A program made the position numbers and the translations under genes. A DNA stretch of 64,000 nt from Zoroaster sp. YZ-2022 (lineage: Eukaryota; Echinodermata; Asteroidea; Forcipulatida; Zoroasteridae), in contig CM055835.1 in assembly GCA_029582265.1 (NCBI GenBank), positions 15,795,580 through 15,859,579 on the forward strand. The letters are read 5' to 3'. The notes beneath the pieces are model-generated. The model was not told the origin of the DNA. It saw only the letters and a list, made by a program, of their open reading frames with translations, and did no database searches. This document shows, piece by piece, positions 1-64,000 of this stretch (position 1 is the first letter of the stretch; every line of letters starts with the position of its first letter).

Positions 1-447
1 TTAAAGGAAAATCTGTGAAATTTGTCATATTTGGATGGAAAAAGTGGCAGTTGTATTCTAATTCTTTCCGCAAGGTCACCTAAAAAGTACTGCCCCGTTT
101 TCAAACAAGCAGTCTCGACTCGAACACATGGGCCGCCGGTAGACCCTGGTGCGGTGTAATTAATACTAATCTATGTGTACAAACTTTCTCTCGTTCTCAA
201 CGTTCCCGTGGTTTTAATACGTAGAAAGTAACATTTCAAACAAATTATGTTACCTTATCCTTTGCCATGTTGTTCCAACTTCCAGTGTGCAGATTTGATA
301 TGGGTATAAATTATAATCTCACGAAAGCTAAGAACCTCAACTGTCGTGTTCGTTCAAACCAGATCAAACACAGTGACTTCAGACACGAAGTAGCCGCACA
401 CTCGACTCGACTCGTTCGTTCAACCGGGGATCGGCGGGAGCGGTCGG
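1..447. other. Intergenic, no gene seen
   Basis: No coding signal that I can support. The short open frame over 267-545 lacks recognisable motifs and runs into the dispersed repeat that starts near 448, so I treat it as chance. Confidence 0.5.
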
Positions 448-870
448 GGATGGGTGGGTGCACCCCACTAAATAGTCATGCGCCGAGCTGTTTATTTAAA
501 GTGTATGGATTAGACTCATATTTTTTCTTAAAAACAAAGATTTGAGGCCCATACATTTGATGGATTGTGTATAAATGGCCCAATATCATAACCTGGGATC
601 CTTGACTTCCAACTGTGAGTATTTTGGATACACTAGGCCCTGAAAAAGTGGTCCTAATTTGATTTCAAGCGTGCGTAAGGCCTTTTTCCAAAATGGCTGC
701 TTTTCAGTGTGGTCGTTTTCACTACTGTAGAGGGTGGTTTTCATTGTGATGAGGATAACTCCCTGGATCTTCCTGGACTTTAGACAGTAAATAGAGAAGA
801 AAATAAAAGGATATATATCGATCTATATTTTATTTCTTTTGGTTTTAAAAACTGTGGGACTTCTAAGTAT
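448..870. repeat. Dispersed repeat, copy 1
   Basis: This stretch matches 13191-13580 closely over about 400 bases in the same orientation, with small indels. Shared landmarks are GTGCACCCCACTAAATA at the left, GGCCCATACATTTGATGG, then GGCCTTTTTCCAAAATGG, and finally TTTTGGTTTTAAAAACTG at the right. I see no terminal inverted repeats or coding frame, so the class is unknown. Confidence 0.75.
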
Positions 871-1284
871 TTTTTAACGATTTTTGAATATTTTGAGTTT
901 AGCACTGTTTACTATGGGAGTTTATTCTGTGGGGTGTCCTTGCTCTAGGGTGTACCTCGATTAATATGAATGAGACCAAAATAGCTGCGGATTCAACCAC
1001 AGATTCAGCCGCGGATTCAACGCTGTGGGTTAATAAAATCCGGATAGATTCGAAAACCACGATCAGGTTGGCCACCTGTGTGTGGCCTTCAATAGACGGC
1101 GTATGGTACGGTCGGTATGGAGGTCGAAAAGCGGACATCTGCTTTTCAGCTTTCAACATAATGAAAAATCAGATTGAACGTTGTTGGCTAGTGCATTTTT
1201 CTACTTTTCTTCCATCTAAAAAGTAGATTGAACATTTTGGTAACATCCAGTTTTCACTTTTGATTATTTATTTGGTCATATTTG
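871..1284. other. Intergenic, no gene seen
   Basis: The overlapping short frames on both strands here are explained by a small in-phase repetition of GATTCAACC/GCGGATTCAAC near 990-1025. A short TA run (1295-1310) leads into the next repeat. No gene is supported. Confidence 0.4.
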
Positions 1285-1860
1285 GTCATATACGGTATAT
1301 ATATATATATGCCGACGATAATGGTACATCTTCTAGCATCCCTTTAATTATGAAATATTAATCGTAATATGCCAAAACCACGATATGCCCAAAGTATCTC
1401 AACTTCATAATTCGTTAACAAAAATTAACAAAAATTAACCTTAAAGGGGGCACAAATTGTTTTAACTTTTGATGAGTTGGTCATAAATACTTGGCATTAT
1501 GTAACTGATATACACGGCATATGCCGACGATAATGGTACATATTCTAGCGTCCCTTTAATTATGAATTAATTGTATCATGCTAAAACCACGACATGCCCT
1601 AAGCTGAAATCTCAACTTCATAATTCGTTTAAAAAAAAATTAAAAAATGAACATTAAAGGGGGCACAAATTGTTTTTACTTTTGATGAGTTTGATGACTT
1701 AGGGCATATCGTGGTTTTGGCATGTTACGATTAATATTTCATAATTAAAGAGACACTAGAAGATGTACCATTATCGTCGGTGTATGCCGTGTATAGTTAC
1801 ACAGTGCCGAGCATTTATAACCAACTCTTCAAAAGTTAAAACAATTTGTGCCCCTTGAAT
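1285..1860. repeat. Repeat unit present twice in tandem and once inverted
   Basis: A unit of about 200 bases starts with GCCGACGATAATGGTACAT and contains CAAAACCACGATATGCCC, AACTTCATAATTCG and AAGGGGGCACAAATTG. It occurs at about 1312-1500 and 1525-1690, then in inverse orientation at about 1690-1855 (reading ATCGTGGTTTTGGCATG and TACCATTATCGTCGG). Together the second and third copies form a long imperfect foldback. No protein is encoded; it may be a MITE pile-up, and the class is not identified. Confidence 0.75.
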
Positions 1861-2640
1861 GGTCATGAAGTTATGATATAATGATAGGGCTTGGATTTTT
1901 GGAGACTACTTTTTTGGGCAGCCTATTGTATGTCTTTGCAATATCTCCTTGTCTGCCAAGAAATACTGGTGGGCTAAGGATTGGGGGCGGGGTCAAATTT
2001 ACCCCCCAAAAATACCCCCAACGTACATCACATGTATGTAGTTCGGCTCTATGTGTCTTCCCCATGATGGATTGAGTATTTGGGAAATGATCTAGGAATA
2101 ATAAATTGTATTTAAGGTCTTCCTTACCCCCTCGGCCTACCTCCCCTCCTGCACCCCGCCCCTCCCCCCAAAATAAACAAAAACAAACAATAATAATGTA
2201 ACGCAAATGAACTATGGAGGGCGGTGGAGTATGGTGTTGTGGGCATGCAATGTGCACACGAGGACGTCAGTTGCTAGCTGGTTGGATCTTGTCTGAGATG
2301 GACGTGCAAGTACTTCCTCCAGTACAGGAGGCTACAGTAAGTGTGCACTACCTCGAATTGAGCGTGGGCTACTGAAAGGAATAGGCAGGAACACAGTGTG
2401 AAACCAAGGGTGGAACTCTGGATTAGTTTCTGGTTCATAAAGGCACTCGTATCTTGGAGGTTCCAAGCCGGGAGGGTACACCAGTACCTGGGAGGCTATA
2501 CGTAGTTGGAGCAACGGCGAAGCATAAGGCTGCACCAAATCAGAACTGAGCGCTAGGTAATGCAGGTTGCGCGAGAGGCTGTGGAATGAGGGTACTGGGT
2601 TAATTAACTGATATAGGCAAACCCACAGAGGTTCTGACAT
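1861..2640. other. Intergenic or LTR body, no gene seen
   Basis: C-rich stretch near 2130-2175, otherwise unremarkable. The frames over 1871-2640 show no conserved motif. The right part may belong to the LTR whose end is at 2883, but I cannot find its start without a second copy. Confidence 0.3.
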
Positions 2641-2883
2641 AGTGATTCATTTACTAATAAAACAGGCTACATCATAATTCAATATATACACTTTTGTCCT
2701 GTCCATGGTCTGTCCTGTCTGTCCCCCGCAGAGGTACCGGTAGGTGAGCCGTGTGCATTTGACGGTACATTTCCGCCCAACAGGCCTACATCACCAGTCT
2801 TGGTTCTTCAGAAGGGAGTATCGCACTCAACTGGGTGACCACCGGGGAATTATCAGTCCAGGGTATTTGGTAAATCCGTCACA
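2641..2883 (+). mobile_element. 3' part of an LTR of a lost Ty3/gypsy element
   Basis: The sequence ends in TCCGTCACA, an LTR-like CA terminus. Two bases later comes TGGTGTCAGGAGTGGGAT (2886-2903), a typical gypsy primer-binding site. The plus-strand gypsy remnant at 46.5 kb has the same arrangement: LTR end GCATCACA, then TGGTGTCAGAATTGGGAT. No gag follows here; a piggyBac end begins at 2917 instead. The left limit of the LTR is not determined. Confidence 0.5.
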
Positions 2884-2885
2884 AA

Positions 2886-2903
2886 TGGTGTCAGGAGTGG
2901 GAT
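2886..2903 (+). promoter_or_regulatory. Gypsy primer-binding site
   Basis: TGGTGTCAGGAGTGGGAT begins with the TGG expected to pair with a tRNA 3' CCA. It differs at two positions from the site at 46561-46578. Confidence 0.55.
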
Positions 2904-2916
2904 AAATGCACTCGAC

Positions 2917-3487
2917 TTAACCCTTTCGATCCCGCGGGCTCCAAAAAGAGCCTTTGTTGTGATACGCTTCGATCCCGCGGGCTGAAAAAGGTGCCGGGAA
3001 TCGTCATGCGCTTGACGCCCAAGGCGACTTAAATCACCACCTGAAAATGCTTGAGCGTTCTTTTGTTTGGCGCCCTCTATTGACAGGAATAAAAAAAAAT
3101 TAACTTCATAAAAGCGCGCCCGGCGTGTGATGCTAGCTTAGCTGGCCGTCGCGTCGCGTCACTTTGCGGTTTCCCCACTTTGCTAGCGTCCACTCGCCTT
3201 GCCACAACGGTCTGTTTTTTAGTTGCAATCATGATGGAAACGGACATAAATGATGGCATTTTGGCTGAGATTTTGGTAGACAGTGGCTCAGAATCGTATG
3301 ACGATGTGACGGATGACGATAAAGGCATATCTTACAACGACAGCATAGAAGAAATTCCAGCGGCATTTCAAAAGGTAAAACAAAGTAAAGTGAATAACAG
3401 TTACTCTTCCCGGCCCAATGCAAACTAGGCCTAATGTAATTCAACGATATTTCCTATAGCGTAAATATTGGATGCATTTTTTGATAT
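2917..3487 (+). mobile_element. 5' end of a piggyBac-type element
   Basis: A TTAA at 2917-2920 is followed directly by CCCTTTCGATCCCGCGGGC. TTAA target plus a CCC-starting inverted repeat is the piggyBac hallmark. CGATCCCGCGGGCT recurs at about 2970-2983, as subterminal repeats do in this family. A short acidic coding exon starts at 3231. I found no matching right terminus in the window, so the copy is truncated. The right limit given is only the start of the next insertion's target duplication. Confidence 0.6.
3231..3374 (+). CDS. N-terminal exon of a piggyBac-like transposase (partial)
   Basis: ATG at 3231 opens a 48-codon frame rich in acidic and serine residues (ILAEILVDSGSESYDDVTDD), then IEEIPAAFQK. 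An acidic, Asp/Ser-rich N-terminus is usual for piggyBac-family proteins and their domesticated relatives. The frame ends at AAAG|GTAAAA, a plausible splice donor at 3375. The position, about 310 bases inside a TTAA-CCC terminus, supports the call. No catalytic domain (DDD) is found downstream, so this is a remnant. The start could equally be the Met at 3234. Function is inferred from context and composition only. Confidence 0.45.
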
Positions 3488-3495
3488 GCTCAAGG

Positions 3496-3668
3496 CATGG
3501 ACGGATCATCATGAGCACAGGCCCTGGGCACAAATTCACCACGGGCCCATACACGCGCATAATACTACTAGTACTATGCTTCTTTTTTTTTTTTTTTGAA
3601 AACCAAGGGCCCCTATTGGCTCCTGGGCCCGGGGCACGTGCCCATGCCCGTGCGGTAATCCGTGCATG
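3496..3668. mobile_element. hAT-type MITE with perfect 8-bp target duplication
   Basis: The 173-bp segment begins CATGGACGGAT and ends ATCCGTGCATG, inverted repeats with one mismatch. It is flanked on both sides by GCTCAAGG (3488-3495 and 3669-3676). An 8-bp duplication fits hAT-type integration. The interior has a run of T and GGGCCC-rich sequence but no coding frame. It lies immediately right of the piggyBac remnant. Confidence 0.75.
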
Positions 3669-4140
3669 GCTCAAGGGGGTTACAATTGTTGGAGTTGAGG
3701 AATGTAAATTTAGAAAATGGATCCCTTGAATAGGAGTGACCAAATCCCCACCCCCTGGACTGGGGCAAAAATTGTCGGGCATGATGCAATGACCAAAGTG
3801 CTCGAGTGAAAATCTACAATTTGTAGTAGTTTGTTGGGGTTATTTGTATTAATTGAAACAGCTAGTTCATGTATAGATATAGCATAGAAATTTTAACATC
3901 CACCCAGCCGGTCGTGCTATTTAGCGTCAACAAGCTGAAAATGCACTCCTTATGCTTCCAAAAGAATAGCCTCGTATTCGAAAGGCCCTTATAAGTCGTA
4001 TTATGCAAGAAATTGGGGGAATTCACATTCACAATCCCACATTAAAACGAAAATTTATCGGCAACGACTTCGGAGAGTGGAGGCCGCCATCTTTCTTTTC
4101 TCAGCGCAATATTCATTTTGCGCATAACATTTCTTTTGAC
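3669..4140. other. Intergenic, no gene seen
   Basis: No gene. A small inverted repeat GCGCAA/TTGCGC lies at about 4104-4122. The left end of the Transib-like copy would be expected near here but its terminus is absent. Confidence 0.4.
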
Positions 4141-4654
4141 AGAAGCTATCGTCATGTAAATTGAATTAAACCCAGTGCATGATCTATATTCTATCCAAAT
4201 TAACTCGATTGTAAATTAGCTTTTTGATTTCATCAATAAAAACTGGGGAATTTTGTTTAAAAAAATATAAAATAATAATAGCTTTTTTGTTCAGCTATAG
4301 TGGAACTGGAAATTCCCGCCGATTCCCGCCTAAATTCTCATATATCCCTGAAGCTGAACCTTTCAGCAACATTTTGATACCACAATTAGCTGCGACCACC
4401 TGCGACCTGTGATTTTGTACCTATTTTTGTAAACCCCATCCCAACATTTTTTAACCTAGTTTTGTTCATAAATCGACTGTGAGCAGCGCCCGCCACACAA
4501 AGAAAATGACAAGACTTAATTATTCCCTTAGTAAAGTCTTGCGAAATGATAGCCATAATAAACGATTGTGTAGTTTAAAATGTTATCAGTGTCTTGATAG
4601 TGGAAAGTACGGAAGAGTAGTACCGCCACATGAACAACTGAAAAAATCTCGCTC

Positions 4655-5198
4655 TTATCGTGTACATACACGATAACTATCATGTACGTACACGATAACT
4701 ATCGTGTATGTACACGATAAGTCCAAACTATCATGTATGTACACAATAACTTTAAACTTATCGTGTACGTACACGATAATTATCGTGTACCTACACGATA
4801 ACTATCGTGTACGTACACGATAATTTATCGTGTACATACACGATAAAACACGATAAATTATCGTGTATGTAGTTAGGCCTATCGTGTACGTACACGATAA
4901 CTTTGGACTTATCGTGTACGTACACGATAACTTTGAACTAAAGGGCCGGTCACACTGCAGCGATTACAAGTAACGATAATGAAAACGGCGCAAAAGAACG
5001 CATTCTATTGGTTAAATTGTACTGCGCGGAATACGCGCACGCTTATCGATGGCGTTCATTAGCAGTGTTCTCGTTCTCCTTAATCGTTATCGCTGCAGTG
5101 TGACCGGCCCTTTACCGTGTACGTACACGATAGTTATCGTGTACGTACACGATAGTTATCGTGTACGTACACGATAGTTATCGTGTACATACACGATG
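4655..5198. repeat. Array of about 14 copies of a 20-bp perfect palindrome
   Basis: The unit is TATCGTGTACGTACACGATA, its own reverse complement, joined by short linkers such as AC, AACTTTGGAC or ATT. About ten full units and a half unit lie left of the nested MITE and four lie right of it. Variants change one or two bases (GTACAT, GTATGT, GTACCT). Each unit can form a hairpin. The array occupies most of the foldback element. Confidence 0.9.
4941..5112. mobile_element. 172-bp MITE nested in the palindrome array
   Basis: Perfect inverted repeats of 24 bp begin AAGGGCCGGTCACACTGCAG on each strand. TA flanks both ends (4939-4940 and 5113-5114), suggesting a TA target. The interior is AT-rich with no frame. 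Tandem palindrome units continue on either side, showing that it inserted after the array formed. Confidence 0.8.
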
Positions 5199-5880
5199 CG
5201 AGCGAGATTTGTTTGTATTCATGTGGCGGTACTACGCTTCCGTAGGAAAGCAAGACGTATCCAAAAAGTAATATTCAGTCAGTGAACCCCTATACTGGTA
5301 AAAAATGATCACAGGTCTACATGAAACTTATTGCTGTTAAATTGATCATGGTAACAAACAGAAATGAAATATGTTGGTCTCATGTGCTATCAAATTTAGT
5401 AAAATAGTGAAATAATGTCAAAAACAAATCAACATACGAATGAATACGAAACATCTAAATGCGTTTTCATTATTTTCTCGGATGACACATAATAAACTGA
5501 AACTTTCACAGGTTGGTTGTTTAATGTATATCTTGATTCAAAGAAAGTAAGGATACTTTTAGAAACATTTTTTGTTACAAACATTACCAATGTATAATGG
5601 ATTTAAATCACTAACTTCCTCAAATTGTTTAACGATAATTTTATCCTTAAAATAATTTACAGCCGTAACATACCGGTATACACTCGATTAGTGTAATTTA
5701 AAACGATCAAAAACTCAATTGAGTTTATAAAGCTTGATATCCGCAGTCCAATCAGAAATCAGTATTTTGATGACGTCATAAAGCTTTAAAAACACTTCCA
5801 TTGACATCTGCGGGTCCGAAAACATATTTGGGTGTAATATGCCACTTTGGCGCACTTTGGTCCCACACTGGCCCACTGTG

Positions 5881-6344
5881 CGTCACCCCCTTCCCCTCTG
5901 GCTATTCCACTGAAGGTTGACATATTTCTCTAACAATCGTGCGTGAGAAGCATGGCTTTACAGTAAATGAACCGTAAGTGAACTTATAGCAAGTACCACC
6001 ATAAAATAATTTTACACTGTTTCCTGTAAAACCAAACTTCTATAACTATTTTGTGAGATATCTCATTTCAAAGTATTTGCTTTCTTTTCTAAAAAGAAAT
6101 TATCAGTGTTCAAAGAAAACAAAATATCCATAAATTACCGGTGAAACACGGGCGAAATATCTTTATCTTCTTTGTGAAAAGGCATTAAGCTAATCCATTT
6201 AAAATGAGATGTTTTCAAGCCTACCAGTAAACTATCCATTTGTGACACGATTATTCAGAGGTGTAATCAGCTGGGGTTTGTTCAATATGGGGATCGATGG
6301 AGTGGGCTGGGTGTACGCTCTACTTGTAGGCCTACTGTATTAAG
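5881..6344. other. Intergenic, no gene seen
   Basis: No gene or repeat structure that I can support between the Transib-like terminus and the foldback at 6345. Confidence 0.4.
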
Positions 6345-6523
6345 GGAATAACAACTTGTCGCGCGTTCGACCGCAGGTTAATGACAAAACGAAATTGATG
6401 TGGGCTTTTATGAATGAGAATAACAGTTTGTTTGCTCAGTTCTTAACGCCCGTGCACGGGCGTTAAGGACTGAGCCAACAAACTTTTATTCTCATTCATG
6501 AAAGCCCACATCGATTTCGTTTT
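6345..6523. repeat. Foldback repeat with 69-bp arms
   Basis: Bases 6386-6454 and 6455-6523 are near-perfect reverse complements that meet at GTGCAC with no spacer; the central CTTAACGCCCGTGCACGGGC segment is exact. The arms contain TGATGTGGGCTTTTATGAAT and its inverse. Left of the arms, AAGGGAATAA and CCGCAGGTTAAT match, inverted, the flank of the 10.3-kb hairpin, so the two belong to one family. No coding frame. Confidence 0.85.
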
Positions 6524-6974
6524 CAAAATGTAAAAAAAAATGTGTAACTTTGTTGAATAAAGCCAAATAGAAATGGAAATTAACGTTTTGGGGACACACG
6601 AAATACTTCCCGGCCAAATTAAGTACATGAGTCAGGCGCTTGATGCGAATCTTCGTCACTTTCATTGGTTCAAATCCGCGTCGTGCGACGCACAAAACAG
6701 CTGGCAAACAGCTGGCGCTGGCATGCACTTACGAGCTGCTCTGATTGTTTACAAGCCATGTCCCAGTGGGCACACGATGTCTTAAAGACGTCGTTTTACG
6801 GTAGTTATCTAGTCGTGTGTACTACAGCTGTCGTGACCAAAAAACGACGTCTTAAAGACGTCTTTCTCCCTATCCGGAACTCATCCCCACCCGCCAAAAA
6901 AAACAAAAAAACACGACGTCTTTATGACGTCGTTTTACGGTCATTATCAAGTCGTGTGTACTACAGCGGCCGTA

Positions 6975-7828
6975 CACTGTAAAATATTACCCATAAAATT
7001 TACGGTCGAAAGTCGTGCAGCGAGTTGCCACCTTTCTACCGTATTTTTTACGTGTGGACCGTATTGTATTTTACGTTAAACCATTATTTTTACGGTGAAA
7101 AGTCTGTTAATACTACGGGTAACGTATATTGGTAACCGTAATTTTTAATGCTTTTTACCGTTTTTATACAGTTACTACACTGTAAAAGATTTCCTGGCAC
7201 CCTAGCTGCCAGGTAAAGCACCGTAAATTTTACGGTGGAAGTTTTGCAAATTGTACTGTACATTTAACGGGATTTTTGTATGGATGGAACGCTGCATCTG
7301 CTATGGGATGGATATACAGATATTGGAATTAATCAATGGAACTGTTTATTGTACACAATGTCTTTCACTTACCTATATACACGTACACGTAGTCTGGTTA
7401 TTTTTTCAACCACTCCTGGTCCTCTCCAGTTACAAATGTACAGAACATGTATCCTTTATATATACTGTCTTTTCGAAACTCTTTTTAGTCATGGTGGCAT
7501 GCAATTATAATCTATATTTCAATATTTTAAATTTTGAATGTACTTTTTTACATAAACATAGAAAAGAACATCAAAATCTTACCTTTTTAATCATAAAATT
7601 AACAATAAATCACCCATTTTTACATATTTAAACATTGGAAATGATTCGAGCGCAAAGCTATGTCAAAGTAAGGTCAGATCATTTACATATTGGATATATC
7701 CCAGAGTGCAATGGGAGCTGCCATAATACGGGTTTCGGCCGTAAAACAATGAGAAAGGGATGATTACGGTAATTCACCGTAAAATTTACAAACTTTTCGG
7801 CGTAAAATTACGGTAATTTTTTACAGTG
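6975..7828. mobile_element. Nested element with ACACTGTAAAA-type ends
   Basis: The ends read CACTGTAAAATATTACC on the left and CACTGTAAAAAATTACC on the opposite strand at the right. TA flanks both ends (6973-6974, 7829-7830), and the flanking repeat unit (CAGCGGCCG|GCCAAAAAA) becomes continuous if the element is removed. The interior contains many ACGGTAA/TTACCGT stretches and a CCTGGCA/TGCCAGG hairpin near 7193-7213. The long frame at 7251-7631 has no known motif and low-complexity composition, so I do not call it a gene. Confidence 0.65.
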
Positions 7829-8569
7829 TAGCCAAAAAAACAACGTCTTAAAGACGTCTTTCTCCCTACCCGAAAACTCATCCCCACCCGCCAAAAAACA
7901 ACAAAAAACGCGACGTCTTTACGACGTCGTTTTACGGTCGTTTTCTAGGTGTGTGTACTACAGCGGCCGTGGTAAAAAAAAAACGACGGCTTAAAGACGT
8001 CTTTCTCGCCCTACCCGAAAACTCATCCCCACCCGCCAAAAAACATGACGTCTTTACGACATCGTTTTACGGTCGTTATCTAGTCGTGTGTACTACAGCA
8101 GCCGTTGCCAAAAAACGACGTCTTACAGACGTCTGTGTGGACCAACACTTGCCCAGCGTGCAATCATGACAAAGCAGGTTCCCGAGATGACGTCATTTAT
8201 TCAAGGGGTGTGGCTGGCAATTTTTCAACTTCATTTTGTTTTTTACTCACTTCCCATTGATAGTAAAATCAACAAAATACATCAATTTACTTGTAGGGCC
8301 TATGACATTTCTTCAATGTTTAAACCAATAAAACAATCATTACACGTGTGCTTTAATTGCTGAGGGTCTTAATCTATGGGTATGAATGGAGTAGGAACTT
8401 GTGAATGGGGAAGTTTGTTGAGGAACGTGGACCATTTGGTTGGGAATATGTTCGTTTTACCCAAGTTCGTGTTAACGAGAGTGGACTGTAATACTTGACG
8501 ATTAAATATGTGAATGATTGGATGAATAAAAAGACATGTCATGGAATTTAGTGTGTGCATTCGCTGAAA

Positions 8570-8880
8570 TTTGGGTCTTTTCCCGACGACTAAAGGACGG
8601 TCTTTTTACGACGACTAAAAGGCGTCTTTTCCCGACGAGTAAACGACGTCTTTTTCTGACGACTAAACGACGTCTTTTTCTGACGACTAAACGACGTCTT
8701 TTCCCAACAACTAAACGACGTCTTTTTCTGACGACTAAACGACGTCTTTTCCCAACAACTAAACGACGTCTTTTTCTGACGACTAAACGACGTCTTTTAG
8801 TTGTCAGAAAAAGAAGTCGTTTAGTCGTCAGAAAAAGACGTCGTTTAGTCGTCAGAAAAAGATGTCGTTTTGTTTTGCAT
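8570..8880. repeat. 24-bp tandem repeats turning into their inverse, long hairpin
   Basis: About nine direct units of the type ACGACTAAACGACGTCTTTT (period near 24) run to about 8797. About three inverted units then follow (TTAGTCGTCAGAAAAAGACG). The transcript would fold into a long hairpin. Open frames on both strands here are repeat artefacts made of KRR-type repeats. Confidence 0.85.
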
Positions 8881-8950
8881 ATACGACATTTATAAGACGT
8901 CAATAATTTACGTCTATAGGACGTCTTAAAGACGTCGTATGCCCACTGGG

Positions 8951-10305
8951 GTCTTTACCATCCGTTAATACACCCCACGTGATTACGTTTTGTCCAATCA
9001 GATTATTGTCTCGACTGTTTTGAGCATTTACGAATATATTTTATTAACATATTGAGTGGTGTTCTAATCAGGAACTGATCAAGAAGATATGTCGATGGCC
9101 CTCTTGCTTGTAAAGATGTATCGCCTGTGAGTTTATTGCTATTTTACTCCTATATATACTTTAAGGAAAAATTTATATGTAAAAGGATACCATCTGGCAC
9201 TGTAAGTTCCAGTTTTGCATCTTCCCTAATGTAAAGACAATGTACAATTTTAATTGATAATTACCAGATTATCAAATCATGGAGGTATAGAAAAACGAAG
9301 TGTTATCTAAAAATTGTATTTGTTGTAAAGTTAGTAATATTAATCATCTTGAGAAATTATTATGTCGAATTAACATAAAGTTACCGCCCGGAAACTTTTT
9401 GGAACAAATAAAATCATAAACATGTAACAGTTGTTTTTAGCACATTACATTATGTAAACAAAAAATATGCAAACAAAAAATTTTCCCCGCAGAGAAATAT
9501 CTGACTCAATTTTTACCATTGAGAAGAGTGTCATCAATCCGAAGTATTTCCCTGGAGAAAATATTCAGGGGGCTACTTCTGTTTTTTGAAGGAAAAACTG
9601 TTCGCCGCCCCAGCTCCCTTAACAAATCCCTAGCTAAGTGCCTGATTTGACTTCTTTTCTATTAGGAAAGGAGCAATGTATATATGGATTTAAAAAGAAA
9701 AGAAAAGAAAAAAGGAAAACTGTAATAATAAACTCCCGTTGCCATCCTACGGGGAAAAAAGCTGCGCACAGCACGACCTCTGCACACACACACTAGTCTT
9801 TTATGACCCTGCTTTGTCTATGTCTACAGGGTATATGTCTATGTCTACACGCAGCTCAACAAGGTTCAGTCTAGAAATTTCTATCAAGGCTGCTCTAACT
9901 ATTATTGTACAAAGCCTTGGCGATTTTCAATACAGTAAATCCGTGAAACAACCACTGCTCACTTGCATGATACGCTCTGCTGAACATTGAAAGCTACAAT
10001 ACACTATTTGCAGTAAGCTATTTTCAGAAGATTGCCTACATTTCAACCTGTGATAGGTCAGCTTACTATAGGCCTACATTATTTCGTTTTCGAGAATAAT
10101 AATGAAAAAATGCATTCAGATTTGTTGTATTCATTCTTTCGTTGAACTCCATATTCGTGTAAACATCACTTTGCTATATACATTGCATGTAACTGTAAAT
10201 GCGTCAGTATTTGGTCCTTTTTGGTTATCTATGCTTAATGAAAATGTGCATAAAGTATTCATAAAAGTGTATAACAAATTCTGGTATTTTCACAATAAAT
10301 CACTC
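8951..10305. other. Intergenic, no gene seen
   Basis: AT-rich sequence. A purine run GAAAAGAAAAGAAAAAAGG lies near 9697-9717, and a short duplication TATGTCTACA/GTATATGTCTATGTCTACAC near 9817-9850. The frames at 9739-9990 and 10102-10314 show no motif. Confidence 0.4.
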
Positions 10306-10419
10306 GGGCGATAAGGACCTCGCCTTCGGCTTGGTCCTTATCGCCCAAGACCGCGCCCAAAACCGGTGATTAACCTGCGGTAAAGAACACGCCACCAATA
10401 TTCTATTCCCTTATTATAA
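10306..10419. repeat. Hairpin related to the 6.4-kb foldback
   Basis: GGGCGATAAGGACC (10306-10319) pairs exactly with 10333-10346, with a 13-base spacer TCGCCTTCGGCTT that is itself partly self-complementary. To its right, ATTAACCTGCGG and TTCCCTTA match the left flank of the 6.4-kb foldback in inverse orientation. A solo LTR interrupts it at 10420. Confidence 0.7.
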
Positions 10420-11187
10420 TGTAGTGATATTATTGTCTTGTGACATTGGCTTGATGCCAAATGAGGGGAACCTGAGCCAGCTTGTAAAAATTTGTAACAC
10501 TAGTGTAGATTTATTTCTCCGTTAATCACTCACAGCCACACAAAATAAAACTATATAGGACAAATAAAATATACGTACAAATAACATTCCATATTTGTTC
10601 ATATGTGTGTTAGGCTACTGATACATACTAAAATTTCAGTTAAATCATAATCATGAGTACTGTGTACGCATACTTGTAAGTCACATGTACATGTACAATT
10701 GTACATTATACATCCACATGTATGCATATGCATACATGTACATACATTTACAGAAACCATGCTGTTCCAACATCAATAGTTTTAAAACATTAAATACCAA
10801 AATATGGCCTAACTTTGAAGTAACTCACCAACCAAGCAGATCCTCAACTTTCTTCACATAATTATGCTGACCATAACGATGTCCAGACCCTTCTCACCCA
10901 TATAATAGGTGAATTTTACTCCATTTAAAAACGTTGGCAGTTCAGCGCAACTTTAAAAAGGTCGAGAGAGTTCGAGAAAGTTCTGGTTACGCATATTAGT
11001 ACGCACTAGAGATATAAACATGTTTTTCTTCCCTAATTGGCTCACAAAATATCAGTAATAAACAAAAACATATTGACAATGAATACTTAATTGAATGCAA
11101 TATGTAGTTTCATGTTTTGGAAGAGATCGCACAATTAAGGGCATACATGTACTTGTATGTATGGTCTCAAAAAACCGTTTCACCACA
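10420..11187 (-). mobile_element. Solo LTR of the 57-kb gypsy family
   Basis: The 768-bp unit starts TGTAGTGATA and ends TTTCACCACA. It matches the LTR at 56756-57628 over almost its whole length (for example ACCATGCTGTTCCAACAT, TTCGAGAAAGTTCTGG, CTAATTGGCTCACAAAATAT). ATAA flanks both ends (10416-10419 and 11188-11191), a 4-bp target duplication. No internal retroviral-type sequence adjoins, so this is a solo LTR left by LTR-LTR recombination. Orientation is taken from the 57-kb element, whose gag reads on the minus strand. Confidence 0.85.
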
Positions 11188-11338
11188 ATAACACTGGTGT
11201 TTTCAAGTACATTGCAGGTTTAGAACTTTTTATACATAGTAGTATGAATGTATTGACGTACAATTTACCAAAAAGTGTGTACAAGTTTTATAGGGATCAA
11301 AATTGTTAACCAGTACACCTTACAATCGGTGCCAGTCA

Positions 11339-11380
11339 GACCATGGAGGAAGGAAAACAGAGATTCCTTCCTCCATGGTC
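11339..11380. repeat. 17-bp perfect hairpin
   Basis: GACCATGGAGGAAGGAA (11339-11355) and its exact reverse complement (11364-11380) flank an 8-base loop AACAGAGA. It looks like a small local inversion duplication; no function is visible. Confidence 0.85.
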
Positions 11381-11675
11381 AGACCACAGAGTCCTTGCTC
11401 TATATATGGTCACACTCTATGTGGGCATGGAGTGTTCCTGTACAATCAGTGCGAGTCCACACCGATCTGCAGTGAAACACCGTCCGGTGGACGATGTTCC
11501 ATAATAACGAAAGTTGTTTGTTCTTCCTTTGTGTTCCTTTCACACCTGATTAAATATCCGCTGCTCTCTTGTGTGCCTTGTGTATAATTTATGTGAGGAT
11601 GTTTCGAAACGTAGTGCCAATTTTACGTAATGCCAACTAATAATTTGCATTTCAGGTCCTTTAGGCCAGAAAAGT

Positions 11676-11860
11676 CTCGAGGTTCTGGTCATAGGTCGGC
11701 TTCAAAATCAGTGCGGTGACGCCAACCAGTGAATACGTGATACATGTATTATGCGGTTATTGGAACCATACCAAATTTCCCATACTCAAAGTATGGTGGC
11801 TAAGAGATGCCTCATAAATCGGGCAAACGTTCATACCCCGATATGAAAAAAAATCTTTTA
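11676..11860. repeat. Dispersed repeat also present at the right edge
   Basis: TTTCCCATACTCAAAGTATGGTGGCTAAGAG-type sequence (here at about 11777-11807) and GGTCGGCTTCAAAAT (about 11694) recur at 63885-63990, with a few differences. Neither copy encodes a protein. Confidence 0.6.
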
Positions 11861-13190
11861 AAATACAGCACAGCAGAATTCCAATCGATCCAACAATTTT
11901 GGCTGCAATTGGACATCTTTTCATAGCAAAAAACGACGCGCGCGGAGACCAGAAACCGGAGACTTTAAAATAAAACTATATAGTGTAGATGCAATTACAT
12001 ATACATAATTGTCAGTTTGGTTTAACAGTAACCAAGTGCCTAGTTTAAACTATGACGGGACCCACCATAGATTAATTTTGGGACATATTGCAAAAATATG
12101 CATTTGACATTTATATTTTGACCGTGTTTGTTCATCCTTTCCAAGCAGTTTTCTGATGGAAAAAACAAACTTTTGCCGGAAATTACTGGTACAATAGTGA
12201 AAACATGGGCGACATATCCTTAAGGCCATTATACACGTGAATGAAACTCTAACATTTTTTTTATATATATATATGTTGCATTCCCACTATTGTGGGTCAA
12301 CAAAATAATAAGGGCGGACACAAACTTTGTTGTGACAATATCAAATGGGGTTGGTTTATTAACATTCTCTCTATTCAACAATAATAAAAGACTAATAACA
12401 TGTATGAAAAGAGTGGTAGCGTAGTTCAGGTATATGTCAATAGTTAGATTTAATACTTGTCTTGTACTTTACATATGAGTTCCGAATGGCGTGTACGAGT
12501 ACCAAATATAAAGGGATCGGCTACAGTCAGTAAGAACATCGTTCGTTCGTGCGGCTTGTCAACTCGGTATACGGTACGGGCACTGCTATACACCGAGAGA
12601 CACACGGCTGGTCAGTCTCGACGACAGGGCCAGAGTGTGTATCAGACCGCACTAGCTAGGCGAACCAATGGTCATATCGACGCACTGCACCATTGATTCA
12701 ACGAACAAGGCACTGACTGTCGCAACAAGTCATAGTTCAGTATTTCGCACTGTCATGGGTTAAATCGCACAGATATCATTCGGAACCGCACTTCTGCCGA
12801 GATCAGGAAATCTCGGGGTTTATATAGGAATCTTGGGCCTAGGAATGAATAAAACATTAGCCTAGTTCAGCGTCTTAGCCAATGAGAAGCTTGCCTTCCG
12901 CGTCTAAGGGTAGGAACGTGTGCAAAATCAGGTTATAGAACAGGTCCTTGTTCCATATAAGGAAAGGTATTTGACGAAAGTAAAGTGAGCGGTTGCGCTT
13001 GGGAGCAAGACACACGGACCAAGGCCTATGACGGAACGGGTCAGACACAGTGACTGTTTGGCCGCGCTACACCCACGAACCGTGTTCGGTGTGTAGTGGT
13101 GGACTCCGAGGAATGTATAACTGCGAAAAATAGACTAAGTCCAATGGACAGGCTCCAAGCCACGTGGTGGGAGGGTGTGGCACGCACACA

Positions 13191-13580
13191 AGGGTGCACC
13201 CCACTAAATACTAAGGAATTCATGCGCCGAGCTGTTTATCATAAAGTGTATGTCCTCAAATTGTTCCGAAAAACAAAGATTTGATGAGGCCCATACATTT
13301 GATGGATTGTGTAAAAATGGCCCAATATCATAACCTGGGGTCCTATTTTGGATACAATATAGGCCCTGAAAAAGTGGTCCTAACTTGATTTCAATCGTAA
13401 GGCCTTTTTCCAAAATGGCTGCTTTTCAGTGTGGTCGTTTTCACTACTGTAGAGAGTGGTTTTCATTGGGATGAGAATAACTCCCTGAAAACCTGGACTA
13501 TCAACAATAAATTGAGAAGAAAATAAAAGGTTATATTATATCGATCAATATTTTTTCTTTTGGTTTTAAAAACTGTACGG
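13191..13580. repeat. Dispersed repeat, copy 2
   Basis: Same family and orientation as 448-870: GGGTGCACCCCACTAAATA at the left, GGCCCATACATTTGATGG, GGCCTTTTTCCAAAATGG, then TTTTGGTTTTAAAAACTG near the right limit. Confidence 0.75.
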
Positions 13581-13838
13581 CTTACTGTACGACAGAGATG
13601 TACAATATTGGTCGTCTTGGAAAACATAAAAGAACACAGTTTCACAAACAAAAAAACTAACAATTTGTGATGGTATCAAACATCCCTTGAAACATTTCTG
13701 TCTCAAATGCTTTCATGTTTTAGTAAAAGTAGTAAAATAATTTCTAAAGTGACTTTTAGTCATCAGAGGATAGAAATTCCACTTTGAAATGAACACTAAC
13801 AATCTGAATGTATTTTTCACTATTTTCTGGCTAATAAT

Positions 13839-14077
13839 ATATACATAACAGCAAAAGAAACGTCACCCCCTAAATCTTGTTAAGTAATTATATTATTAAA
13901 CATAATAAATATACAATGTTGTGGGATGGTTGGCTGCCAGGTCAACCAAATTTGCCACATTGTGTTCGTGTTACACTCCATACTCATAATATTCTTCATT
14001 AAACAAATTATATTAATTATAAAATGAAAATAATAAATATGTTTAGGGGTGACGTTTCTTTTGCTGTTATGTATATA
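13839..14077. mobile_element. Tc1-type MITE, 239 bp
   Basis: Inverted ends of about 35 bp read TACATAACAGCAAAAGAAAC then GTCACCCC(C)TAAA on each strand, with one indel. TA dinucleotides flank both ends. The core AACAGCAAAAGAAACG is shared with the end of the Tc1 transposon at 33.25 kb and nearly so with the fragment end at 15.55 kb, so this deletion derivative could have been mobilised by that family. The interior has no frame. Confidence 0.8.
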
Positions 14078-14943
14078 ATCCTAGCCTATTTTTATGAAAT
14101 GGGCAGTATCGTCACGATCAGAGCAGACTTTCAACAGGCCTGTATTTCAAAATTTAGCTACCGATGTCAAAAATATAGGCAATGGCAATGTCGCACACCT
14201 ATTACATCCAAACTCGCATCACCAATTAACAATATCATCAATTAACAATACATTTGCAATCTCTGCTGCTGGTTTTCATCTCCTCTGGCTTGGTCATTCC
14301 ATTCTTATCGTGCCTGCTGGTCAAGGTCTCTCCACAATCCACGGATAATATATGGTTCCTGGTTACCATGTCGTTTGCGATGAGTGGAGTCTCATTTATT
14401 ATCAACCGAACAAATGAGAACAATAACAATATGAAAATAGAGAAACGTTTTAAATTATATATAATATTCAATCAGTCAAGTTTCACTCAAAAAAATAAAC
14501 TTTTTTTTTATCTAGGCGCGCAGCACTGGTTCCTCCTTGAACTATTAAAACGCTTTGCGATGTCCAATACAGTACTTACTAGGGGAAAGTCATATTGCAT
14601 GAATTCCGTGTAACCTCACCTGTTTTGGGACGTTTCACTGGTCCTGTGCGATGATGTTTTCTTGTTCTGTTCTGTTGGTCTACATTTAGCACATCTCTGA
14701 GGGGACGTTGGCCTTGCATCTCCTTCAGCATTATGTATAGACTGGTCTCTTTACTGAAACCGAAACATGAATAGCCTACAGTTTTTTTTAATGAATGTGG
14801 TAATTAAATATAGGAAATTTGACGCCATGTTCAACATTTATACATGTTCTCAATCTCATGAAGATATTAAATTATGACCATTTCGGGGGAAACAAGTTTG
14901 TTTAATATACAAATTAAGAGCTTTTCAAATTCGCAATGTTTAG
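14078..14943. other. Intergenic, no gene seen
   Basis: Overlapping frames between 14024 and 14613 have no recognisable domain and are in AT-rich sequence. Nothing supportable. Confidence 0.35.
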
Positions 14944-15575
14944 GGTACCAAAAAACATGAAGTTTAAAATTTGTCGGATGAGTTGGGAAGAATTCAATCA
15001 CGTTCTATAAATCTCTGCATTGTGGTGTCCTCTTGTATAAGAATAGGGATCCTCTGTGCAGTATCAGCAGCAGTTTGACGGTGGTTCCTCATGTGCGTCA
15101 CTTGAATCCAGCGGTCTTGACGTGTTGTGACGCACGGGCGGCCAGTCCATGGGCGGTCAGCAGCATCATTTCTTTCTCGATATCGTCTCAATAGAGCCGA
15201 AATGGTGTTACGATGGCAGTTGAAGCATTCTGCAACGTCATGCTGGCTCACGCCAGCTTCCAACATTCCAAGGGCCTGATTATGCTCATGAAGTGACAAA
15301 CGCGGAATGGGTTGTGCTTTCTGTGCTCAATGAAAGCAAGTTTTCGTTTGACTATTTGGTAGGCCTTTCACACAACTTTAAAGAAAGCTTAAACGTAACT
15401 GAATTCCGATTATGCAATAGTCTGCAGCATGCCATTTGTGAAATTTACACATGCCTAATTCCCAACCCTGCATTATGCAATATTCACGTTATTTGATGTG
15501 TTTGTGATTCCTAGTCACAAAATTATGGCATTTTTTGGTATGCAGTTTCTTTTGCTGGAGAGTATATATAAGAAA
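14944..15575 (-). mobile_element. Internally deleted Tc1-like element
   Basis: The right end, read inward, is CCAGCAAAAGAAACTGCATACC (about 15542-15563), close to the ends of the MITE at 13.84 kb and the Tc1 at 33.25 kb. GGTACCAAAAAACATGA at about 14944 resembles the inverse of the sequence just inside that end (GCATACCAAAAAATGCC). Only the N-terminal third of a transposase remains (14994-15299), joined directly to 3' sequence. Confidence 0.55.
14994..15299 (-). pseudogene. Tc1-like transposase, DNA-binding N-terminus only
   Basis: The frame encodes a paired-like helix-turn-helix of the Tc1 type: ALGMLEAGVSQHDVAE and RNTISALLRRYRE, followed by the GRP linker (DRPWTGRPCVTTRQD) and RWIQVTHMRNHRQTAADTA. 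Family transposases are about 340 residues; here only about 100 exist and all three catalytic acidic residues (DDE) are missing. The frame passes from the second DNA-binding region straight into RFIERD and a stop. The matching catalytic half lies at higher coordinates on the same strand (15780-16570), the wrong order for one gene, so these are two separate partial copies or a rearranged one. Confidence 0.8.
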
Positions 15576-15654
15576 CAATTATAGGCCGAATTGTATGACT
15601 AGATAATTATATTCATCAATAATTATAACTTTTATGAGAAACTCACCATCCGAA

Positions 15655-15772
15655 ACATGTTCGAAACTGTCGACATCATCTACACGTTCAAAACTATCGA
15701 CATCAACTACACGTTCGAAACGTGTAGTTGATGTCGACAGTTTCGAACGTGTAGATGTCAACAGTTTCAACA
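15655..15772. repeat. Foldback of a 27-bp repeat
   Basis: CGACATCAACTACACGTT and its exact reverse complement flank a 3-base CGA at about 15698-15736. The symmetry continues outward imperfectly for about 40 more bases per side. The arms are built from a roughly 27-bp unit of type TCGAAACTGTCGACATCATC. It sits inside the 3' part of the Tc1 remnant. Confidence 0.8.
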
Positions 15773-15779
15773 AACAAAT

Positions 15780-16570
15780 AACATGTCGAACAAATAACAT
15801 GTCGAATGTCAGTATTGAGTGTGCCCCCTTCAGCATTAATGACGGCTGTGCATGTCCTCATTGAAGTAATGACATTGGCGTGAAAGTTTTGTGGGATATC
15901 GTTCCATATGTTGATAAGGTCTCTAGCCAATTCCTGCATGTTTGACAGTTGCTGAGGCAGTCGACGTAGGCGCTGTTATATCTCATCCCAAACATGCTCG
16001 ATGGGATTCAAATCCGGTGAGTTTGCAGGCCAAGGCAGTAACTCGATGTCATTTTCGTTCATAAACTGTCGAACAACACGTGTGGTATGTGGACGAGCAT
16101 TATCCTGCTGAAACGTAAGGCCTGGACCTTGTTGACGCAGGAACAGTACCACAACTGGCTCCATGATCTCATCACAATACCTCTCCCCGTAAGATTGCCT
16201 TCCACATTGATCACATTGGTGGGATGTTGTGCCGGGAAATGCCACCCCAAATCATCACAGATCCACCGCCATAATGACGTAGCATTGTGCATAAGGTTCA
16301 CCCCTGCATCGATAAACGCGTATCCGGCCGTCACTGCGTGATAACTGGAACTGTGATTCATCGGTAAACATAACGTTTCTCCAACAGCGTTATGAATGTC
16401 ATACGTTTTGTCCTGCACCACCCCAGACGTGCTTGCGGTGACGTACCGGTACTGTCAAAATGGGACATATAGCAGGTCTACATGGGCGTAGCCCTATTTC
16501 ACGTAATCGCCTACGAACTGTTATGGGTAAATTCGCCTGTTGTTCATTGTATGGTACAGGATGGTGCTGA
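15780..16570 (-). pseudogene. Tc1-like transposase, catalytic half, broken
   Basis: Reading the minus strand across several frames gives RRRLREIGLRPCRPAIC near 16530, FTDESQFQLS with the first catalytic Asp near 16370, then FQQDNARPHTTRV with the second Asp, and ELLPWPANSPDLNPIEHVWD with the Glu near 15990. Spacing from the second Asp to the Glu is 34 residues, the DD34E signature of Tc1. At least three frame changes and stops break it. The C-terminus runs into the foldback at 15655-15772. Right of 16570 no DNA-binding domain is present. It is a dead fragment; its best relative in the window is the copy at 33.5-34.5 kb. Confidence 0.85.
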
Positions 16571-16795
16571 ACGTAGTACTGAAGTGTCTATCATGCAGGT
16601 AGTTATTCTAATCACCATTGATTGACCCAGTTTCCTCGAGATCGATCAGCAAAGTCTCACTGCCATTTTGTAAATTTCTCCTAAAAGCATTTGCAATGCA
16701 CGATGACACTTTGTGAGAGTCCTTGTTGCATTCTGCCTGAGATGTGACAATTATATAGTGTGGAAGTGGAACATGGACACCAGGAACGAAGGTCT

Positions 16796-17037
16796 TGTAA
16801 CGGGCAAAGGTTACTTAAAAAGGAATTTTAGAAGTACAGGAACATACCTTTGAAGATTGACAAGATATTTGAAGAATTTGATTGACTGTTTTATTTTCAC
16901 TACGGCAAGTCTGCCATCTTGAAAAACAAATCCCAGCATGCATCTGCCATGCAAGTACAAAGGTCACAAATAAAGTATGGAATGCGTTAGGAACAAATTA
17001 AAGTACATGTATAGTAATTATTTGTGTTACCGCTACA
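16796..17037 (-). repeat. 3' LTR
   Basis: 242 bp, TGTAACGGGC...CCGCTACA on the plus strand. It differs from the other LTR by a small insertion with local repetition (ATTGACAAGATATTTGAAG near 16857-16875) and about ten substitutions, so insertion is not very recent. Confidence 0.93.
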
Positions 17038-17048
17038 CTCCCCCATCC
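17038..17048 (-). promoter_or_regulatory. Polypurine tract
   Basis: On the minus strand GGATGGGGGAG directly precedes the 3' LTR (TGTAGCGG). This is the expected plus-strand primer position for reverse transcription. Confidence 0.8.
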
Positions 17049-17546
17049 TAAGAGTAGTCCCCCATAGGTAATGTGTGGGTAAAATGCACAGAACAGTTTT
17101 AAATCACATGGTAAAAATGTCTCTCTCTTGGTTTTTGTTTAAACAATTGTGGGGCATTTCTACATGTAGGAACAGAGAAACCCAAAATGATGCAAACCAA
17201 GACTGGCACTTATAGTTATAGAAGTGACCGTGGGTAATAAAATGAGACTACCAGTGTTCACAAATCAATAGTGTACAGTTCACAGTTCAATAGACGACAA
17301 ATGTACCAAGCCTACTAAACTCATGGTATCCACAGACAACTTTACCAAACATCCTGTTAATCAACACGGTCTGGGTGTGGTGTTGAGCAATTGTCAGTGC
17401 TTCTGTTGTTTCATTGGTTGGTGTTCTTTTTTTTCTTTCTTTTTTTTAAAACAAATATCGCAACTTCAAACAATAACACTTCCAGCACAGCTAGAAAACA
17501 TATATACATGAGCACAACATTAATCCTCAGAGCAAGACAGTGATTG

Positions 17547-18572
17547 CTATGTTTGTTTCCGCGCAACGGAACAGTTATTCAATCTGGCAAAGTTTAACTT
17601 GGTCCACGTGGGCGATGATCTCCTTAGTCGGGTGGGCGAGACTGACAAGCTTAAGATTGACTGGTGTAGGCAGGTCAGCAACAACATAGGGACCTTAACC
17701 ATTACATGGTCACCTATGCGGATTGTGGGCTGGCGGCGGCTCTGGTTGTAGTGACGAGCTCGCTTTTTCTGTGTAATGTCCATGCGGTGTCGAACCTGTT
17801 GTTGGAGTTCTTCACCGGTAGTGGCGGGGGGGTCGAGGGTGGCGCTGTCCAATTTATTCGACAGGGGTGATTGCAAAGCTCGACCTAACATGAGGCGGGA
17901 AGGAGCAACTCCAGTGGATTCGTGATCCGCCGAGTTGAGAGCGAACACAAATTCCGAAACATGTACATCCCACGCTCGATGATCATTGGTTGTGAATGCC
18001 TGCAGCATTCCTTTGACGTTTCTATTCACACGCTCCACCCAGTTCGTTTGCGGATGATAGGGTGTAATGAATTTCTGATGAACACCCCACTCAGAGCAAA
18101 CTGCTTCAACAGCACGGCTGATGAATTGAGGGCCATTATCTGAAAGGAGACAGCGTGGCGCTCCATAGCGACAAAATAGTTGGCGTACAAGGATACATGC
18201 AATGGTCTTACCAGTGGCTTTCTTTATGGGAAAGATTTCACACCATTTGCTGAAATGGTCAACGGCCACTAGTAGGTATTCATGGCCTGCGTAACTCTTG
18301 GGGAGGGGCCCCATCAGATCAACACCGACTACCTCCCAAGGCTCACTAGAGTGGGTCGAAAGCATCATTCCTGCAGGTTTGCGAAAAACTGGCTTGGTTG
18401 CCTGGCATGTTTTACAAGCGCGGATGAAACTACGGACATCTGTTGACATACCTTTCCACCACAAACGGTTGTTTTTGAGGCGGTTGATAGTTTTTGTTCG
18501 ACCCTGGTGGCCTGCGACTGGTTTTGAGTGACACTCGATGATAACATCACGTTGTAGGGCTTTAGGGACCAT
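17547..18572 (-). pseudogene. Gypsy integrase region
   Basis: The frame begins within the HHCC zinc-binding domain ([12 protein letters not shown], then FIRACKTCQ). The catalytic core follows: VGVDLMGPLPKSY with the first Asp, LLSDNGPQF with the second, and PYHPQTNWVERVNR with the Glu; 34 residues separate the last two. IRIGDHVMVKV starts the C-terminal beta-barrel domain. A one-base change near 17690 shifts the reading frame there, so the last 50 residues of this open frame are not authentic. The upstream join is also frameshifted: the preceding RNase H-PHD frame overlaps this one over 18365-18572. Integrase inserts the cDNA copy into host DNA. Confidence 0.88.
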
Positions 18573-19507
18573 GCTGATTGGGTGTAATACAACAGCACTC
18601 CATTGTCGAGTCGATACTCTTGTGCCTGTTTCTTTATGCTTTTAGCCTTGCGGGGGTCATCAGGCAAAGTAGCATCATCATGTATGTATTTTGTGAAGTT
18701 GGCACAGTCTGCATCTTGGAGTTGAGCCTCGTGAAGATGAGCGCGAGTGAAATTGGTACCGGCACATATATCTGGAGTCACAGAGATATTGCGCCACAAT
18801 AGCTCTTTGTGGTTGTCACGGCGGCGTTTGCGGCAGAGAGGACATGAGTATCGAGGTAGTTGTTCAGCCCTGCTCTTACGAACGTGAACACATTTTTGGT
18901 GAAACCCCTGATCACAGTCATCACATTGAATCCAATCCAAGACATTTCCTTGTGGATGGAGACAAACTGTAGCACTGCAAGGTAGAGTCAAGTTTGTGGG
19001 GACCGTGTTATCAGGTGTAAGCGTTACAGGCGTTACTGGACGTGTAACAGCATCACGGGGGGCGGACATGTCAATTGTTGGTAGAGGTGTAGTCACTTGG
19101 GCACTGCTTCCAAACGTAACATGAGGCTGATGGCATGATGTGAGAACAACACCGACGACATTGAGAACCTCATGAATTCGCGACAGTGCGTCGGGGACGT
19201 TGTGTTGGGGGCCAGGACGGTAGACTACATCGAAAGAGAAATCTTGCAGTCGGAGAACCCATCGTGCTAAACGTCCCGTCAATTTAGTTTTACGGAACAA
19301 CCAACAGAGCGCCTGATGATCAGTCACGACACGGAACTTCCTCCCTTCCAGGTGGGGACGCCATTTTTCAAGTGCCCAGACCACTGCCAAGCACTCCTTC
19401 TCCGTGGCACTATAGTTACGTTCAGCATCATTTAGTGAGCGACTGGCATAGGCAACCACGCGTTTCACAGAGCCTTGTGACTGGAGAAGCATGGCCCCAA
19501 GACCCAC
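18365..19507 (-). pseudogene. Gypsy RNase H followed by a PHD finger
   Basis: Residues 1-115 are the RNase H domain ([20 protein letters not shown], then [14 protein letters not shown]) ending [10 protein letters not shown] Thr/Pro-rich linker follows. Residues 177-226 (about 18830-18979) form a C4HC3 finger: C-x3-C, then [13 protein letters not shown], then SCPLC, the pattern of a PHD domain that commonly reads histone tails. After it, NFTKYIHDD and [10 protein letters not shown] lead toward the integrase zinc-binding domain. The N-terminal start of RNase H lies in another frame, because a 10-bp tandem duplication at about 19539-19558 (AGTCAACCCT/AGTCAACCGT) shifts the frame after RT. Confidence 0.85.
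18830..18979 (-). other. PHD-type zinc finger inside pol
   Basis: Eight zinc ligands are seen in the order C, C, C, C, H, C, C, C, with [15 protein letters not shown] as the core; the Trp before the third Cys and the Cys-Pro-Leu-Cys end are typical of PHD. All ligands are intact although the surrounding gene is frameshifted. Position between RNase H and integrase is unusual; chromoviruses place a chromodomain after integrase. Confidence 0.8.
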
Positions 19508-19541
19508 ATTGCTGGCGTCCGTATGAATCTCGAACGGTTGA

Positions 19542-22244
19542 CTAGGGTTGACTGCGGTTGGGGAAAGCGAGTATAGGGTCGGTAGTTAGCAAGTGTTTCA
19601 GCTGAGCAAAAGACGACTGGCATTCTCGAGTCCATTCCCAATTCACCTTCTTCCGACGGAGTTTGTGCAGTGGTTCTGCAATGCTAGCATAGTTGGGAAT
19701 GAATTTATGGAACCAGGCTGCCATTCCCAAGAAGCGTTCAAGATGTTTGACTGTGGTTGGCTCAGGGTAAGCCAAGATTGATGACACTTTTTCCGGATTT
19801 GGTTTCACCCCATTCTGGCTCACAATATGTCCAAGATAGTGCATCTCATGTTGGGCAAAGGTGCACTTTTCCAAGTTGATTGTCAGCCCAGCATCCTGAA
19901 GTTTCAATAGTACTTCGCGTAAGTCAACCAGGTGCTGGTTCAGGTCGGTGGAGTAGACCACAATGTCGTCCAAGTATACATAGCATGTCCGACCAATGAG
20001 GTTGCCTAGCACTGAAGACATTAGTCGTTGAAAGCTGGCTGGTCCATTTACAACACCAAAAGGAAGAACTCGAAATTGAAACAATCCCTCATCGCAAACA
20101 AACGCTGTTTTTTCAATATCCGCAGGGGCAACACCCATCTGCCAGTATCCCGAGCGAAGATCGAGAGAACTGAAAACTCTGGCTCCATGGAGTGATTCCA
20201 GGATTGAATCAATGGTCGGCATGGGAAATGCATCAAGTTTTGTGACTGAATTTAAGCGGCGATAATCGACACACATGCGATATTCCCCTGATTTCTTCGG
20301 GACCATGACGACTGGCGCCGCCCATGGTGAAAAAGAAGGCTCGATTTTCCCAGAGTACAGAAGTTTATTGATCTCTTGCTTCAGAGCATGCTTTCGGTCC
20401 GCTGACAACCGATAGGGGCGTAAACGAACAGGTTCGGCGTTTCCGACATCAATGTGATGCTGAGCGATGTCTGTGTGGCCAGGTTGTTCTGAAAGCACAT
20501 TGGGAAAATCGTTCAAAACGTCTACTAACTGGCGATGTTCATCGGTAGTGAGTTCATCATCGATCGTCAGTGTAGGGGAAGAAGGTAAGTTCGCGTCAAC
20601 CGGGGAGTTGTCTCGTCCAATGGGGTGTGCCAGAGGTGGTGGCACCCCCAGAATAGGGAACTGGACACATGGACCCAATTCAGTTTTTGTCCAGTAGCAG
20701 TTCCGGCCGAAATCGAGGACTAAGTTTGCTGCTCGAACAAAGTCAATACCCAAAAGAATTGGGGATGGCAAATTACGAACACAATGGAACAGCATATTGG
20801 TATGTGTACCGCCTACCTCAATAGGTAATGTGAGTGTCCCTAGTGTAGGCAACTCAGTACCGTCCAACATTGTGAAGGTTTCAACAGCAGATGACACTGC
20901 TGGAACGATTGTCAAGCGATCACATAGTTCATCAGTGATGAGCGATAGTGTAGAACCTGTGTCCACTAAGGCTGTTAAACAAAATTGTTCATTGATGGTA
21001 ACCTCGACCAATGGACCAATACCAAGTCGTGGATGGAAATCATACGAGTCAGGGCTTGTCAGGGCACACGGAGCTTGTTGAATAAAGTTCACATGGTTGG
21101 TCGGGGCAGCGGGTGGGGCAGCCCTCGGTTTGTCTGGAGTAAACGATGATCTCATCGATTGTTGAGTCCAATCTGTCTTTGGTGGAGCCGGCATGGGGCA
21201 GTCTGCCTCTTTGTGTCCCAACTGGTGACAACGGTAGCACACAACATTGTACTGGTTTCGTCGGGGTTGGTTTGGTCTGCGTGACCAACTCTGACCAGGG
21301 GTGGCATCTGTACGACCAGTGGTATTTTGCGGGGATCGTGCATCTGGTTTGTCTGAAAGTTTAGGCAGTGGCGTGCCAGTTTTGCTAAATGGTTTGTTGA
21401 GTGATGGTTGTGTGGTGGCATTGCTCCGGCGATGTAGGAGAAATTCGTCAGCTGCCTTGGCAGCTGTTGACAACGATACAAATTTCTTTTCACGAAGCTT
21501 TAGTCGAAGCTGTTCATCTCGAACGGTAGAAAGGAACTGATCAATCATCACGAGATTGAGTGCTCGCTTGGTGTCAACATCCTCACGTTTGACTGAGGGG
21601 ATTTTAATCCATTTGTTGAAGTTATCTTCAAGGCGATGAGCCAATTCTTCAAAGGTTTCATCTGCCTTTTTTGTGTCAGATTTGTACTTCAATCTGTACT
21701 CCTCGGGTGTCAAGAAGTAACGTCGATGGATCACTTCCACTATCTTGTCGTAATCACACTTATCAATGTCGCTTAGTGAATGAAAAGCCTTTTGGGCTTT
21801 CCCAGTGAGATAGGGTTCTAACAAACGTGGCCACTCATCCTTGGTTTTTTTGGCTCCAGTGGCTAGACGTTCAAAAGTGCTTAAATAGCAAGCTACATCA
21901 TCATCATCAGTACCAAGCTTGTGAAAGTCCGGGAGTTTTGGTCCCACCTTCACGACCGGTGGCGTCTTAGCAGACTCGGCGACAGCATTGGCAAGTGTTT
22001 GGCATAACTTTTCTGTGTCTTGTTGCCTAGTTGTTTCAAGTTCTTTGATTATCTTGAGAAGATCAAGGGTTTCTAAACCCTTCTGTACCGGTGGCAGCTT
22101 TCCACCATGTGTGACAAATCACAGAGGCATGTGATACGCTCTTGTTTGGTTTTGATTGCCGAGACATCAATGTGGTTTAGTTCACAATTAAAGTCTGCCG
22201 ATGTGGTCCGCTGTAAAACGGCTCAGATAGGTTGCTCTATCCAT
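19542..22244 (-). pseudogene. Gypsy gag, protease and reverse transcriptase
   Basis: An ATG at 22244 (MDRATYLS) begins gag but frameshifts break the first 100 codons; the long uninterrupted frame runs from about 22116, its GTG at 21953 being only an arbitrary start. Counting from there, residues 85-175 resemble the capsid domain from which vertebrate SCAN derives (FEELAHRLEDNFNKW, LVMIDQFLSTV). CYRCHQLGHKEADC (239-252) is a CCHC knuckle. ALVDTGSTLSLI (328-339) is the protease active site and LLGIDF its flap partner region. RT spans about 535-790 with MCVDYRRLN, FSSLDLRSGYWQ and the catalytic YVYLDDIVVY (658-667). Gag and pol share one frame here, with no visible frameshift signal between them. 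RT itself looks intact up to the 19.5-kb break. Confidence 0.9.
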
Positions 22245-22425
22245 ATTTAGGCAAACCCTTAATGATAATACAACTGGAGTAGGTTAACTCTTATCTCGAT
22301 AAACGTGTTGACAGTTTTGTGGTTTCCGAGAATAGCACTCAGAAATGTGTGTAGAACAATAATCAATAACGTGACATCTATCATCAAATACTTTAATCAA
22401 AAAAGTGCAATGTCCTTATTCTTAA

Positions 22426-22443
22426 ATCCTGCCGCCTACGCCA
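22426..22443 (-). promoter_or_regulatory. Primer-binding site, tRNA-Ser type
   Basis: Two bases inside the 5' LTR, the minus strand reads TGGCGTAGGCGGCAGGAT. From memory of animal tRNA-Ser (3' end ...ATCCTGCCGACTACG plus CCA) this pairs with one mismatch. The Bombyx mag element also uses tRNA-Ser. Confidence 0.7.
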
Positions 22444-22445
22444 AT

Positions 22446-22671
22446 TGTAACGGGCAAAGGTTACTTAAAAAGGAATTTTAGAAGTACAGGAACATATATT
22501 TGAAGATTTTGATTGACTTTTATTTAATGATCACTACGGCAAATCTGCCATCTTGAAAAACAAATCCCAGCATGCATCTGCCATGCAAGTACAAAGGTCA
22601 CAAATAAAGTATGGAATGCCTTAGGAACAAATTAAAGTACATGTATAGTAATTATTTGTGTTACCGCTACA
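22446..22671 (-). repeat. 5' LTR
   Basis: 226 bp with the same TGTAAC...GCTACA plus-strand limits as the left LTR. It lies at the upstream end of the minus-strand element, so it holds the promoter; I cannot place a convincing TATA box. Confidence 0.93.
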
Positions 22672-22680
22672 GTCTTTCGT

Positions 22681-22911
22681 TCACATACGACCTCCATGAG
22701 TAACGACAATGTCGTGATAGTGCTCGTGAGATTTTCTCAGCCGACCGACTATCACAATTCTTACATCCACTAAGGCTGATGGGGTTACTGCTTCATTAAT
22801 TTCTTCTGGGGCTTCTATTAGCTGAGGTACCAGTACATGTTCTTGACGCAATTTATCACTGACGTAGTCTTCAAACCGTTCTTTACCTTCAGGCAGGCAA
22901 TCTCTTACTCG
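22681..22911 (-). other. Unrecognised open frame beside the gypsy insertion
   Basis: A 76-codon frame without ATG reads DCLPEGKERFEDYVSDKL, then VPQLIEAPEEINEAV, VDVRIVIVGRL, and VVTHGGRM before TGA at 22681-22683. Composition looks like real protein and the stop is six bases from the GTCT target duplication. I do not recognise the family. An exon or older transposon fragment are both possible. Confidence 0.25.
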
Positions 22912-23158
22912 ATGTCACAACAGCCGCCATTGCCATCGGAATACCTGCATCAAAGGATTGTGCTTGTGTTTTCCACGGCCCCATGTGGCGTGTTGGTAGT
23001 CGGCACATCTACATAGGCTAATGGGATATTTCCCCCGCTCGGTGGAGTCTCATTTGTGAGTGAAATGGCTAATTCTTGAGGGATGATATCAATTAGACGC
23101 ATCTCATAACTGGTGAAAACGTTACCATGTCTGAATAGCACGAGCCTATGGAAAAGGT

Positions 23159-23206
23159 CAGCATGCTTGACATACGCATGCTTGACATACGCATGCTTGA
23201 CATATT
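23159..23206. repeat. 15-bp tandem repeat, three units
   Basis: GCATGCTTGACATAC occurs three times in a row. It gives YVKHA repeats in the minus-strand frame 22950-23231, which otherwise has no recognised motif. Confidence 0.85.
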
Positions 23207-23231
23207 GTTTTCCTAAATGGGGGGTATTCAA

Positions 23232-24459
23232 AGGGAGTGTTCTATAAGTCCCTGCATGGACTGCTACATCTTCCTCATTACTTCCATGTTTCAGTATTTA
23301 ATCTTATGTTATGTTTATATTATATTACTTTGCTACTTTTGATACTAGATTTTATTACTGAGGAAGTTATGGAAATAAAATTTGAATTTTTAATACGCCG
23401 TTATTTCATCTTATAAATATGACAGATCCCATGTGAAGTCTTTTTCATTTTGGCAAACTGTAGCATTGAGTTCTTGTATTCCCGTGTTGATACAACTGTA
23501 GATTCCAATCCAATCATCTCTGTCAAATCCTCTGGAAGTGATTGAGAGTAAGGGGTATCTGGAAGAACATCCACCAACAAATCTGGGAAAGGAACTCCGT
23601 CAAAGTATGCTTCAGTGGCCGGATAGAGCATGAGTTGAGCGCACGACGATTTGTTCAAGGTTATCATATGAAGAACTTTTAGTACCCCTATTTTGTGGCT
23701 CACACGCTGTGTACGTTGACCTTGATACGACTGAGCGCACGCCACACTTGTTGCTCTTAGCAACCGGAAATGGAATATTCCATTAACATAATAGGGGACG
23801 GCTGTACTATTGCTAATTTGACAATTACATAAATATATCAACATCGCTTATGTTTTTATAAATAAAATCTTTTTAGGAAAATAAATAATAAACCATGGAT
23901 AAATATAAGTGAGATTAATGAGAAGTGAAATATGTCAATATAATTCATATTGTTCTATTCAGATAATTATTTCTATATTTTGGTTTCTAACATTTATTAC
24001 ATGTTTATTATAATACATGTGTTATAAATTGTCTTAACTTGCATAATAAACTTCCCATATTGCACAATACATTTACATGTATTAGGTTTAATATGGGGGT
24101 GTTTAAAACAGTACACACCAAAAAGAATTATTCTTACAGAGAGTTATTAAATTTAAAGAAATTCCTAAATATAGCCAATTTTGTAATAATTTGTTTTCAG
24201 TTACAAAGTCAGCCCCTCACTCTGTATTCTTTATTCTGTATTTTATTCAGTGTTTCCATTCACATGATGGCATTACTTTGGCTTCTTTACTATAACAACG
24301 AGCTGTTGTCATTGATTTTTATCTTTTTAGACAAAGAAAACTCCATAACTAGGCTCAAAGAAATATGGCTGAGAAAAGTAGGGTACAACACACAAATGAA
24401 AATAAATAAATCCTTGCTACTTACCAAAGGTACAGAATAACTGATACTCTGGCAAATGG
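23232..24459. other. Intergenic; minus-strand frame of unknown nature
   Basis: The minus frame 23401-23844 contains a protein-like stretch (EAYFDGVPFPDLLVDVLP, SLPEDLTEMIGLESTVVS), but I find no known domain or clear splice sites. The rest is AT-rich with no gene. Confidence 0.25.
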
Positions 24460-24467
24460 TTACATGT

Positions 24468-24611
24468 CAGTGGCATAGCTACTGTGTAAATTCACAAATT
24501 TGTGTAAATTCACAAATTTGGTATTTCTGAGTTTAGTGTCAGTAAATTGACCCAGTAAATTGACCCCCTAAAAATGTCCCCCCAACTCTGAAAACCCTGG
24601 CTACGCCACTG
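24468..24611. mobile_element. hAT-type MITE with CAGTGGCGTAGC-like ends
   Basis: The left end is CAGTGGCATAGCTAC and the right end, on the other strand, CAGTGGCGTAGCCAGGG. Flanks are TTACATGT (24460-24467) and ATACATGT (24612-24619), an 8-bp target duplication with one difference. Inside, TTCACAAATTTGTGTAAA and AGTAAATTGACCC are locally duplicated. Single ends of the same family occur near 36190 and 60195. Confidence 0.7.
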
Positions 24612-24619
24612 ATACATGT

Positions 24620-26384
24620 ACAGTTGTCATTAGACCTTTAACTCTCTGTAGCCATCTTTGCCAGATTTCCTGTTCACATGTACTGTAGCCTAGGAGTATA
24701 GAGTTAATTTGTAATGCATCCTTGGACAATAATAATATCCTTGGTTTTATAAATCTTCCTTTGTCGCCTTAAAGGGCCAATATCATCAGGATCAACAGGG
24801 CATAGAATCAAAGTGCTATTTTTAGATTAACTCAGTGACTGAAAAAAATACCCCACAAGATAAGATAAGATCATATAAATACCGTTGCTGCTGTATAAAT
24901 ATGCCAATAATTGAGTCACTGTGTTCATCTTACACTAGAAACCTGCTTCCATGCCCTGTTGAAAGTCTGCTCTGATACTGACCCTTTAACCAACATCTTA
25001 TTTTACAACATTCACAGTGGTTGCTAGTTGTGTCCCTGACTAGTTGTGTCCCCTTTAAACAGAACACCTCTTTCAAGCTTTTCTCTGCTTTCCTCTTCCC
25101 ATCATCACATAGCTTTCTTGGTTTCCTTCAGTCTCTCATCCCACTCTCACCCCATCCCTCAGCTACAATTCCCTCATCTCTCTCTTTCTGTAATCTAAAT
25201 AGATTGAGAAACAAAAGTAGAAATAAACATAGAGTTCATGACATCCAACATTCAAGACAAATTTTAGGCTAATTATCAGTAAATTGCTAACCATTTGCAG
25301 CATTTGGCCTAGTTTGCAATCAAATAATGTGTCATCCATTAGCAGATCCAGGGGTGATATATCGCCAGGATTATATTGAATGTGCACTTTTTGTGTGGCC
25401 CCATTTTTTGCAGTGAGCCCTCCCCCACCGACCAGATTAAACGAACCACAATAATAGTTCTTATAAACATAAGAACCAAGAATTTCTTTTAACAATAGTT
25501 GAGATAACTTGAAATAATAAAGTATTTATATATTACCTCTTCTGACATGCTAGAGCTTTCGTTCACTTTGATTTAATTAAGCAAAATCTTCTTGCAAAAC
25601 CTGAAGAAAAATATAAACAATTAAGCTAACTTGTACTGGTACGAGTCGACTCGAGTATAAACTAATTGACTGCACCCCAACAGTGTACTTGATGTATATT
25701 GTTTTCTTTTATTGTAAAACTCATTTGAAATTCACATTTTCGGTCCGCAAATTTACAATACATTGTCTTCATTAATCATTTGTTCAATCACAAGGCCAAA
25801 ATTATTATTAATATTAAATGTCAGTAGGCAAGTACATGTACAGTACTCAGTAGCCTATGCAAGATGTTAAATCAATCAGAGAGCGAATTATGTACACTAC
25901 ATGTACATATCCGTACTGTCTCCGTGTACTTTTATGACTGACATGACTGATGTATATGTAAAGTTATTGTTAGGAAAAAAATCAACAAGTTCAAAATATA
26001 TGCTTACCTGGCTCATGCCATTCCCGAATGTTTTCCTGGTCGTGATAACATCTTGAAACTGAAGCCTGTTTCAGCTTGTAAAACTAAAAGCTTTTCAACC
26101 CCAAACTAACGTTAGACTTTTAAGTTTGACGAAAAATCTCTACAATCGCTGCAAATCTTCGATTCACGAACCGCTGCAGCCTCTGCTAGTGGCAGAATTC
26201 TTGTCAATATTACATGTACATCCACCAAAAATACATGAGTTAGGTGTACTAACTGTCTTTATTTGAAAATAATACAAAAAGCAGTACATTTCTATAGACA
26301 CCTCAAGTAAACACACTTCCGGGTTCATGGTACACACGACTCCCACTGAAGACGTCACAGGCATCCGGGAGTTTTTTTCTTGAC
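24620..26384. other. Intergenic, no gene seen
   Basis: Frames at 25021-25272, 25163-25495 and 26164-26364 show no motifs or conserved splice sites. No supportable feature. Confidence 0.35.
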
Positions 26385-26389
26385 CGCTG

Positions 26390-28070
26390 CACAGTGGGCC
26401 AGGGCGAAACCAAAAAGTGCGCCAAAAGGGGTCATTTGCGTCATTTACATTTTTTAGGTTGCTAAGACCCCCTACGACTAATTTATAAACAATTTAAAGT
26501 CAAATTAATATTTAATGACTGTAGAACTGCCTTACAATCTCAAAAAACTGGAAAAATCTTTGATAAAAGCCGGTTGCTGGTAACAAATTTTAAATTGTCA
26601 TTGTGGGCTGTTGGCAGAAGCTATCGTCATGCAAATTGATGTAAACCCAGTGCATGATCTACATTCTTTAAAATTAAGTCGATTGTAAATTAGCTTTTTG
26701 ATATCATCAGCAAAAACTGAGGAATTTGGTTTTAAAAAATTATAAAATATAGCTTTTTTTTGTTCAGCTATGGTGGAACTAAAAATTCCCGCCGATTCCC
26801 GCCTATTATAAATTCTCATATTTCCCTGAAGCTGAACCTTCAGCAACAAACATGTTGATACCAAAATTAGCTGCGACCACCCTGCGACCTGCGATTTTGT
26901 AGCTACTTTTGTAAACACCATCCCAACATTTTTGAACCTTTTTTCGTAACTCGACTGTGAGCAGCACGCGCCACACGAAACTGACAGGACTTAATTATTC
27001 CCTTGCGGTTTCCGCTTCGTAAACAAAGGCAAGTCGTGCGAAATGATAGCCATGATAAACAATTGCGCAGTTAAAATTGTTATCAGTGTCTTGATAGTGG
27101 GAAGCAAGACGTATCTAAAAAGTAATATTCAGTCAGTAAGCCCCTACTAGTAAATTCGCAAAACAAAAATTATCACAGGTCTATATGAAACGTATTGGTG
27201 TTAAATTGATCATGGTATCAAACAGAGATGAAATATTTTGGTCTCGTGTGCTATCAAATTAGTAAAATAGTGAAATAATGTCCAAAAATAATTGCTGTCC
27301 CTCCGGAAACAAAAACAAATTGACGTAAGAATGAATACGAAACATCTGAATGCATTTTCATTATTTTCTCGGATAATGACACATAATAAACTGAAACTTT
27401 TACAGGTTAGTTGTTTAACGTATATCTTGATTCAAAGAAAGTAAACTTGGGCGCTATCGACTTTTTTTCATCCACGATATATCGGCAAACATATATTGCG
27501 ATTTTCGATAATATCGCGATTTTTTTCAATCATGCATGATTGCTTTAGAGCCAATAACCACCTTCTACAAGCATCACAATTGCAAATTCGTTTGCGTTGT
27601 GTATATGTACTTCTGAAGGAGTTCACTTTTGTTTCTCACTTCCAAAAGACAGTTGTAATGTTGTTTCCATGGAATTCCTGACTTGACTCACAATCGTGTT
27701 ATCGCCCAAGCTTAAAAGTAAGGATACTTTTAGGAACATTTTCTTACAAGCATTACCAATAGTGTATAATGGATTTAAATCACAAACTTCCTCAAATTGT
27801 TTAACGATACTTTTATCCTTAAAATAATTTACAGCCGTAACACATACACTTGATTAGTGTAATTTAAAACGAACAAAATCTCAATATTGAGGCTATAAAA
27901 CGTGAATTATCCAAGGTCCAATCAGAAATCAGTATTTTGATGAAGTCACAAATGTTTAAAACACTTCCATTGACATCTGCGGGTCCGAAAACATATCCGA
28001 GTGTAATATGCCATCAAAACAATGGAAAATTTAGTTTTGGCGCACTTTGGTCGCACCTTGGCCAACTGTG
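26390..28070. mobile_element. Non-autonomous Transib-like element, complete copy
   Basis: The left end reads CACAGTGGGCCAGGGCGAAA then CCAAAAAGTGCGCCAAAA. The right end on the other strand reads CACAGTTGGCCAAGGTGCGA then CCAAAGTGCGCCAAAA. The inverted repeat is thus about 37 bp. CGCTG flanks both ends (26385-26389 and 28071-28075). A 5-bp GC-rich duplication with CACA-starting termini fits Transib, the superfamily related to RAG1. Each end shows a heptamer, a 12-base spacer and an A-rich nonamer, like a 12-RSS. No RAG1-like transposase frame is seen in 1.7 kb, so the copy must depend on another source. A 270-bp hAT-like MITE is inserted at 27445. A hAT variant with 5-bp duplication is the main alternative. 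Confidence 0.65.
27445..27714. mobile_element. hAT-like MITE inserted in the Transib-like copy
   Basis: The inserted segment starts ACTTGGGCGCTATCGA and ends ATCGCCCAAGCTTA, short imperfect inverted repeats. AAAGTAA flanks both sides (27438-27444 and 27715-27721). Copy 1 of the host element reads AAAGTAAGGATACTTTT at about 5542-5558 with no insert, so it is the empty site. The interior holds ATATCGCGATTTTTTTC-type sequence and no gene. Confidence 0.8.
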
Positions 28071-28075
28071 CGCTG

Positions 28076-29024
28076 GCGCTTCAGTATTGATTTCGTATTG
28101 CACATACGATAGGGCTATGCAGGGTGCCACGGAAGTGCACCGCCAACGGCGGGAGCGTTGAAAGGTTATCAAAACCGAAGAATGGGGCCCATTTTTTTCA
28201 ATCAAAATTATGAAACAATCATTAGCGTAATAACATGTTTACAATGAAATAATACCTTAATATATTATAAACATGGTTCAAAACTCCTCTTTATTTTAAA
28301 CCTATCGTTGAAGTCTGGCTTTAAGTGACACAGATAAATGTGTGGTTTAAAAAAATAACATAGAACATATACAAAACACAACTTTACATCAAAACAATCA
28401 CTACTGCTACATTTAAAAAATACGATGTATACCAACATATAATGTTACTCTTATCATGTACCATGTACATGTACATCATGTAATGTCCCGTTTATACAAA
28501 TTTTTTGTGTGAAAAACAAAAAGTCATGCCATGTAACTGTTTAGCATGTTGTATTTGATTTCTTTAAATGTATACAAAATGTTAATGAAAACTGAATGTC
28601 AAATCTTTGGCAATATTCTAGCTGACATCCGTGAATTTTATGTAAATAGGGCCCTTGATGAGACTTTTATGATTCACCCCCCACCCCAAATTTGATTTGT
28701 TTTACCTTATAAAGTTTCTTATAGTACAGCCCTGTTTCTCAAAGATGCCATTTGTTTAAAGCCTTTTCAACCCCTACTTGAAAGTGGAATGACCCCTGGG
28801 CCATGAGGGTGCAGTGATCTGGGTTGATGTGGTCAGCATTCCTCAGTGCTTTACCAACATCGATCCTAACCACTGTCCACTCTGTCCCTCTCCTTTTCAG
28901 CCGGTAATCCAAGGGTAATTAGCCACCCACCCCCCATTACATTTAAACATCCGTGAATTTTGATAAATGTTTAAATGACAAAATATCTGTGTCACTGTCC
29001 GATCACCTCTTCGTGTAAGTCATT
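28076..29024. other. Intergenic, no gene seen
   Basis: AT-rich with a few C-runs. No frame or repeat that I can support. Confidence 0.4.
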
Positions 29025-30105
29025 ATTATTGATGAAACTTTAAGTTGGGGCCCACACGTTGAATACGTGAAGAAAACCGTTTCCTCTAAACTAGGTATGC
29101 TAAATAGAATCCGCGACTATGTTCCTCAAAGCAGCCTCCACTCTCTTTTTGTTAGTTTATTTATGTCATCTTTAGATTATTGTAGTACTGTATGGGGAGG
29201 ATGGTACACATCTCACGACACTATTCTTAATAAATGTCTGAAAAGAGCTGCGCGGATAATCCTTTAATGTGCATTCTTAACTCCTTCAGCCGATATGTTT
29301 GCTAGACTTAATTGGATGTCATTTTCGGAAAGAGTTGAGTATAAAAAGGCTATTCCTGTCTTCAAATGTATAAACAAAATTACTCCTTTGTATATGACAA
29401 ATCTGTTTACACCACTTATTCAAAATCATGAAACGAGACAATCCACTGACATGGCACTGAAGATTCCTTTTGCGAAAAAAGAATGTTATATGCCTCAAGC
29501 TTTGCTGTAACCGGTACAATCATATGGAATAATTTGCATGTACATGTACAGTTGAGAACCATGACTTCTCTAACCTCATTCAAATCCGAACTACGTAAAA
29601 CGTTCAGTCAGTAATATTTCCACAAATATGTATTTTTCGCTGTCTTCACCGATTATACAAATCTAAATCTGTGCTGATCTACAGAGTTAACAAACTTGGT
29701 TGCCAACATAAGGAGCCGGATGGGAATTTTCCCGTGTTTCCTCCCAAAAGGGGTTTTCGTGGGTGTTTCGCCCCTCCCGTACTCAGCAAATATATAGCCA
29801 TATACTTTTTTGATGTCACAAAATATGTCCGAATTCTTTGTGTTTACTTAACACACCTTATAGAGTAAAGCCTGTTAAATATGTGGTACATGTAGTTGTA
29901 ATAGTTCTACAATATTTATAACAGTTGCTTAACAATTATGTACTAATCCCATATGCTTTTATTTTATTGCATTGTATTTGTATTTGTAATGTATTGTACT
30001 TGTGCATGTGTATAGTCATTTGTATTTTATGGCCCCAATGGAAACCAGTTTTAAACTGTTTGGGCATACCCTGGGTAAAGAAATGTAATAATAATAATAA
30101 TAATA
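29025..30105 (+). pseudogene. 3' end of a non-LTR retrotransposon (5'-truncated LINE)
   Basis: Two frames encode the region C-terminal to a LINE reverse transcriptase: SWGPHVEYVKKTVSSKLGML and LFMSSLDYCSTVWG, then CLKRAARIIL, and after a stop LNWMSFSERVEYKKAIPVFK with CINKITPLYM. The untranslated tail ends ACTGTTTGGGCATACCCTGG and then a run of (TAA)n at about 30086-30105, the short-repeat 3' end of CR1/L2-type LINEs. RT catalytic motifs and endonuclease are missing, as expected of 5' truncation. This family differs from the LINEs at 36.5-43 kb. Confidence 0.8.
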
Positions 30106-31348
30106 AAACATCGTCCGCAACATACACCCCCTATCAACTTAATGCAGTGATCCAGCCACAATGGGTCCAAAAAACAGGGAAAATACCTCCAATCCGATAT
30201 ATTTTGGGTGTAAAAAGGGTATATGTTTATCTCAAAGGTGTAATTGTTATAAAACGATATTACCAAAAACAATAACTGTTTGAAACGGCGAATATGTAGC
30301 TTTTAAAACGACGAGTTCTGCTTCTGGACTGAAAGATGCAGCGTTGTTGTATTTACGAGCGGTTTCGAGCACGTCTAGTTCCCGCCCACGGAAACTGTGA
30401 ATCATATGGAAACGTAGTTCAGGCTATCAATAAACCAAAGGCATATGCTCCCCAAAAACGGGCTTCATGATTTTGACACAAAAGAAAGTGCCCTTCTCTC
30501 CAGTCCACCATACCAATCAAAATAGATTTTACACAGATTGAAAGCTTATTTTTTATCTAGTTTATAAAACCATGCGACCCCTGGAAAACACGATTAAAAG
30601 TGTGGTGACCTCCATACAAAATTTCAGACCAAAAGCACTTTTTTGAATAAAAAAGTGCCCTTCTTTACCGTCATTTAATTATAAAGAAATGACACTTTTT
30701 TGAAAGGGGAATATCTATATTTTCAATTGCTGAGTGATCTAACACGTTTAACAAAGGTACTTTCTGGAAATAATCTTCCAAGCGTAGTGATTTGATGGGA
30801 ATTTCCCGTGTTGAACAGGTCGCCGTAGACTGCGTTGTTATGAGCAGATGCACGCTAGTTTTTCATATGCTGTTGAAGTTTGTCCGATTTTGAAAGTTAC
30901 TGCAGAAATTGCCATCTTTACCCCGGTGAATTTCTCGCACTTTTATGTTCCTGACCAAGGCCTGCAGTCGTACCGTCCGAATCCTTGTTCCTTCCTTACC
31001 CGGCACCAATTATGTAATTCTAAAGTTGTTATGGCAAAAAGAAAAAATAATTTAGAACCGGAGAAACAATATTATATGCCTACATAAACAGTCTTGTATT
31101 TCCGGTAACCCGGCCGTCCCTAGAATTTCAACAACAAAAAAACAAAAAACACCCCCAAAACAAACAAACAAAAACAAAAACAAACAATAATAATCAAAAC
31201 ATCCTACGTAACCTAATTTTTTTAATTTTAAGGGCATGTTACCGGAAACGCAATATTCTTACTCTAGGCCTTGTCAGACAATGCAGCAATGATGTTAAAA
31301 CCATGCATGGGCACTGACGTTTCTCGAATACAGGGGTTGTTTTTTTAA
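30106..31348. other. Intergenic, no gene seen
   Basis: AAAAGTGCCCTTCT occurs twice (about 30487 and 30653). An A/C-rich run covers 31131-31190. The plus frame 30848-31087 has no recognised motif. Confidence 0.35.
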
Positions 31349-31739
31349 CAGGGTTCGTACACTGAGGTTAGGGGTTGATGAGGGAGAGTAAAATTCGAGG
31401 ACTTTTCAAGGACTTTCAAGACCCTTGATCAGGAAATTCAAGGACCGAAGGGTTGAAAAAATAAGCTTTGGAAAGCAGTGTCCAGGTTGTAAAAAATGGA
31501 AAAACTTACAAGCCATTTGATTGAATTTGCAATGACAAATAAGTTTGTAGCCCAAAAATGATGACTTAACTATTGAAGATAATCAAGACGACATCCCCTT
31601 TCGTAAATCAGAAGTCTGGCACAGTTACCACTGGTATGTACAAAGTACAGACACCAGGTACGAATTCAGTGATATTGATGTCTGTACCGAAGCTATTTTA
31701 GAGACGAACAAACTTAAAATATACAATAATATGATCACA

Positions 31740-32900
31740 TTAAACACTTTTAAGTTCAATTGTTTTGGTCTCTATTTGTTGATCAAGTTCAGCTAGATGT
31801 TTTTTCTTTTTGTTTGCTTTAGCCCACATCGCATTTGCTGCCGAGATACGTTCGAGTTTTCCTTTCCTCTCAGCATCCAGGGACAATTTATTTGCTGTTT
31901 CTTCAAGACTGGCCTGATCAGTACAAAGTCTCTTCCGCTTAGATTTCATATCCTGCTCCAGCAATTTTCTCTTTTGACTGGTCACCTGCTCAGTCTTTTC
32001 ATGAAGATGGTGATTATACCAACTTCTTGCCTGAGATGCCGACTTCAGCAGTGCTTTGTCCAAGACAACATTCATGATTCCACCAACTGAACGAATGTGG
32101 TCGCATATGATCCTCTGAGCTACATAAGAGTGCTAGCTCAGACAGGTTTTCCACTTCTATTTGGCGGTTAATGGAAAACCCTCTTTCCACCAATGCCTCC
32201 ATGCCCATGTGACAGGAGCATCATCCTTATCAGCATCCAAAGCTTAGAATACTCTTAATTGCTTACCATTTAGGTATCCGTACATGAATGAATCAAGACG
32301 ACCTTTGCTAATGTGAAACTCACTGAATTTAGATCTCTCTCCAGCCACAACTTCATTGAGGAAGTTGTTGAATTGCCTTTTGATGTCATCACAATCTCTT
32401 TCTTCGACTCTTTTAAGGTTCAGAAGCAACCTCTCCAACTGTTTCTTGCCACACTCAGGGTTTTTGCCATTTTGCGAGGATCCAGCTAGGCATGCGATGT
32501 TTCGGGCAATGTGGTATTTTGGCTGCAATGAACTGGAGGCATTTTTTGCATTTCATCCGGAATTCCACCTTTCGGAGGTCACTTGCTTTGAGTTTCTTCA
32601 TCACTGAATCCGATATCAATCTTCCAGTAATCACTCTCATGAAGTACCTTGTCACTGATATCCAGGTTTGCCAGTTTTTTGTGTTGTTGTTATCTCTTTT
32701 ATCTTGTCATCCTTGCAAAACCTCGACAGGGTATTCTTCAAAAAGTTTCCAATTGTGCAAGCATTCCAGCACATAGTACTCGTGTTGCGCTCTTCGTAAC
32801 GAATTTTTCCATTGGCTACATTCCACACATATCGCGTAACGAATTTTCCTATTGGCTGATATGACGACCTCCAACAACGCAAGAGCTCATAGACCGACAC
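31740..32900 (-). pseudogene. hAT-type transposase, C-terminal half, broken
   Basis: In minus-strand order and in several frames: DSVMKKLKASDLRKVEFRMK, CKKCLQFIAAKIPHCPKHRM with a Cys/His-rich pattern, KKQLERLLLNLKRVEERDCD, HISKGRLDSFMYGYLNGKQ, then ALVERGFSINRQIEVENL and a lysine-rich coiled-coil tail (KRKLLEQDMKSKRKRLC). VERGFS resembles the hAT dimerisation motif, and the long charged tail occurs in a multicopy family I recall from aquatic animal genomes. Frameshifts separate every block. The upstream exon-like segments at 35.0-36.5 kb may belong to the same ancestral gene. Confidence 0.6.
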
Positions 32901-33248
32901 GAAGATTTGTCAGCCAATAGGAAAATTTGTTACGCGCAATTTAGCCAATAGGAAAATTTGTTATGTTGGTAAGAGGGACCCTATTCGCCCGTGGACTACA
33001 GATGGGAAAATGAGTTGGTTTAACGCAGTCCTGATCATCCGAGGGGTGAATCATTTGGCCGAATTTTTACATGATGATTATACATCTGACGACGATATTT
33101 TGGGAATACCGTATTAGGCAGACATGAGAATGTGCAAAACAAGGTTCGGCGATTTTTACTTTGGTACAATAACGAACAATAAGACCTTGGAATATCATTA
33201 ATTAATTTTTGGAGGCATCAAACTAAGATTAAAGGACTTTTAAGTATA

Positions 33249-34787
33249 CTGAACAGCAAAAGAAACGCAAGTCCGAGGACAGCAAAAGAAACGCAAGTCC
33301 GAGGCCTTGTCAAGTTTTCAAACAGAAGACAAACCATTTTGATTCTAATCACTCATTTAATGAAAAATGCTTTCAAATTGTGAGCTGAAAGTGACTGTTG
33401 AAATTGCATTGCAAGATTTTCACATTTACCACAGTCCGCCAAAAGGAGATACCCCCCTCAGTGAAAAGTCAGTCTTTTCAGTAGCGTGTATGTCCACCTT
33501 GGGCTTGCACACAGGCGGTGCAACGTCGCCTCATAGAGTTCACAAGAGTCTGGAAGAATGCCTGAGGCAAGTGGTTCCACTCAAACACCAATCTCTGTTC
33601 CAACTGTGCAACTGTAGTTGGCTGTCTCCCGGCAGCTATCCAACGCCCAATTTCGTCCCAGGCATGTTCAATAGGAGCCATATCTGGGGAAAGTGACGGC
33701 CATGGAAGAACGTTGATGTTGTGAGTGAGACACGCCATCGACACCCTTGCTGTGCGAGGACGTGCATTGTCCTGTTGGAAGAACTGCAGTTCAGGATGTG
33801 CAGCAAACATTGGAACAACATGAGGACGAAGAACATCATCTCTATACACGACAGCAGTTTCACGTTGTCGGAAGACATGAAGCTGTGACCTGTGGTTGTA
33901 ACTGAACACTCCCCAGACCATCACACTGCCACCACCCCATCTGTTTGCCTGTATGACACAGCAATCCGCGTAACGTTCATTACGTCGACGCCAAACACGT
34001 ACACGCCCGTCACCATGTGAAAGATGGAAGCGAGACTCATCTGAAAAGAAAACTTGGCGCCACTGAGCACGTCACCAACGTTGATGTTGCCGGGCCCACT
34101 GTAAACGTCGTTGACGGTGTTGTCGTGTCAATATTGGCCCTACATATGGACGTCGACAGTGGAGTCCTCCATCCCGTAGTCGACGTCTAATGGTATCGGC
34201 GGATACTGGTCCTCTTGGTCCCTGAACTAAGGCTGCTGTTCTTGATGCTGCTCGAGTACGGTTCCTTAGATGAGTGACCCGGATGAACCGATCTTGTGCA
34301 GGAGTTGTCACTCTTGGTCGACCGGAACGTGGACGATCAGCAATGACCCCTGTCAGCCGGTAACATTGGGCAAGTCGTGTGATGGTGGTGAGATGACATC
34401 CAACTTGTCTGGCTACATTGGTTGCAGAGATACTGCCTTGCAACATTCCAAGGGCCACTCCTCTTTGCACAGTCGAAAGTCTTGGCATCGTTTGCGTAAA
34501 GTGTACACCTTCTAGAGCGAACAATGAATGTTTTTCTGACACAGCCCTTTATAAAGGATGCCTTAGAGTGACAATCCACGTGTTTCACCAACACCTGTCA
34601 ATGCACGTGCACAATTCATGGTTTAACTTCACTGTGGTTGCGTTTGTGCGAATGTTTAGTATGGACGCCAAACTGTATGACATTACATCACCTGGACTCA
34701 TTACATCATTTTACCATCATCTTTTCTAACATGCGAATGGTTACTATTCTGAACTTCTTAACTTTTTTTCGGAACTTGCGTTTCTTT
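33249..34787 (-). mobile_element. Tc1-like transposon, nearly intact
   Basis: The left end carries AACAGCAAAAGAAACGCAAG, and a copy of ACAGCAAAAGAAACGCAAG follows immediately, so the terminal repeat is locally duplicated (about 33252-33305). The right end has the inverse, CTTGCGTTTCTTT, at 34775-34787, cut off before the outermost bases. A TA (33247-33248) precedes the left end. It interrupts the subterminal repeats of the hAT element, giving a clear order of events. Confidence 0.75.
33478..34488 (-). pseudogene. Tc1-like transposase with a single premature stop
   Basis: Starting at the Met of MPRLSTVQRGVALGML (34488), one frame runs 337 codons to the stop at 33478, a normal Tc1 length, broken only by TGA at 34069-34071 where a Trp codon is likely. 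N-terminal helix-turn-helix domains (GSISATNVARQVGCHLTTIT, SGRPRVTTPAQDRFIRVTHL) are followed by FFSDESRFHLSHGDGRVRVW, GGGSVMVWGVFS, FFQQDNARPRTARV and PIEHAWDEIGRW. All three catalytic acids are present. Between the second Asp and the Glu there are 33 residues rather than 34, and His of NARPH is Arg. Cut-and-paste transposase; otherwise the best-preserved coding sequence outside the host gene. Confidence 0.88.
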
Positions 34788-35040
34788 CAAGGAAAGTCAA
34801 GGTCCGTACGAACCCTGTCTTAGGAACATCAAACCAGAAGACCTTCAAAATGGGACACCAGTTTTTTTTAATAATTATTATTGATGAGTTTTCACGCTTG
34901 AAATTTTGACTCTGCATGCCTGAATAAAACGTCTTTGGATCCTATACGGCAAAATAAGAAAGGTGAAACCGTCACATTTATACTTGCAGTATCGTTTTTT
35001 AGAAAAATGTGGGGTTTTATTATCTTTAACCAATACTTAC

Positions 35041-35440
35041 AAATGGACATCATTATGATGAGACGCGAGTTGATGTTCCATTATCCTTGATACGGCATGG
35101 TCATTACACACTCCGAAGTTGGCTAATGGTCTGAGTGCTCTCTGCCGAATGGTAACTTCAATGTTGACCGCACACGGCTAGCATGATCGTACAATACATT
35201 TTCCGCTTTTTAGAGGTTTCCCAGAAAATATTGAATTCCTAATTGTCAGTCAACGGTCCAACTTTTCCCCCTACGATAGCATCTTGAAACTTCGAATCAG
35301 AAGATAGAAAGATTTGGTGGCCATCTCTAAACATCTTCTGCACCCATTCGTTGAGATATCCACCTGTAGTACCAAGAGTTGCCTCTAGGTTGGGCCTGTC
35401 ATCCACGAAATAGAAGAGCGCTATTCGCCAAAAGTCCTTT
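35041..35440 (-). pseudogene. Unrecognised exon-like segment
   Basis: The minus strand encodes FYFVDDRPNLEATLGTTGGY and LNEWVQKMFRDGHQIFLSSD, then SKFQDAIVGGKVGPLTDN before a stop. After a frame change, ANFGVCNDHAVSRIMEHQL runs to TTG|GTAAGT-like sequence (donor at 35040 downward). The composition and the intact donor suggest a once-functional exon. I do not know the family; the order relative to the hAT C-terminal segment downstream suggests they once formed one gene. Confidence 0.35.
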
Positions 35441-35600
35441 CCTTAATAGAGAAGTAGACAGTTATTGATATGGTCATGCCAAAAATGGTCGTTTGTCGCC
35501 TGCCAAATGTTCTCGCATCGCCATACAATCTCCACCACTCCTGACCATCGAGACAGTAATATTCAGAGACTCATGGAGAGCTTCAAGTGTCAATACTTAC

Positions 35601-35808
35601 TCCTGATGACGTCTGCACTGGCTTCAGAATGCCTTGAAATTCCTCATCGTATCGGTACCTCTTCTTGAGGGATTTCACCTGTCTCGCACTGGCTAATATC
35701 CCTGGAAGTTTCTTCCGAAACTATTCGATGACTTCGGAAACATTCTTCGTATCTTCCAGGTACAGAACTTCTTCTGGTGTCATTTGAAATATGGACAGCA
35801 GTTCATCT
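35601..35808 (-). pseudogene. Unrecognised exon with intact splice sites
   Basis: The acceptor TTAGTAATTACAG lies just upstream (35809-35821) and the donor GTAAGT at 35595-35600. The 208-nt exon reads DELLSIFQMTPEEVLYLED, TKNVSEVIE, one in-frame TAG, then FRKKLPGILASARQVKSLKK and EEFQGILKPVQTSSG. Only that stop breaks it. No domain is recognised. Confidence 0.45.
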
Positions 35809-36299
35809 CTGTAATTACTAATTAATGCATCGAGTCAAACTGTCAAGTAAACGTCAAACTGTCCCCTCCCCCACCACTACCACTACCACCATGGACAAAT
35901 ATGTCCTATACAGTAGCACAACCCAAGGGGAAGAAGGGGAGGCTTCCTCCCCACTTTTGGTAAAATCATAGCGGTAGAAATGGATAGTACTTTTGGCACG
36001 TCCTGCCTTATTAATTTTCCTTGAGTATTACAAAAAAGTTTGTAAAACAATAAATGGGATTAGAAAAACTACAAAGAGTGTTGTGGGGAAAAAACATGCC
36101 CGTTAATTAAAACTGAGCTTCTAAATGAGACTGTCGGGTTTCGGGAAAATCTTGTCGGTATATCCCCCCCCCCCCCCCCCTCTGAAAATCCTGGCTACGC
36201 CACTCCTGTATAAGTCTAAAAGAACTTTTGTCAAACGTTCAAGTATAAAGCTACTCTGTATGTGATGTTTTGAAAGTTAGACGTTTACAGTTTTCTTAC

Positions 36300-36532
36300 C
36301 ATGCTAAAGCACAAAGAATGTCACTCTTTCCACCAGCGTGAATGTCCTTAGCAAAGTTGTACACTTTCTGCCTATATGCCGTCATTCGACTATTCACTCT
36401 TGATCTACACATAGCCTTTGTATGAGGAGTCTTAGTTTCATCATGCAATTTGCCAACAGCATTTGATGTAGAAACAATATTTCGACTTCGTGTGGGATTG
36501 GGAATGTCGGGGGGTGTTCTCTCTGGCCGGTC
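36300..36532 (-). pseudogene. Unrecognised exon-like segment ending in a donor
   Basis: An open frame reads RPERTPPDIPNPTRSRNIVS, then NSRMTAYRQKVYNFAKDIHA and GGKSDILCALAW, ending ATG|GTAAGA (donor 36295-36299). The right side abuts LINE sequence. Same strand and order as the two segments at lower coordinates. Family unknown. Confidence 0.4.
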
Positions 36533-36539
36533 GCCTAAT

Positions 36540-37760
36540 CAAACTTGAAACACACATGCTTCCAAAAAAAATCCCTCAGCTCAAACAGATTTAAGTTAAA
36601 ATCTTCAAGGTCGGGAATGTATGTGTCCAATTGGGTCTCACTGTTACGGAAGTGCCCCCAGAAGTGAGGGGCTTGTTTATGGTATGCTTTGAACATAAGA
36701 ATGATAACCTTGAAGTTGATTCTTTGAACAATTGGAAGCCAATGTAAATTCACTCCATCATGTGTGATGGAGTCATACTTGCGTTTATTTAAAATTAATC
36801 TTGTAGCAGTCCTTTGAACATTTTGGAGCCTCTTTTCCAGTTTCTTGCTGATACCAATCAAGAGGCTATTGCAATAGTCAAGTCGTGAAGTCACCAGTGT
36901 GTGCACTGCCAGCTTTGTGGTCTCAACAGTCAGCAGCTTACGGGCCCTAGCAATGTTAATCAGGTGGAAGTTTGAAGCCTTGATGATGCTAGACACTGGA
37001 GCAGACATAGTCATCCCGGAGTCAATCATGACCCCTGGGTTCCTAACAGGGTTAGCTTGTATGGAAACATTAATCCCAGCGATCTTAAGGGATGACAGGT
37101 TGAATTTGGCAAGTTGAGCCCTGAAACCAATCACTAATACCTCTGTCTTGTCAGCGTTGAGTTTTAGGAAGTTAGATGACATCCAGTTCTGAACCTCTGT
37201 AATACAATCCTCTATCCTTGACACAGCCAATACGATCCCATCAGGCGTAGGACAGATAGACGTGTAGATCTGGGTGTCATCAGCATACATGTGCAATTCC
37301 ATGCCATGCCTACGGATGATGTTGCCAAGTGGTAGGGTGTAGATTAAAAACAGGAGTGGACCCAATACTAATCTTTGAGGAACCCCAAATTTCAGATATT
37401 GGAGTGATGAAAGCTTTTGATTAATATTGACCTGTTGAGTTCTTCCAGACAAATAGAATGTGAACCACTTCAGTGAAACACCATGAACTCCAAGCAGCTT
37501 TTCCATCCGATCGAGTAGGACGCTGTGGTCGATGGTATCAAAGGCCGCACTTGTATAGGTCAAGCAGAACAATGATGGTTAAGCCTTGCTTTTCCATGGC
37601 CCACAAGATGTCATTGTGGACCCGAAGAAGGGATGTCTCAGTGCTATGAAAACGCTTGTAAGCAGACTGAAGGGGCTCATGGAGATTGTTTATATGCATG
37701 TAGTTCGTCAACTGCTTGGCGACAACTCTTTCAAGAACCCAATACTCTTTCAAGAACCAA
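36540..37760 (-). pseudogene. LINE reverse transcriptase, partial copy
   Basis: Two overlapping frames (joined by a shift near 37550) give LQSAYKRFHSTETSLLRVHN, AAFDTIDHSVLLDRM, KWFTFYLSGRTQ, FGVPQRLVLGPLLFLIYTLP and [12 protein letters not shown], then the downstream domain ([31 protein letters not shown]). YADD is the catalytic motif. Near 36650 similarity to the 39.8-kb LINE stops within KAYHKQAP. Both ends are lost. It matches the plus-strand copy at 41.6-42.6 kb closely, so both are one CR1/L2-type family. Confidence 0.85.
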
Positions 37761-39287
37761 ACAACTATTTACAATATTTACATAAAATTGTTCTTATAGA
37801 TCATTTAAAGTAATTCATTCTGATCTCAGTTGTCATAACTCATACGTTCGGATGAATCCAATTTAAATTTAACACTTCTTTACTTCTAATTCAATACGCA
37901 ATTGTTCACTTTAATTTCAATACTTAATTTTCATCACGATTCAGTTAATTTTATGTATTGATATAATTTAGATATGAATCATATGCAAACTAACTCAGAA
38001 TCTCTACGTTTCTTCCTCTTCAAGGTATTGAGTGTGTACTCTACAGACACTTCAAAGTAATTGTTTTTAATTCAATATTTCATTCATAATTAGATAGTGG
38101 CAGTCCTCATTCTGCCATGGTAGTTCCACTTGAGCGCAACATTGACCGGACTGTACCATGCCACAGCTCGTCTTCGTAGTCTCTGTTAACAGACGTTTCC
38201 ATTCATCATTACGGCCATCTATAATATAATATAAAATAACCAATACCTATACAGTGTTTTGTTCCATTTATTGCTTGGTTGAAAGGTTTGGAACGCGAGG
38301 GAGACTGAGTGTTGCGGTGAGGGTGTTCTGAGAACCGATCAGTTTATATAGGTTTTCCCGGCAAATAAGCAGGCAATTTAAACACCGCGTCATTCTGTTT
38401 CGCGTGAAATTGAATGCTGCTCAAAATCATTTAGTTTCGTTTTATGAATAGGCATTAGTACTCTTGCGTCATGCGACTTAAACAAAATAACCATCCGATT
38501 TAACAATCCATTCGAACAGCATTCAAATTCGCAGGAGCTTTTCGCGGCGCGTATTTAGTCATTCAAATTCATTATTGGGCAGGCGTTTGTGAAATTTGTG
38601 CAACTTAATTGATGGTTGAGGGAAAAACCATATGAATGGACATTAAGAAACCAGCATAAAAAAAAATCATACAGACACACTCAAACAATAAAACAGGTTT
38701 GCGAAATTGATTGCCGTTATACGAAAATGAAAATAACATTGTAGTGAAAATCTCCAGTCGAGCCAACTCTGCTAAATTGGATGACGAATGTGCATTACTA
38801 AAATGAATGACGTATATGCTAATTGAATATAATGCTAAATGAACTCGCATGCCTGAAAATGAAATTTAATTCTTGAATTCTTAATTCGAAACACAGTAGC
38901 AACTGGAGAGGCAAAATCGCTTTAATATTAACGTATGCAAGTGAAATTGGCTGCTTATTTGCCGAAATTAACCGGGAAAACCTATAGTAGATTTGCCGGG
39001 AAGATTTTTTGGCACTGATTTTGCCAAACTGACGACCAGGCAAGATTTCTGACTGATTTCAGAAATCTGCTGATAAACCTGCTGAATCAGGTGTCTTCTG
39101 GGCATTGATATCGGACTCTAACTCCATCTCAGGACTGCCTCGATCGCTCGCTTTCCGCAACGCTGATTGGTTAAGAATATTTTTTCGAGCAAACGAACTG
39201 TTTAAAAAAAATCTTCACCGTGCCAGGCGAATGGTAGTCCAGCAGGTACTTAGGGTGTCCGTTATAGGAGACTATATCGCCTCGCAT
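37761..39287. other. Intergenic; possible diverged inverted repeat
   Basis: TATAGGTTTTCCCGG and CAAATAAGCAGGCAATTT (about 38345-38377) recur inverted and diverged near 38944-38985. This could mark the ends of an old DNA element. No gene is supported. Confidence 0.3.
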
Positions 39288-39360
39288 TGAGACAACTTCC
39301 AGCCCACTGTAAACCAGAGTGTATGCAGCGAGCATTTTGTGAAGGAAGATTACATACGAG
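39288..39360 (+). pseudogene. THAP zinc-finger exon remnant
   Basis: After a TGA at 39288, the frame reads DNFQPTVNQSVCSEHFVKED then YIR, ending ACGAG|GTAAGC, a good donor at 39361. The Pro followed by S-x-CSEHF is the C-terminal half of a THAP domain, whose zinc ligands end in C-x2-H. Upstream (TATATCGCCTCGCA) may be the decayed preceding helix, the TGA perhaps an old CGA. The first two Cys ligands are not found. THAP domains occur both in host regulators and in P-element-like transposases. Confidence 0.5.
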
Positions 39361-39779
39361 GTAAGCCCAGTTCTCCTTCAACTATCTCAAAGAATGTAAA
39401 GACCTTATACATAGATATACTCTATTATTAAAATGTGTCTAAATAAGTGGTGTATAAGACGATAATGCGAATGTGCGCTGTGAGGCTCCACTTTCATCTG
39501 TGCTCTGTAAAACTTCACCATTCTACAAGCACCAGGCACTACACTTGAATAAATTTGTCATCATGTTGATTGTTAATCATCAGTGATTCTTTGGGCTAAT
39601 TCCTGCTGTGATCTGGATTGGACATCTCTCAAACCTTGCGGATTTTCGTTTGCATTTCATTTACTGCACTACTTCATACAGCCATTACTGATTCAGCCAT
39701 TTTAACATACACAGTCTACATTTGGACAGTGTCCACTAATGTCCTATTGTGTGTACTGCAATTGTTATCTAACTACCTC

Positions 39780-40769
39780 TTTATGGAGTTTCTTAAGGAG
39801 TACACTCAAGCACGGATCTATACAAGAGAAGCACTCTTACTAATCAATGACACTGTGAAACAACAAAGGCACTTGTATCCACTACCCTGTGATGTATTTC
39901 AAAATGCACGTTCTCTGGGCTTACTGAATGTTACGCCCACAAGAAGAGGAAAGAAAGCTGGACTGAAACAGAAAAAAAAATTACAAATACATGCCCACCA
40001 TTATTGCAAATGTCTTTCCCTGTTTTCACTGAACTGTCAATCGGTTAAAAGTAAATCTACCCAGGGAATTATCTCTGACCTAGTAGTTGAACACGACATT
40101 GACATTTTGCCCTTACCGAGACCTGGCTTGCTGATGATGATAGTGATGACTTTTACATCAATTCACTGACACCTCATGGTTATGATCTCTTCAACGTTCC
40201 ACGTGGAGGTGGTGACCTGCATGGAGGGATTGCTGTACTTTATAAAAAAAGGCATCAAAGTTGTGTTCACATCATTGAATCAAAGCAACCAAAGTGATCG
40301 GAGTATCAAGAGTTTTGAGCATTGTGAAATAGTGTTCTCCTCTGGGTCTAAGTGTTTCACACTCGTGGTTATCTACATACCTCCCCCTTCTGTCAAAAAT
40401 CAACTCACAACAGCAATGTTCTTTGAGGAACTTTCAGAAGTCATGCAAGATTTCACTGTTGCTAATGGTGATCTGGTTATTGTTGGTGACCTAAACCTCC
40501 ACCTGGATGATCATCATGACCATAATACATATCGCTTCGTCGACCTGACAGAATCTCTCGGTTTTGTGCAATCTGTTGTTGGCCCTACCCACAGTCATGG
40601 TCATACGCTTGATGTTGTGATATCCCGGGAATCCGGCTCCCTAGTCAAGGACGTTCGCGTCCTGGATCAAATCTCTGACCATAGACTCATTGCTTGTCAC
40701 CTTGATATTGCTAAGCCACTTCCAGTTATGAAGACTATTACATCCAGGAAGTTCCGATCTCTAAATGTA
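39780..40769 (+). pseudogene. LINE ORF2 endonuclease domain
   Basis: ORF2 appears to start at MEFLKEYTQARIYTREALLL. The AP-type endonuclease follows: LSLFSLNCQSVKSKSTQGII with the metal-binding Asn, then in a second frame GGIAVLYKKGIKVV, VVIYIPPPSVKN, VIVGDLNLHLDD, THSHGHTLDVVIS and QISDHRLIACHLD with the SDH catalytic motif. A frameshift near 40120 splits it where the ETW motif would be, and TAA at 40769-40771 ends the frame before RT. This domain nicks target DNA for reverse transcription. Confidence 0.82.
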
Positions 40770-40949
40770 TAATCCTTCCAGGATGATCTTCTGACCTCAG
40801 AACTCATAGCGTCTCCTGCCTCAGATATTTGTGATGTCGTGGAGCAGTACAACTCGGTTCTCACTGACCTTGTGGACAAATATGCGCCTGCATCCACTAG
40901 GTCAGTGCCACTACGTCCAAAGCAACCCTGATACTCGGCTTCTCTGCAT

Positions 40950-42869
40950 TTGGCTAAACGTAATCGCAGAAAAGCGGAAAGAAAATGGCTGCTTAGTCGC
41001 TTCAATGATGACCTTTGTCGTTACAAAGAAGTTAAGAACTATAACCGCCTACTTTATAAATCCAAATGTAGTTTCTTCAACATAAAGATCATTAATTGCG
41101 GCCATGACTTTAAACAGCTATTTAGCATCATCAATGACATCTTTCATAACAAGAAGCCATCTAAGCTCCCAGATCATGTCTGTCATGCGGAACTGGCTGA
41201 TCATTTCTCATCATTCTTCAATGACAGAATTCAGACTATCAGAGACGGACTCTCTTCTCATGCATCTGTTGTTAAAGCACCACAATCCAGTATAAGCTCG
41301 TCCTTGGATTCCCTCACCACAATTTGTGAAGATGAAGTTCGTGAGATTATTTCAAAAGCACCTAGTCCATCTTGCAGTTTTTGGATACTCTCCTATTTTA
41401 TACCCACTATCACCAGTATTGTAAACTCATCCCTCAAATCAGGTGTTGTTCCATCCTGTCTTAAATCTGCAGTTATTACACCATTGCTGAAGAAACAAAG
41501 TTTGGATCATAATATTCTAAAGAACTATCGCCCTGTAAGCAACCTGACCTTCCTATCTAAAGTGCTTGAACGAGTTGTTGCCAGACAGCTGACCAACTAT
41601 ATGAGTGAACATCATCTTCATGAGTCCATGCAGTCTGCATATAAGCGCTTTCATAGCACTGAAACTGCTCTCCTTCGGGTTCATAATGACATCATGTGGA
41701 CCATGGAAAAGCAAGGCATCACCATCCTAGTTCTGCTTGACCTCAGTGCCGTTTTTGACACGATCGACCACAATGTGTTACTGGCTCGGATGGAAGATCT
41801 GTTGGGAGTGCATGATGTTCCACTGAAGTGGTTCACATCATACCTGTCTGGAAGAACGCAACGTGTTCACATCAACAATGAGTTCTCAACACCTCATGAT
41901 CTGCTGTTTGGTGTTCCACAGGGTCAGTCCTTGGCCCCCTGCTGTTCCAGATATACACTCTTCCTCTTGGGCAGATCATCCGTAAACATGACTTGGAACT
42001 ACACATGTACGCTGATGACACCCAGATATATACATCTATTTGTCCTGTCAAGTCCTCTGAGGTCCTTAAAAATGTGTCTAAAGTCGAAGACTGCATAACT
42101 GAGGTACAGGCCTGGATGTCATCAAATTTTCTCAAACTCAACGCTGACAAGACTGAGGTAATAGCGATCGGATTCAGAGCACAACTTGCCAAGTTCAATC
42201 TCCCATCCGTGAAAGTTGCTGGAGTTGACGTCTTAGTCGAAACCAAGCCAGTCAGAAATCTGGGGGTCATGTTTGACCCTGCGATGACCATGTCTGCGCA
42301 GGTGTCCAGCATAATCAAGACCACCAACTTCTACCTCACTAACATTGGCAGGGCCCGTAGACTGCTGACTGTCGATGCAACCAAGTTGGCAGTGCACACT
42401 TTGGTTACTTCAACACTTGACTACTGTAACAGTCTTTTGATGGGAGTTAGTCAAAAACTCAAAAGGAGGCTAAATAACGTTCAGTGAACTGCTGCTAGAC
42501 TCATCACAAACAAACGCAAGTTCGACTCCATCACCCCGGAACTCATCAAACTACACTGGCTCCCAATTCAACAAAGAATCGACTTCAAGGTCATCATTCT
42601 CACGTTCAAGGCCTGTCATAAACAAGCCCCTGATTACATCATGGACATGCTGCAAGTTTGTGCTGGACAGAGACAACTTCGATCAAATAGCTCCTGTTCA
42701 CCATACTTTGTTATGCCAAGAACAAGTCACGTCACTTGATAGAGCCTTCTCAGTCTATGAACCCAAACTCTGGAATAAACTTCCAAATCACATCAGGGAC
42801 ACAACATCTTTCAACACATTTAAGACACTTCTGAAAGCCCACTTGTTTCAGGAGGCCTACCATCAATGA
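40950..42869 (+). pseudogene. LINE ORF2 reverse transcriptase and C-terminal region
   Basis: Frames 40950-42098, 41993-42487 and 42660-42869 carry, in order, [80 protein letters not shown] with the catalytic Asp pair, [29 protein letters not shown] and LPNHIRDTTSFNTFKTLLKA. A gap after KAPSPSCSF near 41380 and a frame change near 41940 break RT. The last block ends at a normal C-terminus before the 3' tail. Confidence 0.87.
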
Positions 42870-42960
42870 CTTATTTATTTCTTCTGTGCCTTAGCGCCTT
42901 TGAGCAAACTTTTGATTTAGGCGCTTTATAAATTTTATTTGATTGATTGATTGATAAATC

Positions 42961-44245
42961 CATATCGAAAAGTGGGGGAGAGGGTGATCTTGAAATGTAC
43001 GTATATAGCCTAATGTACAAAGTACTGTAGCGCATCGGTAATTTTTGCATTAATTGATTAATTCTGTTTGTGAAATTTATGCTTTGTTGAGACATGAATC
43101 ATTTTTGTAGATTTAATCATTTGGTTTTACTCATTTCTCAAAATGCAATATAAATCATCAGGTAGAAATATTTCAAGTGAGGTTTTCTATCATCAACTTA
43201 ACACCCTTTCAGTACTGACCAATAGTGTAAAGGAGCTGTACAATTTTTACACTTAGCCCAACCAGTATGGCATAAAAATAAATATTTAGCCATAGATAAC
43301 TTGGTGTGTATAATAGACAGATATTTCATATTTTTATTAATACTCATGTAGGAATTCATCCAAGAGATGACCACAAAGGGGGCCATCATAAGCTACTTGA
43401 GCAAGTAGTTCCGACAGTGTTTCTATAACATCCACCCCATAAGCAGGAAAAGCAATGATTTTTCTTAATATGCCTATTTGATCAATTTTAAAAGATAATT
43501 TCAAATTCTCCAAGCCATAACTTCTGGTTCAATCAGGTGATTGCATTTCATTGTATTTAATTAATTAATATTATTGTTGACCTTGCCAAATTTCATGAAA
43601 TTTCTGTTTCGCGTTTTTCTAGATAAAAAGTAATTTAACTTAACCTGCCGCTAGATTTTTTTCTACAACTACCGGTAGAACGCATGCTTACTTTAAACGT
43701 GTACCAATGTCCGTTAACATTCTTTGAATTTTGAAAAGATCACATTTAGTACACGTCTGTAAGAAAAATTCACATAATTACGAGTTTTTCCATTCTCGGT
43801 TCGTGAGAAACGATTTTCTGAAATCATGTGAAATCCCTCTCCATTTGTTCTGCTTCTTTAACAATTTAAACACTGCTTTCCAAATTCATCTACAAGCTTG
43901 AAAACAGCTGCTAACTGTACTGCCATAAAAACGGACATCCTTCCAATTTAATCATAACTAACAACACAACGAATGGGCGACGTATACAGTAGGATGATCA
44001 GCACCGAACGTTTGGCAATATTTGTGCACCAATGTGAGTTGACCATGTCAAGGCACATGCGGACATTTTCAGCCATAACAGAACGTAAATGCCCCTTGAC
44101 CTGTCTAGATAACCAATCAAGACACGAGAGGGCGGTATTCACGTTTCACAGTCCACCCAATTTTTTTTAATGCATGGTATGCTAATGTGAAAGTGTAAGT
44201 GAGACTAATTGCGGTGACACCATGTGAAATTCTCAATTGAGTGGT
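42961..44245. other. Intergenic, no gene seen
   Basis: AT-rich. No repeat or coding signal beyond short frames. Confidence 0.4.
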
Positions 44246-44316
44246 AATTAGTTCTGAAAAGAACTGGAGGTTACAATTCGACGTTTCGATCAGTATGCTC
44301 TCGTCCTCAGGAGAAT
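44246..44316 (-). ncRNA. Terminal module: hammerhead-like core and stem-loop
   Basis: The minus strand reads TCTCCTGAGGACGAGAGC, ..., TGATCGAAACGTCGAATTG, then AGTTCTTTTCAGAACT. CTGAGGA and CGAAAC match conserved hammerhead ribozyme core segments, and Penelope-like elements are known to carry hammerhead motifs. I cannot draw a clean stem II, so this copy may be degenerate. The final 16 bases form a 6-bp stem with a TTTC loop. A related module is at 59576-59650. Confidence 0.4.
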
Positions 44317-44485
44317 GCCAGACTCTGGGAAATGCTGCTGCTTAAGTAGGCTGGAGAATTAGTTTGTTGAGGCATGCAGGCGGGAACTGTTGAGACTAGG
44401 ATCCTAGGGGTTGGGGGAGAGGAGTGTGTGCTCACTGAACTGAATCAGTTGTTAACAAGCACAGGGGGGAAGGAGGGTGGTTGAC

Positions 44486-44830
44486 TTAGGATATAGGAGA
44501 TCCCTCAGTCTGAGGTGGGTTGTGGACTTTGGATATCTTGATCGGTCCGTAGTAGTGGTCACTGATGTAGAAGCCGATGTCCTGTGGAACAGTGTCGTGT
44601 TTAACGATCTCGATGACCTCTCTGATGCGTCTGGGGCGCCATGTGTCGATGGGTGTGATTAGTTGAGCTGCCTGCCAGTCGATTTGGTGGTCCTTGATGT
44701 GGGAGTGCTTGATGATGGCTGACTTCTCAAAATCTCCTCTGGGGTCATGTGCTCGGTGTTCTTTCAGTCTTGTGGGGAGATTCCGCCTTGTTTCGCCGAT
44801 GTAGACCTTACCACACTCAGGGGATCCGGT
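44486..44830 (-). pseudogene. Penelope-like GIY-YIG endonuclease domain
   Basis: ECGKVYIGETRRNLPTRLKE is the GIY-YIG core (the Tyr-Ile-Gly and the following Arg), followed by HRAHDPRGDFEKSAIIKHSH and DHQIDWQAAQLI, then TWRPRRIREVIEI with the catalytic Glu region. The domain is uninterrupted to the stop at 44486. It cuts target DNA for insertion. The upstream CCHH-type segment (KVYIGET preceded by EWESTGSPEC) is shifted relative to RT. Confidence 0.85.
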
Positions 44831-44967
44831 AGACTCCCACTCTGTTGCTGGGATCCGGTTTATCCTTGTGGGTGTGGAGAAGTCCTTGAAGTTTGCTGGG
44901 GGCTGAGTGGAAGCCTCGGATGCCTGCTTGTCGGAGGATGCACTGAAGAGAAGACAAACAGAAATGG

Positions 44968-46272
44968 TTAGATTGGGGAGACCTTGCAGTCGGGGTTTGG
45001 AACAGGCTTTGATGTGTTGATCTTGCTGGGTTTGTAGCCGTTGCGCTGGAGGGTAGTCCTGATGTGCCGTAGTTCCTTGGGTAGGCAGTCCTGGTCGTAT
45101 AGGTTGTAGGCGCATTCCACAAAGGTGCGGTTGACCGATGACTTAATGCTAGGGTGATGGAAGGAGTGCTGGTTGAGGTAACGGTCTGTGTGGGTGGGCT
45201 TCCTGTAAACGTTGTGGTGTAGGGAGCCATCTGGGTTCCTGGAAATGCCAACAACGAGGAACGAGATCTTGCCTTCTACTTCCATCGTGAACTTGATGTT
45301 AGGATGTTGTTAAGAAAGTCATGAAGTGTGTCTCTGCCATGTGGCCAAACAACAAAGGTGTCATCCACATAGTGGAGCCACAGGTTCGGTTGGAGGTCGG
45401 CAGTGTTGAGGGAAGAGGTTTCAAACTCTTCCATGAAAATGTCAGCAAGGACCGGGGATAAAGGAGATCCCATGAACTTGCCCTGAAATTGGAAACTTAG
45501 AAGAAACACACGTTAGTAATAAATTATGTATTTGGGCAGGTGTGATCATCAAGATCATCTTGTTCGAGTCTGTCCTTCACCAGGAGTCATGTCTCTTCAG
45601 TTGGGACATTTGTGAAAAGGAGACAACATCAAAACTAACCAAGATGTCGCTGAGTTGTAGAGTGAGACCCCGGGTGACCTCAACAAACTGACTGGAGTTG
45701 GACACATGGTGCTGAGTGAGACTCACCAAGGGTCGGAGGATCTTAGCTAGGTGCCGGGCTGTGTTGTATGTGGGTGAACCTCTGGAGGCGACGATAGGAC
45801 CAAGAGGAACATGTGGATCTTCAGCTGGCCAAAGAACCTGGGGCAGGATGACCTGGAGGGTCTGAGGTGTCGGTAGTTGGATGGTAAGGGCATCGGCATG
45901 GTGGAGGGCAAGGAGTTTGCTAGCAACTCTTTTCTCTATGGATGGGATGGGGTTCTTCTTGAGGGGGCGGTATGAACCAGATAATAAAATGTCACTTACC
46001 TTGGCGGTATATTGCGATCGATCCATGATGACTGTAGCGATGCCTTTGTCTGTGGTAAGGATGTGGATAGAGCTGTCCCGTCTGATGCCACGTAGAGCAG
46101 AAAGCTCTTCCTTGGAAAGGTTGGGCTTAGCTGGCTTGGCTCTACTTAACACCTCACTCATCTTCATCCAGACGTCGTCTGCTTCTGTCTTGTCGAGTGG
46201 TTGTAAGGCTGGTTCTACCGACTGGATGATCTCTTCCGTTAGGATGGATTTGGGCATGAGGGCGAAATTCAT
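44968..46272 (-). pseudogene. Penelope-like reverse transcriptase, broken
   Basis: Three frames: 46272-45577 (N-terminal region and RT motifs up to LVSFDVVSF), 45509-45276 (FQFQGKFMGSPLSPVLADIF and LHYVDDTFVVW) and 45285-44968 (SFLVVGISRNPDGSLHHNVY, RKPTHTDRYLNQHSFHHPS). YVDD is the catalytic pair. Between GKF and MGSPLSP, family members have about nine more residues; they are missing here. The segment 45510-45576 is frameshifted. Confidence 0.85.
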
Positions 46273-46560
46273 ACCTAATGACAGTACCGATGTTTTGGCA
46301 GGGGTAAGGGTACGTTGGCTAAGGTTGACGACGGTGTGCTTGTGGAACGCGTCTTGTGAACGGAGTTGTGGAGGTTGCCTTAAGGATATAGATGATCCTG
46401 TACTTCTGCTAGAAATGCAGTTGGAGTGAGATATAGGAGATCTCCAAGACTCTGAGTTGATTATTCTTGTATGTTCTTGTATGTTCCAAACCGCTCGGGG
46501 ACTTTCCAGTCAGAGGCCGTCCGCGCGACAATCCCTCCCTGGGGGTGTTGCATCACAAAT

Positions 46561-46578
46561 TGGTGTCAGAATTGGGAT
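46561..46578 (+). promoter_or_regulatory. Gypsy primer-binding site
   Basis: TGGTGTCAGAATTGGGAT starts three bases after the LTR terminus GCATCACA and is followed by gag at 46690. Confidence 0.75.
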
Positions 46579-46689
46579 ATTTGATTGATTGCAATTGCTG
46601 AGATTATAGGGTATAGCGGTTGTATATATGTTGGGAGTCGCCTCCGGTGAGGACCTCAACAGGTCCAAGATGGAAGTGCAGTTGTTACA

Positions 46690-47760
46690 GTGGAGAAGTC
46701 CCAACAGACAAGGCGGATTGCAGAGATTGAGTCTGCTTTGAAACAGACTGAGTCTGACGAGAGCCTGGCTGGAGTAGCTGGAGGTAACATCCGAAAGCGT
46801 GTTAGGGTTGCTAGAGATATTGAGTTTAAACTTCCTAGTCAGGGTTTGGCCGATTTAAGGGAGGAGACAGGGTACACCTCATTGGAGGTGCCCCCACGTC
46901 TGAGTGATTTCAAAGTATCGGGGACCCATCCTATTGAAAAGGGTGGTGAGAAGAGTCTTATGGATTGGACTACCCCTCGGAGGGGTGGTGACATGTCCAC
47001 TCCTGATCCCTGTAAGGTGCAGGAGTCAGGTGACACGGGTGTTAACCGTACAAACCCTTTCGTTGCCGTTGAAGAGGTGTCTGATCCAAAGCAGAGATAT
47101 AGCGATTTAGTGAGTTTTGCTACACGTTCATTTGACAATATCCATAGTACGCCAGGTCCGGCTAAGAACACCAGTGCTGACAAGGTTGGACCTTGGAAGT
47201 TGGAGAGAGATTCCAGGGTGGTTGGGGAAGAAAGGATGAGGGAGCGGGTCCACCAGACCCCTCGCAGTCCTAACATTGTTCCCAACCGGTACAGTGGTAA
47301 AATCCCATGGAATGAGTATTTCGGTCATTTTGAGAGTTGTCGGTTAGTAAACCAGTGGGACAAGGCACAGTCAGCGGAGTATTTGGCAGCGAGTCTCCAA
47401 GGTGATGCAGTCCGCATTTTGGGGACAGTGCCAGTCAGGGTTACAGATACACCTATGGTGAACTCGTGAAGATGTTGTCACAGTTTGGTCCAGGGCAGCA
47501 GGCCGAGAATTTTCTGGTCGATCTGAGACATAGGTGACAGAAACCCAAAGAAACTCTCCAAGAGTTAGGTCAGGCGATTCATGAACAAGCAGTGAAAGCT
47601 TACCCTGAGATTCCTGAGGAACCAAGGGATCGGCTAGAGAAGAACCACTTTGTGAATGCGGTGGCAACCCAGTCGATATGGGAGGGCATATTCTGAGCCT
47701 GACCAAAGAATTTGTCAGAAGCAATTCAGGCCGCTCTAGAGACGGAGAAGTTTGAGAAAA
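46690..47760 (+). pseudogene. Gypsy Gag, frameshifted
   Basis: The frame from 46690 (a non-ATG-certain start; the first Met codes MEKSQQTRRIAEIESALKQ) runs 259 codons with charged, low-structure sequence, then the capsid start: NRYSGKIPWNEYFGHFESC, WDKAQSAEYLAASLQGDAVR. After a frame change near 47455 the match continues as MLSQFGPGQQAENFLVDLR, ETLQELGQAIHEQAVKAYPE and NHFVNAVATQSIWEG with stops. This is the capsid domain of gypsy Gag. A zinc knuckle remnant (KCYKCGQRGN) follows at about 48007. Confidence 0.75.
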
Positions 47761-48229
47761 TAAAAATCCATCGAAGTTTGGAAAATCCAGCCAAATTTGC
47801 TAGTGGGGTAGACCGTGAGGCGAGGAGAGATTGCAGTTTGTCGAGAGGGCTATAAACCAACAATCTAAGAGTGGTGATGGTTTGTCTCAGTAGTTGAACA
47901 ACATGTTGAAACTTTTGGCAGCACAGAAGTTGAAAGAGGGGACTTGTGAGGTCCCAGAGGTGTCGGAGGGGTCACATCCTCAAAGGCGGCGACCCTGGTC
48001 AGAATTGAAGTGTTACAAGTGTGGTCAGAGGGGAAATTTGCATTCGAGTGTAAGGAGCCCGGGCGACGACAGGGTAAACTTTCGGGAAACGACCAGCAAC
48101 CTACTGGGGGGTCCACGGAAAGGCTGAACATTGTCGAGGACCCACAGAAGCAGATCAACACAGAGCTAGAAAAAGGAAATTAGAGGGTGGTGATGAGGCG
48201 CGTGTAGTGTCAGTCCCCAAGCAGGGATT

Positions 48230-48690
48230 GTTTGTTGAGGGGAGCGTGAGGTCCACCACTTTTCGACTCTACTGACACATTGATAAGCATTGCTGTTTTT
48301 AACCAGATTGCAAAGGAACAGACACCTATCCTTCGAGATTGTGATGTTGGATTACGTCAGGTGGATGACACCCTATTGAAGACATTGGGAACAGCGTGGG
48401 TTGAGCTAAAGATTGGCAGAACAACGTATCCGGTAAATGTGATATTTGCTGATATATCCCTCCCCGCCATGCTGGGGATGGATTGGTTGTTTCCGACTTG
48501 TGGCAGTTTAGATTTTCGGAATATGGAGTTGAACCTAAATGGAGAGCGAATGAAGTGCCAGAGTGGTCTAGGCGAGACTTCTGTTGGTCGGATTGTTGTT
48601 ACGGCGACGACAGAAATACCGGCAGGGTATGAAGCCATGGTGGCTAGAGTTGTATGTCAGCCTGACGGGCTGGCCGGTCATGATGTTTGA
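48230..48690 (+). pseudogene. Gypsy protease lacking its active-site triad
   Basis: VEGSVRSTTFRL is followed by a stop where LLVDTGA would be expected; the sequence resumes in another frame just after it (TGACACATTGATAAGCATTG), so a short deletion removed the catalytic Asp-Thr-Gly. Downstream, LRQVDDTLLKTLGTAWVELK and VIFADISLPAMLGMDWLFP are the typical remainder of retropepsin, and TEIPAGYEAMVARVV begins the linker to RT. Confidence 0.7.
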
Positions 48691-49249
48691 GCCTGTCTGT
48701 GATGGTGGAGAGCTCTCCCAGAGGGACTTAGTGTTAGCTAGATCATTGATTGAGGTGCCAACGGAAGTGGTGCCTGTAAGGGTGTTGAACCCTTGTAAGG
48801 AGGATGGTGAGGTGAATCAAACAGACAGTGATACCTCACCGGTGGTGTCGGCTAGTGACGTAGTTGATGTTGGAGACATTTCAGTCTTATCAGAAGGCCA
48901 GCCCCTCGGGGAGACTGATGGGATTGTTGATGACCCATCACTTGAGGTGTCATCGGAGGTCCTAGCCGGAAGATGTGAAGCCACGAGTCCACCGACAAAG
49001 CCTACGAAGTTTCACTGCTACTGGTGTCTGAGTGACTTTCAGCAGGCGAGTGGTTTGGCCCAGCATTTCAGGCTGCAACATGGGCCGAAGGAGTTCCTGT
49101 ATTGTAGACAGTGCAGCCAGCATTTTGGTCAACGGGACAAACTACAAAGGCACTATGTCCAGATGCATAGCAGATGCATGGCAGACTTCAACGAGATCAA
49201 GAAGGAGCCACCTCGCACTGAGGAGAGAGATGCCTTGACATCGGGCTGA
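48584..49249 (+). pseudogene. Pol remnant with two C2H2 zinc fingers
   Basis: From about residue 33, the frame reads DVMFEPVCDGGELSQRDL-type linker sequence, VPVRVLNPCKEDGEVNQ, then an acidic stretch. Residues 145-195 (49016-49168) are two classical fingers: CYWC-x12-H-x4-H and CRQC-x12-H-x4-H. The whole RT to integrase part expected between linker and fingers is absent, so either an internal deletion placed them side by side or the fingers were a C-terminal pol domain. The frame ends TEERDALTSG and a stop. Both fingers keep all ligands. Confidence 0.7.
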
Positions 49250-49579
49250 GCTCGGACCACTGCATCCACATGAGTGGGAAAAATGAACAACGATTTGATG
49301 GCTGTCCCCAAGGAAGTAGTGAGACAGTGGCAGAGGCTATACCAGCCTCGCCGGCAGTCGGTTTGACGATTGCTCCATTCTCCCCTCTCCATGCAAATCC
49401 TTCTTCACCCAGGGTAGTGCTGTCAGGGAAACCTTGAGGAATGCTTGACAGGATGCTAAATGCAGCTACGGAGTTGGACATGCCAGAGTTGGAATCCATA
49501 AGCAGCATGGAAGAACAGTCTAAAGAGGAACAGAATCCACAACCGGAGAAACAACATCCCTAACAGCAGTCATCATGCA

Positions 49580-49760
49580 CAACCAGGATCCGAACAACTC
49601 CAGCATGAGCCACCACACTCGGGACCTGGACAGCCACAGGAGTTATCACAACCAGGACACGAACAGACATAGGAGTCATCACAACCAGGACGCAAACAGC
49701 CGCAGGAGCCATCTCGATCAGGATCAGAACAGCCACAGGAGTCACCACGACCAGAACCCA
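49580..49760 (+). repeat. 33-bp tandem repeat, about 5.5 units
   Basis: Unit of the type CAGCCACAGGAGTCATCACA plus ACCAGGACACGAA. In one frame it reads QPQESSQPGRE repeats, in others it gives SHH- or DSCG-type repeats. It lies near the pol C-terminus, before the 3' LTR. Confidence 0.85.
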
Positions 49761-50533
49761 AAGTCAAGTTGGCCACCATACGAGAACACACAGTGGTCCT
49801 TACATTGATCAACTAAGGCGTGGTGGTACGCCAGGAAGTAAGCGACAATATGTATTACAAGAACGTTGTTATTGAGTGGGCCGTACCCAATGGAGGAAAC
49901 CGAGTTTCCCAGACTGTTGAGTGTTTTCAGCTTATATTTATATCATAACTTATATTGTTTTGTATTGAAAGGAACCACTTTATATAATGTTAAGTTTTTA
50001 AAGCAGTTTTTATTGTTACGTAAAACATATTTGACCAAGTATTCAGGTGGATTAGGAGGCACCCAGGTGAGGTGATCTCCTCTCTGTGTAATTTCGTGTA
50101 GGTGCTGCATTGAGGTGCTACATTGAGGTGTTTGTTTAAGGAGATTCGTGTACTGTATAAACTACCTCAGAAATTTTATGATCGTTGAGCATATTTTCAT
50201 ACTTGCCAGACTTTGCGAGAGGTGCCATAAGTGCACATGTGGTGATAAGTTCCCCTCCACCGTGATGTACCATAACGGTGTGCCAGTGACCCATCATCGA
50301 GGTGCCATACATTTTCATGTTAGTCATAAGGATTTGCTGTATTGATGATTGTTATTTTGGTGATTTGAGGACTCGGTCACCTCCAGGTTAGGTGCCTTAT
50401 TGTTTGCGAATAAACCAGTATTATTTGTTATATAAATACACAACAACTTGTATCCAAGTGACTTTGTTCATAGGGTGATCTCAGAGCAATTGTATTCATT
50501 CGTCAGGATGGTATACTGCTATCCCAACGGATA

Positions 50534-50610
50534 CGTTCCTAACCGCTCGGGGACTTTTCCAGTCAGAGGCCGTCCGCGCGACAATCCCTCCCAGGGGGTG
50601 TTGCGTCACA
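50534..50610 (+). repeat. 3' LTR, terminal part
   Basis: Matches 46481-46557 with three or four differences and ends TTGCGTCACA. The LTR start upstream (perhaps near 49915-50045) cannot be fixed because the 5' copy is truncated. Confidence 0.75.
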
Positions 50611-52195
50611 ATATGTACTATACATATATGCATACATAATGTACACTGTACGTCAGCATTGGAGTGCCCTGAACATCTTTAAAAGTACACCCTACCTTAA
50701 TTACTTGAGAGCCCATTTTTATATTTCGTATACACAATGATTATACTTTGGGCCTTTGTTTGACAGAATTTCATGAATTTTAATTTTGTGGACCATGCAG
50801 GGTCAAAGGTCAAAGTACACTTTGCTTGACCACTTGATTTTTTTTTTAATTCCAAATTGCAAAGTGGATAATTTGTGATAAGAGCTTTCATTTAACATAA
50901 AAATCAGTTTCTTACAATATTTTTAACCGGAGTTACAGAAAGAGGTCAAACGGAAGGTAAAAAGTTCAACGACCTGTGACTCGCAAACCACATGACCAAA
51001 GACGCTCAAATTTCAGTTTTGGAGTTTTCTCATACAACCAAACAAACCTAGAAAGTAAAAAAAATCTGTGAGATTGACCTCGGAAAGTGTGATTTGACAT
51101 GGAATGACCCACTGGGTCATGTCTTTGAATGAAACGTGACATAATTCAAGATCTTTAAGATAATTGTAAGTGAAAAATATGAAGTAATTCTGAGCTTGGC
51201 AACTATGGTTTTTTTGTTCAATAAAGAGAAGGAAAAAACCAACAATTTCAAGAGGTGTTCGCACTGACGCACGAACACCTAAGAAGCAAAAAAAAAAAAA
51301 AAACGTAAATTTTCAGGTGTTCACGCTGTCATTCCCACGGACGGTACTATGAGCAGCCTCGTACCCACTGCTCATGAATGCTTATAAATAATGCACAGAT
51401 GACATGAAAATTTCATTTAAGGATTACAGATTTGACTCTGCAAGTGAACCTCCTGAACAAAAAACGCATATTTACAGGCGACGCACTTTACCCAAGTGAT
51501 AAGTCCACATATTAATGATTTGTCTGGCGTGGCTTATAATTTAGTACAGTGTATTAATACAGTGATAAATTTAGTAACATGACTGAACTGGAAGTTAAGA
51601 TCATCAGCTTTGCACATTATATGTAATTCTAATTAAAAATTATGAAAAACCATATCTTCTGAACCAAAGTAGATACTAACGTTATTTTTTATGAACATGA
51701 GGAAATTTTGTTGTGTCATGACCTTCAAATAACCTGATCTGACCTTTACATCCGGTCCAAACAGGAAGTTCAAATTCAACACATTCTAACGCAAAAGATG
51801 ATCCACGTTTGCAAAATATGATTGTGACATCATCGATGATAATTTGATTGAACCGGAGGTTCTCACGAACACCATGTGTTTGTCCCAACAAACACTTGAG
51901 CTCTAGTTTTATCTTTAATCTTTCTAGTTAACAGTTGCACTCAGAGAACAGATAGTAAACAAAAGTTAAGTAGAATAAGTTATGTAAACAAAAACTTAAT
52001 TTAAGTAAAAACACAGTGACAAACACAGTGACAAATAATACAAATCTATCTTGTAAATGTAAAAATACATAACTCCAGAGTAAAAATTAAACATTACCCA
52101 AGTTGTGTAAGTTTTACTTATGTTATAAAGAAATGTTACAGTTGTTTAGTTGAATTTTACTATTAAATTGTATAAAGGACATGATTTCATGTAAA
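50611..52195. other. Intergenic, no gene seen
   Basis: AGGTGTTCG/CGAACACCT form a hairpin near 51253-51281. An A-run lies at 51289-51303. Nothing coding. Confidence 0.4.
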
Positions 52196-52217
52196 GACCT
52201 CCACGAGGCACTGTGAC

Positions 52218-52553
52218 TCATTCCACGTCAAATTCAAGATGGAGAACACAAAGGCGAATAATGTGACAGCAGAGGCACGCCTGTGGTGGCATGTGGAGTA
52301 GCATTATAAACAAACACAAGGTGTGGTAAAAAGTCTGGCCATCTATGGCGTTACGCTCATCAATAGATTTGATGAGTCCGAAAAGGGTCCTATTGAAATG
52401 TCCTGCTTGACCGTTCCCTTCCGGGTGATACAAGGTTGTCCTCATTTTCTCCATACCATAAAAAAAGGCACACAATTCCCTTACTACATCCCCTTTAAAG
52501 TTTCGACCCTTGTCTGAAAGGTTTCGCCCGGACTCCAGTTCCTGTCCCAGCAC
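52218..52553 (-). pseudogene. Gypsy integrase fragment
   Basis: DKGRNFKGDVVRELC matches the SD-x-G-x2-F region around the second catalytic Asp, and LYHPEGNGQAGHFNRTLFGL the region containing the catalytic Glu (here QAGHFNR, so the Glu is lost to Gly-His context). TTGVPLL-type downstream sequence is in another frame. Family integrases are about 400 residues; only the central core survives, and the N-terminal HHCC domain is not seen. Confidence 0.7.
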
Positions 52554-52699
52554 TCACAAATACATTTCAATGCCGGGTCAGCCCTTTGCAGAGATAAAAG
52601 CTGTTCCCGAGGTCCATGATGGAAAAATATCTGGCGGACCGGTTGCGAACATTGCCCAGTTCAGCTGACTGGCAAACCACCATCCTTCTGAGTGGAACA

Positions 52700-53396
52700 A
52701 CTGTTGAATGTGCCTTGCACTGAATTACCCTCTCAATCTCTTCTGCCAAGGAGTGACCTGGATACGACTGAGTGCATCAGCGCAGCAAATACTAGCACCT
52801 GACCTTTTACATCAAAAGAGAAAGCTGCCAGTTGTGCAACCCATCACATTTCACATGCGCCTAGCTTTGCCGTCTGGACATATGACAGAGGATTATTGTC
52901 TGTTAGAACTGTAAATGGAACACCAAGAATATAATCTCTAAATTTATCAACAACTGCCCATTTGAGGGCCAAAAATTCCAACTTAAAAGAACTATAGTCA
53001 AGGTACTTCGCCTCCACTCCCCTCAGTCCACGACTGGCATAGACAACTAGCTGGGTGCCTCCTTCCAGTATCGTCGTCTTGAACTAAACATGCTCCTAAA
53101 CCCTGTAAGGAGGCATCTACCTCCAAAATGAATGGACGTGAAAAGTCAGGGTAAACCAAACATGGCGCCTGCGTTGAAGCCTGTTTCAAAGTGTCAAATG
53201 CCACATGTGCAATTGAATCCCAAGCAAAAATGCTTGCCTTAGATTTTGCCTTGCACCAGGGCACCAAGGCATGCAACGGTGCTGCGATCTTCGAAAAACC
53301 ATGCACAAACCGTCTGTAATACCCAGCCAAGTAAGATACCTGGTTGCAAAACAAATGACACTTGCTGCCCTTAATCTTCAACCCAAATTCTGTCAA
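52700..53396 (-). pseudogene. Gypsy RT thumb and RNase H, broken
   Basis: The frame 53396-52998 reads LKIKGSKCHLFCNQVSYL and then directly AGYYRRFVHGFSKIAAPLH; about 45 residues that normally separate these are deleted. RPFILEVDASLQGLGACLVQ starts RNase H. After a frame change, LEFLALKWAVVDKFRDYILG and FTVLTDNNPLSYV continue it to about 52860. A tandem duplication of about 20 bp (GACTCTGTCAATCAAGTGAA, near 53405-53440) shifts the frame between fingers/palm and thumb. Confidence 0.8.
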
Positions 53397-53416
53397 TCAA
53401 GTGAAGACTCTGTCAA

Positions 53417-54553
53417 TCAAGTGAAGACTCTGTCTAACCTATCAATGTGCTCCTGTATAGAAGCAGAAAACACCAATATATCATCCAGATATATTAACAA
53501 CTCCGATAGTTTCATGTCTCCGCGGCACATCTCTATCACTCGTTGAAATGTCTCAGGCACATTTACCAACCCAAAAGGTATCCTCATGTATTCAAACAAA
53601 CCAAATGGAACTCGAAAAGCAGTTTTACTAATTGATTCTTGGTCCACAACCTGATAATATCCGTGTGCCAAATCCAATGAAGAGAACTTGGCCCCTCGGA
53701 GGGCCTCGAGGGACTCTTCGATTCGAGGTAAGGGAAAAGAGTCACGCACGGTCTTGGCATTGAGCCTCCTATATCAACACATTCTCAGTGAACCATCTTT
53801 CTTTCGGACCAACACTATGGGACTGGCATACGGGCTACTGCTCTTCTGAATAATTCCCTGCTCTAGAAAATTTTGAAGTAACTCCCTAACCTCCCCGAGA
53901 TGGTGTGGGGGAATTCGACGATATGGTTGATTGATTGGACGATCATCTGAAGTCAGAATTTTGTGAGGGACTTTGTCATAGGATCCCAAATCCAGTGAAT
54001 TCCGAGAGAAAACTGCATCATGCTTTTGAATCAGTCGCACAACTCGATCTTTTTCTTCCACACTCAATTCTGCACAACCATCAAAATTTAACCCACTGGG
54101 CAGCTGGTACTCAGAACCATCCCCAAACACATACAATTTCACTGCATGTGTTTCTTTACCATTACCCAATTCACAGTAAGCATTGGGGGAATCACTTGAA
54201 ATCTGTCCAATCACTTGGCATTCGTTTGACTCTGCAAGAATATTATTCACCCAGACATAGACCCCATCTGTCCTTTCTTCGAGCTCAACACTGGACGTGG
54301 GAGAAATTTTGTTGACCGTGGCCAGCCTTGTATGTGGAGATAACTTGAGAGCCTGTGTCCCTACGTTTGCAACCAACACATTCCCAATTCTCCCATTGGT
54401 AACCTCACATGAACTGTAAACCTTACAGTTAGCACCTACATTACTAGATTGGGTTAGAGTTCCCCTTGCAAACACCCTCCCACATTGCTCGGCAGGCCTT
54501 CGACTAACACAGTACACCCCTTCAACATATTGGGTGGAGTCCTCATGTAACAT
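53417..54553 (-). pseudogene. Gypsy reverse transcriptase
   Basis: Connection sequence (VFARGTLTQSS, LYVFGDGSEYQLPSGLNF) precedes VPHKILTSDDRPINQPYRRI, LLQNFLEQGIIQKSSSPYAS and VLVRKKDGSLRMC. A TGA at about 53771 replaces the Val-Asp of the usual C-VDYRRLN motif, through a 3-base loss, without changing frame. RRLNAKTVRDSFPLPRIEES, FSSLDLAHGYYQV, FRVPFGLFEYMRIPFGL and LLIYLDDILVFS follow, the last containing the catalytic Asp pair. Apart from the one stop the palm is uninterrupted. Confidence 0.88.
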
Positions 54554-54794
54554 GGTAGACCATGTACTTCCCTTGGCAATAATGTTGCCTTGTTTCTACC
54601 CATACGGACAGAAACATTCTGCTCGAGACATGTGTTTTTAGCACTAGAATTGGGTTGTCGTTGGTTGATTTCCCTGGTATAGTGCCAGCGACCATGCATT
54701 AGCATCCATGTGCCCTGGCTCTATCACAAGATCTCTCAATAAGTGTAACACATTACAACCAAGCAGCACTGGGCAATGTCCTTGCTTCATTATT

Positions 54795-55229
54795 TTAGCC
54801 TTTGAAGAATCCTTCAGCACCAGGAAATGGGCTACAACTTTTAGAGTTGTAAATACACAAAGGGACCTCAACATACCCTTCAATGGGCACTTCTAAACCA
54901 CCTGCACCAAACACGCACAAGTATGTCCCTATTGGTTTTACCCTGCCCATCTTATCCGCTAAATTCTCCCTGTAAAATGATGAGCTTATGAGAGATGTCT
55001 CTACCCCTGTATCAAGTACACACATAGTTTGAACCCCTGCCAAAATTACACTAGCCTTGGGGCTACTTTGTACCAATTTGGACAGAACTTCATCAATAGA
55101 GAAATCTCCGGTAATCTCCTCACAGGGGAATTTACTGATAGCTGGTGAGGCCTTTTTGACTTTGCCCTCCACCACTTGGCCTACAGTCGTGGAGTGTGTC
55201 CATTTAATCCCTCCGTTTGGGGTGACCAA
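54795..55229 (-). pseudogene. Gypsy protease
   Basis: VQTMCVLDTGVETSLISSSF holds the Asp-Thr-Gly active site with Val in place of the usual Ala/Ser. LADKMGRVKPIGTYLCVFGA and VPIEGYVEVPLCIY follow. The frame shifts near 54840 (HFLVLKDSSKAKIMKQGHCP and LLGCNVLHLLRDLV in the next frame, the latter the conserved LLG-x-N/D motif). Confidence 0.75.
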
Positions 55230-56188
55230 TTAACTGGGCTCTGATTAGTTCCCTCCTTTTGGTCAAGTTGCTGTGAATGTGCTGCTGTTGCTTCATGGCT
55301 AATCCTAAGATAACAATTTGCTTTGATATGCCCCGGTTTCTTACAGTAATAGCAAACAACTTGTCTGCCCTGCCTGCCAAAATTACCGGAAGTGCCAGAA
55401 GTGCTTGGGGAAGACCCCTTTTGGCCAACAACATGTTGCACAAGAGTACTAATTTGCTCTTGTTACTTCTGTAATGCTGCTTGCTGCGACTGCATGCACT
55501 GCAACAACTGTTGTTGCTGTTGCAACACCTGCTGTAGTTGACTGTTCTCTTTATTAGCAGAAAGCCCATTGACACAAATTTCATTACTCCCTTCAGCCTC
55601 TGGTACTAGATTTTCAGCTAGTACCTGGTGAACTTGTTGATTTCGCTTAGGCCGTGCCGCCCCCTCTAGATCTTGAAAAAGCTGTCTGATAAGAACCTTA
55701 TCACGCAGCCCCCTGAGGGCACTTCTCTCACTGTCGGACGGGACTTCAAGAATACGGTCATGCAGGCACATAAGTGCTCAAGAAAAATCCATAAGGAATT
55801 CTTCCTCCCTCTGCGTCCTCTCATAGAGAGCCTTTTGAAGAGACTGCAGTTTTATCTGCCCCAAATGCCTGCCTTTGCAGTTTTTTCAATTCATTGATAT
55901 AATTTTTAACTTCATCCCCTTGACACTTAATTTCTTCTCGAGCCATCCCTGATAAATGGTTAATAACCACTTTGGCTTGCTCATCCTCTGGGATGGAACA
56001 TTGCTCCATATAATTATCAACCTCATCTAACCGCTCACGTATGGTGGGCTCCCCCACTTTACGTGGCTTGCCAGAAAATTTTGCAACTTCAAGGGCCTCT
56101 GAACAATGGCCTTTGGCCTATCTTGCTTTAGAGCAGTGGTCAATCCTGCCACCAGGCGAGTCACCAGGTCAGCCTCTTCAGTGGTCAT
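55181..56188 (-). pseudogene. Gypsy Gag with zinc knuckle
   Basis: ATG at 56188 starts MTTEEADLVTRLVAGLTTAL; a frame change near 56095 leads to GEPTIRERLDEVDNYMEQCS, VVINHLSGMAREEIKCQGDE and NYINELKKLQRQAFGAD, a capsid-like helical stretch. After further stops come VLIRQLFQDLEGAARPKRNQ, a glutamine-rich tract (QQVLQQQQQLLQCMQSQQAA) and VVCYYCKKPGHIKANC, a CCHC knuckle that binds genomic RNA. Confidence 0.8.
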
Positions 56189-56755
56189 GATTGCCAATTA
56201 TACCGGTACTTAGCCTAAAACACAGTAAATGTATACCAAAGCAAGTACTATCTTTGTTTCCGTGAATCCGTAGCAACAGCCAATCTTCTTAACAGCTCCT
56301 AAATCACAATTCTCTACCTGGCTTTGGTTTTTTTAATTTTTTTAAATATATATTATTGTTATTATTTGCAATAAATTCCCATCACATATTCACATCAATC
56401 TACCTACAACTAATTGTGGATATAGTACTGACACAATTACAATACAATCTATTTGGATAATTAACACTACATATACAGCCTACCCCCTCTCCAAGACTAT
56501 CCTTGATTCAACTGTCTGCAAGCAATCTTGATAATTTGAGTACTCCAACTGGTTTTTCCAATTCTCCACAACCACAGGTACATGATGTTCATGTCACCAG
56601 TTCAGCATGTTCAGCATGTTCAACAAGGATGTACTCTCTCAATCCAGCTGCCCTCCCCAGAGAGCGCTCCGTCAACCTGCAACAATCCCCGGTAGTCTAG
56701 TGTAGTATGATCGGACAATGGCAACAGCTCAGCACCCCATCCGTGTTACCAAATT

Positions 56756-57628
56756 TGTAGTGATATAGTTTTCTTGTCTTTCGACATTGACTTGATGTCA
56801 AATAAGGGGAGCCTGTCATGAGCCAGCTTGTTGAAAGTTATAACTGTAGTGTACATTTATTCCTCCTTTAATCAGCCACAAAAAACCTAGTACAAATAAA
56901 GCGTACAAACAAATAACATTCCCTATTTGTTCATGTGAGTGATGCATAATCATAAAAATACATGAGTATGTACGCATACCCCCACTTTGCAGCCGTGAGT
57001 CACATGTATACATTATACATCCACATAATGTATGCATATGCATACATGCATGATATACGACAACCATGCTGTTCCAACATAAAAGTTTTTAAACATTAAC
57101 TACCAAAATATGGCCCAACTTTTAAGTGACTCACCAACCAAGTCGATCCTCGACTTTCTTTTAACGCATAATTATGCTGCCCATAGCAGTGTCCAGCCCC
57201 TTCTCACCCATATAAAGGTGAATTTCACTCCATTTAGCAACGTTGACACTGTTCAGCACAACTTGGCAAAAAAAAGTCGAGAGCGTTCGAGAAAGTTCTG
57301 GCTACATATTAGTACGCGCCAGAGTTATAAACATGTTTTCTTCCCTAATTGGCTCACAAAATATCAGTAATAAACTAAAACACATTGACAATGAATACTC
57401 AATTGAATGCAATAAGTAGTTTTCTTAATGGAAGAGACTGCCCAGTTAAATAAATGTTATGAAAAGAACTATTTTATGCTCCTGGCACAACCCCAAAAAT
57501 GTATACGTGCGCGACCATTAAAATTTAAGTGCGCCATCTGCCGATCACACTCAAAACGATAATTATTGCTATTACAAAACAAACTCACACGTACTTGTGC
57601 GTAAGGTCTTAAAAACCTTTTCACCACA
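56756..57628 (-). repeat. 5' LTR of the third gypsy element
   Basis: 873 bp, TGTAGTGATA...TTTCACCACA on the plus strand. It matches the solo LTR at 10420-11187 but carries about 110 extra bases near 57448-57590. The inner flank on the minus strand is TGGTAACACGGATGGGGTGC, a candidate primer site starting TGG; I cannot name the tRNA. Confidence 0.88.
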
Positions 57629-58195
57629 GTCCTCATGCAAAAGGTTAGATCCCAACAATTTAGATTTTTGACTAACTAAATCCCCCCCCCCCCCCCTAAG
57701 TAACAAAACATAAATACATAACAAGCATACAATTCAGACGGGGAAACATACAAAAACAACCACCAAATACATCTATACTAATACCAATTTCCAGTTGAGC
57801 TTTAAAGGTGTGGGAGGAGGGTATATTTCCCCCATGGATAGTTCCTGATAGACGCCATCTGTACAGGCAACTTGGATTGAGCTGCACGAAGCGTTCTAAT
57901 TTTTATATGGAGTAAAAGTGCTTCACTAATCAACAATTGATGCACGGAATGTACCGCGACTCCAGCATGTTGTAAACAAAAGATTTCGCATGGTGTGACG
58001 TACGTCAAGTAAAAAACATCTGTATTCACCAATCAATGAGTTCAGGATTCTTAAAACACTGGAAAATAGTATGGATGAATAATGTATTTATTTAATATAA
58101 AACATAAAGTACAATAATTGCTATACACACTATATTATGCCAATAACGTTAATCTTATTTAGTCATGAGATTTGTTCTCTATATTTTATTTGTAT
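57629..58195. other. Intergenic, C-run
   Basis: A run of 14 C at 57683-57696. No gene. Confidence 0.4.
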
Positions 58196-58248
58196 TAGTG
58201 TAAGCGCCTTGATGAGCGTCAATTTGACGGAGATGGCGCTATATAAGA

Positions 58249-58282
<34 letters not shown>
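58196..58282 (+). repeat. 3' tail of a LINE or SINE with (ATT)n
   Basis: GCGCCTTGATGAGCGTCAAT and GACGGAGATGGCGCTATATA lead into a TATTATTATT run at about 58250-58281. This is the usual 3' end of CR1/L2-mobilised repeats. Nothing upstream identifies the parent element. Confidence 0.6.
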
Positions 58283-58284
<2 letters not shown>

Positions 58285-59575
58285 AGTTTCATTGTGCAGT
58301 AAATAATTATTACTTTATAGAAAGCACATGTTATATACCAATAGTACTACAAAACTATGAGCAGTTTTACTGTAAAGGGAATGTACAACACTGGTATTTG
58401 ATAACGTACATTCATTTCAACACTTAGTTTTCAAATTATAAAACTAACCTGTGAATGTTTAATCACAATAAGTGAAAACAGTGAAACACTGTTACAAGTT
58501 TGTTTTTTTGACAAAAAGTTATGTTTGACTGCATTTTGTTTTGTAAATTTAATTTAATTCTTTTTGTCTGTAATATAAAAGCAATTGATACAAAAACATG
58601 TAGGTACTTGTTGATAGGTTTGTTGATAGATAACAGCTTGATAATCTGGTAATTACCAATGTTGTACCTTCCCTTGTAAAATGATTTCAAGCAACACAGA
58701 ATTAATTTTCAATTCAAATCCAAACACAGAACAAAAGGAATTGTATTTTACATGCATACAGAATAAGACATTGATATCACATTTTCAGCACAATGCATTA
58801 GTGGAGAACATTTTGAAAACATATCTGCAAATGTTTTTTTTTATGATGTTTACAAAAAGGTATTATAAAAATAATTATTAGGATGTTCAAAATTACATGT
58901 AAAACATAACAATTTATATATTTGTCCTAAAAGAAAAAACAGTTTGGACAATATTGTTGCAATAGCAAACTGGTTGTCATGGAAAAATTTTCACAATTAT
59001 AATAAGTAGACCTCAGGTCATATTTCCATAATAAAATTTCACATTAAATTTGTTAAAAATTGTTTTTAAAAAATATGTTATTAAGAAGAGGAAAGGTAAT
59101 TGTGACAAAACTCAGTTTTGCTGTCACCACATTATTGAATTAAGTATTTCATTAAGTTAAAATTCAAGTAATATTGTTATCATATTATTATTGTTTTTTA
59201 CTAGTCAAATGTTTCAACATGCAAATATATGTATTACAAAAATTAGAGCAGAAAACATTAAACAATGCCTACCAGAACATGATATTATGAAACTTTACTG
59301 GACAATACACCAGTATTTGGTAACTTCATATAAGCCTAATTTCAAAATATAGGCCAATATGGTTTTTATCAGAACTATGGTCGGATTAGTGCAAACTGAA
59401 CCGATTCCTAATTTACACATTAGTCAAGTGGTAGCCAAAATGGCAGAGTGAGGATAATCTTCAAGGGATCGTACAACAATGGTCCTGTTGTAGGATTTGA
59501 GGTTTTGCATGGTGGACATAGATGTTATTGAGTTCTTTCCGGTACACCATGTAATGATCTCTTTTTGGAAAAAAG
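58283..59575. other. Intergenic, downstream of the complement-like gene
   Basis: Very AT-rich. Short frames have no motif. No clear AATAAA for the minus-strand gene was found close to its stop; AATATAAAG at about 59862-59870 on the minus strand is one possible variant signal. Confidence 0.35.
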
Positions 59576-59650
59576 TGATGGCTCTGAGAAGAGCCGGTTG
59601 GTTTGTTCTCAACGTTTTGAATAGTCTGCTGTAGTCATCGTCAGGAGACT
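59576..59650 (-). ncRNA. Second Penelope-type terminal module
   Basis: The minus strand reads TCTCCTGACGATGACTACAG, ..., CAAAACGTTGAGAACAAACC, then GGCTCTTCTCAGAGCC. It aligns throughout with 44246-44316: same CTGAnGA, same AAACGTYG and the same 6-bp stem with 4-base loop. CAAAA replaces GAAA, so hammerhead activity is unlikely. It is the remnant end of a Penelope-like copy about 270 bases downstream of the complement-like stop codon. Confidence 0.45.
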
Positions 59651-59923
59651 GTTAAATGGCCCTGTTAATTGGCAAAATTGCTAAGATATACATTACACAA
59701 CCAATTGCTTGTTTGTTGGTCACAAGAAAATAGTGAAAATGCATTCATATTTTGTGTATTCATTCTAACATGGGTTTTTATCTTCAAACTGACATGCACT
59801 TCAGACAGAAATATTTGTAGGGAAGATTAATACCATCCTCAGATTGACACTAAGTAAGCTTTATATTACAATTTGATGGGGGGGGGATAAAAACAAGGAG
59901 AAAAACCATTATTGTACAATCAT

Positions 59924-60068
59924 TTAAATTGGGCATCCACTTCCTGAAACCAAATCTGTCTTCAGTTTATTGAGTTTACTTTCAATCTTCTTCCATTTCT
60001 TACTGTTCAGCTTACTGCCAGTGGGCCACTCATAGAATGACGTTCTCTCGTCAATGATGTACTTGAAG
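59924..60068 (-). CDS. Complement C3/C4/C5-like protein, last coding exon
   Basis: The exon follows a strong acceptor (C-rich tract, then TTTTTCCTCACAG). It completes a split codon and reads FKYIIDERTSFYEWP, KWKKIESKLNKLKTDLVSGS, then GCPI and TAA at 59924. The Tyr-Ile-Ile...Trp-Pro strand and a C-terminal Gly-Cys-Pro just before the stop match the end of the C345C domain in C3-type proteins. Only one Cys is present, whereas vertebrate C3 has more in this stretch; one disulfide may be absent. C3-type proteins carry a thioester and label targets after cleavage; the C345C domain contacts convertase partners. Intron before it: 60069-61249. Confidence 0.85.
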
Positions 60069-61249
60069 CTGTGAGGAAAAAGTGGGGGGGAAAAAATCAC
60101 ACCATACATTCAGTGGCATTCACGTACTAAATATTTCAAATGGCAAGAGGTATTAGATGAGAGGCGGATCTACGGTGTAAAAAAGGGGGTGGAACCAGTG
60201 GCGTAACCATGGGGATAATGACCCATGGCCGAATATTTTTTATTGGAACATTGATTATTTCTTTTAACCCTTTCATTACCGATTTGTTTCAACAGGATGT
60301 GCCACTGGTTACCGAATTCCCTGCCCAGTCATACATAAATTCACACATTATTGCACAACAGTATGCATCCATTTACAGCCACATTTGTCTAAATCAATTT
60401 TTCACCTTGAAGAATTTGTTAGGGAAATAAATATTGAATGAAATGTTGTTTCTCATGAAATTCCCTTTCCTATGATACCAAAATCAATAGGATTGCATAT
60501 AAAATGATAGGGTTATCGATGTTACTTCCCCCTGACCTTGATTCTCAAACACAAAGAGCATTTTGTACACAAGCATATGGCATTCCATATTGTGATTTGA
60601 CAAAAGATAATATCGTTATTAAACGACAAAGCCCCCTGAAACCTCCTGGATGTTTAATTTTGGAGGATTTTCAGACTCTCCACATCCCCACAAACAAGAA
60701 ACTAGAGATTTGGACACAATACAGGCTACTTCTTTCTTTCCTTTGTGGCTACTTCTTTAAAGAAAAATGTTTAGGCAAAGGGAGATTTGTAAAAATCCTG
60801 AAATCGGGAAATTCCTGAGGAATCACAGGCCTGATTGTATAATGTTTAAGCATTTGTTTTACCTTCCTCAAATAAATTAGCAAAGTATCGATGAAAATTA
60901 ATATTGCCAGAGAATGCCATTCAAATATAAATTAAAAACACTGGCGGTACATCTTCAACATTTTTTCAAATATTAATACGGAAATTTTTTTTTTCTAAAA
61001 AGATAATTATATATTTTTAAATTTTTTTGTTTGCTGAACTGAATTTTTAATAAAATAAATGTACTATTTTTAGTTAATATTTTGTAAAGTTTTTTGGTCA
61101 TTGTTTTTTGGGGGAACCTTTTCTTTTCCTGGCATATACCACTAGCTATTTTGTATTGTTTGGTAATGTATTGTACATTTTTAAATGCAAAACAAAATAA
61201 TTAATATTAATAATGGAAACAATAATAATATATTATTTCTGTGACTAAC

Positions 61250-61388
61250 CTTGGTTGCCCCATGGCGTTTGTGGTCGGTAGCCCACCACTGCCGATTACC
61301 AGGAAATTTTTCTTCCTAATTTCTGGAATTCCACAACTCTTGCTCTTCCAGAAGGTTCGGTTTTCGCCTTTTGTCACAAGATCAAGAC
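61250..61388 (-). CDS. Complement C3/C4/C5-like protein, C345C exon 4 of 5 seen
   Basis: Acceptor TTTTGTTGTCACAG; donor CAAG|GTTAGT. The 139-nt exon reads LDLVTKGENRTFWKSKSC, GIPEIRKKNFLVIGSGGLPT and NAMGQP. G-x-x-R-T-F followed by a Cys, then a K-K-x-(Y/F)-L-(I/V)-x-G strand, is the netrin-like fold pattern of C345C. It joins the next exon in phase 2, giving a Ser before FKYII. Confidence 0.87.
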
Positions 61389-61939
61389 CTGTGACAACAA
61401 AATTTTGAAGAGAGAAAGTAGTATCAGTTTTCATTTTGGTGAACAAAACCTTGATTTTTTTAAATTAAATTTTTAGATTAAACTTTTACACAACCCTGAA
61501 GTCAATACAAAAATCGCAATATAATGATTATCTTCACTATATATTTATAGTTTCCGAGTGACCCACAGTGCATTTTGGGAATTCCTTAAACAAGTATTCA
61601 ACGGAAGGAACAGCATTTCGTAATTACTAGATTATCACATTTACATGTTACTATCTAATCAATCATTCTGTGAAAATTGTTTGTCTGAAGTTGCTTGCAT
61701 CTCAGAAAAAAACCCAGGAATTGTGATGTTGAATTTTTGAAAAGTAGAGCTCAAAAATCGGCAGAAAGGAATTTTCAAACAATTGTTATACATTATGCAC
61801 AGCAAGCGAAACTAACTTGTCAAGCGGACACAACCACACCCCACCCCCATCCTTCAGACCTGCAAGCCATGGGTGGGGCTCGTTCTTCCATCCCCTTCCC
61901 AGCCTAAAGTTTACTACTTCAACCTAGCTTGAGACTCAC

Positions 61940-62023
61940 CATGCTTGAGTGGAGCCAGAATTGTCATAGTTAAGTACTGGAAGTTACCTCTATGTTTGAT
62001 TGAAACCACTTCCACTTCATAGG
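61940..62023 (-). CDS. Complement C3/C4/C5-like protein, C345C exon 3 of 5 seen
   Basis: Acceptor GATACAATTTCAG; donor CATG|GTGAGT. The 84-nt phase-1 exon reads YEVEVVSIKHRGNFQYLTM and TILAPLKH, the first central beta strands of the netrin-like fold (alternating V-x-V-x-x-I). It is below the length easily found by frame scanning. Intron 61389-61939 follows. Confidence 0.82.
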
Positions 62024-62725
62024 CTGAAATTGTATCAAGATAGGAACATTAATACTTCCTGTAGACTACTAAGGTCACAATAATTAGGTCATGACAAACC
62101 TCCCTTTCATTTGTTCACTTCAATTTCTATTTTATGGATTTCGACCCCCTACAAGGATAAAAACGGCCAGTTGAGAGGCTACAGAAAAAACATAAACGAA
62201 AGGACGATTAGAACACAGAGATACTACGACATACAGTATATATACACACAAAATGAAAGAGGAGATGACACCTAAATCACATTGAGAAATAGGCAATAAG
62301 GTGTAATTATAAGGAGGTATATGGCCGTGTCTGAATTAAACATTTTTGGCTATGTCTATGGCTATTGGCTACAGTGGTAATGCTGAAGTATAGGAAGATA
62401 CAGAACTGAAATGTTTTTTCTTTCAAAAAAGGGCATAAGGAGGAAAAGGACTAGAACAAATTATAATAAATCACCATATTTTTGAAATATTTTACAAACT
62501 ACAACATCTTTATTCTATGTAAGTGTGAAGGGCTGTGTGAAATATTGTTAATATCCTAAGAAATTGATAATTGTATTAAGTCCATGATTTTGCTACATGC
62601 AACGTTCAGTACATGTTACCTACAAAAAGTGTGCCAAATGGTTAAGAACCTAGTCCAATGGATTTTGGCCATTCATGACATTGTATTCCACAGATAGATG
62701 CGCAAGGTCTTAAAAAACTTTGCTA

Positions 62726-63032
62726 TGCCCAGGCGGCTCTAGTCCGTTTCCTGTTTGGCTCTGGAACAAGCAAGGGCATTGAGCGCATCTCCTATGATGC
62801 TCTCAAGTACGGTAGCCAAACTCGTTACCACACTCATGCATGCACACATTCCGAGTATAATGCCATGGACTGGGTAATAGTAGTCTGGCACACTTTGTGT
62901 AGGTACTAGTCTTTTGTGTTACCACAGAGTGTGGTAATGAGTTTGCTTGAACGCATCACAGGAGATGCTTTCAATGCCCCTTGCTTGTTCCAGAGCTCAA
63001 TAGGACTTTAGGTGCGCCTGGGCAGAGTCACA
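62726..63032. repeat. Large inverted repeat in an intron, with flanking direct repeats
   Basis: Bases 62726-62836 pair with 62926-63032: GCCCAGGCG/CGCCTGGGC, GGAACAAGCAAGGGCATT and its inverse, GCATCTCCT(A/G)TGATGC and CTCGTTACCACACTC. In addition GCCATGGACTGGGTAATAGT followed by a CTGGCACACTTTGTGTA stretch occurs at about 62864-62903 and 63061-63100. It lies in the third C345C intron; no coding frame. Confidence 0.8.
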
Positions 63033-63142
63033 GAGTCACATAACGCACTCAGAGTGCAATGCCATGGACTGGGTAATAGTAGGCTGGCACACTTTGTGTA
63101 CAGATAATAGACTATTGATGTCAAGTAGTGTTTATTACTCAC

Positions 63143-63232
63143 CGAAATGGGCTGCAGAGGCACAAGCCTTTAGCTTCAGCTTTCCAACATCAAAGTGTGA
63201 TAGTTTAGTATAGGGATTCGGTGCACATTTAC
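63143..63232 (-). CDS. Complement C3/C4/C5-like protein, C345C exon 2 of 5 seen
   Basis: Acceptor CTATCTTAACAG; donor TTTCG|GTGAGT. The 90-nt phase-1 exon reads KCAPNPYTKLSHFDVGKLK and LKACASAAHF. K-x-x-A-C preceding the start of the beta strands is the equivalent of the Lys-Ala-Cys segment of the C345C domain. The intron after it (62024-63142) contains a large inverted repeat. Confidence 0.84.
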
Positions 63233-63523
63233 CTGTTAAGATAGATAGTGATCTATCACATCAAAGGGAACATACAACATCAGTATTTCACCAGTGTTCT
63301 TATTCTTACAGTGTTCTTCTGTTCTTCACTTGTGCCATTGAAAGCACTACTGCACAAAACAACATACCTGTTTAGCTGTATTAGCTATAAAGGGATCACC
63401 ACATCAAGTACCAAATGAGATCAGTCTTGTTGTAATGGGAAAAACATTTCCCACTTGATTTTATACCTGGTTTTTGTTTTCCACATGGCCCCCCAAAAAA
63501 ATTCAACAAAATTAGGATCTTAC

Positions 63524-63613
63524 CTGCGGCACATACACATGTTTCTCCCTCACACAGTGTGTTCAGCTGACTAGAGCCAAGCTGTGGATGGATAAACTTG
63601 ACACACTCAACAT
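63524..63613 (-). CDS. Complement C3/C4/C5-like protein, C345C exon 1 of 5 seen
   Basis: Acceptor TTTTTGTAACAG; donor CGCAG|GTAAGA. The 90-nt exon reads VECVKFIHPQLGSSQLNTLC, EGETCVCAA. The pattern C-x2-F-x-HP-x7-LN-x-LC-x4-C-x-CA is the start of the C345C region specific to complement C3, C4 and C5 rather than to netrins or other NTR proteins. The first codon is split with an exon beyond the sequence I can place; the thioester and earlier domains must lie right of 64000. All five exons are in frame with matching phases, so the gene looks functional. Which of C3, C4 or C5 it equals cannot be told from this domain in an invertebrate. Confidence 0.87.
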
Positions 63614-63884
63614 CTGTTACAAAAAGAGAAATGGACAGTACAACATTAGTCATGATTTGGAAATACTGTTCATTTTCTTCCCTCTAGTTTTCAAGAAATA
63701 AAACCAACCTGTGAAAGTTTCATCCTAATAGTTGCTAGGAATACTGGAGTGTTTTATTGCCCAGAATTTGTGTAGATACAAGTTATGGAGCACAACTCCA
63801 AATTTAAAACGCTACAACTTTTGACATGCATATGCATAAATAAATACAAATCTTAACTATGATATAAAGTATAAAATATAAAGT

Positions 63885-63990
63885 ATCTGGTCCTAGGTTG
63901 GCTTCAAATTTCCCATACACAAAATATGGTGGCTAAGAGAGGCCTCACATATCAGGTAAATGTTCATAGCCCTACGTGAAAATGTCGTTT
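63885..63990. repeat. Dispersed repeat, copy at right edge
   Basis: GGTTGGCTTCAAATTTCCCA, AAATATGGTGGCTAAGAG and AAATGTTCATAGCCC match 11694-11842 with a few changes. It ends at or beyond the window edge. Confidence 0.6.
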
Positions 63991-64000
63991 AAATTCCAAT

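Follow-up and report, generated by a model that had tools for sequence, protein, structure and literature searches.

A stretch of 64,000 nucleotides from the genome of Zoroaster sp. YZ-2022 (hereafter, the window) possesses a complete 1681-bp element, which, judging from its ends and target-site duplications, probably belongs, as a non-autonomous member, to a DNA transposon family of the Transib type. The Transib group is related to the vertebrate antibody-gene recombinase, and CACTA, Chapaev, Transib, and RAG1 constitute one clade. The superfamily assignment rests on the ends and duplications because no autonomous partner was found. A preliminary description of the element had noted that its ends resemble a recombination signal sequence (RSS) with a 12-base spacer; the element, its CGCTG flanks, and the end letters quoted there were all correct in the window sequence (Table 1).

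The inverted ends of the element are 36–38 bp long and contain a perfectly matched stretch of 14 bp. When the window was scanned for CA..TG pairs that lie 100–4000 bp apart and have identical 5-bp flanks, this element exhibited the best ends (15 of the 20 terminal bases identical), and four other pairs followed at 13/20. The left end consists of CACAGTG, 12 bases, and ACCAAAAAG, which matches the RSS nonamer ACAAAAACC at 6 of 9 positions, while the right end, read inward, consists of CACAGTT, 12 bases, and ACCAAAGTG (5/9). The longest stop-to-stop frame inside the element is 130 aa, and the 1412-bp family consensus, made from 16 copies that are 3.3–5.1% from it, has no such frame longer than 73 aa; the element codes for nothing recognizable. 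Relative to the consensus, the window copy has an AA insertion in the left end and T at heptamer position 7 of the right end. The nested 270-bp insert has imperfect CTTGGGCG ends and 7-bp repeats, and its site is empty in copy 1 and in other family copies. Because several copies that differ in their target duplications (L001, L002, and L006) have the insert at one and the same site, it appears to have spread within the transposon family.

Table 1. Parts of the element and of copy 1, in window positions
Feature	Positions	Strand	Remark
Copy 1, left fragment	4133..4607	+	without left end
Insertion inside copy 1	4608..5244	.	TACGG..CCGTA ends, 6-bp duplication GGAAAG; fits published IS3EU signature
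Copy 1, right fragment	5245..5880	+	right end intact (inward CACAGTGGGCC at 5880)
Left target-site duplication	26385..26389	.	CGCTG; same letters at 28071-28075
Complete non-autonomous DNA transposon, 1681 bp	26390..28070	+	3.7% from family consensus
Left terminal inverted repeat, 38 bp	26390..26427	+	CACAGTG start; 2-bp AA insertion vs family consensus
Nested insert with flanking repeats	27438..27721	.	270 bp at 27445-27714; AAAGTAA at 27438-27444 and 27715-27721
Right terminal inverted repeat, 36 bp	28035..28070	-	inward CACAGTTGGCC
Right target-site duplication	28071..28075	.	CGCTG

Copy 1, which is interrupted by another element, has no recognizable left end; its right end, inward from 5880, reads CACAGTG, 12 bases, and ACCAAAGTG (5/9 to the nonamer). 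The interrupting insertion is 637 bp long and rich in TATCGTGTACGTACACGATA palindromes, and the IS3EU signature of TACGG..CCGTA-type ends and a 6-bp duplication is given in the cited parts of PMC10045372 and PMC12730594. One internal part of the element (about 815–1019) has diverged matches at window positions 13662–13848, 10045–10142, and 59683–59801, and no family end was found beside these. The window also contains a gypsy-type retrotransposon (16795–22671) with SCAN and PHD matches, whose protein has its best named relatives in the sea star Patiria miniata (53% identity) and the sea urchin Lytechinus variegatus, and a histone 3′ stem-loop (Rfam RF00032; 59554–59600, minus strand), around which no minus-strand frame of at least 80 aa with a start codon was found within 57500–62500.

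The family is well represented in the genome. In the 1.0-Gb assembly (616 contigs, the window being on C20), a 32-base end pattern that tolerated up to 2 mismatches detected 519 family ends (240 + 279), 125 of them exact (53 right-type and 72 left-type), whereas the reversed-pattern control gave 0. Searching with the whole element retrieved at least 119 matched pieces (40 scored of 6076 candidates), many of them tandem repeats or fragments belonging to a single copy. The left and right family ends have the same layout and are near-identical over 36 bp, with the consensus CACAGTGGGCCAGGG(C/T)G(AA/GG)ACCAAAGTGCGCCAAAA. Among 41 distinct ends from 30 loci that had been retrieved with the whole element and not with the end pattern, 31 start with CAC, 27 have CACAGTG, and GG follows in 35; a few misplaced end calls (e.g., L013 and L016) are among the misses. 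Over a wider locus set, CACAGTG is present in 60 of 78 ends, many of which were fetched by a pattern containing CACAGTG. The right end of L002/L003 has 4 extra bases, and its CAC start still lies at the duplication. A scan of viral contigs with the family end pattern gave 0 matches, and a literature search for CACAGTGG-like ends met such letters only in an RSS paper and one unrelated paper.

Some copies have features of their own. Many in the series L046–L066, several of them on C2, share the flanks caataccg / taccggta and were therefore probably copied along with a larger repeat that carried them. Tandem expansions of about 33 bp are present inside copies L006, L012, and L022; in L020 and L021 the expansion is of about 22 bp and comes from inside the left end.

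Perfect 5-bp duplications flank 14 tabulated insertions, at least 13 of which are independent: CGCTG, CGTCG, CGTCA, CGGCG, GGCCG, CGGTG, GGACG, CGACG, CGCCA, CGCCG, GGGCG, CAACT, GGACG, and CAACG. Two of these insertions, L018 and L029, come from a first, separate table, and L029 may not be independent of L012 because the two have near-identical flanks in opposite orientation, in which case 13 of the 14 are independent. The consensus of the duplications, CGNCG, is palindromic and 80% GC, with base counts by position of C10/G4, G12/A2, mixed, C12/T2, and G11/A2/T1. Two further duplications were read by eye, namely CGATC in L002/L003 and TACCG in L064–L066. In a systematic table of 22 end pairs, obtained after collapsing similar flanks, all 5 bases are identical in 13 pairs (one a paralog; L004 is a paralog of L006) and at least 4 of 5 in 17, and L005, L009, and L020 look mispaired. 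No matching right flank and no duplication were found for L013, L024, and L027, which represent one flank type. Insertions L012, L013/L024/L027, and L029 are apparently at the same host-repeat site in both orientations, which would point to a hot spot or to inversion between the ends.

CAC ends and GC-rich 5-bp duplications have both been described for relatives of RAG1: the Transib/RAG group has CAC ends and 5-bp duplications (PMC7204232), ProtoRAG has 5-bp duplications with a GC bias common to Transib and RAG (PMC8289069, cited in part), and the Drosophila Transibs hopper and transib2 have 5-bp duplications with a palindromic CCANTGG motif, according to the cited part of PMC3276498. The ends and duplications of the present family therefore fit Transib. 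The Transib-type origin suggested in the preliminary description was thus supported by their recurrence in independent copies. Tabulating the copies, as proposed there, gave 5-bp duplications with the consensus CGNCG, and 8-bp ones, which in most copies would have meant, according to that description, a chance RSS resemblance, were absent among the pairs examined: no pair of the 22 matched over 8 bp, the best being 5/8, and an 8-bp duplication of the hAT or P type was rejected.

The main rival explanation is that the family belongs to hAT5, the hAT lineage with 5-bp duplications, and is moved by a hAT transposase. The ends of hAT-like elements are CAnnG, which A at position 2 and G at position 5 of the family ends would suit, and a 5-bp duplication accompanies the 14 tabulated insertions. 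Animal hAT families with 5-bp duplications exist, as stated in the cited parts of PMC12730594 and PMC9004415, and they share this duplication length with the present family. However, CAC (PMC7204232) and GC-biased 5-bp duplications (cited part of PMC8289069) are published for Transib/RAG, which weakens the hAT explanation, and we consider it unlikely.

The likeness to a 12-RSS was divided between its parts. The heptamer held, CACAGTG being the family consensus, whereas the nonamer at a 12-base spacer was no better than chance. The 6/9 score of the left end results from the 2-bp AA insertion, which among the 41 distinct ends is confined to the window copy. For the consensus ends, the score is the same 5/9 at spacers of 12, 13, and 23, and the right end scores 6/9 at 22, so spacer 12 is not singled out. 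At a fixed offset, a score of 5/9 or more is reached by 7.5% of the positions in the window, and one of 6/9 or more by 1.8%; with six offsets around 12 and 23, 31% of the positions reach at least 5/9. Neither at spacer 12 nor at spacer 23 was a nonamer found above this level in the family consensus. When every CAC site of the window (1981, counting both strands) was scored on the heptamer plus the nonamer at spacer 12, 3 scored at least as high as the left end, 10 as high as the right end of copy 1, and 29 as high as the right end of the element, each of the three counts including the end in question. Moreover, both family ends have the same layout, and a pairing of one 12-spacer end with one 23-spacer end was not found.

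Published data on RSSs and Transib ends are consistent with this division. A massively parallel 12-RSS assay gave 0.020 for CACAGTG followed by GG and 1.144 for CACAGTG followed by AT, the former being the lowest-ranked consensus heptamer context in the cited part of PMC9723617. According to the cited part of PMC8289069, the two ends of most Transib families are symmetric and include a heptamer but hardly a nonamer, if any, and the 12/23 asymmetry reported in Transibs concerns, as far as the cited part of PMC8355894 extends, a few other families. The present family shows that the vertebrate heptamer can stand at the end of an ordinary transposon that has neither a nonamer nor any spacer asymmetry, and also that scoring one copy alone can manufacture a nonamer.

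Four exact end pairs span 3.8–5.3 kb, including one of 5271 bp on C13 (C13:16026295-16031565), and no autonomous copy was present among the three long pairs that were read (L062, a pair on C14, and L063). L062 owes its length to a nested DDE_3 (Tc1/mariner-type) transposase (E 2e-16), the C14 pair, with L083 inside, has a nested DDE_3 match (E 0.00018, below the curated cut-off), and L063 has no frame longer than 94 aa; all three were rejected as autonomous copies.

A RAG1 profile search of the genome, with places listed to E 1, gave 28 matched places, 13 of them over the Pfam cut-off (best E 1.2e-109), and the same profile gave no matches in 14 control genomes. RAG1-like places are located on C1, C2, C4, C9, and C22, the last with an uninterrupted 593-aa frame at C22:3652482-3654152. 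The preliminary description had proposed looking for a RAG1/Transib transposase gene flanked by the same ends; none was found near the 125 exact ends, no RAG1-family place being within 291,764 bases (0.29 Mb) of them in a distance mapping of these 125 of the 519 family ends, the other 394 being those with mismatches. A weak RAG1-family match at C3:60880959, with no exact family end near it, lies inside a 575-aa frame (L082, 316-2043) that matches DUF1280 (E 7.7e-8) and RAG1 (E 0.0011, below the cut-off). The frame matches a C-terminal stretch of mouse RAG1 (E 0.0052), which we take to hold the last catalytic residue, and is, by its sequence, a RAG1-related transposase; none of the 17 structures it matched is labeled Transib. 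The predicted transposase has 74 relatives, two of them named, from the sea star Asterias amurensis (72% across one third of the query) and the coral Oculina patagonica (36%).

These searches bear on a second explanation, in which the family is a non-autonomous partner of a RAG-like (ProtoRAG-type) transposon and is moved by the RAG1L/RAG2L pair of the same genome. The RAG1-like sequence in the genome, 13 of whose 28 places exceed the Pfam cut-off, and the identity of the family consensus heptamer with that of the RSS would favor it. The distance of at least 0.29 Mb between the exact ends and RAG1-family places argues against it, as do the ends, which match published RAG-like ends at only 7/17 and 5/13 positions; the family heptamer agrees with the RAG-like CACTATG at 5 of 7. 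RAG1L–RAG2L genes were not found between the ends, neither the element nor the consensus having a long frame. The ProtoRAG kinship raised in the preliminary description thus found no backing here, and we regard this explanation as very unlikely. It is equally doubtful, we think, that the family provides numerous natural substrates for one of the host's own RAG1-like proteins, RAG1L moving them in trans; if it did, a heptamer identical to that of vertebrates would be in use without a nonamer or the 12/23 rule.

A CACTA/EnSpm-type element, for which the duplication would be GCT (3 bp) and the ends GCAC.., is extremely improbable and largely excluded: EnSpm families with CAC..GTG ends exist (PMC12730594, cited in part), and the window copy, taken by itself, has a G before the CAC of each end, so that GCT is readable there as a 3-bp duplication, but the flanks are identical over 5 bases across insertions with a variable middle base, and the 3-bp duplication was rejected.

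For a Transib-type element, a transposase made elsewhere would most likely bind the two near-identical 36-bp ends and cut beside CAC, and the excised DNA would enter a GC-rich CGNCG site through a 5-bp stagger that gives rise to the duplication; we infer both the cut-and-paste movement and the identity of the transposase as Transib. The present family is a well-populated addition in which the CGNCG target is sharp and each end has CACAGTG as its consensus heptamer. Its fixed ends offer a handle for finding the mobilizing transposase.

Compared with known systems, the family shares the heptamer CACAGTG with the V(D)J 12-RSS, but it has neither a nonamer above chance nor 12/23 asymmetry, and its heptamer is followed by GG, the lowest-ranked context in the cited part of PMC9723617. 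Like ProtoRAG and other RAG-like transposons, it has CAC and GC-rich 5-bp duplications; unlike them, it lacks RAG1L/RAG2L genes and has a different end sequence after CAC. It differs from Transibs in that no transposase gene with the family ends was found and in its target, CGNCG as opposed to the CCANTGG given for the Drosophila families in the source as cited. With D. melanogaster hopper and transib2 and with Hztransib, it has in common heptamer-like ends without a nonamer, symmetric inverted repeats, 5-bp duplications, and a palindromic C..N..G target. We conclude that this non-autonomous family is new but ordinary, and that it works as a Transib does and most likely is one.
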